Of a stretch of 40,192 nt of DNA, positions 1 to 40,192 are shown in pieces. The notes beneath the pieces are model-generated. The model was not told the origin of the DNA. It worked only from the letters and a program-made list of their open reading frames with translations, and ran no database searches. Each line of letters starts with the position of its first letter. Position 1 is the first letter of the stretch. Source of the DNA: Candidatus Acidiferrum typicum (lineage in GTDB: Bacteria; Acidobacteriota; Terriglobia; Acidiferrales; UBA7541); the NCBI GenBank assembly GCA_025463055.1, contig JAOAPV010000002.1, positions 1 to 40,192 on the forward strand. Direction: 5' to 3'. A program made the translations under genes and the position numbers.

Positions 1-3000
1 TCGATGAGCATGGACTCGCGGGTCTTCAGGGCTTTGGCGATTTCAGGATTCACGCGGATCGTGAGGTTCGGGCCTTCGTGATCGGCAGTGGCCATCTTGC
101 GCGCTTCGGACTGGATTTCGTAGCAGAGCGTGGGGATGGACTTGACCATGCCGGAGCCGGTGCAATACGGGCAAGGCTGGCAGAGCACGCGTTCGAGGGC
201 CTGCTTGGTACGCTTGCGCGTGATGCAGACGAGTCCGAATTCGTTGAAGGACAGCGCCTTGGAGGGGGCTTTGTCCTGCTCGAGCGCTTGCTGAAGGGCG
301 ACTAGAACTTTCTCGCGGTTACGGCGCTCTTCCATGTCGATGAAGTCGACCACGATGATGCCGCCAAGGTCGCGCAGACGAATCTGGCGGACGATCTCTT
401 TCACGGCTTCGAGGTTCGTCTTGACGATGGTGTCCTCGAGGCGTGTGGAGCCCTTGCCGACGAATTTTCCGGTATTAACGTCAATGGCCACGAGCGCTTC
501 GGTGTGATTGATAACGATATAGCCGCCGGATTTGAGCCAAACCTTGGCGCGCAAGGCTTTGTCCAGCTCGTGCTGGATACCGAACTCCTCGAAGATCGGC
601 GTTTCCTTGCTGTAGAGCTTGACGCGATTGACGAGCTTGGGCTGGAAGCGGCTGACGAATTCGACGACTTTGCCGTATTCCTCTTCGCTATCAATCCAAA
701 TGGCGCTGAAATCGTCGCTGACATAATCGCGAAGGATGCGTTCGACAAGATTTAGATCGCGGTGCAGTAGCGCGGGAGACTTGCGCTGCTCGCTGCGCTC
801 CTTGATTTCGTTCCAGGTTTTGCCAAGGAACTCAATGTCCGTACGTATCTCGTCGTCCGATGCGCCGCCTGCGGCGGTTCGAACGATGAAGCCGCCGGGA
901 TACGCACCGCGAGCTTCACCTACTAAACGGCGCAAGCGTGAGCGATTTTCGGCGGCAGCGATTTTGCGCGAAACGCCGATGTGGTCGATAGTCGGCATGT
1001 AGACCAGGAAGCGGCCGGGCAGCGCAACGTGGCTTGTGATACGCGCGCCTTTTTTGCCGAGCGGCTCCTTAGCGATTTGGATGACGATGTCCTGGCCAGC
1101 CTTCAGCATTTCGGAAATGAGCTGAGGACGGCGTGAAGGTCCGGAGTGGCCTCCGTGATGACGATGCGGGCCACCTGGGCCGCGGCGTTCGAATCGAGGA
1201 CCGCCGCCGGGACGGCTACCACGGCGATTATCAGGCCGACCGCCACTACGGTTGTCGCTGCCACGATTGTCGCGTCCGCGATTATCGCGATCGCGTCCGC
1301 CACTGCGATAAGGGCGCTGGAAACGGGCCCGCGGATTGCCGCCAATGCGCGCGGAATCGCGCGGGAAATCCTGGCGAGGCTCGGGAGCGCCGGAGCGCGG
1401 GGCGCGTGTTTCACCGGGAAGCAGGATAGCGTCGTCTTCGATATGGGCGGGCGCAGGCGCAGATTCGGTCCCGGTGGCCTCGATGGGTTCGCGGCCGCTC
1501 TCTTCATGGATTTCTGGGTCGCCGATAGCAGCGGCGTGCAACGCGCTTTCGTGCGCTGCATCCGCTTCTGCTTCGCGGAGCGCATGGGAGTCAAGCGCGC
1601 GAGTCTCGAGATCTTGGATCTCTTCTGCGCCAACATCCTGAGACTCGGCTTCCGCTTCGCCGGCGTGAATCTCTTCGTGTTCTTCAGCTTGGTCTTCGGC
1701 GTGGGTTTCTTCCTCTTCCTCCTCGTCCTCTTCTTCCGTCTCTTCGAAAGTGGCGCCGCCCACGAGTGTGTCAGCTGAAGCGTAAGCCTGTGTTTCTTCG
1801 TGCTTAGCTTCGATGAGGCTGGAGGAGATTACCGCAACGTCTTCTTCGCTAAGGGAAGCATCGCTGCGCGCGGGTTCTTGCTCGACAGCTGCCGTTTCCG
1901 AAGCGGCGGATAGAGCCTCTGGATCTGTGATGGTCGCATCGTCAGACGAGGGACTCGATTCTGCCGATGTTTCAGGTTCGTTGCCCGTTTCCGCAAGCAG
2001 CCAGCGCGGCAGTCCGCCAGACGAGCGGCGCGGGAGGTTTCCACCGGAAGGTGTCCCGCCGAGTTGAACATTGCTGCGGGAAGGTATCGATTCTCCGAGA
2101 TCCGGCTGCGGTTCGTGAATCTCCGGCTCGACAACAGCTGGCGCGGGAGCGGCGGCAGCCGGTTTGTTTCTGTACTTAGCGAGGGACTCGCCCGGCAGCA
2201 CAATATCGTCTTCGCCAGAACTGGGCGGAGCCGGAGGCGGACTGAAGCGCGAGCCTTCCGGGCGGCGATTTTCGCGCGGTTCGAAACTGCGCCCTTGCTG
2301 GCCGCGCGAGTCGTAAGCGCCGCGAGAATCGTGCGGACGTTGCTCCCCTTGTGGAGAGGCATATTTTGATGGAGGAAGATTGCGGCCGCCTTGCGGGCGT
2401 CCACCGCGCCGGCGTCCACCGCGCCGGCCAAAGCGTCCTCCACGGCCGCCATCACCGCCGCGGTCCCCGCGGAAATCTTGTCCACCTCGATCCTTGCGGT
2501 CGTTACCGCCTGGACGAGAGTATTTCTGCGTGGGATTGTACTGGCCAAAATTTTGCGGAGCGGAGGCGTTCGACTCCGGCTGGCGCTCTTCAGGTTCGCT
2601 GTGGGGCGCACGATTTTCATCGGTCTCGCTTTCGCCCTCAGCTTCCATCGCCGCGGGAGCGTCGTGTTCGTGCTCATGCGTGAAATCCGCATGCATCGGC
2701 TCTTCGTGGGGAATGGCTTGCTGCGCAGTGTCGTCGGCGCTTAGCGGAGCGGCCTCATCGGAGCTGTGCGCGCTGGCAAGAGACTCGCCCGGCAAGGCCT
2801 CGACAAGCGCGGCTGCCGGCGGAATCACCGAGGTTTGCGGCGCGTGGCCATGACCGTGGTCGTGATCGTAGTCTTCAAGATTTTCGAAGACGTCGCTGAC
2901 ATAAAGGAAAGCGTCGCCGTCCAATCCGATATCCACGAACGCCGACTGCATGCCCGGAAGAACGCGAGTAACGCGGCCCTTGTAGATGCTGCCGACCAGC

Positions 3001-3107
3001 GCGAATTCTTTTTCGCGCTCGATGTAGATTTCGACTAACTGACCTTCTTCGAGAATCGCGACCCGGCGTTCGTGGGAGGCCGCGGAGATAACCAATTCTT
3101 TCGACAT
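1..3107 (-). CDS. rne: Ribonuclease E/G, 3' end cut by window, with giant S1-domain insert
   Basis: Endoribonuclease of the RNase E/G family, which cleaves single-stranded AU-rich RNA in rRNA maturation and mRNA decay. The frame is open from an ATG at 3107, with a strong AAGGAG just upstream, to the window edge (about 1035 codons, no stop). Residues 1-80 hold the first half of the S1 domain (YKGRVTRVLPGMQSAFVDIG). The second half (LISEMLKAGQDIVIQIAKEP) does not appear until about residue 658. The catalytic part follows: AIDVNTG with Asp876 and VVDFIDM with Asp921 match the two Mg-binding aspartates of RNase E, and CPYC (Cys979, Cys982) is the zinc link. The stretch between about 80 and 655 is low complexity: His-rich, two Arg/Gly-rich tracts (about 196-244 and 593-653) and an acidic tract (about 453-483). 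The catalytic identity is secure; the insert's role is unknown. It lies downstream of mrdA-rodA on the same strand. Confidence 0.95.
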   Translation of the reverse strand, partial: MSKELVISAASHERRVAILEEGQLVEIYIEREKEFALVGSIYKGRVTRVLPGMQSAFVDIGLDGDAFLYVSDVFENLEDYDHDHGHGHAPQTSVIPPAAALVEALPGESLASAHSSDEAAPLSADDTAQQAIPHEEPMHADFTHEHEHDAPAAMEAEGESETDENRAPHSEPEERQPESNASAPQNFGQYNPTQKYSRPGGNDRKDRGGQDFRGDRGGDGGRGGRFGRRGGRRRGGRPQGGRNLPPSKYASPQGEQRPHDSRGAYDSRGQQGRSFEPRENRRPEGSRFSPPPAPPSSGEDDIVLPGESLAKYRNKPAAAAPAPAVVEPEIHEPQPDLGESIPSRSNVQLGGTPSGGNLPRRSSGGLPRWLLAETGNEPETSAESSPSSDDATITDPEALSAASETAAVEQEPARSDASLSEEDVAVISSSLIEAKHEETQAYASADTLVGGATFEETEEEDEEEEEETHAEDQAEEHEEIHAGEAEAESQDVGAEEIQDLETRALDSHALREAEADAAHESALHAAAIGDPEIHEESGREPIEATGTESAPAPAHIEDDAILLPGETRAPRSGAPEPRQDFPRDSARIGGNPRARFQRPYRSGGRDRDNRGRDNRGSDNRSGGRPDNRRGSRPGGGPRFERRGPGGPHRHHGGHSGPSRRPQLISEMLKAGQDIVIQIAKEPLGKKGARITSHVALPGRFLVYMPTIDHIGVSRKIAAAENRSRLRRLVGEARGAYPGGFIVRTAAGGASDDEIRTDIEFLGKTWNEIKERSEQRKSPALLHRDLNLVERILRDYVSDDFSAIWIDSEEEYGKVVEFVSRFQPKLVNRVKLYSKETPIFEEFGIQHELDKALRAKVWLKSGGYIVINHTEALVAIDVNTGKFVGKGSTRLEDTIVKTNLEAVKEIVRQIRLRDLGGIIVVDFIDMEERRNREKVLVALQQALEQDKAPSKALSFNEFGLVCITRKRTKQALERVLCQPCPYCTGSGMVKSIPTLCYEIQSEARKMATADHEGPNLTIRVNPEIAKALKTRESMLI

Positions 3108-3440
3108 GAAAACTCCTTGGGACGCATGGCCGCGAGCTTCTGCCCGGGGTGGGTCCGAAATAGCGGGGTCCGCCCCGGAAGAACCGGGACACACGTGTGC
3201 GACACCTGTATAGAGGCGGCGCTGTGATCGAATGCGGAGGGGCGGTTCCGGGCGGTACCGGAATTGCCGATTACGACGTGCGTCCTCTGGCGTTCGAGGC
3301 TACTGCTATTGCGGGTGACCGGCTGCCGGTAATCTCCCGGGCAAGCGGCGGACGATGCTGTCCTCACTCTTTCAATCCTAAATATTCGACCCGGCGCGGC
3401 TTTCAGTGTTGCAGCCAAGCGCTCGGGACTGGCGGCTCGC
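3108..3440 (-). promoter_or_regulatory. Leader/intergenic region upstream of the RNase E/G gene
   Basis: This 333-base stretch lies between rodA and the RNase E/G start and holds no convincing gene. The ribosome binding site AAGGAG lies just before 3107. Several short perfect inverted repeats occur: CGGGG/CCCCG at 3164-3177, CCCGG/CCGGG at 3174-3188 (overlapping the first, so the two cannot form together), the palindrome at 3190-3199, TTCCGG/CCGGAA at 3246-3263 and ACCGGC/GCCGGT at 3318-3330. E. coli rne is controlled through hairpins in its own leader; whether that applies here is inference. No clear promoter was recognised. Confidence 0.4.
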
Positions 3441-4547
3441 CTAATTGACGAAGCGGCGAATGCGCACGTTCATCACCAAGCCAATCGCCAGGAACACAAA
3501 CAATGTAGCCGAGCCCCCGTAGCTCATCAGCGGCAACGGGATGCCGGTAACCGGCATATAGCCGATTACCATAGCCACATTCACCAAAACATGGAAGCCA
3601 AGCGCTGCAGCCACGCCCATGACCAGAAACATGCCTGCGCGATCCTTCGCGCGCTGGGCATTCTGCACTAGTCGTAGCAGCAGAGCCATGTACAGCCCTA
3701 AGGCAAGAAGCACGCCTTTGAATCCCTGCTCTTCAGCCCACGCCGACATAATGAAGTCGGAATAACGTACGGGGATGTAGCCCAGTTGATTCTGACTACC
3801 CTTGCCAAATCCTTTTCCCCAGAAGCCGCCGGAGCCCACGGCAATTTCCGATTGTAGCAACTGGTAGCCGGAGCCCTTTGCGTCTTCTTCTGGGTGCAGG
3901 AAGGAAGTGATTCGTTCCCGTTGGTACGGTTTCAAAATATGCCGGCTGACCGGCGGGTAGAAAACACTTCCAATTAAAAGAATTCCTGCTAATGAAAATA
4001 TAGCCGCGTGTTGCCACTGCAACCCGCCTAGGTAGGCGCCCACAACTAACAGGGGCACCAAGACCAGCGCGGTACCTAAATCAGGCTGTTTGAGAATAAG
4101 CGCCAGTGGCAATCCTACTAAAAGCCCTGCCTTAATCAAATCGCGAAGGGAGAGCTGATCGCTGCGCACCTCGGCAAAGAAGCGCGCCAACACAATGATT
4201 ATAATCAATTTGACGAGTTCTGACACCTGGAGAAATTCGCCAAGCACGGGAATCCAGCGTTTGGCTCCAAACCGTGTATGGCCGACCAGCAGAACCGCAA
4301 CCAAGGCGATCACCCCAAGCAAGTAAAGGATGGGCGCCTGATCCAGTATTAGATGATAGTCCAGACGGGAAAGCGCAAACATCGCGACGAAGCCAATGGC
4401 GAGCCAGCGAATCTGCTTCATGTGCATGCCGGCGAGCGAGCTGCCGTGTGTGGCGGAATAGATCTCGATCACGCCAAGGGCGCAGATTGTGGCCAGGATC
4501 GCCAGCAGCCACCAATCGTAATCACGCGTTCCCGGCGCTTCCTTCAT
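3441..4547 (-). CDS. rodA: RodA, SEDS-family peptidoglycan glycosyltransferase
   Basis: Multi-pass inner-membrane glycan polymerase of the rod elongation complex, working with PBP2 (mrdA) and MreBCD. The protein has about ten hydrophobic segments and typical SEDS sequence, including FWGKGFGKGSQNQLGYIPVRYSDFI and, near the C-terminus, GIPLPLMSYGGSA. From the ATG at 4547 it has 368 residues, the usual family length. The frame is open further up to an ATG at 4619, but that start would overlap mrdA by 38 bases and add a hydrophilic N-terminus, so 4547 is preferred; this is not decisive because the site before it (AAAGG) is weak. The gene follows mrdA with a 34-base gap and is surely co-transcribed with it. 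Confidence 0.95.
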   Translation of the reverse strand: MKEAPGTRDYDWWLLAILATICALGVIEIYSATHGSSLAGMHMKQIRWLAIGFVAMFALSRLDYHLILDQAPILYLLGVIALVAVLLVGHTRFGAKRWIPVLGEFLQVSELVKLIIIIVLARFFAEVRSDQLSLRDLIKAGLLVGLPLALILKQPDLGTALVLVPLLVVGAYLGGLQWQHAAIFSLAGILLIGSVFYPPVSRHILKPYQRERITSFLHPEEDAKGSGYQLLQSEIAVGSGGFWGKGFGKGSQNQLGYIPVRYSDFIMSAWAEEQGFKGVLLALGLYMALLLRLVQNAQRAKDRAGMFLVMGVAAALGFHVLVNVAMVIGYMPVTGIPLPLMSYGGSATLFVFLAIGLVMNVRIRRFVN

Positions 4548-4581
4548 GATTTGTTTGCCTTTGTAGTCAAGCTTATCAAGA

Positions 4582-6510
4582 TCATCGCGGCTCCTCGGGT
4601 TGCGCTTCGCGCGCCGCAACAGCTTCTGGGGTATTGAGCACTGGTTGGATGGCTGCCGCAGGAGCCGCCGTGCCGCGACGCTGTTGCTTGTCTTCTTTGT
4701 TTTCTGCGGTGACGGTGCCGTCGGTTTTCTTCATCTTCTTGTCGTAATAAGCTTTGACGACGTCACGCACAACCGGACCGGCCGCTTCGCTGCCGTGTCC
4801 GCCAGCTTGCACCAACACGGACACCACAATTTCCGGCGTGCGCCGTGGCGCGTAGCCCACGAACCAAGAATTGTCCTTGAACTGCTTGCTTTTACCTAGC
4901 CGGCTGCGTAGATCGTAATTGATAATTTGCGCCGTTCCGCTCTTTCCAGAGAAATCGACTCCCGTGAGTTTTAGCGCGCCTGCCGTGCCGTGCGCTTCGT
5001 TCACCACGCCGTACATGGCGTCGGTCACTTTGTCCACCGTGGATTCTGAAATATTGAAACGCTCTTCTCCGATGTTCGGCGCATCCTTTACCAAGTGGGG
5101 CTGCTTGAACACGCCGCCCATAGCGATGCCCCCGATAGCGCGCGCCAGTTGAAGGGGAGTTGCCGTAACCGCGCCTTGACCGATTGCTACGGAGATGGTT
5201 TCACCGGCGTACCATTTGCGATGGAATACGCGTTGCACCCACTCTTCGCTCGGAACCAGACCGGTTTCTTCCGATGGCAGATCAACGCCGGTGCGATGTC
5301 CGAGCCCCAGATGGGACGCGTAGTAGGAAATTCGGTCAATGCCGAGACGCTGTCCCACGTTATAGAAGAAAATATCGCAAGACTCGACGATCGCTTTGTG
5401 CAAATCCACGACGCCGTGTGAGCTCTTTCCGTAGACCCAGCACTTGAATTGCCGGCCATAAAACGTGGCGTACGCTGGGCAAAACGCAGTAAAGCTGGAG
5501 GGAGGGACTTTGTCCTCGAGCATAGCCGTGGCCATGATGATCTTGAACACTGAGCCTGGCGCGAGTTGCGCTTGAATCGCTCGATTCAGCAACGGCTTTG
5601 CGGGATCGTCGTTGAGCTGCTTCCATTCTTCATTCGAGATGCGAACGGCGAAATCATTCGGGTCGGGAGCGGGATGGCTAACCATCGCCAGTATCTCGCC
5701 GCTGCGTGGATCAAGGGCCACGACGGCCCCGTCGCGGGCCCCCAACGACTGCTCAGCCACCTGCTGTAAGTCGGAATCGATGGTGAGCTGAATCTGCTTG
5801 CCCGGGATGGCCTCCTGTGTGGGCAGATGGTCAACTTCCTTGCCTACGCTGTTCACGACCACCCGTCGCATGCCGTCGGTGCCTTGCAGCAGATCGTTAT
5901 ATTGGCGCTCGAGGCCGGATTTGCCCACGAAGTCGCCGGGCCGGAAGCGTCCGTTGCTGGCTTCAATCTGTTGTTCGCTGACTTCGCCCACGTACCCGCT
6001 GGCGTGAGCCATGAAGCCGCCCGGCATGTAGCGGCGGCGGTGTACCATCAACATTTCCAACAAAGGAATGTCTGACCGGTGTGAATCAATGAAAGCAATG
6101 TCAGCCTTGCTGGCTTCGGGCTTGATCACGATGGGCTGAAAATTCTTCAGGTTGCGCGAATTCTGCAGTTGTTGTTTCAAATCCTCAATCGGAATGCCCA
6201 AACCCTCGGAGATGGCCGGCAGATTCTTTTCCACCTGCGCGGGATCATCGCGAAGTAGAAGAACGCTGAAAGAGGGGTAGTTGTCGACCAGTACGCGGCC
6301 ATCACGGTCCAGCATGCGTCCGCGTGGCGCGATTACTGGGATGGAGCGAACACGGTTGCGTTCCGCCCACTGCAAAAACTTATCGGAATCGATGACTTGA
6401 AGTTTCCAAAAACCGATGAGCAGCACGCCGACCATCCCTACGATGACGTAGGAGACGATGGCCAGCCGCTGTTGCGGCAGTCGATTGTCGTTGCCAAACC
6501 AGTACGACAC
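4582..6510 (-). CDS. mrdA: Penicillin-binding protein 2 (elongation transpeptidase)
   Basis: Class B penicillin-binding protein that cross-links peptidoglycan during side-wall growth, partner of RodA. It has 642 residues, with one N-terminal membrane anchor at about 15-38, then the dimerisation/pedestal region (APRGRMLDRDGRVL at about 61-74) and the transpeptidase domain. The catalytic motifs are present: SVFK (Ser320, Lys323), SCD (377-379) and KSGT (523-526). The C-terminal 40 or so residues are hydrophilic and variable. The start is GTG at 6510; no strong ribosome binding site is visible, so a nearby start is possible. It is the first gene of the mrdA-rodA unit, with 391 bases of non-coding DNA upstream. 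Confidence 0.96.
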   Translation of the reverse strand: MSYWFGNDNRLPQQRLAIVSYVIVGMVGVLLIGFWKLQVIDSDKFLQWAERNRVRSIPVIAPRGRMLDRDGRVLVDNYPSFSVLLLRDDPAQVEKNLPAISEGLGIPIEDLKQQLQNSRNLKNFQPIVIKPEASKADIAFIDSHRSDIPLLEMLMVHRRRYMPGGFMAHASGYVGEVSEQQIEASNGRFRPGDFVGKSGLERQYNDLLQGTDGMRRVVVNSVGKEVDHLPTQEAIPGKQIQLTIDSDLQQVAEQSLGARDGAVVALDPRSGEILAMVSHPAPDPNDFAVRISNEEWKQLNDDPAKPLLNRAIQAQLAPGSVFKIIMATAMLEDKVPPSSFTAFCPAYATFYGRQFKCWVYGKSSHGVVDLHKAIVESCDIFFYNVGQRLGIDRISYYASHLGLGHRTGVDLPSEETGLVPSEEWVQRVFHRKWYAGETISVAIGQGAVTATPLQLARAIGGIAMGGVFKQPHLVKDAPNIGEERFNISESTVDKVTDAMYGVVNEAHGTAGALKLTGVDFSGKSGTAQIINYDLRSRLGKSKQFKDNSWFVGYAPRRTPEIVVSVLVQAGGHGSEAAGPVVRDVVKAYYDKKMKKTDGTVTAENKEDKQQRRGTAAPAAAIQPVLNTPEAVAAREAQPEEPR

Positions 6511-6661
6511 GAAAACCCCGCGCGCGAGTCTTTCGTTGGCGGCTGCTAGGAAGCCGCGCTAGTTCAGGGCTGTTCGTCGCCCGTCCCGATATTCTTCTCG
6601 GGCTTGTCTCGCGTCACGAATCACTTGCACAGCGTGGGCCTCGAAATGTCCTTGGAGAAAT

Positions 6662-6691
6662 TTCTAAGATTTCAGCAAAGAAAGATTTCAA
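6662..6691 (-). promoter_or_regulatory. Candidate promoter for mrdA-rodA
   Basis: On the minus strand TTGAAA (6686-6691) is followed after 18 bases by TTAGAA (6662-6667), inside the only AT-rich patch of the gap. It would give a leader of roughly 145 bases before the GTG at 6510. The -10 match is poor, so confidence is low. Confidence 0.3.
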
Positions 6692-6858
6692 AAACTTTTT
6701 AGGAGCTCCCAACCGCCGGACTCCGCCTTCCGAACCTCGGCCTCGTCTTAGGAAACGTAACATCCGCTTAGGGCAAGCCGCAAGTCGTCCAAAAGTACAG
6801 GTTCCACCCCGGCACTAGGGGCCCTGATGGCGCTCATTTTCGCAGCGACCGGTCAAAC

Positions 6859-6887
6859 TTGCTCCCGAGGGCGCTGCACGCTATCGT
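6859..6887 (+). promoter_or_regulatory. Candidate promoter for kinase-thrC
   Basis: TTGCTC (6859-6864), a 17-base spacer and TATCGT (6882-6887). Transcription would begin near 6894, only about eight bases before the ATG at 6902. No Shine-Dalgarno sequence is seen there, which would suit a nearly leaderless message. Sequence match only. Confidence 0.35.
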
Positions 6888-6901
6888 GCTAAAACATTTT
6901 C

Positions 6902-7564
6902 ATGGTGGACCTATCACGCGCACCGCTCCGGATAGCTTTGATCGGTATGTCCGGAACCGGCAAAAGCTTTTGGAGCAAGCGACTGGCGCAGGCCGGCCTC
7001 GCGTCGATCTGCTGCGACGATCGCATTGAGCAGCGGCTGCGGTCGCGGCTGGAAGTTAGCGGCTACACTGGCATTACTGGCGTAGCCTCCTGGATGGGCT
7101 GGCCGGATAGTCCCTCATATGCGCAACGCGAAGCCGAGTACCTTGCCGAGGAAATCGCCGTGTTGGATGAAGTTCTGACCGAACTGGAGCGAGACCCTTC
7201 GCGCGAACTGATTCTGGACACCACGGGCAGCGTCATCTACACGGGAAACAATCTCCTGCTACGGCTCCGTCGGCAAATGACAATCGTGTATCTTGCCGCG
7301 GCCGCTGACGAACAGCAGCTATTGATCGAGCGCTATCTCAACGATCCGAAGCCGGTGCTGTGGCGCGGCGCTTTTCAGCCAAAGAGCGGCGAAACTCCGC
7401 GTGAAACGGTTGCGCGGTGTTATCCCACACTGATCGCCGCACGGCGCCAAAGTTATGAGGCTCTCGCGCATTGCAGCGTGACCGTCTCGGATTTACGCGA
7501 GCCTGGCGTCGATGCGTCGGCTTTTCTCGCCAAGGTTAGATCGCTTTTGGAACGCACGAAGTGA
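6902..7564 (+). CDS. Shikimate-kinase-like P-loop kinase
   Basis: Small P-loop kinase of 220 residues, longer than typical shikimate kinases (about 170). The Walker A motif is GMSGTGKS (residues 15-22). CCDDRIE (37-43) matches the substrate-side Asp and IE of shikimate kinase. The C-terminal lid and base region ARCYPTLIAARRQSYEALA (171-189) also fits the family. However, the Gly-Gly-Gly substrate motif expected in the middle is replaced by LDTTGSVIY (105-113). The gene overlaps thrC by four bases (GTGA), so the two are translationally coupled. Family membership is clear; the substrate is not. The context would fit a kinase supplying O-phosphohomoserine to threonine synthase, but shikimate or another small alcohol is equally possible. 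Confidence 0.75.
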   Translation: MVDLSRAPLRIALIGMSGTGKSFWSKRLAQAGLASICCDDRIEQRLRSRLEVSGYTGITGVASWMGWPDSPSYAQREAEYLAEEIAVLDEVLTELERDPSRELILDTTGSVIYTGNNLLLRLRRQMTIVYLAAAADEQQLLIERYLNDPKPVLWRGAFQPKSGETPRETVARCYPTLIAARRQSYEALAHCSVTVSDLREPGVDASAFLAKVRSLLERTK

Positions 7565-8862
7565 GATACCGCAGCACATCCAGGCAAGCACCGCTGACAT
7601 CACTGCGCGGCGCGGTGCTGCGCGGGCTCGCGCCAGACGGCGGCTTGTACATGCCAGTCGAGATCGCGCGGCGTTCGCCGGAAGAGTTGGAAGAGTTCCG
7701 CCGATTGCCGTTCACGGAAGTCTGCTTTCGCACGGTCCGGCCATTCGCGGGACCGGAAGTGCCCGAGGAAATTTTGTGGCAGGTGGTGAGCGAAGCCATC
7801 AATTTTCCGGTGAAACTGATTTCGCTCTCGCCCGCCCTGCACGTTTTAGAGCTATTTCACGGCCCCACACTGGCGTTCAAGGATTTCGGCGCGCGATTCA
7901 TGGCCCGACTGATGGGCTATTTCGTGCGGGCAGAGACGCGCGGGCTCACAGTTCTCGTGGCCACGTCAGGCGATACGGGCAGCGCCGTAGCGCACGGCTT
8001 CCTAGGTGTTCCCGGAATTCGCGTGGTGATTTTGTATCCCTCGAAGCGCATCAGCGAAGCGCAAGAAAAGCAATTCACTACGCTTGGCGAAAATATTACT
8101 GCGCTGGAAGTCAGCGGAACGTTTGACGACTGCCAGCTGCTCGTAAAACAAGCCTTTTCCGACGTCGAGCTGAATAAACGCACTTTTCTAACTTCCGCAA
8201 ACTCAATCAATGTCGGACGCTTACTGCCGCAGATGTTCTACCACGTGGCAGCGTACCGCCAGCTTCCGGTGGCGTCCGTACCCCTCATCGTTTCAGTGCC
8301 GAGCGGGAATTTTGGCAATCTCACGGCGGGAATTTTTGCCAAGCGCATAGGCTTGCCGGTCACGCGATTTATTGCTTCTACGAACGCCAATGATGTCGTA
8401 CCAGAGTACCTGCGCACCGGAGAATTTTGTCCGCGTGCGGCGAAGCCTACGCTTTCCAACGCGATGGACGTCGGGAGCCCGAACAATTTTCCGCGACTGC
8501 TCGATCTCTGTCGTAACCGGCTCGAATATGTGCAGCGCGAAATCTGGGGGCATGGGGCCACGGACGAAGAGACGCTGAGCGCGATGAAGTTAGTGTACGA
8601 GCGCTTCGGCTATATCGCCGATCCGCACACTGCTGTTGGCGTCCTTGGCTGGGAAGCGTATCGGCGCGAGCACCCCGAACCGGCCCAGGGACTAGTATTG
8701 GCGACCGCACACCCTGCCAAATTTGGCGACGTAGTCGCGCGCGCGATTGGCGTAGCGCCACCGCTGCCCGAACGCCTCGCGGCCTACCTGCAGCGTTCCA
8801 AATTATCACAGCCGATTTCGAGCAAGTATGAGGATTTCAAGCAATTCCTGCTCGCGTCCTGA
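7561..8862 (+). CDS. thrC: Threonine synthase
   Basis: PLP-dependent enzyme that converts O-phosphohomoserine to threonine and phosphate, the last step of threonine synthesis in the cytoplasm. The 433-residue protein carries the PLP-lysine motif HGPTLAFKDFG (Lys107), the SGDTGSA phosphate/substrate loop (about 138-144) and PSGNFGNLTAG. The order and length match the E. coli/yeast-type threonine synthases rather than the shorter plant-like form. The start is GTG at 7561, overlapping the stop of the upstream kinase, which supports coupled expression. It converges on mreD with a gap of 44 bases in which no terminator hairpin was recognised. Confidence 0.95.
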   Translation: MRYRSTSRQAPLTSLRGAVLRGLAPDGGLYMPVEIARRSPEELEEFRRLPFTEVCFRTVRPFAGPEVPEEILWQVVSEAINFPVKLISLSPALHVLELFHGPTLAFKDFGARFMARLMGYFVRAETRGLTVLVATSGDTGSAVAHGFLGVPGIRVVILYPSKRISEAQEKQFTTLGENITALEVSGTFDDCQLLVKQAFSDVELNKRTFLTSANSINVGRLLPQMFYHVAAYRQLPVASVPLIVSVPSGNFGNLTAGIFAKRIGLPVTRFIASTNANDVVPEYLRTGEFCPRAAKPTLSNAMDVGSPNNFPRLLDLCRNRLEYVQREIWGHGATDEETLSAMKLVYERFGYIADPHTAVGVLGWEAYRREHPEPAQGLVLATAHPAKFGDVVARAIGVAPPLPERLAAYLQRSKLSQPISSKYEDFKQFLLAS

Positions 8863-8906
8863 TGCCGAGTGGAAAATCGTCGTCGCGGAAATCTGCGGTA
8901 ATCCTT

Positions 8907-9440
8907 CTAGGATCTGCGCAAACGGTCCAGTAAGGCAAATACCAGGACCGCTACTATGGCGTTGAGGGCTGCCGCTATTAGCAGTTTGAGTGTGAACCAA
9001 GGCTCTGGTTCGGCGAGCAGCACGCGCCGGGTCAAAGTGACGAAGCCCTGGTGCACAACGAAGAAGATCATCGTCGTGGCAAACCGCGCTGCCGGATGTT
9101 CGGTGTCGAGCCGCGCCCCTATCGACGAGGCCAAATAGCCGATGATCGTTTTTGCGATTCCGTATAACCCCAGCGGCACCACGGGCCCGCTCAAGCTGTC
9201 CTGCAACAGCCCGACTACCATACCCAACAGCAAACCAGTCGACGGATTGCGCCGGCTCAGACCAAAATAAATTACGATCAGCAGCGGCAAATCCAGCACC
9301 GAAAATTTCGGAATGTATACCGGAACGAATGCTTGGAGCATCAGCGCGAAAAGTGCGGAGCCGACGATCGCGCCGGAACGGAACTTGTGCACCTCAATGT
9401 GCGTTTCCGCTAGCCGCAGATCAAAGGCGTCGTTCATCAT
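8907..9440 (-). CDS. mreD: Rod shape-determining protein MreD
   Basis: Small multi-pass inner-membrane protein of the elongasome. It has 177 residues with about five hydrophobic helices (for example IVGSALFALMLQAFVPVYI and LPLLIVIYFGLSR). MreD is poorly conserved in sequence, so the call rests on length, topology and on lying directly after mreC with a four-base ATGA overlap. The C-terminus is a short basic tail. Confidence 0.92.
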   Translation of the reverse strand: MMNDAFDLRLAETHIEVHKFRSGAIVGSALFALMLQAFVPVYIPKFSVLDLPLLIVIYFGLSRRNPSTGLLLGMVVGLLQDSLSGPVVPLGLYGIAKTIIGYLASSIGARLDTEHPAARFATTMIFFVVHQGFVTLTRRVLLAEPEPWFTLKLLIAAALNAIVAVLVFALLDRLRRS

Positions 9441-10336
9441 GGATTCACCACCGCGCTGCCGCCCACATTTTTTCCGGCTGCTTCCGCTGACGGAGCGACA
9501 GGCTCTTTCTTCTGCTCCAGCGGATGCAACGTCAGGAGCACAATCACCTCTTCGAGCCTTTGGAGATTTGCCGCCGGCCGCACGCGCACTTGCTGGAACG
9601 GCCGTCCGGTCTTAATTTCCGCGACTACGCCCACCGGTAAATCGCGCGGAAAAATGCGATCCATTCCGCTGGTGACCACGTGCTCACCCACACTCACAGT
9701 TTCGTCGGTCGGGATATATTTCATTGAAAGCAGTGGCTCGCCTGTGCCCCCCACCGGACTTTGAATGCGCGAATCCGAGAGCATCGCGCCCACGCCGCTG
9801 TCTCTGTCCGTGAGCAGCAGCACCTGCGCAGTGTCGCGATAGGACTCGATAACTTTCCCTACGACGCCATCCGGAGTGATTACGCCCATGTTGCGGCGAA
9901 TCCCATCGCGCTCGCCGCGATCCAGGTAAATGGTCTGGCTTGCCGTGTCGGCACTCGTGCCGATCACCCGTGCCCCCAGCATTGGAACGCTGCGTTGTGA
10001 TTGCCGGAAATTCAGCAGTGCCGCCAGACGGTCCGCCTCTGCGGCCTTGCTTTGCAGTTGATTTACTTGCAGCTTGAGCTGACCATTCTCGCTCCGCAAT
10101 TGCTCGTTTTCTCGCGAGGTGTTCTGCAACGCGAAGTAATGGCTCCAGGTACCGCGAATGTTGCCTATGCCCTTCGCGCCCGCGCGCTGGAATGGCGAAA
10201 CGGCACCAACCGTCCACACCCGCAGTAGCCTGCCCTGCGAGTCGCGCTTGATCTGCACGGCCAGCAGCACCACCTGCAGCAGGATTACGCCTGCGAGGAG
10301 TATCAGCGATTTATGTCGAGAGGGAATGCCCGCCAT
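9437..10336 (-). CDS. mreC: Rod shape-determining protein MreC
   Basis: Periplasmic scaffold that binds PBP2 and links it to MreB/MreD. In 299 residues it shows a short cytoplasmic N-terminus, one membrane helix (about 10-28), a coiled coil (about 70-108, rich in Gln/Glu/Leu heptads) and then the two beta domains, including GARVIGTSADTASQTIYLDRG, GVVGKVIE, LLTDRDSGVGAML and GMDRIFPRDLPVGVV, all typical of the family. The last 30 residues (KKEPVAPSAEA) are a disordered extension. It overlaps mreD and follows mreB after 98 bases. Confidence 0.96.
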   Translation of the reverse strand: MAGIPSRHKSLILLAGVILLQVVLLAVQIKRDSQGRLLRVWTVGAVSPFQRAGAKGIGNIRGTWSHYFALQNTSRENEQLRSENGQLKLQVNQLQSKAAEADRLAALLNFRQSQRSVPMLGARVIGTSADTASQTIYLDRGERDGIRRNMGVITPDGVVGKVIESYRDTAQVLLLTDRDSGVGAMLSDSRIQSPVGGTGEPLLSMKYIPTDETVSVGEHVVTSGMDRIFPRDLPVGVVAEIKTGRPFQQVRVRPAANLQRLEEVIVLLTLHPLEQKKEPVAPSAEAAGKNVGGSAVVNP

Positions 10337-10434
10337 TTTCGTTCAACACTCTTAATGGTCCTGCTGCTACTTGCGGTCAATCGAAACGGATTGCGCAGGA
10401 CACTAAAAATCTTAATCACAGTCAGGAGCTATTG

Positions 10435-11475
10435 CTAGTCGATGCAGACCTGCCGGAGCAGCCGGAAATCGCTCAGCATCTTTCCGGTGCCCAGTACCAC
10501 GGAAGCGAGCGGGTCGTCCGCGATCGAAACCGGCAAGCCCGTCTCTTCCCGGATACGCTTGTCCAAATTTTTCAGCAGCGCGCCGCCGCCCGTTAACACG
10601 ATACCGCGGTCGCTGATATCCGCGGAAAGCTCGGGAGGGGTGCGTTCCAACGCCACGCGGATCGCGTTCAAGATCGTCGCAACGCATTCGGCCAGGGACT
10701 CGCGAATCTCGCTGTCGTCGATTGTGACGGTGCGCGGCACGCCTTCAATGAGGTTGCGACCTTTTACTTCCATGGTCAGCGGCTTCTCCAGCGGGTACGC
10801 CGAACCGATTTCCATTTTGATCTGTTCCGCGGTGCGCTCGCCGACCAGCAGGTTGTACTTGCGTTTCAAATACTGCATCACGGATTCGTCCATCTCATTA
10901 CCCGCGACGCGTACCGAGCGCGAGTACACAATGCCGCTCATCGAGATAACCGCAATATCCGTTGTGCCGCCCCCAATATCCACGACCATGTTTCCGGAGG
11001 GCTCCTCGATCGGCAGACCCGCGCCAATCGCAGCGGCCATGGCTTGCTCGACCAAGTAGACTTCGCTGGCGCGCGCGCGATACGCGGAATCCTGCACGGC
11101 ACGTTTTTCCACCGGCGTAATTTCGCTTGGCACCCCGATCACAATGCGCGGATGGACCAGCACTCGGCGGTTGTGCGCCTTCTGAATAAAATAGGTCAGC
11201 ATTTTTTCGGTGACCTTGAAGTCCGCAATCACGCCGTCTTTCATAGGCTTGATAGCCACGACGTTTCCGGGCGTGCGACCGAGCATGTCTTTCGCTTCAC
11301 GCCCCACAGCCACGACTTCGCCGCTGTTCTTATTGATTGCTACGATCGATGGCTCGTTCACCACGATGCCTTTGCCATGCGAGAACACGAGTGTGTTCGC
11401 CGTGCCCAAATCGATCGCCAGGTCGGATGAAAACAGACTGAACACCGACCTGAGGTTGTAACCGTTCTTATTCAT
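10435..11475 (-). CDS. mreB: Actin-like rod shape-determining protein MreB
   Basis: Bacterial actin that forms membrane-bound filaments and directs side-wall synthesis. The 346-residue protein has the ATPase signatures of the actin/Hsp70 fold: phosphate-1 loop IDLGTANT (21-28), phosphate-2 MVVDIGGGTTDIAVIS and the adenosine motif GIVLTGGGALLKNLD. The hydrophobic N-terminal loop VFSLFSSDLA is also typical. The ATG at 11475 is preceded by GAGG. First gene of mreB-mreC-mreD on this strand; the 179 bases upstream separate it from the FecR-domain gene. Confidence 0.98.
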   Translation of the reverse strand: MNKNGYNLRSVFSLFSSDLAIDLGTANTLVFSHGKGIVVNEPSIVAINKNSGEVVAVGREAKDMLGRTPGNVVAIKPMKDGVIADFKVTEKMLTYFIQKAHNRRVLVHPRIVIGVPSEITPVEKRAVQDSAYRARASEVYLVEQAMAAAIGAGLPIEEPSGNMVVDIGGGTTDIAVISMSGIVYSRSVRVAGNEMDESVMQYLKRKYNLLVGERTAEQIKMEIGSAYPLEKPLTMEVKGRNLIEGVPRTVTIDDSEIRESLAECVATILNAIRVALERTPPELSADISDRGIVLTGGGALLKNLDKRIREETGLPVSIADDPLASVVLGTGKMLSDFRLLRQVCID

Positions 11476-11654
11476 TCCTCGTTCTCCCCGCGGAAACTGG
11501 CCCCGCCGCCGTCCGGAGCCATCTATTCTCTCCGGACGCCACCTTCAGCGCAAAGCAGCGCGTTCTGAGTTGTCGCGTGATCGTCAAGCAGCAGCGTGGA
11601 TCGTCCGATGCAATCGTCCCGCTTCGCCACCGTTGCAAGCACTCGCACAACGTT

Positions 11655-12959
11655 TTACTTCGGTATCATTACGGATACTTGCTGCTTGTTCGTTCCTCCC
11701 CGGCGGTTCTGACCAATAACGACAATCGTGTGTTCTCCAGGCAGGAGCGGTTCCGTAAAATGGTGGAACGTTCCGTCTTTCGCAATGTTGGGCACTGCCT
11801 GGGCATTGATGATCAATGCGGCGCCGGGCTCCGTTCGGCCAATAATTTCCACGACTCGACCATGCAATTGCGTGCCCTGAATCTCGAGCATCATCTCCTG
11901 CGCTTTGCCCTGAGCCACCAGCGTGAACTTATAGGTTTCGCTCACATCGCTCGATAATTTCTTCGAACTCGTCGCTGTGACATTCCAGAAGTAGTCCCCC
12001 GCTTCCAATCCGGTAATGTCCACGGCCGTGCCGGTCACTTTTGGTGCTTCCTTCACGATTTTCGTAAACATGCTTGTCGTGCTGATGCGGAGGGAATAAG
12101 ACGCCGCGTCCTGCACCGGCTTCCACGCAAAGCGCACGGCCGCCAGCTTGGGATTCTCTGCAATGATGGGAGTGAGATTGATGGGTTCTAGCAACTCCGG
12201 GGGAGCCAGCACATCGGATTTTGAGATCGGCCCTCCTTGCGGGATGTCAACCTTCTGATATTGCGCCACCTCGATGCGATCCTGCCCGCGCTGGACTTCC
12301 GCGCTGCCGCTGGACACCACGATTTCGCTTTCCTTCGTATCCTTATCCAACTTCACCGCCGCGCGGCTGTTGGGGCGCAATTCCGCCTTAGCGTCCTCGA
12401 CGCTCACCGCTGCCTTCGATCCCGGCGAGGACCAATTTCCTGTCGCCAAGTCCACCGATCCGATGCTAATGCGCACCGCCACGCTCGTTGGCTTGTTGCT
12501 GGCCATCGAATTTTCTTCGACGGTGATAAGCGTCCCGGGCTTTACCGTGTAGGAGGTTCCGTCAGCAAAGGTCACCCTGGCATAACCATCGGTGCCCGTT
12601 TGCACCAGGTCGCCTTTATCTAGCACCGAGCGATAATCCGCATCCACCCACTGCACTGAGTTCACCTTTTTCACCTGCACCCTGCCATCCAGGTTCACGA
12701 ATTTTGCTTGTGTTTGCGTGACCGATGCGTTCTCTCCGTCATTGCTGGCCATAGCCGTGGAGATCTTGCGACTCACAGCCGAGTACAAGCTCGGAAACAA
12801 GATGAATATGCCGGCCAGGACGATCGCGGCCAGCAAGAGACCATAAATGATCACCGTCTTGTAGGTAACAGCATGCCACTGCACTTCCAGGCGATGAATC
12901 TTCGGCGGAGCGGCGGCCTCCATTGGCCGGTTCGGTTCGGTAGGAGTTTGTGTAGGCAC
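11655..12959 (-). CDS. Membrane-anchored FecR-domain protein with Fn3-like and Ig-like C-terminus
   Basis: A 434-residue protein with a Pro-rich cytoplasmic N-terminus, one membrane helix at about 35-57 and a large outside part. Residues about 85-200 form a FecR-type domain (VQWVDADYRSVLDKGDLVQTG, then YARVTFADGTSYTVKPGTLI). About 265-355 look like a fibronectin-III/Ig-like fold (VRFAWKPVQDAASYSLRIS, ending in LVAQG). The last 70 residues (GRVVEIIGRTEPGAALIINAQ, PLLPGEHTIVVIGQNRRGG) resemble the Ig-like repeat found in glucodextranase-type proteins. Classic FecR relays iron signals, but this architecture without a TonB receptor or sigma factor nearby is more likely structural or sensory at the envelope. 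GTG start; no clear ribosome site. Confidence 0.8.
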   Translation of the reverse strand: MPTQTPTEPNRPMEAAAPPKIHRLEVQWHAVTYKTVIIYGLLLAAIVLAGIFILFPSLYSAVSRKISTAMASNDGENASVTQTQAKFVNLDGRVQVKKVNSVQWVDADYRSVLDKGDLVQTGTDGYARVTFADGTSYTVKPGTLITVEENSMASNKPTSVAVRISIGSVDLATGNWSSPGSKAAVSVEDAKAELRPNSRAAVKLDKDTKESEIVVSSGSAEVQRGQDRIEVAQYQKVDIPQGGPISKSDVLAPPELLEPINLTPIIAENPKLAAVRFAWKPVQDAASYSLRISTTSMFTKIVKEAPKVTGTAVDITGLEAGDYFWNVTATSSKKLSSDVSETYKFTLVAQGKAQEMMLEIQGTQLHGRVVEIIGRTEPGAALIINAQAVPNIAKDGTFHHFTEPLLPGEHTIVVIGQNRRGGTNKQQVSVMIPK

Positions 12960-13088
12960 AATTCAGGCGCACTCATAGCGCCATTTTCGCAATGTAGCAC
13001 AGCGGTTTCGCTCCCGCCTGAACCACGCGTCGCGGCGTAGTCAATGTGCAAATAGCACTTGCGACGCTTTAAGCTCGCTTTGTCCGAA

Positions 13089-14531
13089 TCAGTGGCGCAG
13101 GAAGTAGCTGCGCTTGTCCAAGCCTGCCGCTACCGCCACATCGAAGAAACCTATCATCATCTCGTCGTAGGTTTGCTCGCCCCAGCGGACTGCCGCATTC
13201 GGATCGGGATTGTGCGGGTTATTGGCGGAATTGTCGTACCACGCGACTGCTTGCAGCTCCGTACCGGCTTTCAATCGCAGGGGCACTGTAAGTCGATAGC
13301 TCATTTGCCAGTGGAAGTGATAATTCACTCGCAGGAGCGTTTCAATCTCCATCTGCGATGCGCCGTTCGACCCCGCAGTCCGCGATTGCATCCCCGTTCG
13401 GCGCTTCACCAGGTTGTACTCGAAGCGCTTCCCGCGAAGGTGCATGTGCGGGAAAAAACTCAGTAACATTGCATCGTTCGGCAGGGTGCCACGCGCTTCG
13501 ACGCGGAAGTTGTCGGCACCGGGCGGAATCACAAAATGATCGTTCGTGAGTTGAAGCGTGAGCACCCGTTGTGGCGGTGGCCTCTTGGACAAGACCAGGC
13601 CAACGCTGCTTTGGTCCGCGGCTGCTTTTCCATTCGTGGTGTAATGCATTTGAAAAACCAGGTCGGACCCGGCAGGAACGAATTTGGCCATGGTATCCGG
13701 CCATTCGTCTGGCGAACTTCCGGGCGCGTATACCAGAAGGATGTCGCTGTCTGTCCAGTGCGCTCCGCGCCGGTCCTCTGGGTCCTTCAGAGTCTCGCCG
13801 GTAAACGGTTCTCCTACGGGCGCATGGCGCAGCCAATTCGAGTCCGGCGGGCGTATGTAGACGACAGCATGATGCACATTGGCCCGCGCTGACGGCAGCA
13901 CCTCTGCCATTTGCACCCAGTGGTCCTCGGCGAAGTTGGTTGGCACAATTTCGTACGTATAATCCACGTCGCCGCTCGGCGGCAGCGCCACAGGCCGCGT
14001 CATCCTCAAAACCAGATCCGGCTGCGGGATGCTCCAGCTTTCCGCCCAATGATGCGCCGCCGGCTTGTCATCTGGATTTCCGGCAGGCGCGTGCGCAGCA
14101 GCCCACGCCGCCAACGTCGCCATCTCATCGTTGCTGAGCGAAGGATCATTGCTGAACCGCCCAATCCCGCCAACCGCAAACCACGGCGGCATCGATCTGT
14201 TTTGCGTGGCAAAGTGGATGGCTTCAGCGAACGGACGCGCTCCTTCATAAGTCTCAAACGACATCGGCGCAATCCCAGCCGTGCGATGGCAAACCTCGCA
14301 ATGCGCCCGCAAGATTGGAAGTACATCGCGATAGAAAGTGGGCCCATCATCGCGCGCCGCGCTTTGAGCAGAGACGCAGCATGTCCCGGAAGGGCTACTG
14401 GCGGCGTAGGGCTCCGAGCGGCGCTGCGAATAGACAAACGTGCCCGCAATAGCGGCAAAGCAACAGAGGATTGTTCTCAGTGTGGTCGCAGATGTGGAAG
14501 ACATCAGCGGATTAGGATGACTTACGTGCAT
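13089..14531 (-). CDS. Secreted cytochrome c / copper type II monooxygenase-like fusion
   Basis: A 480-residue exported protein: a hydrophobic segment at about 18-34, then a small c-type cytochrome domain with the haem site CEVCH (Cys78, Cys81, His82) and a probable axial Met in SMPPWF (Met114), then a peptidylglycine-monooxygenase-like copper fold. All copper ligands of that family appear to be present: HH (220-221) and H296 in FQMHY for the first site, H362/H364 in PHMHLRGK and M458 in TYDEMM for the second. So it could bind two coppers and take electrons from its own haem. The physiological substrate is unknown. The start may instead be the ATG at 14504, which gives a more typical signal peptide. 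Confidence 0.8.
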   Translation of the reverse strand: MHVSHPNPLMSSTSATTLRTILCCFAAIAGTFVYSQRRSEPYAASSPSGTCCVSAQSAARDDGPTFYRDVLPILRAHCEVCHRTAGIAPMSFETYEGARPFAEAIHFATQNRSMPPWFAVGGIGRFSNDPSLSNDEMATLAAWAAAHAPAGNPDDKPAAHHWAESWSIPQPDLVLRMTRPVALPPSGDVDYTYEIVPTNFAEDHWVQMAEVLPSARANVHHAVVYIRPPDSNWLRHAPVGEPFTGETLKDPEDRRGAHWTDSDILLVYAPGSSPDEWPDTMAKFVPAGSDLVFQMHYTTNGKAAADQSSVGLVLSKRPPPQRVLTLQLTNDHFVIPPGADNFRVEARGTLPNDAMLLSFFPHMHLRGKRFEYNLVKRRTGMQSRTAGSNGASQMEIETLLRVNYHFHWQMSYRLTVPLRLKAGTELQAVAWYDNSANNPHNPDPNAAVRWGEQTYDEMMIGFFDVAVAAGLDKRSYFLRH

Positions 14532-14647
14532 GTTCTGGTTAGCTCAAGACCCCAGAAGGAGTCAGCCCTGCTCCTCGCAGAACGGTCCTTGTGTTCGACG
14601 CGTTTGGTACATTTCGCAACTCTACAGTAGTGTCCTAATTCTTTTCC

Positions 14648-14735
14648 TTGACAAACTGTTACCCTTCGTGTACCGTAAGCGCTAGATAAAACCGCGTCTT
14701 TTCTCGTAGCGCCGGCATCCTTGCTGGCGTTTTTG
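14648..14735 (+). ncRNA. Possible small transcript (promoter-like boxes to terminator-like hairpin)
   Basis: TTGACA (14648-14653), 17 bases, then a weak -10 TACCGT (14671-14676). About 35 bases later a stem GCCGGCA/TGCTGGC (14711-14728, one G-T pair) is followed by a T run at 14730-14734. If used, this would give an RNA of about 50-55 nucleotides. The -10 box is poor and the hairpin may simply belong to a dispersed repeat, so this is tentative. Confidence 0.2.
14711..14734 (+). terminator. Terminator-like hairpin with T tract
   Basis: Seven-base stem GCCGGCA/TGCTGGC around a TCCT loop, followed by G and five T. A second perfect hairpin GGTCC/GGACC lies just after, at about 14746-14758. No plus-strand gene ends here, so it would serve an unannotated RNA or be part of a repeat. 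Confidence 0.35.
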
Positions 14736-14805
14736 CTTTTTGAAGGTCCGCAGGACCGAAGCTTTGGTGAGCCGCTCTTAGTGAAAACACTTCCTTTGCC
14801 AACCT

Positions 14806-14873
14806 CTTTAGAATCAACACTTGCAAAAGTGTATCAAAACAAATGACTTTAACTTCCTTTAGAATGAACACTT
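14806..14873. repeat. Two copies of a 17-base direct repeat
   Basis: CTTTAGAATCAACACTT at 14806-14822 and CTTTAGAATGAACACTT at 14857-14873 differ at one position and are 51 bases apart. The first copy runs into an inverted repeat (ACACTT/AAGTGT, 14817-14832). The pattern resembles a tandem regulator-binding site, here left without a gene next to it. Confidence 0.6.
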
Positions 14874-14911
14874 ATGAAAAACCGGGGGGAGGGGGTGTCG
14901 CGCGGGGTACG

Positions 14912-14956
14912 GACCGGGCACATCCCTGACAGAATAGACCGGGAGCATCCCTGACA
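14912..14956. repeat. Tandem 20-base repeat resembling insertion-sequence ends
   Basis: GACCGGGCACATCCCTGACA (14912-14931) and GACCGGGAGCATCCCTGACA (14937-14956), period 25 bases. Repeated end sequences of this kind are found at the tips of some insertion sequences. No transposase gene is in the window, so this would be a relic. The family cannot be assigned from sequence alone. Confidence 0.5.
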
Positions 14957-15064
14957 CTTCGATAACGGGCCACCCGAGGCGGAAGCCGTCGGTTCATAGA
15001 TAGACCAAGCGAGCGTCAGCGGCATGCGCGGCAAATCAGGACACCAGCAACTCGACGATTCCAT

Positions 15065-15093
15065 TTGAGCCACCTGCCCGCATCTTCTATAAT
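15065..15093 (+). promoter_or_regulatory. Strong sigma-70-like promoter for the foldase gene
   Basis: TTGAGC (15065-15070), spacer of exactly 17 bases, and a perfect TATAAT (15088-15093). Transcription would start near 15100, leaving a short leader with GGAGG at 15113-15117 before the ATG at 15128. This is the best promoter match in the window. Confidence 0.75.
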
Positions 15094-15127
15094 CTAGGTT
15101 TGTCCACCAACTGGAGGAACTAGCAGT

Positions 15128-17053
15128 ATGGCTGTAGCAAAAGATTCTCGCAAAACCGGCATGCGCATATTACTCGGAGTTGTCGTGCTGCTCCTTGGCG
15201 GTAGCATGCTGCTCTATCTTGTGCCGCAAACGCCCGGCACGGGCGAGGCTTCCTCCACGGATATTGTCGCCAAAGTGGGCGACGAAACCGTTAGCGCGGC
15301 CGAAGTGCGCCAGCAGCTCTCCGAAACTCTAAGCGGCAGCCAAGTTCCCGATATCCTAAAGGGGTACTACACGCGTCAGATTATGGAGCAACTTGTTTCC
15401 AGAAAGGCCATTAAATACGAAGCCAAACGTCTCGGTGTTCGCGCTTCCGATCAGGAACTTGCCGATCGCATTCGGCGCATTCTCCCTGGTGTATATAATG
15501 GCGATACTTTCGTAGGCAGAGATCAATACACTGCTGAGGTTCAAGCACGCACCCAGATGACGGTAGCTGCATTTGAGGATGTCGTGCGTCAGTCTCTGGT
15601 CCTCGAAAAAATACGAAAGCTCGTTACCGACGGAATAAGCGTTGGGCCCTCCGAGCTTCAAGACGAGTTCAAGTATAAAAACGAAAAGGTAAAACTGGAC
15701 TACGCCTTCATTAAACCGGAAGACCTCGAAGCCAAGATTACTCCCGACGAGGCAGAGATCAAGGCCGCCTACGAGAAAAACAGAAGCAAGTACCAGGTCC
15801 CAGAGAAGCGCCTTGTTCGTTATGGACTTGTCGACTTAACCCAGCTTCGGCAGAACGCTCAGGTATCGGACGGCGAACTGAAGGCTCAGTATCAGCAGAA
15901 TATTCAGCAATATGAAGTACCCAATCGCGTTCATGCCGAGCACATTTTGCTGATGACCGTCGGAAAGACGGACGCCGAAATTGAGGAAATCCACCAGAAA
16001 GCGGAGGATGTTCTCAAGCAAGCGAAAAAAGGCACGAATTTTGAAGAGCTCGCGAAGAAGTACTCCGAGGATCCGGGCAGCAAGGACAAGGGCGGTGACC
16101 TGGGCTGGATTACCCAAGGCCAGACCGTGCCGGAATTTGAGAAAACAGCGTTTGGTCTCGATAAAGGCAAAATTTCTGACCTTGTAAAGACGCAGTACGG
16201 GTTCCACATCATCAAGGTTCTCGACAAGGAAACCGCGCACACTAAGCCCTTCGAGGAGGTCAAGGATTCAATTAGGACGCCTCTCCTGCTTACAAAGTCG
16301 GACAAGCTGGCCAGCGATCAAGCCGACCAGCTTTCCGCGACCATTCGTCGCTCCAACAAGGTGTCGCTGGACGAGATAGCGAAACAATTCCACCTTTCTC
16401 TCGGCGAGACCCGGCCTGTGACGGCCACCGACCCCATCCTCGAGCTCGGAAACTCGAAAGAGGCCAAGGACGCTATTTTCCGCCTCCGTCAGGACGAACT
16501 CAGCCTTCCCATTCGCACAGACCGTGGCTATCTGGTTCTCTCGGTTAAGCAGATTCAACCCGCTCACCCCGGTTCGCTTGAGGAAGTGCGGGACAAGATC
16601 ATCACAGAGCTGAAGCAACAGAAATCCACAGAGCTTGCCCGTACCAAAGCGGAAGACCTTACGAAGCGGGTAAAGAGTGGGGAAAAGTTTGAGGCTGCGG
16701 CCAAATCGCTCGGGCTAGAAGCCAAGAGCAGCGATCTTTTCGCGCGAAATGGATCGATTTCCGGTGCGGTCAGCGGTAAGCAAGTCTCCGCCGCCTTTCA
16801 GCTCAAGCCAGGCGAGGTCGGTACGCCTCTGAACCTGGGAGCAAACTGGTTCGTATATCGCGTAGCCGAAAAGCAGGAGCCAAACCCCGCGGATTTCGAG
16901 AAGCAGAAGAAGGAATTGACCGACCAAGTCTTGCAAACCAAGCGCACTATGGCGTTCGAGGCCTTCCGGACATCTCTTGAAGCACGCCTCCGAAAAGAAG
17001 GAAAACTGCAGATCATGTCCGATAAGATGAAGAGGCTTGGCGACGTAAGCTGA
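15128..17053 (+). CDS. PpiD/SurA-like membrane-anchored peptidyl-prolyl isomerase
   Basis: Periplasmic folding factor of 641 residues held in the inner membrane by one N-terminal helix (about 12-31). A SurA/PpiD-like N-terminal helical chaperone region follows (VAKVGDETVSAAEVRQQLSE). A clear parvulin (PpiC) domain spans about 266-361 (AEHILL, KKGTNFEELAKKYSEDPGSK, GGDLGWI, KTQYGFHIIKV). A second, more diverged parvulin-like part appears at about 400-480, and the C-terminal helices are charged. This layout matches E. coli PpiD. The start is well supported by GGAGG ten bases upstream and a strong promoter. It stands alone in its transcription unit, with 215 bases to the next gene. Confidence 0.9.
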   Translation: MAVAKDSRKTGMRILLGVVVLLLGGSMLLYLVPQTPGTGEASSTDIVAKVGDETVSAAEVRQQLSETLSGSQVPDILKGYYTRQIMEQLVSRKAIKYEAKRLGVRASDQELADRIRRILPGVYNGDTFVGRDQYTAEVQARTQMTVAAFEDVVRQSLVLEKIRKLVTDGISVGPSELQDEFKYKNEKVKLDYAFIKPEDLEAKITPDEAEIKAAYEKNRSKYQVPEKRLVRYGLVDLTQLRQNAQVSDGELKAQYQQNIQQYEVPNRVHAEHILLMTVGKTDAEIEEIHQKAEDVLKQAKKGTNFEELAKKYSEDPGSKDKGGDLGWITQGQTVPEFEKTAFGLDKGKISDLVKTQYGFHIIKVLDKETAHTKPFEEVKDSIRTPLLLTKSDKLASDQADQLSATIRRSNKVSLDEIAKQFHLSLGETRPVTATDPILELGNSKEAKDAIFRLRQDELSLPIRTDRGYLVLSVKQIQPAHPGSLEEVRDKIITELKQQKSTELARTKAEDLTKRVKSGEKFEAAAKSLGLEAKSSDLFARNGSISGAVSGKQVSAAFQLKPGEVGTPLNLGANWFVYRVAEKQEPNPADFEKQKKELTDQVLQTKRTMAFEAFRTSLEARLRKEGKLQIMSDKMKRLGDVS

Positions 17054-17150
17054 CATAACTCATTAAGAACAAGCAACTTACGATTTTAGAGCGCTGCCCT
17101 TGTGTTCCTCCTAGCTTCTATTTACCCTATTTGTGTCGTTAGAACGTCTT

Positions 17151-17210
17151 GATTCCACCCGACGCCGTTGCCTAACGGTCTAGCTTTTTCCCGGGGGCTC
17201 GGATGGAATC
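17151..17210. other. Closed stem structure in intergenic DNA
   Basis: GATTCCA (17151-17157) pairs with TGGAATC (17204-17210); after a single mismatch CCGA (17159-17162) pairs with TCGG (17199-17202). Inside, CCGTT (17165-17169) and AACGG (17174-17178) form a hairpin with a GCCT loop. No T tract follows, so it is not a standard terminator. It sits about 40 bases before the ribosome site of the next gene and could be a structured leader or a repeat unit. Confidence 0.4.
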
Positions 17211-17268
17211 CGCACCAACAAACTAAATGGCCACCCAGCGCCAGAATCTTTAAGGAGTGGTGAGCACC

Positions 17269-17694
17269 ATGCCAGGCCGCGTGTCCGCAGTCCGTAACGA
17301 TTACCGCTGCTCCATCGAACGCAATCAAGCCGGAAAATACTGCGTACGCATTCGAGTACGCTACCCGCGCCACGCTTGGCTGCTAGGGGTCTTCTACCTC
17401 GCTTCCAACTTCGACAAAGCCATGAAAAAGCTGGAAGAAGCAGTCGATTTCCTCCAGCGGCACGAAGAAAAGCTCTGGTTCTGGGGTGTCGATCGCGCGG
17501 AAGATATGGGCTTTTCCGCTGAATTTCTGCGCGAAGTTGGGCTCAGGCTGGATCGCCGCATTGAATTTCCGCACAAAGGCGCCAATCTGACGTTGGCTCC
17601 GGAGCGCACCGTCCCTGCCTTCATCTTGGGTCCGGTTCGCCGCGGCTTGGCTGAATCTATGGAAGCTACTCGCCCAGTCTACGCCGGCGACTAA
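17269..17694 (+). CDS. Hypothetical protein, 141 residues
   Basis: I do not recognise this protein. It is soluble, basic and rich in aromatic residues, with no signal peptide or membrane helix. It reads as a compact alpha/beta protein: a strand-like start (KYCVRIRVRYPRHAWLLGVFYL), a helix with charged residues (FDKAMKKLEEAVDFLQRHEEKLWFW) and a C-terminal part with GANLTLAPERTVPAFILG. The ATG at 17269 is preferred because AAGGAG lies 11 bases before it; the frame is open to a GTG at 17257, but that start has no room for a ribosome site. Intact frame and good translation signal make it likely real. Confidence 0.6.
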   Translation: MPGRVSAVRNDYRCSIERNQAGKYCVRIRVRYPRHAWLLGVFYLASNFDKAMKKLEEAVDFLQRHEEKLWFWGVDRAEDMGFSAEFLREVGLRLDRRIEFPHKGANLTLAPERTVPAFILGPVRRGLAESMEATRPVYAGD

Positions 17695-17850
17695 GGGGCT
17701 ACGTTGGCGTGAAGTTGTGTTCTCGAGTCCGGCTCACCCCTGCTTTCCTTGTATTGACTCCCAATCGGCTGTCCGGCAACATCAGGCCGCTTTAATAACC
17801 CCGGCAAATCCGAGTTTTACGCTATTCACGAGGAGAGAGGTGCGGTTGTG

Positions 17851-18207
17851 ATGAGAAATGCGTCCATGCGAGCCTTGTCTTTTTTTGCAGCCTGCATCCT
17901 GAGCCTGTCCATGGCGATGGCTGCCATACCGAGGAATGCAAGCTCCACGGCGTCACAAACGAAGTCCACTGCGTCTAGCGCACCCAAGTCGGGCCTCGTC
18001 GACCTCAACTCCGCGACGGAGGACCAGCTCAAAGAACTTCCCGGCATTGGCGACGCCTACGCAAAGAAGATAATTGAAGGCCGCCCATATCGAGCCAAAA
18101 CCGACTTAGTCCGCAAGAAGATCATTCCGCAAGCCACTTACAACAAAATCGCGGACAAGGTAATCGCAAAGCAGCCGAAGAGCACCACCGCGAAGCCAAA
18201 ATCCTAA
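17851..18207 (+). CDS. Exported ComEA-like helix-hairpin-helix protein
   Basis: A 118-residue protein with a signal peptide (about 1-24, [17 protein letters not shown]), a Ser/Thr/Lys-rich linker and a helix-hairpin-helix domain at about 48-105 ([26 protein letters not shown]). This is the DNA-binding unit of ComEA, which holds incoming DNA in the periplasm during natural transformation. The ATG at 17851 follows AGGAG; a GTG directly before it (17848) is an alternative. No other competence genes are nearby, and many short proteins of this type have untested roles. Confidence 0.75.
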
Positions 18208-18210
18208 TCG

Positions 18211-18486
18211 CTACTTTCCACGCAAGACCACTTCGCCCTGGCCAACCATCTGGTCATTGAGCCAGACGCGATACTTGTAAGTACCGTCCTTAGTCCCTAT
18301 GCGGGGGGGGCCACTCAGGAGCCGCATCCCCGCTGGCGCCTGAAACACGTTGGACGTAAAGGGGCAGCGGTTCACATCAAACTCCACTCGCAGATTCCCG
18401 GCATCTGAAATCCACGAAACCTGGTCGCCTGCATCCAATACCACCGCTTGCGGGATCAATCCTACCAAAACCGGCCGTTCAGCCAT
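18211..18486 (-). CDS. Small hypothetical protein, 91 residues
   Basis: Not recognised. The sequence is strongly beta (VVLDAGDQVSWISDAGNLRVEF, YKYRVWLNDQMVGQGEVVLRG), like a cupredoxin-type sandwich but without a full set of copper ligands, and it has no signal peptide. The ATG at 18486 follows GAGGGG at good spacing, supporting a real gene. A run of eight C (coding strand; G on the plus strand at 18303-18310) lies in the reading frame at the Gly-Pro-Pro position. It converges on the ComEA-like gene with only three bases between stops. Confidence 0.6.
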   Translation of the reverse strand: MAERPVLVGLIPQAVVLDAGDQVSWISDAGNLRVEFDVNRCPFTSNVFQAPAGMRLLSGPPRIGTKDGTYKYRVWLNDQMVGQGEVVLRGK

Positions 18487-18507
18487 TTCCCCTCACGTCT
18501 TCCATTT

Positions 18508-18858
18508 TTATTTGAAGGCTGCCTCGAACTCGCGCGCTAGGTTCTTCGGCGCCGCATTACACCAAGCCGCCGCCATTGCGGGACGCAACTGACGGCTTGT
18601 CGCCACTCGCAGCCGCACGTTGGTAGCGCCGCCTCGACCCCAGCCGCCTTTCACCGGGACAAACACCTCCGGCTCAGCCCTCACGAATTCTTCTTGCTGT
18701 TCCGGAGTCAGCTTAACCATGCCCCATTTCGCGTCAGGATAGGCCAAAGTCGCAAAAATCTTGCCACCGCGCACCCGAAAATCCGGATGATTCATGTGAG
18801 AACTCTCGACTGCTTCCGGAAAGCTCAAAGCCAGCCGCCGAAACTGCTCCGCAGTCAC
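18508..18858 (-). CDS. MmcQ/YjbR family protein
   Basis: Small cytoplasmic protein of the MmcQ/YjbR (CyaY-like fold) family, possibly DNA-binding. Typical family sequence is seen in FRRLALSFPEAVESSHMNHPDFRVRGKIFATL (read in parts) and in WGMVKLTPEQQEEFVRAEP. The frame extends to an ATG at 18924, but a GTG at 18858 with GGGAGG six bases before it is a far better start and gives 116 residues beginning exactly where family members begin. The next gene on this strand, 18211-18486, follows after 21 bases, so they probably share a transcript. Confidence 0.8.
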   Translation of the reverse strand: MTAEQFRRLALSFPEAVESSHMNHPDFRVRGGKIFATLAYPDAKWGMVKLTPEQQEEFVRAEPEVFVPVKGGWGRGGATNVRLRVATSRQLRPAMAAAWCNAAPKNLAREFEAAFK

Positions 18859-18972
18859 GAGGTACCTCCCAGTGTGAAGCGACGATAACACATCCATTCG
18901 AGGAGGTCTTCGGCGAGGGGGCATATTGGACAGGTTTTGGAAGTAAGGCGTGCTAGAGATGCTCGCGCAAGG

Positions 18973-19308
18973 CTAGCCTGAACGCTTTTGACCGTCTTTT
19001 TGGGCGGCGTCAAGCCAACGTCCGAGGACGCCTAGAGGTTGAGCCTCGACTTCGAGGAACGAGACACCACAGCCAAGATTTGGCTGTACGTAGATGATCT
19101 TTGCTTTAGCATGGAAGAAATCCTCGCCGGCGAAAATCTTGACGAGCACCATAGTGTCCTGTGGGAACGGATTCATCATGTCCAGATAGCATCCGTGAAG
19201 GCTTAGCTCGCTAACACGAGTGGCGATTCGCACGTCGGTCTTTTGCTCGATCAGCTCGGCGCTGGCGATGAAGGTGTACCGCGGCGTGCGGCGCTGTTCT
19301 CTCTTCAA
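18973..19308 (-). CDS. PilZ-domain protein
   Basis: A 111-residue single-domain PilZ protein. It shows the Arg-rich start (REQRRTPRY, residues 3-11) and the second motif ELSLHGCYL (about 34-42), together forming the usual cyclic-di-GMP site; the common Asp/Asn of the second motif is Glu here, so binding is likely but not certain. The start is TTG at 19308 with GGGAGG six bases upstream. Single PilZ proteins act as c-di-GMP receptors for motility or exopolysaccharide. No partner genes are adjacent. Confidence 0.85.
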   Translation of the reverse strand: MKREQRRTPRYTFIASAELIEQKTDVRIATRVSELSLHGCYLDMMNPFPQDTMVLVKIFAGEDFFHAKAKIIYVQPNLGCGVSFLEVEAQPLGVLGRWLDAAQKDGQKRSG

Positions 19309-19362
19309 GGGCGGCCTCCCAAATTATATTCGCATGAAATGGTCCGGTGATGAACGCGACGT

Positions 19363-19441
19363 GGCGCAAGGGTTACGCCCGCAAGGATCCAAGCACTTGC
19401 AATCGTGCTGAACCGGGGCGCAGCGGTTACTGTTGCGCCCC
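19363..19441. other. Three consecutive hairpins between pfk and the PilZ gene
   Basis: GGCG/CGCC (19363-19379), AGCAC/GTGCT (19392-19409) and a perfect eight-base stem GGGGCGCA/TGCGCCCC (19415-19441, 11-base loop). The last one is 37 bases after the pfk stop on the minus strand and may end or protect that message, although no T tract follows. Confidence 0.4.
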
Positions 19442-19477
19442 TCTCAGACGTTGCCGCGGATGATGAACGGGTGCGGC

Positions 19478-20650
19478 CTAGATGCGATTGAAAAGGAGTG
19501 GGGCCCCCAGTTTAGAGGTGTAATTGGGGCGATAGCGCTCTGTATTGTAGAGAGTGGGGATATCCACTTTGCGTGCGCCCAGAGAGGAAGCGGGAAGTGG
19601 CGCATGGGCGTAGCAGCCGTTTTGTACGCCCACCATTCGGCCAAAGACGCCGTCGCGGAGCATGTCCACCGCGATGTTGGCAAAGGTGATGGCGACGAGT
19701 TGGTCGATGGCGTCGGGCTCGCCGCTGCGCAGATCGTAGGTCAGGTCGCTGACCATGATTTCGTCGCCCGTGCGCTTGCGGATTTCTTCGCCGAGGGCCT
19801 GGCCGATATCAACCTTCTTGCGATGGCCATAGGCGTCCGCTTCGCCGTACTCCTTGATGGAACCTTCCTTCCAGACGGCGCCTTCTGAAACGACAACCAG
19901 AGCGTAGTGGCTCGGATTGTTGCGCTTGTCTTCAGAAAGCAGTTTGGCCACGCGGTCAATGTCGAAAGGATATTCGGGTATCAGGCAGCGCGTGGAGGTG
20001 ACGTAAGCGGTGTAGAGGGCGGTGAAGCCGGCGTCGCGTCCGAAAATGCGGAAGACGCCGATGCGCTCGTGAGAGCCAAGGGTGGTGCGCTGGCGGGTGA
20101 TCAGTTCTTTAGCGCGAGTGATGGCGGTGGAAAAGCCGATGCAGTACTCCGTGCCTTGGACATCGTTGTCCATTGTCTTGGGAATGGCGATGACGGGCAT
20201 CCCCGCGGCGGAAAGAGCAGCAGAGAAGCTCAGTGTGTCGTCACCTCCAATGGTGATCAGGCAGCCTACGCCGAGGCGCTCGAGATTTTCGAGGACGACG
20301 GGAGTGAAGTCGTAGTGCTTACCGTCGAAAGGGAGCTTTTTGACGCGATCGGGATGGACCGTCTTGGGTAGTTTGGATTCGGCCATTTTGCGGGGATTTG
20401 TGCGCGAAGTATGGAGGACGGTGCCGCCGGTGCGATCAATCGCGCGCGTATTCTCGCGATCGAGCGGGCGGATGTAGGGATCAGCCGGATTCGCAGGATC
20501 CATGTGCGTGAGACCTTCCCATCCTTTGCGAATGCCGATTACGCTTCGGCCCAGTCCAGTGGCACGGTAAACGACGGACTTAATGACTGGATTTAAGCCG
20601 GGGACATCGCCGCCGCCCGTGAGGACGGCGATTTTATCTTTTGCGGGCAC
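19478..20650 (-). CDS. pfp: 6-phosphofructokinase, probably PPi-dependent
   Basis: Glycolytic enzyme forming fructose 1,6-bisphosphate. It has 390 residues from a GTG at 20650, chosen because AAGGAG lies nine bases before it; the frame continues to an ATG at 20692. Motifs: LTGGGDVPGLNP (N-terminal phosphate loop), TIGGDDTL (133-140) and PKTMDND (157-163), then FGRDAG. The second Asp in GGDD (Asp138) and the Lys in PKTMDND (Lys158) are the two residues that in this superfamily mark use of pyrophosphate instead of ATP. The reaction would then be reversible. It is divergent from sdhC. Confidence 0.9.
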   Translation of the reverse strand: MPAKDKIAVLTGGGDVPGLNPVIKSVVYRATGLGRSVIGIRKGWEGLTHMDPANPADPYIRPLDRENTRAIDRTGGTVLHTSRTNPRKMAESKLPKTVHPDRVKKLPFDGKHYDFTPVVLENLERLGVGCLITIGGDDTLSFSAALSAAGMPVIAIPKTMDNDVQGTEYCIGFSTAITRAKELITRQRTTLGSHERIGVFRIFGRDAGFTALYTAYVTSTRCLIPEYPFDIDRVAKLLSEDKRNNPSHYALVVVSEGAVWKEGSIKEYGEADAYGHRKKVDIGQALGEEIRKRTGDEIMVSDLTYDLRSGEPDAIDQLVAITFANIAVDMLRDGVFGRMVGVQNGCYAHAPLPASSLGARKVDIPTLYNTERYRPNYTSKLGAPLLFNRI

Positions 20651-20727
20651 TGAGCTCTTCTCCTTGTGTTGAACAGCCGTATAGTTTCGCATAACTCCGG
20701 TGTATCGGAATATTCCAGAAGCTAAAA

Positions 20728-20756
20728 AATATCGATGACACGAATTTAGTTTTCAA
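20728..20756 (-). promoter_or_regulatory. Candidate promoter for phosphofructokinase
   Basis: On the minus strand TTGAAA (20751-20756), a 17-base spacer and GATATT (20728-20733, four of six matches). It lies in the AT-rich divergent gap to sdhC and would give a leader of about 70 bases. Moderate to low confidence. Confidence 0.35.
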
Positions 20757-20800
20757 ACTGGCCATTTGTGGCTAGTCTATGCGTCGCTAAGGGGGACTTC

Positions 20801-21559
20801 ATGGCAGAGAGTGGGGCGCGGACGGTTAAGGCGCCGGAGTTCGGGCAGACGTTGCGTGGGGATTCATGGTGGGCCGAGACAATTCCGGTAGTGCTGCTGC
20901 TTGGAGGATTCGGCCTTTATGCGACGCTGCGCGCGTTTGAAGGTCGATTTTATGAGTGGGGACCCTATCTTTCGCCCTTTTATTCACCCCTCATTGACGA
21001 GCATCATCGCTGGTGGAAGCTTTCGCCAGCCCTGCTGATTTTAGGCGGGCCGCTGGGCTTTCGCGCGACCTGCTATTACTACCGGAAAGCATACTATCGC
21101 GCATTTTTTCAGGACCCGCCGGCTTGTGCAGTGAGCGAATGGAAGCGGACCTACAAAGGCGAAACGAGATTTCCTTTCGTTCTGCAAAACATACATCGCT
21201 ACTTCTTGTATTTCGCAATCATTTTCCTCTTTTTCCTGTGGAAGGACGTCTTTCAGGCGTTCAATTTCGATGGGAAATTTGGAATGGGTGTAGGGACTCT
21301 CGTGTTGCTGGTCAACATCATTCTGCTGACTACATACACGCTCTCTTGCCATTCCCTGCGCCACCTGGCTGGTGGCAAGCTCGATTGTTTCTCGTGCGCG
21401 ACTTTCGGAAAACCGAGGTACAAGGTGTGGCATTGGCTTTCGATTCTAAATGAGCGGCACATGTGGTTTGCCTGGATGAGCCTGATCTCGGTTGGACTGG
21501 CGGATTTTTACATACGCCTGGTTGCTTCTGGCGCTATCCAAGATGCGAGGATCTTTTGA
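20801..21559 (+). CDS. sdhC: Succinate dehydrogenase membrane anchor, Sdh1 (Type F)-like
   Basis: Membrane subunit of complex II, passing electrons from SdhB to quinone. It has 252 residues with about five membrane helices. The ATG at 20801 follows AGGGGG; an in-frame start at 20768 is less likely. The sequence differs from E. coli SdhC/D and matches the single long anchor of mycobacterial Sdh1, for example ATCYYYRKAYYRAFF (89-103) and PPACAV (106-111). The segment Cys183-His184, His188, Cys196 and Cys199 (SCHSLRH, then DCFSC) could supply ligands to the membrane-embedded Rieske-type cluster described for that enzyme class. The ligand assignment is inference. The stop overlaps the TTG start of sdhA. 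Confidence 0.9.
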   Translation: MAESGARTVKAPEFGQTLRGDSWWAETIPVVLLLGGFGLYATLRAFEGRFYEWGPYLSPFYSPLIDEHHRWWKLSPALLILGGPLGFRATCYYYRKAYYRAFFQDPPACAVSEWKRTYKGETRFPFVLQNIHRYFLYFAIIFLFFLWKDVFQAFNFDGKFGMGVGTLVLLVNIILLTTYTLSCHSLRHLAGGKLDCFSCATFGKPRYKVWHWLSILNERHMWFAWMSLISVGLADFYIRLVASGAIQDARIF

Positions 21560-23274
21560 GCGACAGGTTCGAGACGCACGAACACGATGTGTTGGTGGTT
21601 GGCGCGGGCGGAGCGGGCCTGCGCGCTGCAATTGAAGCATTAGGGCAGGGCGCTTCGGTGGGCGTCGTGAGCAAGTCGCTGTTAGGAAAAGCGCATACAG
21701 TCATGGCTGAGGGGGGAATCGCGGCGGCGATGGCAAATGTGGATTCGGCCGACGGCTGGAAGCCACATTTTCGCGACACCATGCGTGGTGGAAAAATGCT
21801 GAACAACTGGCGCATGGCGCAGTTGCATGCGCAGGAGGCGCCGGAACGGGTAAAGGAACTTGAGCAGTGGGGCGCGTTGTTTGACCGCACCGAGGACGGA
21901 CGGATTTTGCAGCGAGCTTTCGGCGGGCACACGTTCCGGCGGCTATGTCACGTCGGGGACCGCACGGGACTAGAGATGATTCGAACGCTGCAAGATCGCG
22001 GCGTGCACATGGGATTTGACGTGTACATGGAATGCACGATCGTGCGACTGCTTACGGATGGCGAGCGATGCGCGGGGGCCCTGGCGTATTGGCGGGAGAC
22101 CGGGCGTTTCGTTGTGTTTAAGGCGAAGTCGGTCGTGATGGCCACGGGCGGAATCGGGAAGGCCTGGCCGATCACGTCGAATTCGTGGGAGTACACTGGC
22201 GACGGCATGGCCCTGGCTTATGAGGCGGGCGCCGAGCTGATGGACATGGAGTTTGTGCAGTTTCATCCGACTGGAATGGTGTGGCCGCCGGGAGTGCAAG
22301 GAATTTTGGTGACAGAAGCGGTGCGCGGAGAGGGCGGGATTCTGCGCAATAAGAACGGCGAGCGCTTTATGGAACGCTATGATCCCAAGCGAATGGAGCT
22401 TTCGACGCGGGACGTGGTCGCTCGGTCGATCTATACGGAAGTGAAAGAGGGCCGCGGGACGGAACACGGCGGCGCGTATTTGGATATTTCGCACAAGCCT
22501 GCGGAGTATGTGAAAAAGAAATTGCCAAGTATGTACCACCAATTCAAGGAACTGGCGGACGTGGATATCACCAAAGGGGCCATGGAAGTGGGGCCGACAC
22601 TCCACTACATGATGGGCGGAATTCGCGTCGAAGCGGAGACCGCGCAGAGCTCGCTGCCGGGACTGTTTGCTGCGGGAGAAGCCGCGGCCGGACTGCATGG
22701 AGCAAACCGATTGGGCGGGAATTCCCTTTCCGATTTACTGGTATTCGGGCGGCGTGCGGGACTTGCGGCGGCGCAACACGCCAAGGAAACGCCTGCTCCT
22801 AATTTGGATGAGGGACAGATCACCTCAGGCGAAAGCGAGGCGCTCAGCGCATTCCAACGCCAGGGTGGAGAGAATCCCTATGCGGTGCACCGCGATTTGC
22901 AGAAAGTAATGCAGAACCTTGTGGGGATTTTCCGGATACGCGAGGACATGGAAAAGGCGCTCGTGGAACTGGCGAAATTGAAGGAGCGCGCGGCGCATAC
23001 CAGCATAGAAGGTTCGCGGATGTTCAATCCCGGCTGGCACATGTCTATCGAACTGAAATCAATGCTCACGGTTTCGGAAGCCGTAACACGGAGCGCATTG
23101 ATGCGGGAGGAAAGCCGTGGTGCGCACAGCCGGATTGATTTTCCCGAGCTAAGTCCGGAGTGGGGCACCAAGAACAGCATCATCTGGCGCGACGGTAGTG
23201 CGATGGGACTGCGGCAGGACAAGCTTGCAGAGATGCCCGCAGAGTTGAAGCAAGTATTGGCCGAGGACAAATAA
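21556..23274 (+). CDS. sdhA: Succinate dehydrogenase flavoprotein subunit
   Basis: FAD-containing subunit that oxidises succinate to fumarate. From the TTG at 21556 it has 572 residues. This start overlaps the sdhC stop by four bases (TTGA), has GAGG five bases before it, and places the Rossmann motif VLVVGAGGAGLRA at the expected distance from the N-terminus; the frame runs open to 21463 inside sdhC. The His of KAHTVMAEGG is the expected site of covalent FAD attachment. FHPTGM, RGEGGIL and the C-terminal GANRLGGNSL motif are also present. Second gene of sdhCAB. Confidence 0.96.
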   Translation: MSDRFETHEHDVLVVGAGGAGLRAAIEALGQGASVGVVSKSLLGKAHTVMAEGGIAAAMANVDSADGWKPHFRDTMRGGKMLNNWRMAQLHAQEAPERVKELEQWGALFDRTEDGRILQRAFGGHTFRRLCHVGDRTGLEMIRTLQDRGVHMGFDVYMECTIVRLLTDGERCAGALAYWRETGRFVVFKAKSVVMATGGIGKAWPITSNSWEYTGDGMALAYEAGAELMDMEFVQFHPTGMVWPPGVQGILVTEAVRGEGGILRNKNGERFMERYDPKRMELSTRDVVARSIYTEVKEGRGTEHGGAYLDISHKPAEYVKKKLPSMYHQFKELADVDITKGAMEVGPTLHYMMGGIRVEAETAQSSLPGLFAAGEAAAGLHGANRLGGNSLSDLLVFGRRAGLAAAQHAKETPAPNLDEGQITSGESEALSAFQRQGGENPYAVHRDLQKVMQNLVGIFRIREDMEKALVELAKLKERAAHTSIEGSRMFNPGWHMSIELKSMLTVSEAVTRSALMREESRGAHSRIDFPELSPEWGTKNSIIWRDGSAMGLRQDKLAEMPAELKQVLAEDK

Positions 23275-23285
23275 GCGGAGGCTCG

Positions 23286-24026
23286 ATGGCGGAAGCGCTT
23301 CTGAAAGTGTTTCGCGGAAATAAGGACGGCGGGCAGAGCGTCGAGTTCAAGGTGCCGGTGGCACCGGGGATGGTTGTGCTGGATGCGCTGCATTACATTC
23401 AGGGACACTTGGCGCCGGACCTCGCGGTCCGCTGGAACTGCAAAGCAGGGAAGTGCGGTTCGTGCTCGGCGGAGGTAAACGGTCGGCCGCGGCTGACGTG
23501 CAAGACGAGAATGGATTCGCTGCCGCAGAACGAGCCGATTACGGTGATTCCGCTTAAGACGTTTCCGGTCATCAAGGACTTAGTCACCGACGTTTCTTGG
23601 AATTACAAGGTCAACAAGAAGATTCCGCCGTTCACGCCGAAGCCGGGAGCAAGTTGGAAGTTTTACCAGGATGATGTGGATCGAGTGCAGGAGTTTCGGA
23701 AGTGCATCGAGTGCTTTTTGTGCCAAAACGTTTGCCACGTTCTGCGAGATCACGATAAATATGACCAATTTGGCGGACCGAGATTTTTTGTGCGCGTGGC
23801 TGGTTTAGACATGCACCCGATGGACGGCGTCTCACGCACGAAACTCCTGAAGAACGATCTAGGGATCGGGCTTTGCAACATCACGAAATGCTGCACGGAA
23901 GTTTGTCCGGAGGACATCCATATTACGGACAATGCCATCATTCCGTTGAAGGAGCGAGTAGTGGACGAGTTTTATGATCCTGTATTGTGGATCGTGCGGG
24001 AGATTCGAGGAGCCAGGGAAACTTAG
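23286..24026 (+). CDS. sdhB: Succinate dehydrogenase iron-sulfur subunit
   Basis: Electron-transfer subunit of 246 residues. The [2Fe-2S] site is Cys52, Cys57, Cys60 and Cys72 (CKAGKCGSC and LTC). The two cubane clusters use CIECFLCQNVC (140-150) and CNITKCCTEVCP (197-208). The form CIECFLCQNVCH, with Phe-Leu in place of Gly-Leu, and His instead of Pro after the last Cys, is that of mycobacterial Sdh1-type enzymes, in agreement with sdhC. GGAGG precedes the ATG, and the gene begins 12 bases after sdhA. The C-terminus ends normally (VVDEFYDPVLWIVREIR). Confidence 0.96.
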   Translation: MAEALLKVFRGNKDGGQSVEFKVPVAPGMVVLDALHYIQGHLAPDLAVRWNCKAGKCGSCSAEVNGRPRLTCKTRMDSLPQNEPITVIPLKTFPVIKDLVTDVSWNYKVNKKIPPFTPKPGASWKFYQDDVDRVQEFRKCIECFLCQNVCHVLRDHDKYDQFGGPRFFVRVAGLDMHPMDGVSRTKLLKNDLGIGLCNITKCCTEVCPEDIHITDNAIIPLKERVVDEFYDPVLWIVREIRGARET

Positions 24027-24073
24027 TTAAGGGATTGCAGCACTTCCGAGTGGTTGAGTTCTGCGGAGGGGCC

Positions 24074-24580
24074 ATGGATTTGAAATTGAAGACCATTTCT
24101 AAATCGGGGATTCCCGAGGCTATCGCGAAGGCAGAGTTGTATCGATATCTTAATGAGCCGGAAGAGGCGGAGTCGATTTGCCGCGATGTTTTAGCGGTAG
24201 AGCCGAAACATATGCTGGGTTTGCGGACGTTGGGGCTCGCAATCACGGATCAATTTACGGGCGGTCCTTCGGACCGCTACGCCGAAGTGGAAGCAATTTT
24301 TCAGCGCTTAGCCGAGCCGTACGAGCGGGTCTATTACTCGGGTTTGCTGTGCGAGCGACGCGTGAAGGCTCAGTTGCGTGCCGGTCGGGAACCGCACACG
24401 TTACTGCCGCTGTTGGAGAGGGCGCTGCAATGCTTCGGCGAGGCTGAGAAGATCCATCCACCAGGAAACGATGATGCAATTTTGCGGTGGAATCGTTGCG
24501 TCAGATTGCTGCAGAGCCAGCCAGACTTTGAGGCAGAAGAGATCGTGTCATTAGAAGCGCAGGACGGCCCGCCGGCGTAG
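24074..24580 (+). CDS. TPR-like protein after the sdh operon
   Basis: A 168-residue soluble helical protein. Residues about 15-80 form tetratricopeptide-like helix pairs (AIAKAELYRYLNEPEEAESICRDVL, LGLRTLGLAI), and the rest continues as helices (LLPLLERALQCFGEAEKIHPP). It begins at ATG 24074 with GGAGGG directly before it, 47 bases after sdhB, so it is probably co-transcribed. The frame is open upstream to 23987 inside sdhB, but no ribosome site supports that. It may help assemble or regulate complex II, though nothing in the sequence shows this. It converges on the P450 gene with 11 bases between. Confidence 0.75.
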   Translation: MDLKLKTISKSGIPEAIAKAELYRYLNEPEEAESICRDVLAVEPKHMLGLRTLGLAITDQFTGGPSDRYAEVEAIFQRLAEPYERVYYSGLLCERRVKAQLRAGREPHTLLPLLERALQCFGEAEKIHPPGNDDAILRWNRCVRLLQSQPDFEAEEIVSLEAQDGPPA

Positions 24581-24591
24581 GGGAAACAGCA

Positions 24592-25861
24592 TTAGGTTGA
24601 CTGCAGATTGATGTGAAGAGCTTTCAAGCCGCGCAGGCCTAGATTTTCTCTCCAAACGATCGGTGCCGATTCCAGAGCGATTTTTGGGAACCGTTTCAGC
24701 AGTGTGCCAATAGCGATTTGCCCCTCGATGCGTGCTAAAGGTGCGCCAAAGCAAAAATGCGCGGCCCAGCCGAAGGCGAGATGGCGATTATCCTGGCGCG
24801 CGAGATCGAGGCGGTTTGGATCCGGGAAACGCTCGGGGTCGCGATTGCCGGCCCCCATGACGGCGATCACGGCTTGGCGCTTGCGGACGGCTTTGCCGCC
24901 GAGTTCCACGTCTGCTGGCGCCAGACGTGCGGTGTGCTGGCTCGGACTTTCGTAACGTAGCAGTTCCTCGACAGCAGAGACGATCAAATCAGGATGATTT
25001 CGCAGGCGCTGCATTTCGTCGGGATGGCGCAGCAGTGTGAGTACGCCATTGCCAATGAGATTGGTAGTGGTCTCGAGACCGCCGACCAGAGTGATAATGC
25101 AGTTGGCTATTATTTCTTCTTCGGTCAGGCGATCGCCTTCGAGTTCGGCCTTCACGAGCGAATGCACCAGGCCTGGGCAAGGGCTCCTCTTCTGATCCTC
25201 CACCGCCTTGCGGAAAACGCGGTCAAGTTCTCGATGTATCGAGCATGCTTGGGATGCGATCGGGATTGTGCTGAAAGTTCCCGAGCATTTCGGCGAATTT
25301 GGCCGACCACGTCTTTAGTTGCAGGGCAAATTCAGTGGAAACGCCGAAAAGCTCCGAGGTGACAATCGCCGGGAGCGGCTCGGCAAAATCCGAGAGAACG
25401 TCCATGCGGCTATTGGCCGCGACACTGTCCAATAATTTGTCCGCGAGTTGCTGAATGCGGTCCTTCAAGGCGGAAACGCGTGCCGGCGTGAAGGCACACG
25501 CCGCAAGACCCCGAATGCGGCTGTGCGATGGCGGATCAAGAAAGAGCATCTGCTTGACCATCACCCGGGCAAGCGGCGTGAGCTTCGAGAGGCCGATCGC
25601 GCTGAGCTGTTCGGCAGTGGGCGTCCGCGCGGCAGAAAAATCACGCAGTACGGTGATTACGTCGGCGTAACGCGTGACCACCCACGAGTGTAGATAAGGG
25701 TCCCAATGGACGGGATCTTCGCGGCGCAGGCGCTCGTAAAGCGGATAAGGATCAGCAAGCACCTGCGGTTCGAGCAGGCGATAGAGGCTGAGCGGTGGTG
25801 CGGGAGCGGGCGCCAACAAGGATTCAGGGTGCCGAAGGCCGGAGGTCGTGCTGGTGCCCAT
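24592..25861 (-). pseudogene. Cytochrome P450, broken by a frameshift
   Basis: A P450 of roughly 420 residues if repaired. The first part (25861 to 25223) has the N-terminal fold (LEPQVLADPYPLYERLRREDPVHWD; FLDPPSHSRIRGL, the C-helix) and stops at TGA 25223-25225. The second part, in another frame (down to 24592), has the I-helix LVGGLETTTNLIG, the ExxR motif EELLR and the haem-Cys loop FGWAAHFCFGAPLAR. Joining at about 25225-25240 reads smoothly (LDT, then RELDRVFRKAVEDQ), as if one base was gained or two lost. Real mutation or sequencing error cannot be told apart here. The start overlaps the end of the NRPS gene by 38 bases. Likely role if intact: hydroxylation of a carrier-bound amino acid. 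Confidence 0.85.
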
Positions 25862-27743
25862 AATTTATACCTGCTGGCTCCTCGATAGTATGTTTGCCAA
25901 GCGCAAGGACACGATCTATTTCCGCGGAAATTGTGGAAATTGTTGGATAGTCGAACACGCTGCGGAGGGGGAGATCGATTTGAAACATCTGTTGAATCTC
26001 GCCGAGGAGTTGAGCACCCAGCAAAGAATGTCCGCCAAGGAGGAAGAAGTTGTCGCGTGGATTGACGGGGGCGACCTTGAGAAGCGCAGAGACGATGGGC
26101 ATCAGCATTTCTTCAGTGCGCGTGGGCCCCGAAGATATATGTCCATTCTTCAGGGAATTTGTAGAATCCGGTGTAGGGAGAGCTGCGCGATCTACTTTGC
26201 CATTTGTGGTGAACGGAAACGAGTCTAGGACCACAAACGCGTTGGGAATCATGTAATCAGGCAGCTGAGACTGCAAGTGTTTGCGAAGGTTGGTTGCGCT
26301 CACTTCGGCGCCCGGCTTGAGAACCATATAGGCGGCGAGGAAATGATTGCCTGAAAGATCTTTGATTGGAACGACGATGCCCGATTGAATGGCGTCGTGT
26401 TTGCACAGCGCCGCGCAAACCTCATTCGGTTCGATACGGTATCCCCGGATCTTGATTTGGTCGTCCGTGCGGCCGAGGAATTCGAAGCTACCGTCTGGGA
26501 GCGCGCGTGCAAGGTCACCGGTCCTGTAGAGGCGGGCGTCGGCACTCTTATCGAATGGATTTGGTATGAATTTTTCGCGGGTGAGTTCGGGATCGTTCAG
26601 ATAACCGCGCCCGACGCCAGCTCCGGCAATGTGCAGTTCGCCAATCGAGCCAGCGGGAACCTGTTGTAGTTCTTCGTCAAGAAGGAAAATCTGGGTGTTG
26701 GAGATTGGGCGTCCCACGGGCGGGAGCGCTGCGGGTCTCTGATTGGGAGTGACGGCTCCGGAAAGTGCTACGACCGTGCATTCCGTTGGGCCGTAATTGT
26801 TTACGAGCGTGAAGGGCAGGCCATCAGGTGGATATTGCTGAAGAACATCCGCGCCCGTGAGCAAAAAGCGCAAAGACGTTTCCGTGGGCCATTCGAGAGA
26901 GATGAGCCGCTGTGCGATTGGTGTCGGAACGAAGCTGACGGTGATGCGCTGCGCAAGCATCCAGTCCCGCAGGCTTCGCGGTGATACTCGAGTTGTCTCT
27001 GGCGGAACGCGGAGACTGGCTCCCGCCGAGAGGTACGGCCAGATCTCCCAGACGGCGGCGTCAAAGCCCGGGCTCGCAAGCATAGTGGCACGATCAGAAC
27101 TGGAGACCGCGAAAGCGCTTTGATGCCAGTGGACGAGGTTTAACAGATTGCTGTGCGTTATCTCAACTCCTTTGGGACGCCCTGTGGACCCGGACGTGTA
27201 AATCACATAGGCGAGTTCCGACGGTTGATATGAAATGGGCAGTGGTGCGGATGAATAACCACGCAACAAAGCATAGCGATCAGAGATATCCACCTGTTTC
27301 GTTGTTTTCTGCGAAACTTCGATATGCGAGGCCGCACCACTCCGGATAAGTATCGGGGCCCGAGCATCTTCCAGGATGAGGCGAATCCGTTCGGGTGGGC
27401 TGGATGGGTCGAGGGGAAGATAGGCGGCCCCCGCTTTCCATGCGGCCAGAGCAGCGATGGCAAACTCGGGCGAGCGCTCGATGACAAGGGCAATGAGTGT
27501 CTCGCGCGTTGCGCCGAGTGATTGGAGATGACGTGCGAGGGCGTTGGATTGCGCTTCAAGCTCGGCGTAGAACAGAGTTTCTGTAGCGGTTGCTATCGCG
27601 GGGGCGTTTGGATTTTCCGCGGCCCAGGCACTTACACATTGCACGAGCGACAGACGGGGTGTCTTCTTCGGGGGCAAAGAGAGCTTTAGGAATTGAAGCC
27701 ATGAAGAACCAAGCCGAGATTCATTGGACGAGAATGTGCTCAT
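25824..27743 (-). CDS. NRPS adenylation-carrier didomain, leucine-type code
   Basis: A 639-residue enzyme that activates an amino acid as the adenylate and loads it on its own phosphopantetheine arm. Adenylation domain about 30-525: YTSGSTGRPKG (A3), FDAAVWEIW (A4), NNYGPTE (A5), YRTGD (A7), NGKVDR (A10). Carrier domain about 540-615 with LGGHSLLG (Ser573). The ten substrate-pocket residues, by alignment to PheA, are D228 A229 W232 F271 L295 G297 N316 V324 V325 K516, which read DAWFLGNVVK, a known leucine code. No epimerase, condensation or thioesterase domain is fused. The ATG at 27743 follows GAGG. It lies between a free condensation gene and a P450, all on one strand. Confidence 0.92.
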   Translation of the reverse strand: MSTFSSNESRLGSSWLQFLKLSLPPKKTPRLSLVQCVSAWAAENPNAPAIATATETLFYAELEAQSNALARHLQSLGATRETLIALVIERSPEFAIAALAAWKAGAAYLPLDPSSPPERIRLILEDARAPILIRSGAASHIEVSQKTTKQVDISDRYALLRGYSSAPLPISYQPSELAYVIYTSGSTGRPKGVEITHSNLLNLVHWHQSAFAVSSSDRATMLASPGFDAAVWEIWPYLSAGASLRVPPETTRVSPRSLRDWMLAQRITVSFVPTPIAQRLISLEWPTETSLRFLLTGADVLQQYPPDGLPFTLVNNYGPTECTVVALSGAVTPNQRPAALPPVGRPISNTQIFLLDEELQQVPAGSIGELHIAGAGVGRGYLNDPELTREKFIPNPFDKSADARLYRTGDLARALPDGSFEFLGRTDDQIKIRGYRIEPNEVCAALCKHDAIQSGIVVPIKDLSGNHFLAAYMVLKPGAEVSATNLRKHLQSQLPDYMIPNAFVVLDSFPFTTNGKVDRAALPTPDSTNSLKNGHISSGPTRTEEMLMPIVSALLKVAPVNPRDNFFLLGGHSLLGAQLLGEIQQMFQIDLPLRSVFDYPTISTISAEIDRVLALGKHTIEEPAGINYGHQHDLRPSAP

Positions 27744-27845
27744 AGATTACGCGCCTCGAAACACCCGAAGTACGCGACCTCTGCTCCTTAATTAAGATTT
27801 ACTTCCAATCTAAACCCGTCAAAGAGCGATCGACCGCACAGCAGC

Positions 27846-29219
27846 TCAACAGACCATCGCACCAACCGCGAGATCACGGAGTCTGGCATCCGGATACTTG
27901 ACGACAGCCTGTAAGAGGTTGGCGTATTCACCGAGCATGCGCTGCATCGTGGAGGGATCAAACAGATCGGTGTTGTATTCGAATCCGATCTCCAGTTCAT
28001 CCTTCATTTCGACGAGCACGCTCAAGTCGAATTTCGACGTGGCGGTATCGACCTGAAAGCGGCGAAGAGTCAATCCGGGCCAATGAATTTCGGGCATCGG
28101 ATAGTTCTGCAAAACGAGCTGAATCTGGAACCAAGGAGTACGATTCGCGCTTCGTTTGGGGCGAAGATGGCGGACAACTTCGGAGAACGGCACCTCGGGA
28201 TGAAGAAAAGCCGCCAGGGCGGTTTCGCGCACACGGCTCAGTAGTTCGAGGAATGTTGGATTGCCGGATACGTCGCCGCGAACGACGACCATGTTTATAA
28301 AACATCCGATCAGGGGCTCGAATTCTGGGCGGGACCGGTTGGCTACCGGTACGCCGACTACGATCTCGTCATTGCCCGAATACGTCTGCAAAAGCGTCTG
28401 CAGCGCAGCCAGCATAACCATGAAGGCAGTCGCCCGGCGTAATTGACCGATCCCGACAAAATCGGCAAGCGCGGAAGCAGCGAGAGTGGTTCGAACAGTG
28501 GCACCGCCAAAGGTTTGCTGGGCCGGCCGAGCACGGTCAAGCGGAAGACATTCGGAAACGCCTATGCCGTCGAGTTGTTGCCTCCAGAAAGAAAGGCAGC
28601 GTTCGCTTACGACACCGTAAAGAAGGTCGCGCTGCCAACGTGCGAAATCCGCATATTGCACTTGCAGACGTGGGAGGTCGCTCCGCGTCCCGCGCACGAA
28701 GGCCAGATAGGCTTCCGATAGCTCTCTCAGCAACACGCCGACCGACCAACCATCGGAGGCGATATGATGCATGGTAAGCACAAGCACGTGTTCGGTATCT
28801 GACAAGCGCAGCAGAGCGCCGCGAAGCATCATGTCCTTTCCGAATCGAAATGGCCGACGAGCTTCGGCATTGGCGGCTTCTTGAATCGCAGCCGGTTTCT
28901 CAGACGGAAGTAGATGGGAAAGGTCGACTATTAGGAGCGAACTCTTGCTCGGTGGTCTGACAACGATCGCTGGTTCACCATGATCGAAAACAAAAAGAGA
29001 GCGCAAGACCTCGTGCCTAGAAATAATTAGGTCGATACTACTTGCAAGGGCTTGGCGGTCTAGGTGCCCTTGTATTGTGAACGCGATCGGAACGTTGTAA
29101 ACGGCGCTGTTGGGGACGAGCTTGTCCCAAAAGAGCATCGTTTCCTGGGCGAAGGAGAGGGAAATCTCTGGCGCGGTCGGGCGCGGGGAGCTGGGCGGGA
29201 CTTCAGAGAAGAAGGACAC
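27846..29219 (-). CDS. Free-standing NRPS condensation domain
   Basis: A 457-residue protein that is a single complete condensation domain, the unit that forms the amide bond between two carrier-bound substrates. The catalytic motif is HHIASDGWS (His151, His152, Asp156). Other conserved parts are LSFAQETMLFWDKL (C1), RHEVLRSLF, YADFARWQ and IGCFINMVVVRGD. It resembles LCL-type domains. The GTG start at 29219 has only a weak ribosome site. The A-carrier gene follows after 102 bases. As a free domain it must work in trans, joining an acyl or aminoacyl donor to the leucyl carrier, or releasing the product onto an acceptor. Confidence 0.9.
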   Translation of the reverse strand: MSFFSEVPPSSPRPTAPEISLSFAQETMLFWDKLVPNSAVYNVPIAFTIQGHLDRQALASSIDLIISRHEVLRSLFVFDHGEPAIVVRPPSKSSLLIVDLSHLLPSEKPAAIQEAANAEARRPFRFGKDMMLRGALLRLSDTEHVLVLTMHHIASDGWSVGVLLRELSEAYLAFVRGTRSDLPRLQVQYADFARWQRDLLYGVVSERCLSFWRQQLDGIGVSECLPLDRARPAQQTFGGATVRTTLAASALADFVGIGQLRRATAFMVMLAALQTLLQTYSGNDEIVVGVPVANRSRPEFEPLIGCFINMVVVRGDVSGNPTFLELLSRVRETALAAFLHPEVPFSEVVRHLRPKRSANRTPWFQIQLVLQNYPMPEIHWPGLTLRRFQVDTATSKFDLSVLVEMKDELEIGFEYNTDLFDPSTMQRMLGEYANLLQAVVKYPDARLRDLAVGAMVC

Positions 29220-29576
29220 ATTCTTACTTTCTAAGAGAACCAGGGCGACTCGAATGTGGCCGGCTTCGGGTTCAAATAGCTAGACAAGCAACAATTGCTG
29301 GCGGCCGTCAGGTGGTTCGCGGAGGAAAAGAACGTGAGAATGAGTAGTGACCGCCATAACAGACGGTATTGTGCAGGTACCAATCAAACGGTTCCATCAA
29401 GTGAATCCTTTAGGCGGCGACAGAAGTTGCTTGAATACTAAAATTGACGCCACGGCTGGACCTATTTCCAACGGAACAGCAGCGCAATTGAGGAAATTTC
29501 CGCAGATTGCCACTAACTAACCGAAAATAGTGCGAGGGATTTGATTGTGTGAAGGTTGCCGCGGCAAAAACAGTGA
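29220..29576 (-). other. Intergenic region upstream of the NRPS locus
   Basis: A 357-base gap between the condensation-domain gene and the LssY_C gene, both on the minus strand. It is more AT-rich than its surroundings and presumably carries the NRPS promoter. I could not find a well-spaced pair of promoter boxes, a terminator hairpin or a small gene. Confidence 0.5.
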
Positions 29577-30791
29577 TTAAGATGCGTTGGTGGAAACATT
29601 TCCGCCGGATTCATTGAGCTTCAGTACGAGAACGCGGCCATCCGAGTGGAACGAGCCGCCGGTTGCAGTTGTTGCTTCTTTAACTGGGTTCGCGGGAAGA
29701 GCATGGGCAACTTCGGTGACCAAGCCCGTTGCAATTAGGGTTTTTCCCACGTAATCACGCTCGAGGTCCACATCAGGATCGATTTTGTGCGTCAGACCGT
29801 CGTTGCGCTCGTCACGCTCGAAACCAATGTCGTGTGTAGCCGCGCCGACCCAGACCGTTTGTCCGTTCACCTGGAACGGAGCTTTCCACACACGCAAATG
29901 GTTGCGGGACGCCACTACTTTGATGGGTTCAGCGTGGGCCCAACCGTAATCTTGCGGCCGTCCGAAAAGGTAGAGTGGACTCATCGGCATCGTAAGGTAC
30001 GATTCTTTCGAAATGCTTTCGAGCACGCCGCGAAGCACTGTGGCGCGCACGTCGGCATCCACTTTAACCCATCCCGCAGCCGTGAAAATCTTTTGCATGG
30101 CGTCTTCTGATCCCAGAATCAGGAAATTAATCATGTCACCCGGATTATCGGATTTGTCCGCGACTCGACGCGGAAGCTTCGCGAATATTTTGGCATCTAC
30201 TCCAGAAATTGTTGCCACTTGGCGCGCCGGACGATACGCCGCACCTGGATCGGGTGCGTGGATATCGATGTGCACCGTATACGTGCCTTCGCCAATATCA
30301 TCGCTTGCTTGATTGATCCCGATAGCGAGGCGTCCGGCAACGGGAGCGACGAAATCGCGGTGCGTGCCCAGCAGAAAGGGCTGCGCAATTCCCGCATCGC
30401 CAAGGCGGCCGATGAGCGCTCCACGGCCCGCTCCGTTGAACGGCAGAATGCGCAACAGATCCTTGAAGCCGCGTGTAATACCCTCGGGTCCGTTGTCCTC
30501 CTTGGCGTCCGCATAGCGGAGCTTGCCAGTCGCGGTGATGACGATGTGTTCGCCCGGCTGAACATCAATTCCAGTATCCGACCAAGATTGTTCGCCGGTG
30601 ATTTGAACCTCCTGAGAAAGGCGCCGCTTCCCGGATGGAATAGCTCGTCCGTCTGACTGATTGCTAGACGTTACCGGATTGTCTTTCCGGACGAGTTGCG
30701 CCCCCAGCCGCGCAGGGCAGGCCAACGCCGTGTACACCGAGCAGAGGAAAAAAAGCTTGGCCAGCTTTGTCATAGGACTTGGACTTTTCAT
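29577..30791 (-). CDS. Exported protein with PA-IL-like and LssY C-terminal domains
   Basis: A 404-residue secreted protein with a signal peptide (KLAKLFFLCSVYTALACPARLGA). About 65-175 resemble the PA-IL/LecA-type sugar-binding beta domain (VQPGEHIVITATGKLRY, LIGRLG, FVAPVAGRLAIGIN). About 245-365 match the LssY C-terminal domain (WVKVDADVRATVLRGVL, YLFGRPQDYGWA, VWVGAATHDIGFE), which in other proteins is attached to a membrane phosphatase. The molecular role of that domain is not known to me. Start: ATG 30791, or ATG 30773, which would give a tighter signal peptide; neither has a good ribosome site. Confidence 0.75.
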   Translation of the reverse strand: MKSPSPMTKLAKLFFLCSVYTALACPARLGAQLVRKDNPVTSSNQSDGRAIPSGKRRLSQEVQITGEQSWSDTGIDVQPGEHIVITATGKLRYADAKEDNGPEGITRGFKDLLRILPFNGAGRGALIGRLGDAGIAQPFLLGTHRDFVAPVAGRLAIGINQASDDIGEGTYTVHIDIHAPDPGAAYRPARQVATISGVDAKIFAKLPRRVADKSDNPGDMINFLILGSEDAMQKIFTAAGWVKVDADVRATVLRGVLESISKESYLTMPMSPLYLFGRPQDYGWAHAEPIKVVASRNHLRVWKAPFQVNGQTVWVGAATHDIGFERDERNDGLTHKIDPDVDLERDYVGKTLIATGLVTEVAHALPANPVKEATTATGGSFHSDGRVLVLKLNESGGNVSTNAS

Positions 30792-30985
30792 CAAGGGAAC
30801 CGGCTCACATTAAACAGATGCTCTGAACGAACGCAAGTGTTGCTAAATGGCATCGTGAATAGGTATCCTCGCTTCCTTGACTCACCGCCGCAACGCCTTG
30901 TATGTTGACAAGATGCAGGGTCTTACCGACAAAACCCAGACGGCACGCGGTACCCACGCAAAGCACCAGCTCCCAAACGGATTCC

Positions 30986-32590
30986 ATGAAGAGACTTTTT
31001 AATGTTGGTCTGATTTTGCTCGTGTGTAGCGCGGCGGTTCTATCGGCTGCGCCAAGCTCACAAGGATCGGCGGGCCAAGCCGCGCCTCCGCAGGGCCCGC
31101 GCATGCATGCAAGCCCGGCCACCAATGTCTCGGTCGACGGCAGCGAAGCGATGTTCACGACCATGTGCGCGCTGCTCGCCGTGGGATTCGAGTCAAACGT
31201 GAGCGCGGCCAATTGGCATCCGGTGCGCGCGCAACTTCGCGAGCGGATGCAGCACCAGCAAGGTCCGGCCGTGGACGCAGTGCGCGAATTTTACACAAAG
31301 CATCAACTGGCCGACGAAGGCGCCATGCTTTCGCAATACATCTGGTTCGGATTGGTTTCCGGTCCGGCGCCCAAGTTTGAATTGAGCCTGCGCCGCGACG
31401 AATTGCCTCCGGAGGTTATTGCTCTGGAAGGATTCAGCGAAATCCTTGCGGCCTATTATCAGGAGCAGAAGATCGGGCGGCTGTGGCGCGAACTGCAGCC
31501 TTTGTACAACCGGGACATCGTGCGTCTTCATGACTCTGTATCGCAAATCGTATTCGTGGCCACCAACTACCTCCGCGAGATGATGAACACTTCAAATCCG
31601 CGCACATTCACCGTGATTGTGGAGCCGCTCGTCGGACGCATAACAAACGTGCGCAACTTTGGCGACCACTACGCAATTGTGCTGAGCGGAGCCGACGATG
31701 TGCCAACGGACACGGTACGCCACGCCTATCTCCACTTTTTGCTCGATCCGCTGCCGCTTCAGTACCCGCACGTTGTGGCCGTAAAGCGGCCTTTGTTTGA
31801 GACGGCGGCACGGGCCCCGCGATTGGTGCCTGACTTGAAAGACGATTTCCCGTCGTACTTTGCGGAATGCGCGGTACGAGCAGTGGAGCTGAAACTGAAG
31901 CGCATGTCGCCAAGCGAGCGCGCGGCCGCGATGGACATGGACGATGCTGATGGATACGTCCTGGTGAGGCCGCTGTTCACCGCCCTGGGGAACTTTGAGA
32001 GGTCCGAGCCTTCCATGAAGCTGTTTTTCCCCGAGATGGTGAGGTCGATTGACGTCAATGCAGAAGTCAAACGCTTGCAAACCATCCAGTTTGCGCCAGC
32101 GAACGCTGCGGCGAAACCGGATGAGACAGCAAGCGAAGGCCTGGCACGCAGAAGAAGGCTGCCCCCAGCGACGATTCCGAACGACCCGGAAGCGATTGCC
32201 GCACTGACAGAAGGAGAAAGGCGGATCGCGGAGAAAAATCCGCGGGCGGCAGAATCATCCTTCCAGAAAGTCTTGGCAAAGTATCCCGATCAGCCGCGCG
32301 CGTGGTACGGCATAGGCTTGGTGGCCTTAATGGATCACGACGGTGTGAAGGCTAAAGAGGTCTTTGGCCGGCTCACTTCTGGGGACCATACTGCCGCCGC
32401 TGACCCAATGGTGCTGGCTTGGTCGCACATTTATCTAGCCCGGATTTACGATGACGAAGGGCAGGCCGATCAAGCCAAAGTACAATATCAGGCAGCTCTG
32501 GCTGTTACCGGAAGTCCAGACCAAGCCCGGCAGGCAGCGCAAAAAGGACTTGCAGCCTCCACTGGAGGCAAGCCGCCCGAGAGACCGTAG
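30986..32590 (+). CDS. Exported TPR-containing protein
   Basis: A 534-residue secreted protein. The ATG at 30986 begins a good signal peptide (KRLFNVGLILLVCSAAVLSA); the frame is open upstream to 30902 without a better start. The middle (about 60-390) is helical and not recognised; it contains a stretch that looks like a peptidase-family remnant (HAYLHFLLDPLPLQYP) but no metal-binding HExxH. The C-terminus (about 420-525) is made of TPR units (AESSFQKVLAKYPDQPRAWYGIGL; QADQAKVQYQAALAV). It is followed after 95 bases by another exported TPR protein. Confidence 0.7.
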   Translation: MKRLFNVGLILLVCSAAVLSAAPSSQGSAGQAAPPQGPRMHASPATNVSVDGSEAMFTTMCALLAVGFESNVSAANWHPVRAQLRERMQHQQGPAVDAVREFYTKHQLADEGAMLSQYIWFGLVSGPAPKFELSLRRDELPPEVIALEGFSEILAAYYQEQKIGRLWRELQPLYNRDIVRLHDSVSQIVFVATNYLREMMNTSNPRTFTVIVEPLVGRITNVRNFGDHYAIVLSGADDVPTDTVRHAYLHFLLDPLPLQYPHVVAVKRPLFETAARAPRLVPDLKDDFPSYFAECAVRAVELKLKRMSPSERAAAMDMDDADGYVLVRPLFTALGNFERSEPSMKLFFPEMVRSIDVNAEVKRLQTIQFAPANAAAKPDETASEGLARRRRLPPATIPNDPEAIAALTEGERRIAEKNPRAAESSFQKVLAKYPDQPRAWYGIGLVALMDHDGVKAKEVFGRLTSGDHTAAADPMVLAWSHIYLARIYDDEGQADQAKVQYQAALAVTGSPDQARQAAQKGLAASTGGKPPERP

Positions 32591-32685
32591 AGAAATCGTC
32601 CTAGCCAGGGCATCTAACTGTCAGAAGGAGTGCGTCCTAAGCCCACGGACTCCAGAAGAGAATCTTAAATCGAGAGGTTAAATTA

Positions 32686-33564
32686 ATGAGAGAACAATGG
32701 AAGATCATGGTGGGCGCGGGGGCGCTCACGGCCTTTTCACTGTGCATCGCTGCTTCTGGCCTAGCGCAAAGCGGACAAAGCCAACCAGCCCCGCAACAGC
32801 AACCGCCTCCCACGGGGACAGACAAGGATAAGCAGCCTAATCCCGCTCCCTTGTCGATGGATAATGCACCTGCGGCTGCCAGCCCGGAAGAAGAGTCGGC
32901 GTCCAAGGCCGTCCAACAAGCCACTGACCCAAGCAAGAAAATCCAGCTCGCAGAGGATTTCTTGCAGAAGTACCCACAAAGCCGTTATCGGCCGACAATG
33001 TATCAGGCCTTGGTGTCAGGATATTTCGCCACACAGCAGGTGCCAAAAATGTTGGAGGCGGGTGAAAAGGAAGTTGAGATAAACCCCAATGATGCTCCGG
33101 TGCTCGCCGTAATGGGGCAGGCCCTGGCCCGCACGTACAACGCTAAGGCGCCGGATGCCGCGAAACAGTTGGACAAGGCCGAGCTTTATTCGAAGCGCGC
33201 CATTGAGATTACTCCGACGTTGCCGAAGCCGGAAAATCTGACGGACGAAGCGTTCAATAACGCGAAAAACGACACCTTGGTCATGGCGCACAGCGGGCTT
33301 GGACTGGTCTACATACGCAGAGGCAAATTTTCCGAGGCCATCCCAGAGCTGGAGCAATCGGTGAAGGCCGATACCCATCCAGACCCTGATCCGGTCAACT
33401 ACTATTTACTCGGCGTCGCCGACAAGCAGACATCGCATTTTGAGGCCGCCGCGGCCGCGTTCTCAAAATGTGCCGCCGTACAAAGCACCTTGCAAGCTGC
33501 GTGTAAGAGCAGCGCGGAAGATGCGAAAAAGCAGGGCTCTTCACAACTAAGCGCTCCGAATTGA
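32686..33564 (+). CDS. Exported TPR protein
   Basis: A 292-residue protein with a signal peptide (about 1-27, ending SGLAQS), then a Gln/Pro-rich linker (SQPAPQQQPPPTGTDKDKQP) and TPR-like repeats from about 65 to 280 (KIQLAEDFLQKYPQSRYRPTMYQALV; HSGLGLVYIRRGKFSEAIPELEQS). It is likely periplasmic and would mediate protein contacts. GAGAGG lies eight bases before the ATG. It ends 30 bases before rnc and may be read together with it. Confidence 0.75.
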   Translation: MREQWKIMVGAGALTAFSLCIAASGLAQSGQSQPAPQQQPPPTGTDKDKQPNPAPLSMDNAPAAASPEEESASKAVQQATDPSKKIQLAEDFLQKYPQSRYRPTMYQALVSGYFATQQVPKMLEAGEKEVEINPNDAPVLAVMGQALARTYNAKAPDAAKQLDKAELYSKRAIEITPTLPKPENLTDEAFNNAKNDTLVMAHSGLGLVYIRRGKFSEAIPELEQSVKADTHPDPDPVNYYLLGVADKQTSHFEAAAAAFSKCAAVQSTLQAACKSSAEDAKKQGSSQLSAPN

Positions 33565-33594
33565 TGGGGCGGTACTTGCCCAGATATATTTGTG

Positions 33595-34317
33595 ATGACA
33601 AATCACGATGAGCGACTCGAGGAGCGGCTGGGCCGCAATTTCAGCAATCCCGAATTGCTCCAGCGCGCGCTGACGCACAGTTCGGCCGTTCCGGAGTTGC
33701 GTGCTGCGGATTCTGTCAATGCTTCGTTGACCGAGAACAATGAACAGTTGGAATTCTTGGGCGACGCGGTGCTGGACCTATTGGCCAGCGAGTATCTTGT
33801 GGAGAAGTTTCCAAAATGGAGCGAGGGGCAGCTTTCGAAGAGCAGGGCGCGGCTGGTAAATGCGCAAGCTCTGGAGTTGGCTGCTCGGCGGCTCCATCTT
33901 GGAGAACACCTTCGCCTTGGCCGCGGCGAGGAAAAGACCGGTGGGCGTAGCAAGCCTGCTCTGCTAGCCGACGCGTTTGAAGCAGTAGTGGCTGCGATCT
34001 ATCTGGACGCGGGCTTGGCGGCCGCCAAAGAAATGCTGCGAAAAACTCTTTTTGAATTCGCATTGGAGGAGCGTGGCACTGAGCTGTTTGAGGCCGACCG
34101 CAAATCGGCTTTGCAGGAATTTTTGCAGGGCCGCGGGAAGGCTGCCGCTGAATATCGACTTGCCGCCGAGCGCGGCCCCGATCATCACAAGACCTTTGAA
34201 GTAGAAGTCTGGGTCGATGGCTCTCGCATGGCTTCAGGCCAAGGGAATACGAAGAAAGAAGCGGAGCAGCGCGCTGCAGGCGCGGCACTGGAGCGGTTGG
34301 AGCAAGCCGCAGTATGA
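33595..34317 (+). CDS. rnc: Ribonuclease III
   Basis: Double-strand-specific endoribonuclease that processes rRNA and structured mRNAs. The 240-residue protein has the catalytic domain signature EQLEFLGDAVLD, the second acidic motif ADAFEAVVAAIYLD, and a C-terminal double-stranded RNA binding domain (SALQEFLQGRGK, then KTFEVEVWVDG and GNTKKEAEQRAAGAAL). Length and order are normal. The start is ATG 33595, or the GTG just before it at 33592. It stands directly before lepB (13 bases); the reverse order, lepB-rnc, is the well-known pairing in E. coli. Confidence 0.96.
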   Translation: MTNHDERLEERLGRNFSNPELLQRALTHSSAVPELRAADSVNASLTENNEQLEFLGDAVLDLLASEYLVEKFPKWSEGQLSKSRARLVNAQALELAARRLHLGEHLRLGRGEEKTGGRSKPALLADAFEAVVAAIYLDAGLAAAKEMLRKTLFEFALEERGTELFEADRKSALQEFLQGRGKAAAEYRLAAERGPDHHKTFEVEVWVDGSRMASGQGNTKKEAEQRAAGAALERLEQAAV

Positions 34318-34330
34318 AGTTGAAAACTAT

Positions 34331-35137
34331 ATGACGGAAGACACCATAGCTCAGGAAGCTGTACCGGAGAAGCCCGCCGCGAAACCCGCGGGTCGCGGTG
34401 ACGAGGCGACTTTTTCAGAGTACATGGAGTCGCTCCTAGTGACCGTGATTTTGGCGCTTTTCGGGACGACCTTCATTGTGCAGGCATTCAAGATTCCTTC
34501 GGCCTCGATGGAGGGAACGCTGCTGATTGGCGACCACTTATTAGTCAATAAGTTCATTTTTGGAGGCCGCGGCGCTTGGTATGAAAAACTGCTGCCTTAC
34601 CGTCCGCTCGAGCGTGGCGACATCATCGTGTTCAAGTATCCTTTCGCGGACCACCAGCACTTTGTGAAGCGGGTCATCGGATTGCCCGGAGATCGGCTTA
34701 AAGTCGAGGACCAGCGCGTGTACGTGAATGGCTCGGCCCTTAATGAACCCTATGTAGTGCACGATCCCGGCGCAGGATACGACCCACTAAACTACGCTTT
34801 TCCGCCGATGGGCAATCAGCTGTACGCCAGTCCGGTTGTCATGGAGTGGGCGCATGAGATCAAGAAATACGTGCGCGGCGAAGAGATTGTGGTTCCACCG
34901 GGAAAGTATTTCGCAATGGGAGACAACCGCGACCACAGCCTTGATAGTCGCTATTGGGGATTTGTGGATCGAGACGCCATCATGGGCCGGCCTTTTTTGA
35001 TCTACTGGTCGGTCGAGGCCAACAGTGCGGACTACGGGCAAAGCAGCTTTTTTCAACGTCTGAAAAGCGTAATCGATACGTTGCTGCACCTGCCGCAGCG
35101 CACTCGTTGGGGCCGAATGCTACGTACTGTTCACTGA
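34331..35137 (+). CDS. lepB: Signal peptidase I
   Basis: Inner-membrane serine protease that removes signal peptides from exported proteins. It has 268 residues from ATG 34331, with one membrane helix (about 34-52), the nucleophile in PSASME (Ser59), and the general-base lysine in FVKRVIGLPGD (Lys113). GDNRDHSLDSRYWG is the usual later motif. The frame is open upstream into rnc, but 34331 gives the normal family N-terminus. Between the two conserved blocks lies a longer loop (about 135-190) than in minimal enzymes. Confidence 0.96.
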   Translation: MTEDTIAQEAVPEKPAAKPAGRGDEATFSEYMESLLVTVILALFGTTFIVQAFKIPSASMEGTLLIGDHLLVNKFIFGGRGAWYEKLLPYRPLERGDIIVFKYPFADHQHFVKRVIGLPGDRLKVEDQRVYVNGSALNEPYVVHDPGAGYDPLNYAFPPMGNQLYASPVVMEWAHEIKKYVRGEEIVVPPGKYFAMGDNRDHSLDSRYWGFVDRDAIMGRPFLIYWSVEANSADYGQSSFFQRLKSVIDTLLHLPQRTRWGRMLRTVH

Positions 35138-35196
35138 AGGGTTTCGGGCGCTGTCGCTTCCCATTTCATCAGCACTCTGCGAAACTCTCGGACGTC

Positions 35197-37848
35197 ATGC
35201 ATCGTATACGCAAATGGTGGAGAATCGCGCTATTGATCATTGCACTTGTGATCACGGCCCAAATCGGGGCTTCCCTCCTCACGCGCACCCAAGGCTTTCA
35301 CAAATACCTCCTCGCACAACTCGAGCGCGCCTTCGGACGATCCGTGGAGGTTCGCCATTTTAATGTTTTGCTGCTGCCCAGCCCTGTGCTGGACGCCGAA
35401 CTGGTAAGCATTGCGGAAGATCCCGCGTTCGGAAATGAGTATTTTCTTCGTGCTGAGCGTCTGACAGCTAGGCTTCGCTGGAGCGGCTTGCTGCGGGGCC
35501 GTTTTGAGTTCGGTACCCTCTCGCTTACCCGTCCAAGTCTGGTATTGGTTCGCGGCGCCGAAGGGGCGTGGAATCTCGAGCGGTGGCTGCCGCCGGCGCA
35601 ATCGACCTTGGGCGCTGGCTCGCGGTTCTATGGCCCGCGCCTGCAACAAACACCGTCCAACCGTCTCCAGAAGATTAATGTCGACGACGGTCGGATCAAT
35701 TTCAAGGTTGGTGACGAAAAGTTACCATTCGCATTTTTGGGAGTTTCCGGCAGCGTGGAGCAGGTCTCCTCTGGTCGTTGGCGCTTGCAACTTGAAGCTC
35801 AGCCCTGGCGCAGTGGTGTCACGTTGCAATCCACGGGCACTCTCACGGTAAGCGGCGACGTCGCCGGAACGTCAACCCGTCTGCAACCTGCCGCGATCGA
35901 AGTGCACTGGGGCAAGGTTTCCCTCGCTGACTTGCTGCGTTTGTCTCGCGGCCACGACTATGGAGTGCGCGGAGTTTTTTCGCTGGACGGCACCGCAAAG
36001 AGCGGCGGTGTCACTCGAGCCGCTGGCGCTGGCACGCAACCGGGCGAATGGGCATTCTCTGCACAGGCGCGGGTGGCACAAATTCATCGCTGGGACTTGA
36101 GCGAACGATCCGATAATCCTGCCGCCAACATAAATCTCGAAGGGCGCTGGAGCGCGGGCATGCGCAATATTTCCGCAGAGCGCCTGGTCGTGGAGACTGC
36201 TAGGTCTAACCTGCGGGGCAGCGCGCGCTTTGAAGTGAATGCGTCGCCGGCCTGGGAAGTCCGGATGGATTCTGCGGGAGTCCAAGCGGCCGACCTACTG
36301 GCGTGGTATCGAGCGTTCGATCCCAACGTGAACAACGCCATTGTAGCGGACCAATTCTTTACGGGGGAAATTGCCCTGCGCGGGTGGCCACTGGAGGTTC
36401 AGGACGCAGCTTTTTCTAGCTTCGGTGGCGAAATGCGCATTCCGGGACTAAGAGCACCGCTGCGAATTGGAGCTTTCCAGGGCGGGCGACAGCGGGCAAA
36501 CCTGAACGTCGGGCCAATTCGTATATCTTATTCCTCGCCTGAGGGAAGCGAAGCGCTACCCGTGGCGGTTTCAACGATGACGAAAAGGCGGAGCCTCGCC
36601 GAGGCCAAGACCGTCGCGAGCATCGGCTTCACACATGATTTCAGCAGCCGCATTGGAGGCTTGAGCATCGACGGTCGAACGGATAACGCGCAAGACCTGT
36701 TAAAGGTTATGTCCGTGCTCGGGCGGCCAATGAGCCATGGCTGGGAACTAACCGGTCCGTTGTCGGCCGCGTTGCACTATCAATGGGACAATGCCGCCGC
36801 GACCAAAGGTTGGAGTGGCCACATCGACGTGAATAAGGCGACATTGCAGGTTGCCGGGCTCAATCAACCGCTGCAATTGAACAAGGCGCGGGTGGATTGG
36901 AAGGACGGATTGCGTGCTGCCAGTCTGTTCGAGCTGGAGGGGTTCGGTGCGACTTGGTCGGGTGAGCTCGCGGAGACTGCTTTTGCCGACGCGGATGGCA
37001 GCACAAAATGGAATTTCCAGCTTCATGCAAATCACTTGGACGCCGCCGATTTAGATCGTTGGATGGGACCGCGTGCAAGGCCAGGCTGGCTACAACGTCT
37101 GCTCCCAGCTTTACTCGGAAATGCGCCGAACCCTGGGGCCAGCGAATTATTGCGGCGCGTCAATGCGGAAGGTGAGCTAACCATAGACGAGTTCACATTG
37201 GAGCAAATCAGCTTGGGCCACGTGCGCGCCAGCGGCGCTTTGCACGATTTGCATCTCGAGCTGCGGGAAACGGAGGCTAGCTGCGCCGGCGGAATGTTGC
37301 GGGCCAAACTGCGAGCTGCATTCGTACCGCATCCATCTTACGATGTGACCGCGGAACTTCAACGGGTCGATTTGCGCCAAGTTCCCGTTCCCAGCAACTT
37401 GCTCGAACGCTTTACCGGACTCGCCTCGGGCATTGTGCATCTCACCACGCAAGGCGTAGGCCGCGACGAACTGCTGCAGCACTTGGCCGGCAAGGGCAAC
37501 TTGAAATTGCGAGACGTCGAATTTCGCGGCTGGGATGTGAATGCTAGTATGGCCGATGGCGCGCCCCACCAAGGCGCCTCACGCTGGACCTCGGGAGAGG
37601 GCACTTTCTTAGTCCGCGATCAAGGCATCATTTTTCCCGGACTGCGCCTGGACGGCGCCTGGGACATGACCTTGCTCAAGGGTACACTGAGCTTTGCACA
37701 AGGTTCCGATTTGACCTTGGAAACGGTGGTTGACGATCAAACTGGCGCAAGCCTTCCGGAACAAGGCTATGTGCTGAAGATTTCGGGCCCGCTGGATCTG
37801 CCGAAAATTTCGATTGAGCGGCTAGTTGCACGCCGGCCCGCCGATTAG
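35197..37848 (+). CDS. AsmA-family protein
   Basis: An 883-residue AsmA-like protein with one N-terminal membrane helix (about 8-27) and a long beta-rich periplasmic part. The N-terminal block is diagnostic (LERAFGRSVEVRHFNVLLLPSPVL, ERLTARLRWSGLLRGRFEFG, SLTRPSLVLVR), and the C-terminus again has AsmA-type sequence (GLASGIVHLTTQG, LKLRDVEFRGWDVN). Members of the family are thought to bridge the inner and outer membranes and move phospholipids. The ATG at 35197 sits at the family N-terminus; the long upstream extension of the frame overlaps lepB and is not coding. It follows lepB by 59 bases. Confidence 0.88.
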   Translation: MHRIRKWWRIALLIIALVITAQIGASLLTRTQGFHKYLLAQLERAFGRSVEVRHFNVLLLPSPVLDAELVSIAEDPAFGNEYFLRAERLTARLRWSGLLRGRFEFGTLSLTRPSLVLVRGAEGAWNLERWLPPAQSTLGAGSRFYGPRLQQTPSNRLQKINVDDGRINFKVGDEKLPFAFLGVSGSVEQVSSGRWRLQLEAQPWRSGVTLQSTGTLTVSGDVAGTSTRLQPAAIEVHWGKVSLADLLRLSRGHDYGVRGVFSLDGTAKSGGVTRAAGAGTQPGEWAFSAQARVAQIHRWDLSERSDNPAANINLEGRWSAGMRNISAERLVVETARSNLRGSARFEVNASPAWEVRMDSAGVQAADLLAWYRAFDPNVNNAIVADQFFTGEIALRGWPLEVQDAAFSSFGGEMRIPGLRAPLRIGAFQGGRQRANLNVGPIRISYSSPEGSEALPVAVSTMTKRRSLAEAKTVASIGFTHDFSSRIGGLSIDGRTDNAQDLLKVMSVLGRPMSHGWELTGPLSAALHYQWDNAAATKGWSGHIDVNKATLQVAGLNQPLQLNKARVDWKDGLRAASLFELEGFGATWSGELAETAFADADGSTKWNFQLHANHLDAADLDRWMGPRARPGWLQRLLPALLGNAPNPGASELLRRVNAEGELTIDEFTLEQISLGHVRASGALHDLHLELRETEASCAGGMLRAKLRAAFVPHPSYDVTAELQRVDLRQVPVPSNLLERFTGLASGIVHLTTQGVGRDELLQHLAGKGNLKLRDVEFRGWDVNASMADGAPHQGASRWTSGEGTFLVRDQGIIFPGLRLDGAWDMTLLKGTLSFAQGSDLTLETVVDDQTGASLPEQGYVLKISGPLDLPKISIERLVARRPAD

Positions 37849-37901
37849 GCGTGCCCTGAATCTTCTTGGTTTAGTTCGGTAACACGCGGTCGGAGATGAA
37901 G

Positions 37902-40022
37902 ATGAACAAATGTTTCGTGCTTGTCCTTGCCCTGGTGTGCTCGACGCTGCCGGTGTTGGCGCAGAAAAGCGTGACCCTCGAAGAGCTTCTCAGCACGCCG
38001 TTTCCTGAGAATTTGACCGCCGCCAAGACGGCCAATCGCATCGCCTGGACCTTCAATCAGGAAGGGAAGCGCAATATTTGGGTTGCGGAAGGACCCGCAT
38101 ATACGGCGCGCAGACTTACGTCTTATCTCCAGGATGATGGACAGCCGCTCTCCGAACTGGCTTTCTCTGAGGATGGCACCACCATCGTTTACGTCCGAGG
38201 GGAAGGCAAGAATGTCTCCGGCCAATTTCCCAACCCCACCACGAATCCCGCGGGAACGGAGCAGACCGTGTGGAGCGTCGCCTGGAGTGGCGGTGAACCT
38301 AACAGAGTTGACGCTGGGGATTCACCAAAAATTTCTGCAAAAGGTGTGATCGCGTACGTACGCGACGGACAGATCTGGACCGCTTCGCTGGACAGCAGCG
38401 AAAAGCCTAAGCAACTGATCGTGCGCGGCCAAAATCATTCGGAAGAATGGTCGCCCGACGGATCGCAGTTGGTTTTCGTCTCCACGCGGGGCGATCACAG
38501 TTTCATCGGTGTCTACGAACTGGCCGGCAACTCCGTGCGCTTCCTTGTTCCGAGCGTCGACACCGACAGCGACGCTGTGTGGTCGCCAGACGGTAAGCGA
38601 ATAGCTTTCGTGCGGCGCCCCGCCGAGCAGCGCGACACGCCCGCAGGCTACTTCCTTCAGCCCGATAAGCCGCATCCGTGGGCCATTTGGGTCGCGGATG
38701 TGTCCACCGCGAGCTCGCGCGAGATATGGCACAGCAGTGCTTCACCAGATGGTTCCTACCCTTTCATGGCCAAAGACACCGGTGGCGGTGTCATTCGCTG
38801 GGCCGCGGAGAATCGCCTACTAATCGCTTCGGAAGAAGACGGCTGGCAGCACCTCTACTCTCTTTCCGTCGAAAGTGGGAGCCCGCATCTGCTCACGCCT
38901 GGGAACTGCGAAGTCGAGCAGTGGTCCCTCACACCGGACAAGAAAGCTGTTCTCTTCAATTCTAATTGCGGCGATATCGACCGGCGGCACATTTGGCGTG
39001 TGGGCGTGGATAAAGGCTCCCCACAGAGTGTGACGACCGGTATAGGGCTTGAGTGGAGTCCCGTCCCCTTAAGCGACGGCAAAACTTTCGCCTATTTAGG
39101 TTCTACGAGCAAACTGCCTCCTCAGACGTTTTGGGGTAAGTTGGATGAGCCTGGGAACGCTAAGATCTTGGGGCTAGACTCGTGGTCGAATAATCCTGTG
39201 GTTGACGCGCTAGTGATTCCCCAGCAAGTAATTTTCAAGGCCGCTGACGGCTTTGAAATTCACGGCCAGCTTTTTCTTCCCAACCATAGCAAGGCCGGCG
39301 AGAAGAGGTCCGCTTTGGTCTTCATGCACGGCGGCCCGATACGCCAGATGCTGCTCGGCTGGCACTACATGTATTACTACGCGAATTCTTACGCCATGAA
39401 TCAGTATCTAGCCAGCTGCGGCTACGTCGTGCTTTCGGTCAATTACCGCAGCGGCATCGGCTACGGCCGCGCGTTCCGCGAAGCTCCGGGCCGCGCAGGC
39501 CGCGGCGCCAGCGAGTACAAAGACATCGTCGCCGCCGGCAAATATCTTCAGGGCCGCTCCGACGTCGACCCGTCACGCGTCGGTTTGTGGGGAGGAAGCT
39601 ACGGAGGCTACCTCACCGCTCTCGGCCTGGCGCGCAACTCCGACATTTTTGCCGCTGGCGTGGACTTCCATGGCGTTCACGATTGGCCGACCGATAACTG
39701 GGACGGCAAGAATATTTCTCCGGAGCTCACCAAGCTCGCGCATGAATCATCTCCTGTCACGTCCGTAGAAACCTGGAAGTCCCCGGTGCTCTTCATTCAC
39801 GGCGATGACGATCGCAACGTCTACTTCACGCAAACTGTCGATCTCGTCGCCCGGCTGCGAACTCGCGGCGTAGCCATCGAGCAACTCATTTTCCCCGATG
39901 AGGTTCACGATTTCCTGCTGCACCGTGACTGGCTAGCTGGCTATCGTGCCACCAGCGACTTCTTTGACCGCCGCTTGAAACAGCGTAGGGATGCAAGCGG
40001 CACCACAGCCAAAACGCAGTGA
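37902..40022 (+). CDS. S9-family serine peptidase (DPP IV / prolyl oligopeptidase type)
   Basis: An exported peptidase of 706 residues: signal peptide (KCFVLVLALVCSTLPVLA), a beta-propeller at about 30-430 with WSPDG-type blades (EEWSPDGSQLVFVSTRGD; VWSPDGKRIAFVRR), then an alpha/beta hydrolase domain. The catalytic triad is Ser566 (GLWGGSYGGY), Asp637 (HGDDDRNV) and His669 (DEVHDF). This cleaves dipeptides or short peptides from protein or peptide substrates outside the cytoplasm. Of two start codons the ATG at 37902 has the better distance (six bases) to GGAG; ATG 37896 is too close. Confidence 0.92.
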   Translation: MNKCFVLVLALVCSTLPVLAQKSVTLEELLSTPFPENLTAAKTANRIAWTFNQEGKRNIWVAEGPAYTARRLTSYLQDDGQPLSELAFSEDGTTIVYVRGEGKNVSGQFPNPTTNPAGTEQTVWSVAWSGGEPNRVDAGDSPKISAKGVIAYVRDGQIWTASLDSSEKPKQLIVRGQNHSEEWSPDGSQLVFVSTRGDHSFIGVYELAGNSVRFLVPSVDTDSDAVWSPDGKRIAFVRRPAEQRDTPAGYFLQPDKPHPWAIWVADVSTASSREIWHSSASPDGSYPFMAKDTGGGVIRWAAENRLLIASEEDGWQHLYSLSVESGSPHLLTPGNCEVEQWSLTPDKKAVLFNSNCGDIDRRHIWRVGVDKGSPQSVTTGIGLEWSPVPLSDGKTFAYLGSTSKLPPQTFWGKLDEPGNAKILGLDSWSNNPVVDALVIPQQVIFKAADGFEIHGQLFLPNHSKAGEKRSALVFMHGGPIRQMLLGWHYMYYYANSYAMNQYLASCGYVVLSVNYRSGIGYGRAFREAPGRAGRGASEYKDIVAAGKYLQGRSDVDPSRVGLWGGSYGGYLTALGLARNSDIFAAGVDFHGVHDWPTDNWDGKNISPELTKLAHESSPVTSVETWKSPVLFIHGDDDRNVYFTQTVDLVARLRTRGVAIEQLIFPDEVHDFLLHRDWLAGYRATSDFFDRRLKQRRDASGTTAKTQ

Positions 40023-40030
40023 CCTTCACT

Positions 40031-40192
40031 ATGGCTACCCGTTGGACAAGTCGCATTCGCAAGCTGGCCCGTCGCGCGAAATATCCCGTGTCTGTCTGCG
40101 GCGCAATCGCTTTGTTCGTAGCGTGTTTTTGCACGGCGAAAAACAGACCAGCACCCGTGAATCTTTTTCCGCGGTTGCAAGCTGGCCAAACC
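40031..40192 (+). CDS. Start of an exported protein, cut by the window edge
   Basis: An open frame of 54 codons from ATG 40031 to the end without a stop. It has a basic N-terminus, then a hydrophobic segment ending in CFCTA, consistent with a signal peptide or lipoprotein signal, followed by PAPVNLFPRLQAG. It begins eight bases after the S9 peptidase stop. Too short to name. Confidence 0.5.
   Translation, partial: MATRWTSRIRKLARRAKYPVSVCGAIALFVACFCTAKNRPAPVNLFPRLQAGQT

Follow-up and report, generated by a model that had tools for sequence, protein, structure and literature searches.

On the level of sequence we could show that a stand-alone adenylation-carrier (A-T) didomain with a leucine code is coupled to one clade of P450 enzymes and is kept together with it in relatives titled as several phyla. 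This cross-phylum cassette is the better finding; the locus in which we noticed it, within a window of 40192 bases that comprises a whole contig, is a modest one when taken alone. It is possible, though short of likely, that the cassette has a single origin, combines the leucine A-T with a BioI-like P450, goes without MbtH at least in the genome carrying the window, has spread over several soil phyla and feeds oxidised leucine to very small NRPS lines, the window holding a decayed copy. The products would then be widespread uncharacterised (acyl)-hydroxyleucine-Gly/Ser dipeptides. If true, a leucine cassette with fixed code and a P450 near BioI would represent a portable route to hydroxyleucine and could mark small peptides in bacteria that have received little study, and the window would show how such a gene set may be pared down.

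Gene content of the locus

Three minus-strand features internal to the contig were identified: a free condensation (C) domain, a stand-alone A-T didomain and a P450 in two frames (Table 1). Pfam matches, motifs and frame coordinates bear out the composition given in the initial annotation, with the P450 broken by one net frameshift. From the frame coordinates we also derived the gene overlap listed in the table and a spacing of 102 nt between the C and A-T genes. The A-T frame carries A and T only, without a fused C domain. Intact motifs were found in the carrier (GGHS), in the C domain (HHxxxDG, present as HHIASDG) and in the C-terminal part of the P450, where the I-helix ETT, ExxR and heme-cysteine signatures are present. 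By motif rules the C domain is LCL-like.

Table 1. Features of the locus, in window coordinates
Feature	Coordinates	Strand	Remarks
Free C domain, LCL-like (presumed)	27846..29219	(-)	457 aa; Pfam Condensation 333.6 bits
Stand-alone A-T didomain	25824..27743	(-)	639 aa; Pfam AMP-binding 256 bits, AMP-binding_C and PP-binding
P450, N-terminal part	25223..25861	(-)	overlaps A-T gene end by 38 nt; 57.8-68.9% identity with 20 relatives in the aligned region
P450, C-terminal part, other frame	24592..25203	(-)	Pfam p450 83.8 bits; 61.9-75.0% identity to 20 relatives

Alignment at ten positions, which we assume to be those of PheA numbering, returned the pocket code DAWFLGNVVK, identical to the one first read from the sequence as leucine-specific. 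In two papers this code is termed a Leu-binding pocket (PMC7524897) and stands first among the commonest Leu/Ile/Val codes (PMC12283262).

The N-terminal frame of the P450 gave no Pfam match at E 0.001, yet P450 hits in NCBIfam and PDB. Homology to 20 relatives switches frame within a few dozen nt near 25.2 kb, and the window P450 therefore contains one net frameshift, which is either a mutation or an assembly error. Stop-free P450 frames occur in relatives, while the window P450 is split over two frames. The A and C domains look intact, which would be expected of a fresh lesion or an assembly error no less than of decay.

The genome carrying the window has a size of 5.33 Mb in 146 contigs at a completeness of 98.9%. 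It gave no match to MbtH (PF03621) and two P450 matches, the window P450 among them. From 43 window frames of at least 150 aa, 20 were taken into a Pfam scan, and neither a thioesterase (TE) nor a transporter was found in these 20; all three absences had been noted initially.

Conservation of the A-T and P450 pair

With the C-terminal half of the P450 as query, matches at E 1e-20 were obtained in 69 of the 299 genomes searched within the class. We fetched 20 loci from the better of these matches, a set overlapping with the larger one described below. In 18 of the 20 the carrier domain ended at most 400 nt from the estimated P450 start, and its frame included an A but no C domain. The two exceptions are L049, which is truncated by the end of its contig, and L061, whose A-T is on the opposite strand. 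An alignment scan of the P450 over 84,980 species, each represented by one genome, found 193 relatives, the best 80 of which were fetched. A carrier domain was located directly upstream of the P450, at most 400 nt from its estimated start, in 72 loci among these best 80 of 193. According to record title they belong to Acidobacteriota (48), Chloroflexota (11), Rokubacteria (5), Pseudomonadota (3), Actinomycetota (2) and Planctomycetota, Dormiibacterota and ANGP1 (1 each), spanning Acidobacteriota to Ktedonobacteria, Rokubacteria and Rhodospirillales. Metagenome bins make up most of these records, and the 72 also comprise named isolates such as Thermogemmatispora, Dictyobacter and Roseomonas. 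Eight loci depart from the strict pairing: L073 has a C domain in between, L070, L071 and L126 carry the A-T on the opposite strand, L108 has its closest carrier at a distance of 5.7 kb, and in L068, L109 and L127 no carrier was found.

In a tree including 76 well-covered A domains scoring above 400 bits, the window A among them, these were monophyletic against 112 further A domains from the fetched loci with a support of 1.0. The exact code DAWFLGNVVK occurs in 67 of the 76 and in 0 of the 112; the remaining nine show a gap or one or two changed code positions. Positions within the clades are weakly supported: the window A groups with the G028 type at a support of 0.49 and with the G028 and G205 types at 0.84, and the placement of the window P450 in its own tree has a support of 0.09. 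Distances of A domains and P450s co-vary over 73 loci (Mantel r 0.62), a value reached by 0 of 999 permutations, the largest of which gave 0.19. The divergence of the window A compared with that of the window P450 is unremarkable, with a mean identity of 0.507 (28 pairs) against 0.533 (sd 0.034, 1718 comparable pairs). Among control P450s of 47-53% identity 0 of 12 had an adjacent carrier or A domain, three of them showing low-scoring A-like matches (40-108 bits) at a distance of several kb and one having only about 270 nt of upstream sequence. In 19 of the 80 loci the P450 shares a single open frame with additional NRPS domains. Because of the pairing, the A clade and its code, the distance correlation, the controls and the shared frames, we consider A-T and P450 to be kept as a unit, the window pair with its overlapping genes included, as had been supposed from the window alone.

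In L055, L057, L058 and the 19 loci the P450 lies in-frame with A-T or C-A-T, in some cases without a clear C domain between P450 and A. Tandem P450s of the clade were observed in L061, L068, L070 and L071; in L061, L070 and L071 the leucine A-T is on the opposite strand.

Known systems and proposed mechanism

Pairs of an A-carrier protein and a P450 are known from Streptomyces antibiotics, and Sky32 (skyllamycin) and Tem23 (telomycin) act on carriers of large actinomycete assembly lines without a dedicated A-T. According to PMC3578932, Qui15 of the echinomycin pathway hydroxylates tryptophan loaded on Qui18 and not the free amino acid. Qui18/Qui15 therefore resemble the cassette in that an A-PCP didomain protein is paired with a P450, but Trp takes the place of Leu and Qui18 loads only with the MbtH-like Qui5, whereas the genome carrying the window has no MbtH match. 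In polyoxypeptin biosynthesis PlyR is the P450 proposed to form beta-hydroxyleucine on a carrier, as in the cassette, whereas A and carrier are separate proteins in the PlyC/PlyQ/PlyR/PlyS system, PlyR is described as NikQ-like and release of the unit is proposed to depend on a discrete TE (PMC3943440). Sky32 and Tem23 are P450s that beta-hydroxylate leucine, the substrate of Sky32 being carrier-bound (PMC9321520). No paper about the cassette was found by title or abstract in the literature surveyed, which includes few subscription journals, and the available portions of PMC7524897, PMC12283262, PMC3943440, PMC9321520, PMC6497799, PMC7298704 and PMC3578932 do not describe it.

Since the known carrier-dependent P450s beta-hydroxylate a loaded amino acid, we infer a similar course for the cassette, and hydroxylation of carrier-bound leucine would thus rest on precedent. 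The A domain would adenylate leucine and load the carrier arm of the same A-T. While bound there, the leucine would be hydroxylated by the P450 together with outside electron partners, the beta carbon being the most probable site, and a C domain would then link it in oxidised form to a second unit. A small partner module would provide this unit in intact relatives, where a TE would free the product.

Using a sequence profile of the P450 clade, we found P450BioI (CYP107H1) and PksS to be the nearest solved structures among the best 60 sequence matches. A model of the P450 of an intact relative (mean pLDDT 87.7) had P450BioI solved with its acyl-carrier protein as nearest fold, by the narrow lead of Z 49.5 against 48.0 for CYP109A2. 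No NikQ- or Sky32-type enzyme was recognised by name among the best 60 matches by sequence and the best 50 by fold. BioI and CYP107/CYP109-like enzymes are the closest relatives of the P450, without a demonstrable affinity to the NikQ/Sky32 hydroxylases, so that sites of oxidation other than the beta carbon are conceivable. Profile and fold would fit the oxidation of a carrier-bound substrate, as P450BioI was solved with one, although a shared fold is no proof. The substrate of P450BioI is a fatty acyl chain and its reaction a C-C cleavage. By virtue of this nearest solved sequence and fold the cassette P450 might perform other chemistry on the leucyl-carrier, such as a P450BioI-like C-C cleavage, a desaturation or a hydroxylation elsewhere; we judge this quite improbable, as an identity of about 38% does not fix the reaction and the carrier-dependent amino-acid P450s in PMC3943440, PMC9321520 and PMC3578932 are beta-hydroxylases.

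Small clusters in relatives and probable reduction of the window copy

Small clusters with the cassette are present within the genus. In G028 one run consists of A-T, P450, free C, C-A(Gly)-T-TE and a phosphopantetheinyl transferase, the TE on the last protein being detected by Pfam on its frame and the transferase adjoining; in G013 a run of A-T, P450, free C and C-A(Gly)-T was found. Both agree with the earlier proposal that oxidised leucine is joined to a further unit in a compact pathway. G205 shows the order C-A(Ser)-T-TE, phosphopantetheinyl transferase, A-T, P450. We take the codes of the partner modules in relatives to be Gly, Ser, beta-Ala and others. At least one further NRPS domain was present in the fetched stretch of 63 of the 72 cassette relatives, where a C domain was counted if it scored over 90 bits and a second A hit if it scored over 70 bits; a few of these A hits may not belong to NRPS. 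Relatives with the genes in a large multimodular cluster had been named initially as evidence against a minimal pathway; larger clusters were indeed found for most of the 72, but several clusters are small.

The order C, A-T, P450 in the window equals that of G205 minus the intervening A-T-TE part and the transferase, and the window copy is without partner module, release enzyme and phosphopantetheinyl transferase. With C-A-T-TE and C-T-TE relatives as queries, tblastn detected no trace of a lost module beyond the three genes, and it is the comparison with relatives that points to a loss. Because same-genus relatives hold small intact clusters, the window copy looks like a reduced set more than like a finished minimal pathway; we regard it as probably a reduced, and probably decaying, copy of the conserved leucine-oxidation cassette. 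With the P450 frameshifted and both the A-T-TE part and the transferase missing, no oxidised product would be expected from it, unless the frameshift is an assembly error.

Such an error is assumed if the three genes alone are to form a functional minimal pathway, in which hydroxyleucine would be condensed by the C domain with either a soluble or an acyl partner. Apart from the frame break of the P450 all motifs are intact, two phosphopantetheinyl transferase hits exist elsewhere in the same genome and compact sets do occur, namely A-T, C, P450 and phosphopantetheinyl transferase in L073 and A-T, P450 and a TE gene in the Ktedonobacteria-titled L074 and L139. We nevertheless hold such a pathway to be unlikely, and the claim that the window genes form a complete pathway found no support: the scanned window frames hold no TE, further NRPS domains accompany the cassette in the relatives counted above, and the closest relatives of the window C sit in C-A-T and C-T-TE proteins. 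In a tree of C domains the window C falls into a group of five tips (support 0.956) with the C of the G205 C-A-T-TE, of the L145 C-A-T and of the A-less C-T-TE proteins of L108 and L144, while the other free C domains listed for this tree fall outside the group. The finer branches are weak, with 0.16 for window C and L145 and 0.63 for these two and G205.

For the free C domains of G028 and L073 the best solved matches were Txo2 and Txo1, with SrfA C1 (8f7h) and CDA C1 (4jn3), which we take to be starter C domains, far lower. A starter-type (N-acylating) role of these free C domains is thereby neither supported nor excluded, acylation gaining no support either way. An origin of C and A-T by fission of a C-A-T gene was ruled out, because the A-T is stand-alone in the relatives as well.

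The A-T, and with it the P450, might also act in trans for a different assembly line encoded elsewhere in the genome. NRPS genes are present there on contigs C118 and C71, and C118 carries an A-T, a KS-AT-T-aminotransferase-C-A(Gly)-T gene and a free C domain, so that its PKS-NRPS ends in a free C. We consider this very improbable, given that C118 has its own stand-alone A-T with the different code DAFWLGGTFK and that no physical link between the contigs was found. The reduced copy remains our preferred reading of the locus.

Surroundings of the locus and of related loci

Housekeeping neighbours among the 20 Pfam-scanned frames encode succinate dehydrogenase-type subunits, phosphofructokinase, MreB, a penicillin-binding protein and a signal peptidase. 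Rfam gave no match in the window, and scans of the window for promoters and terminators returned counts close to those of shuffled sequence. A gene for an LssY_C protein (29577-30794) precedes the C gene in the same orientation, with a gap of 357 nt between the two. The protein was present in 34 of 36 genomes in a search of the genus, and wherever both it and the flanking TPR gene matched they were on different contigs, except in the genome carrying the window. The two short flank contigs of the close relative G022 showed no C, A, T or P450 match. A recent insertion between fixed neighbours was considered and dropped, as the genus gave no clean empty site.

Contigs C118 and C71 (L148, L150) contain two hybrid KS-AT-T-aminotransferase-C-A(Gly)-T genes, one of them with a TE. 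The A-less C-T-TE proteins are encoded at L144:3617-6034 and L108:2524-5100, and having no A domain their carriers must be loaded from elsewhere. Polysaccharide genes were seen near the clade P450 in L073 and L110, and in L108 and L109 frames of comparable size and order follow the P450. Near the clade P450 of L073 these are a Poly_export/SLBB gene and a glycosyltransferase, and near that of L110 a glycosyltransferase, a sugar transferase and Wzz/kinase-like genes.
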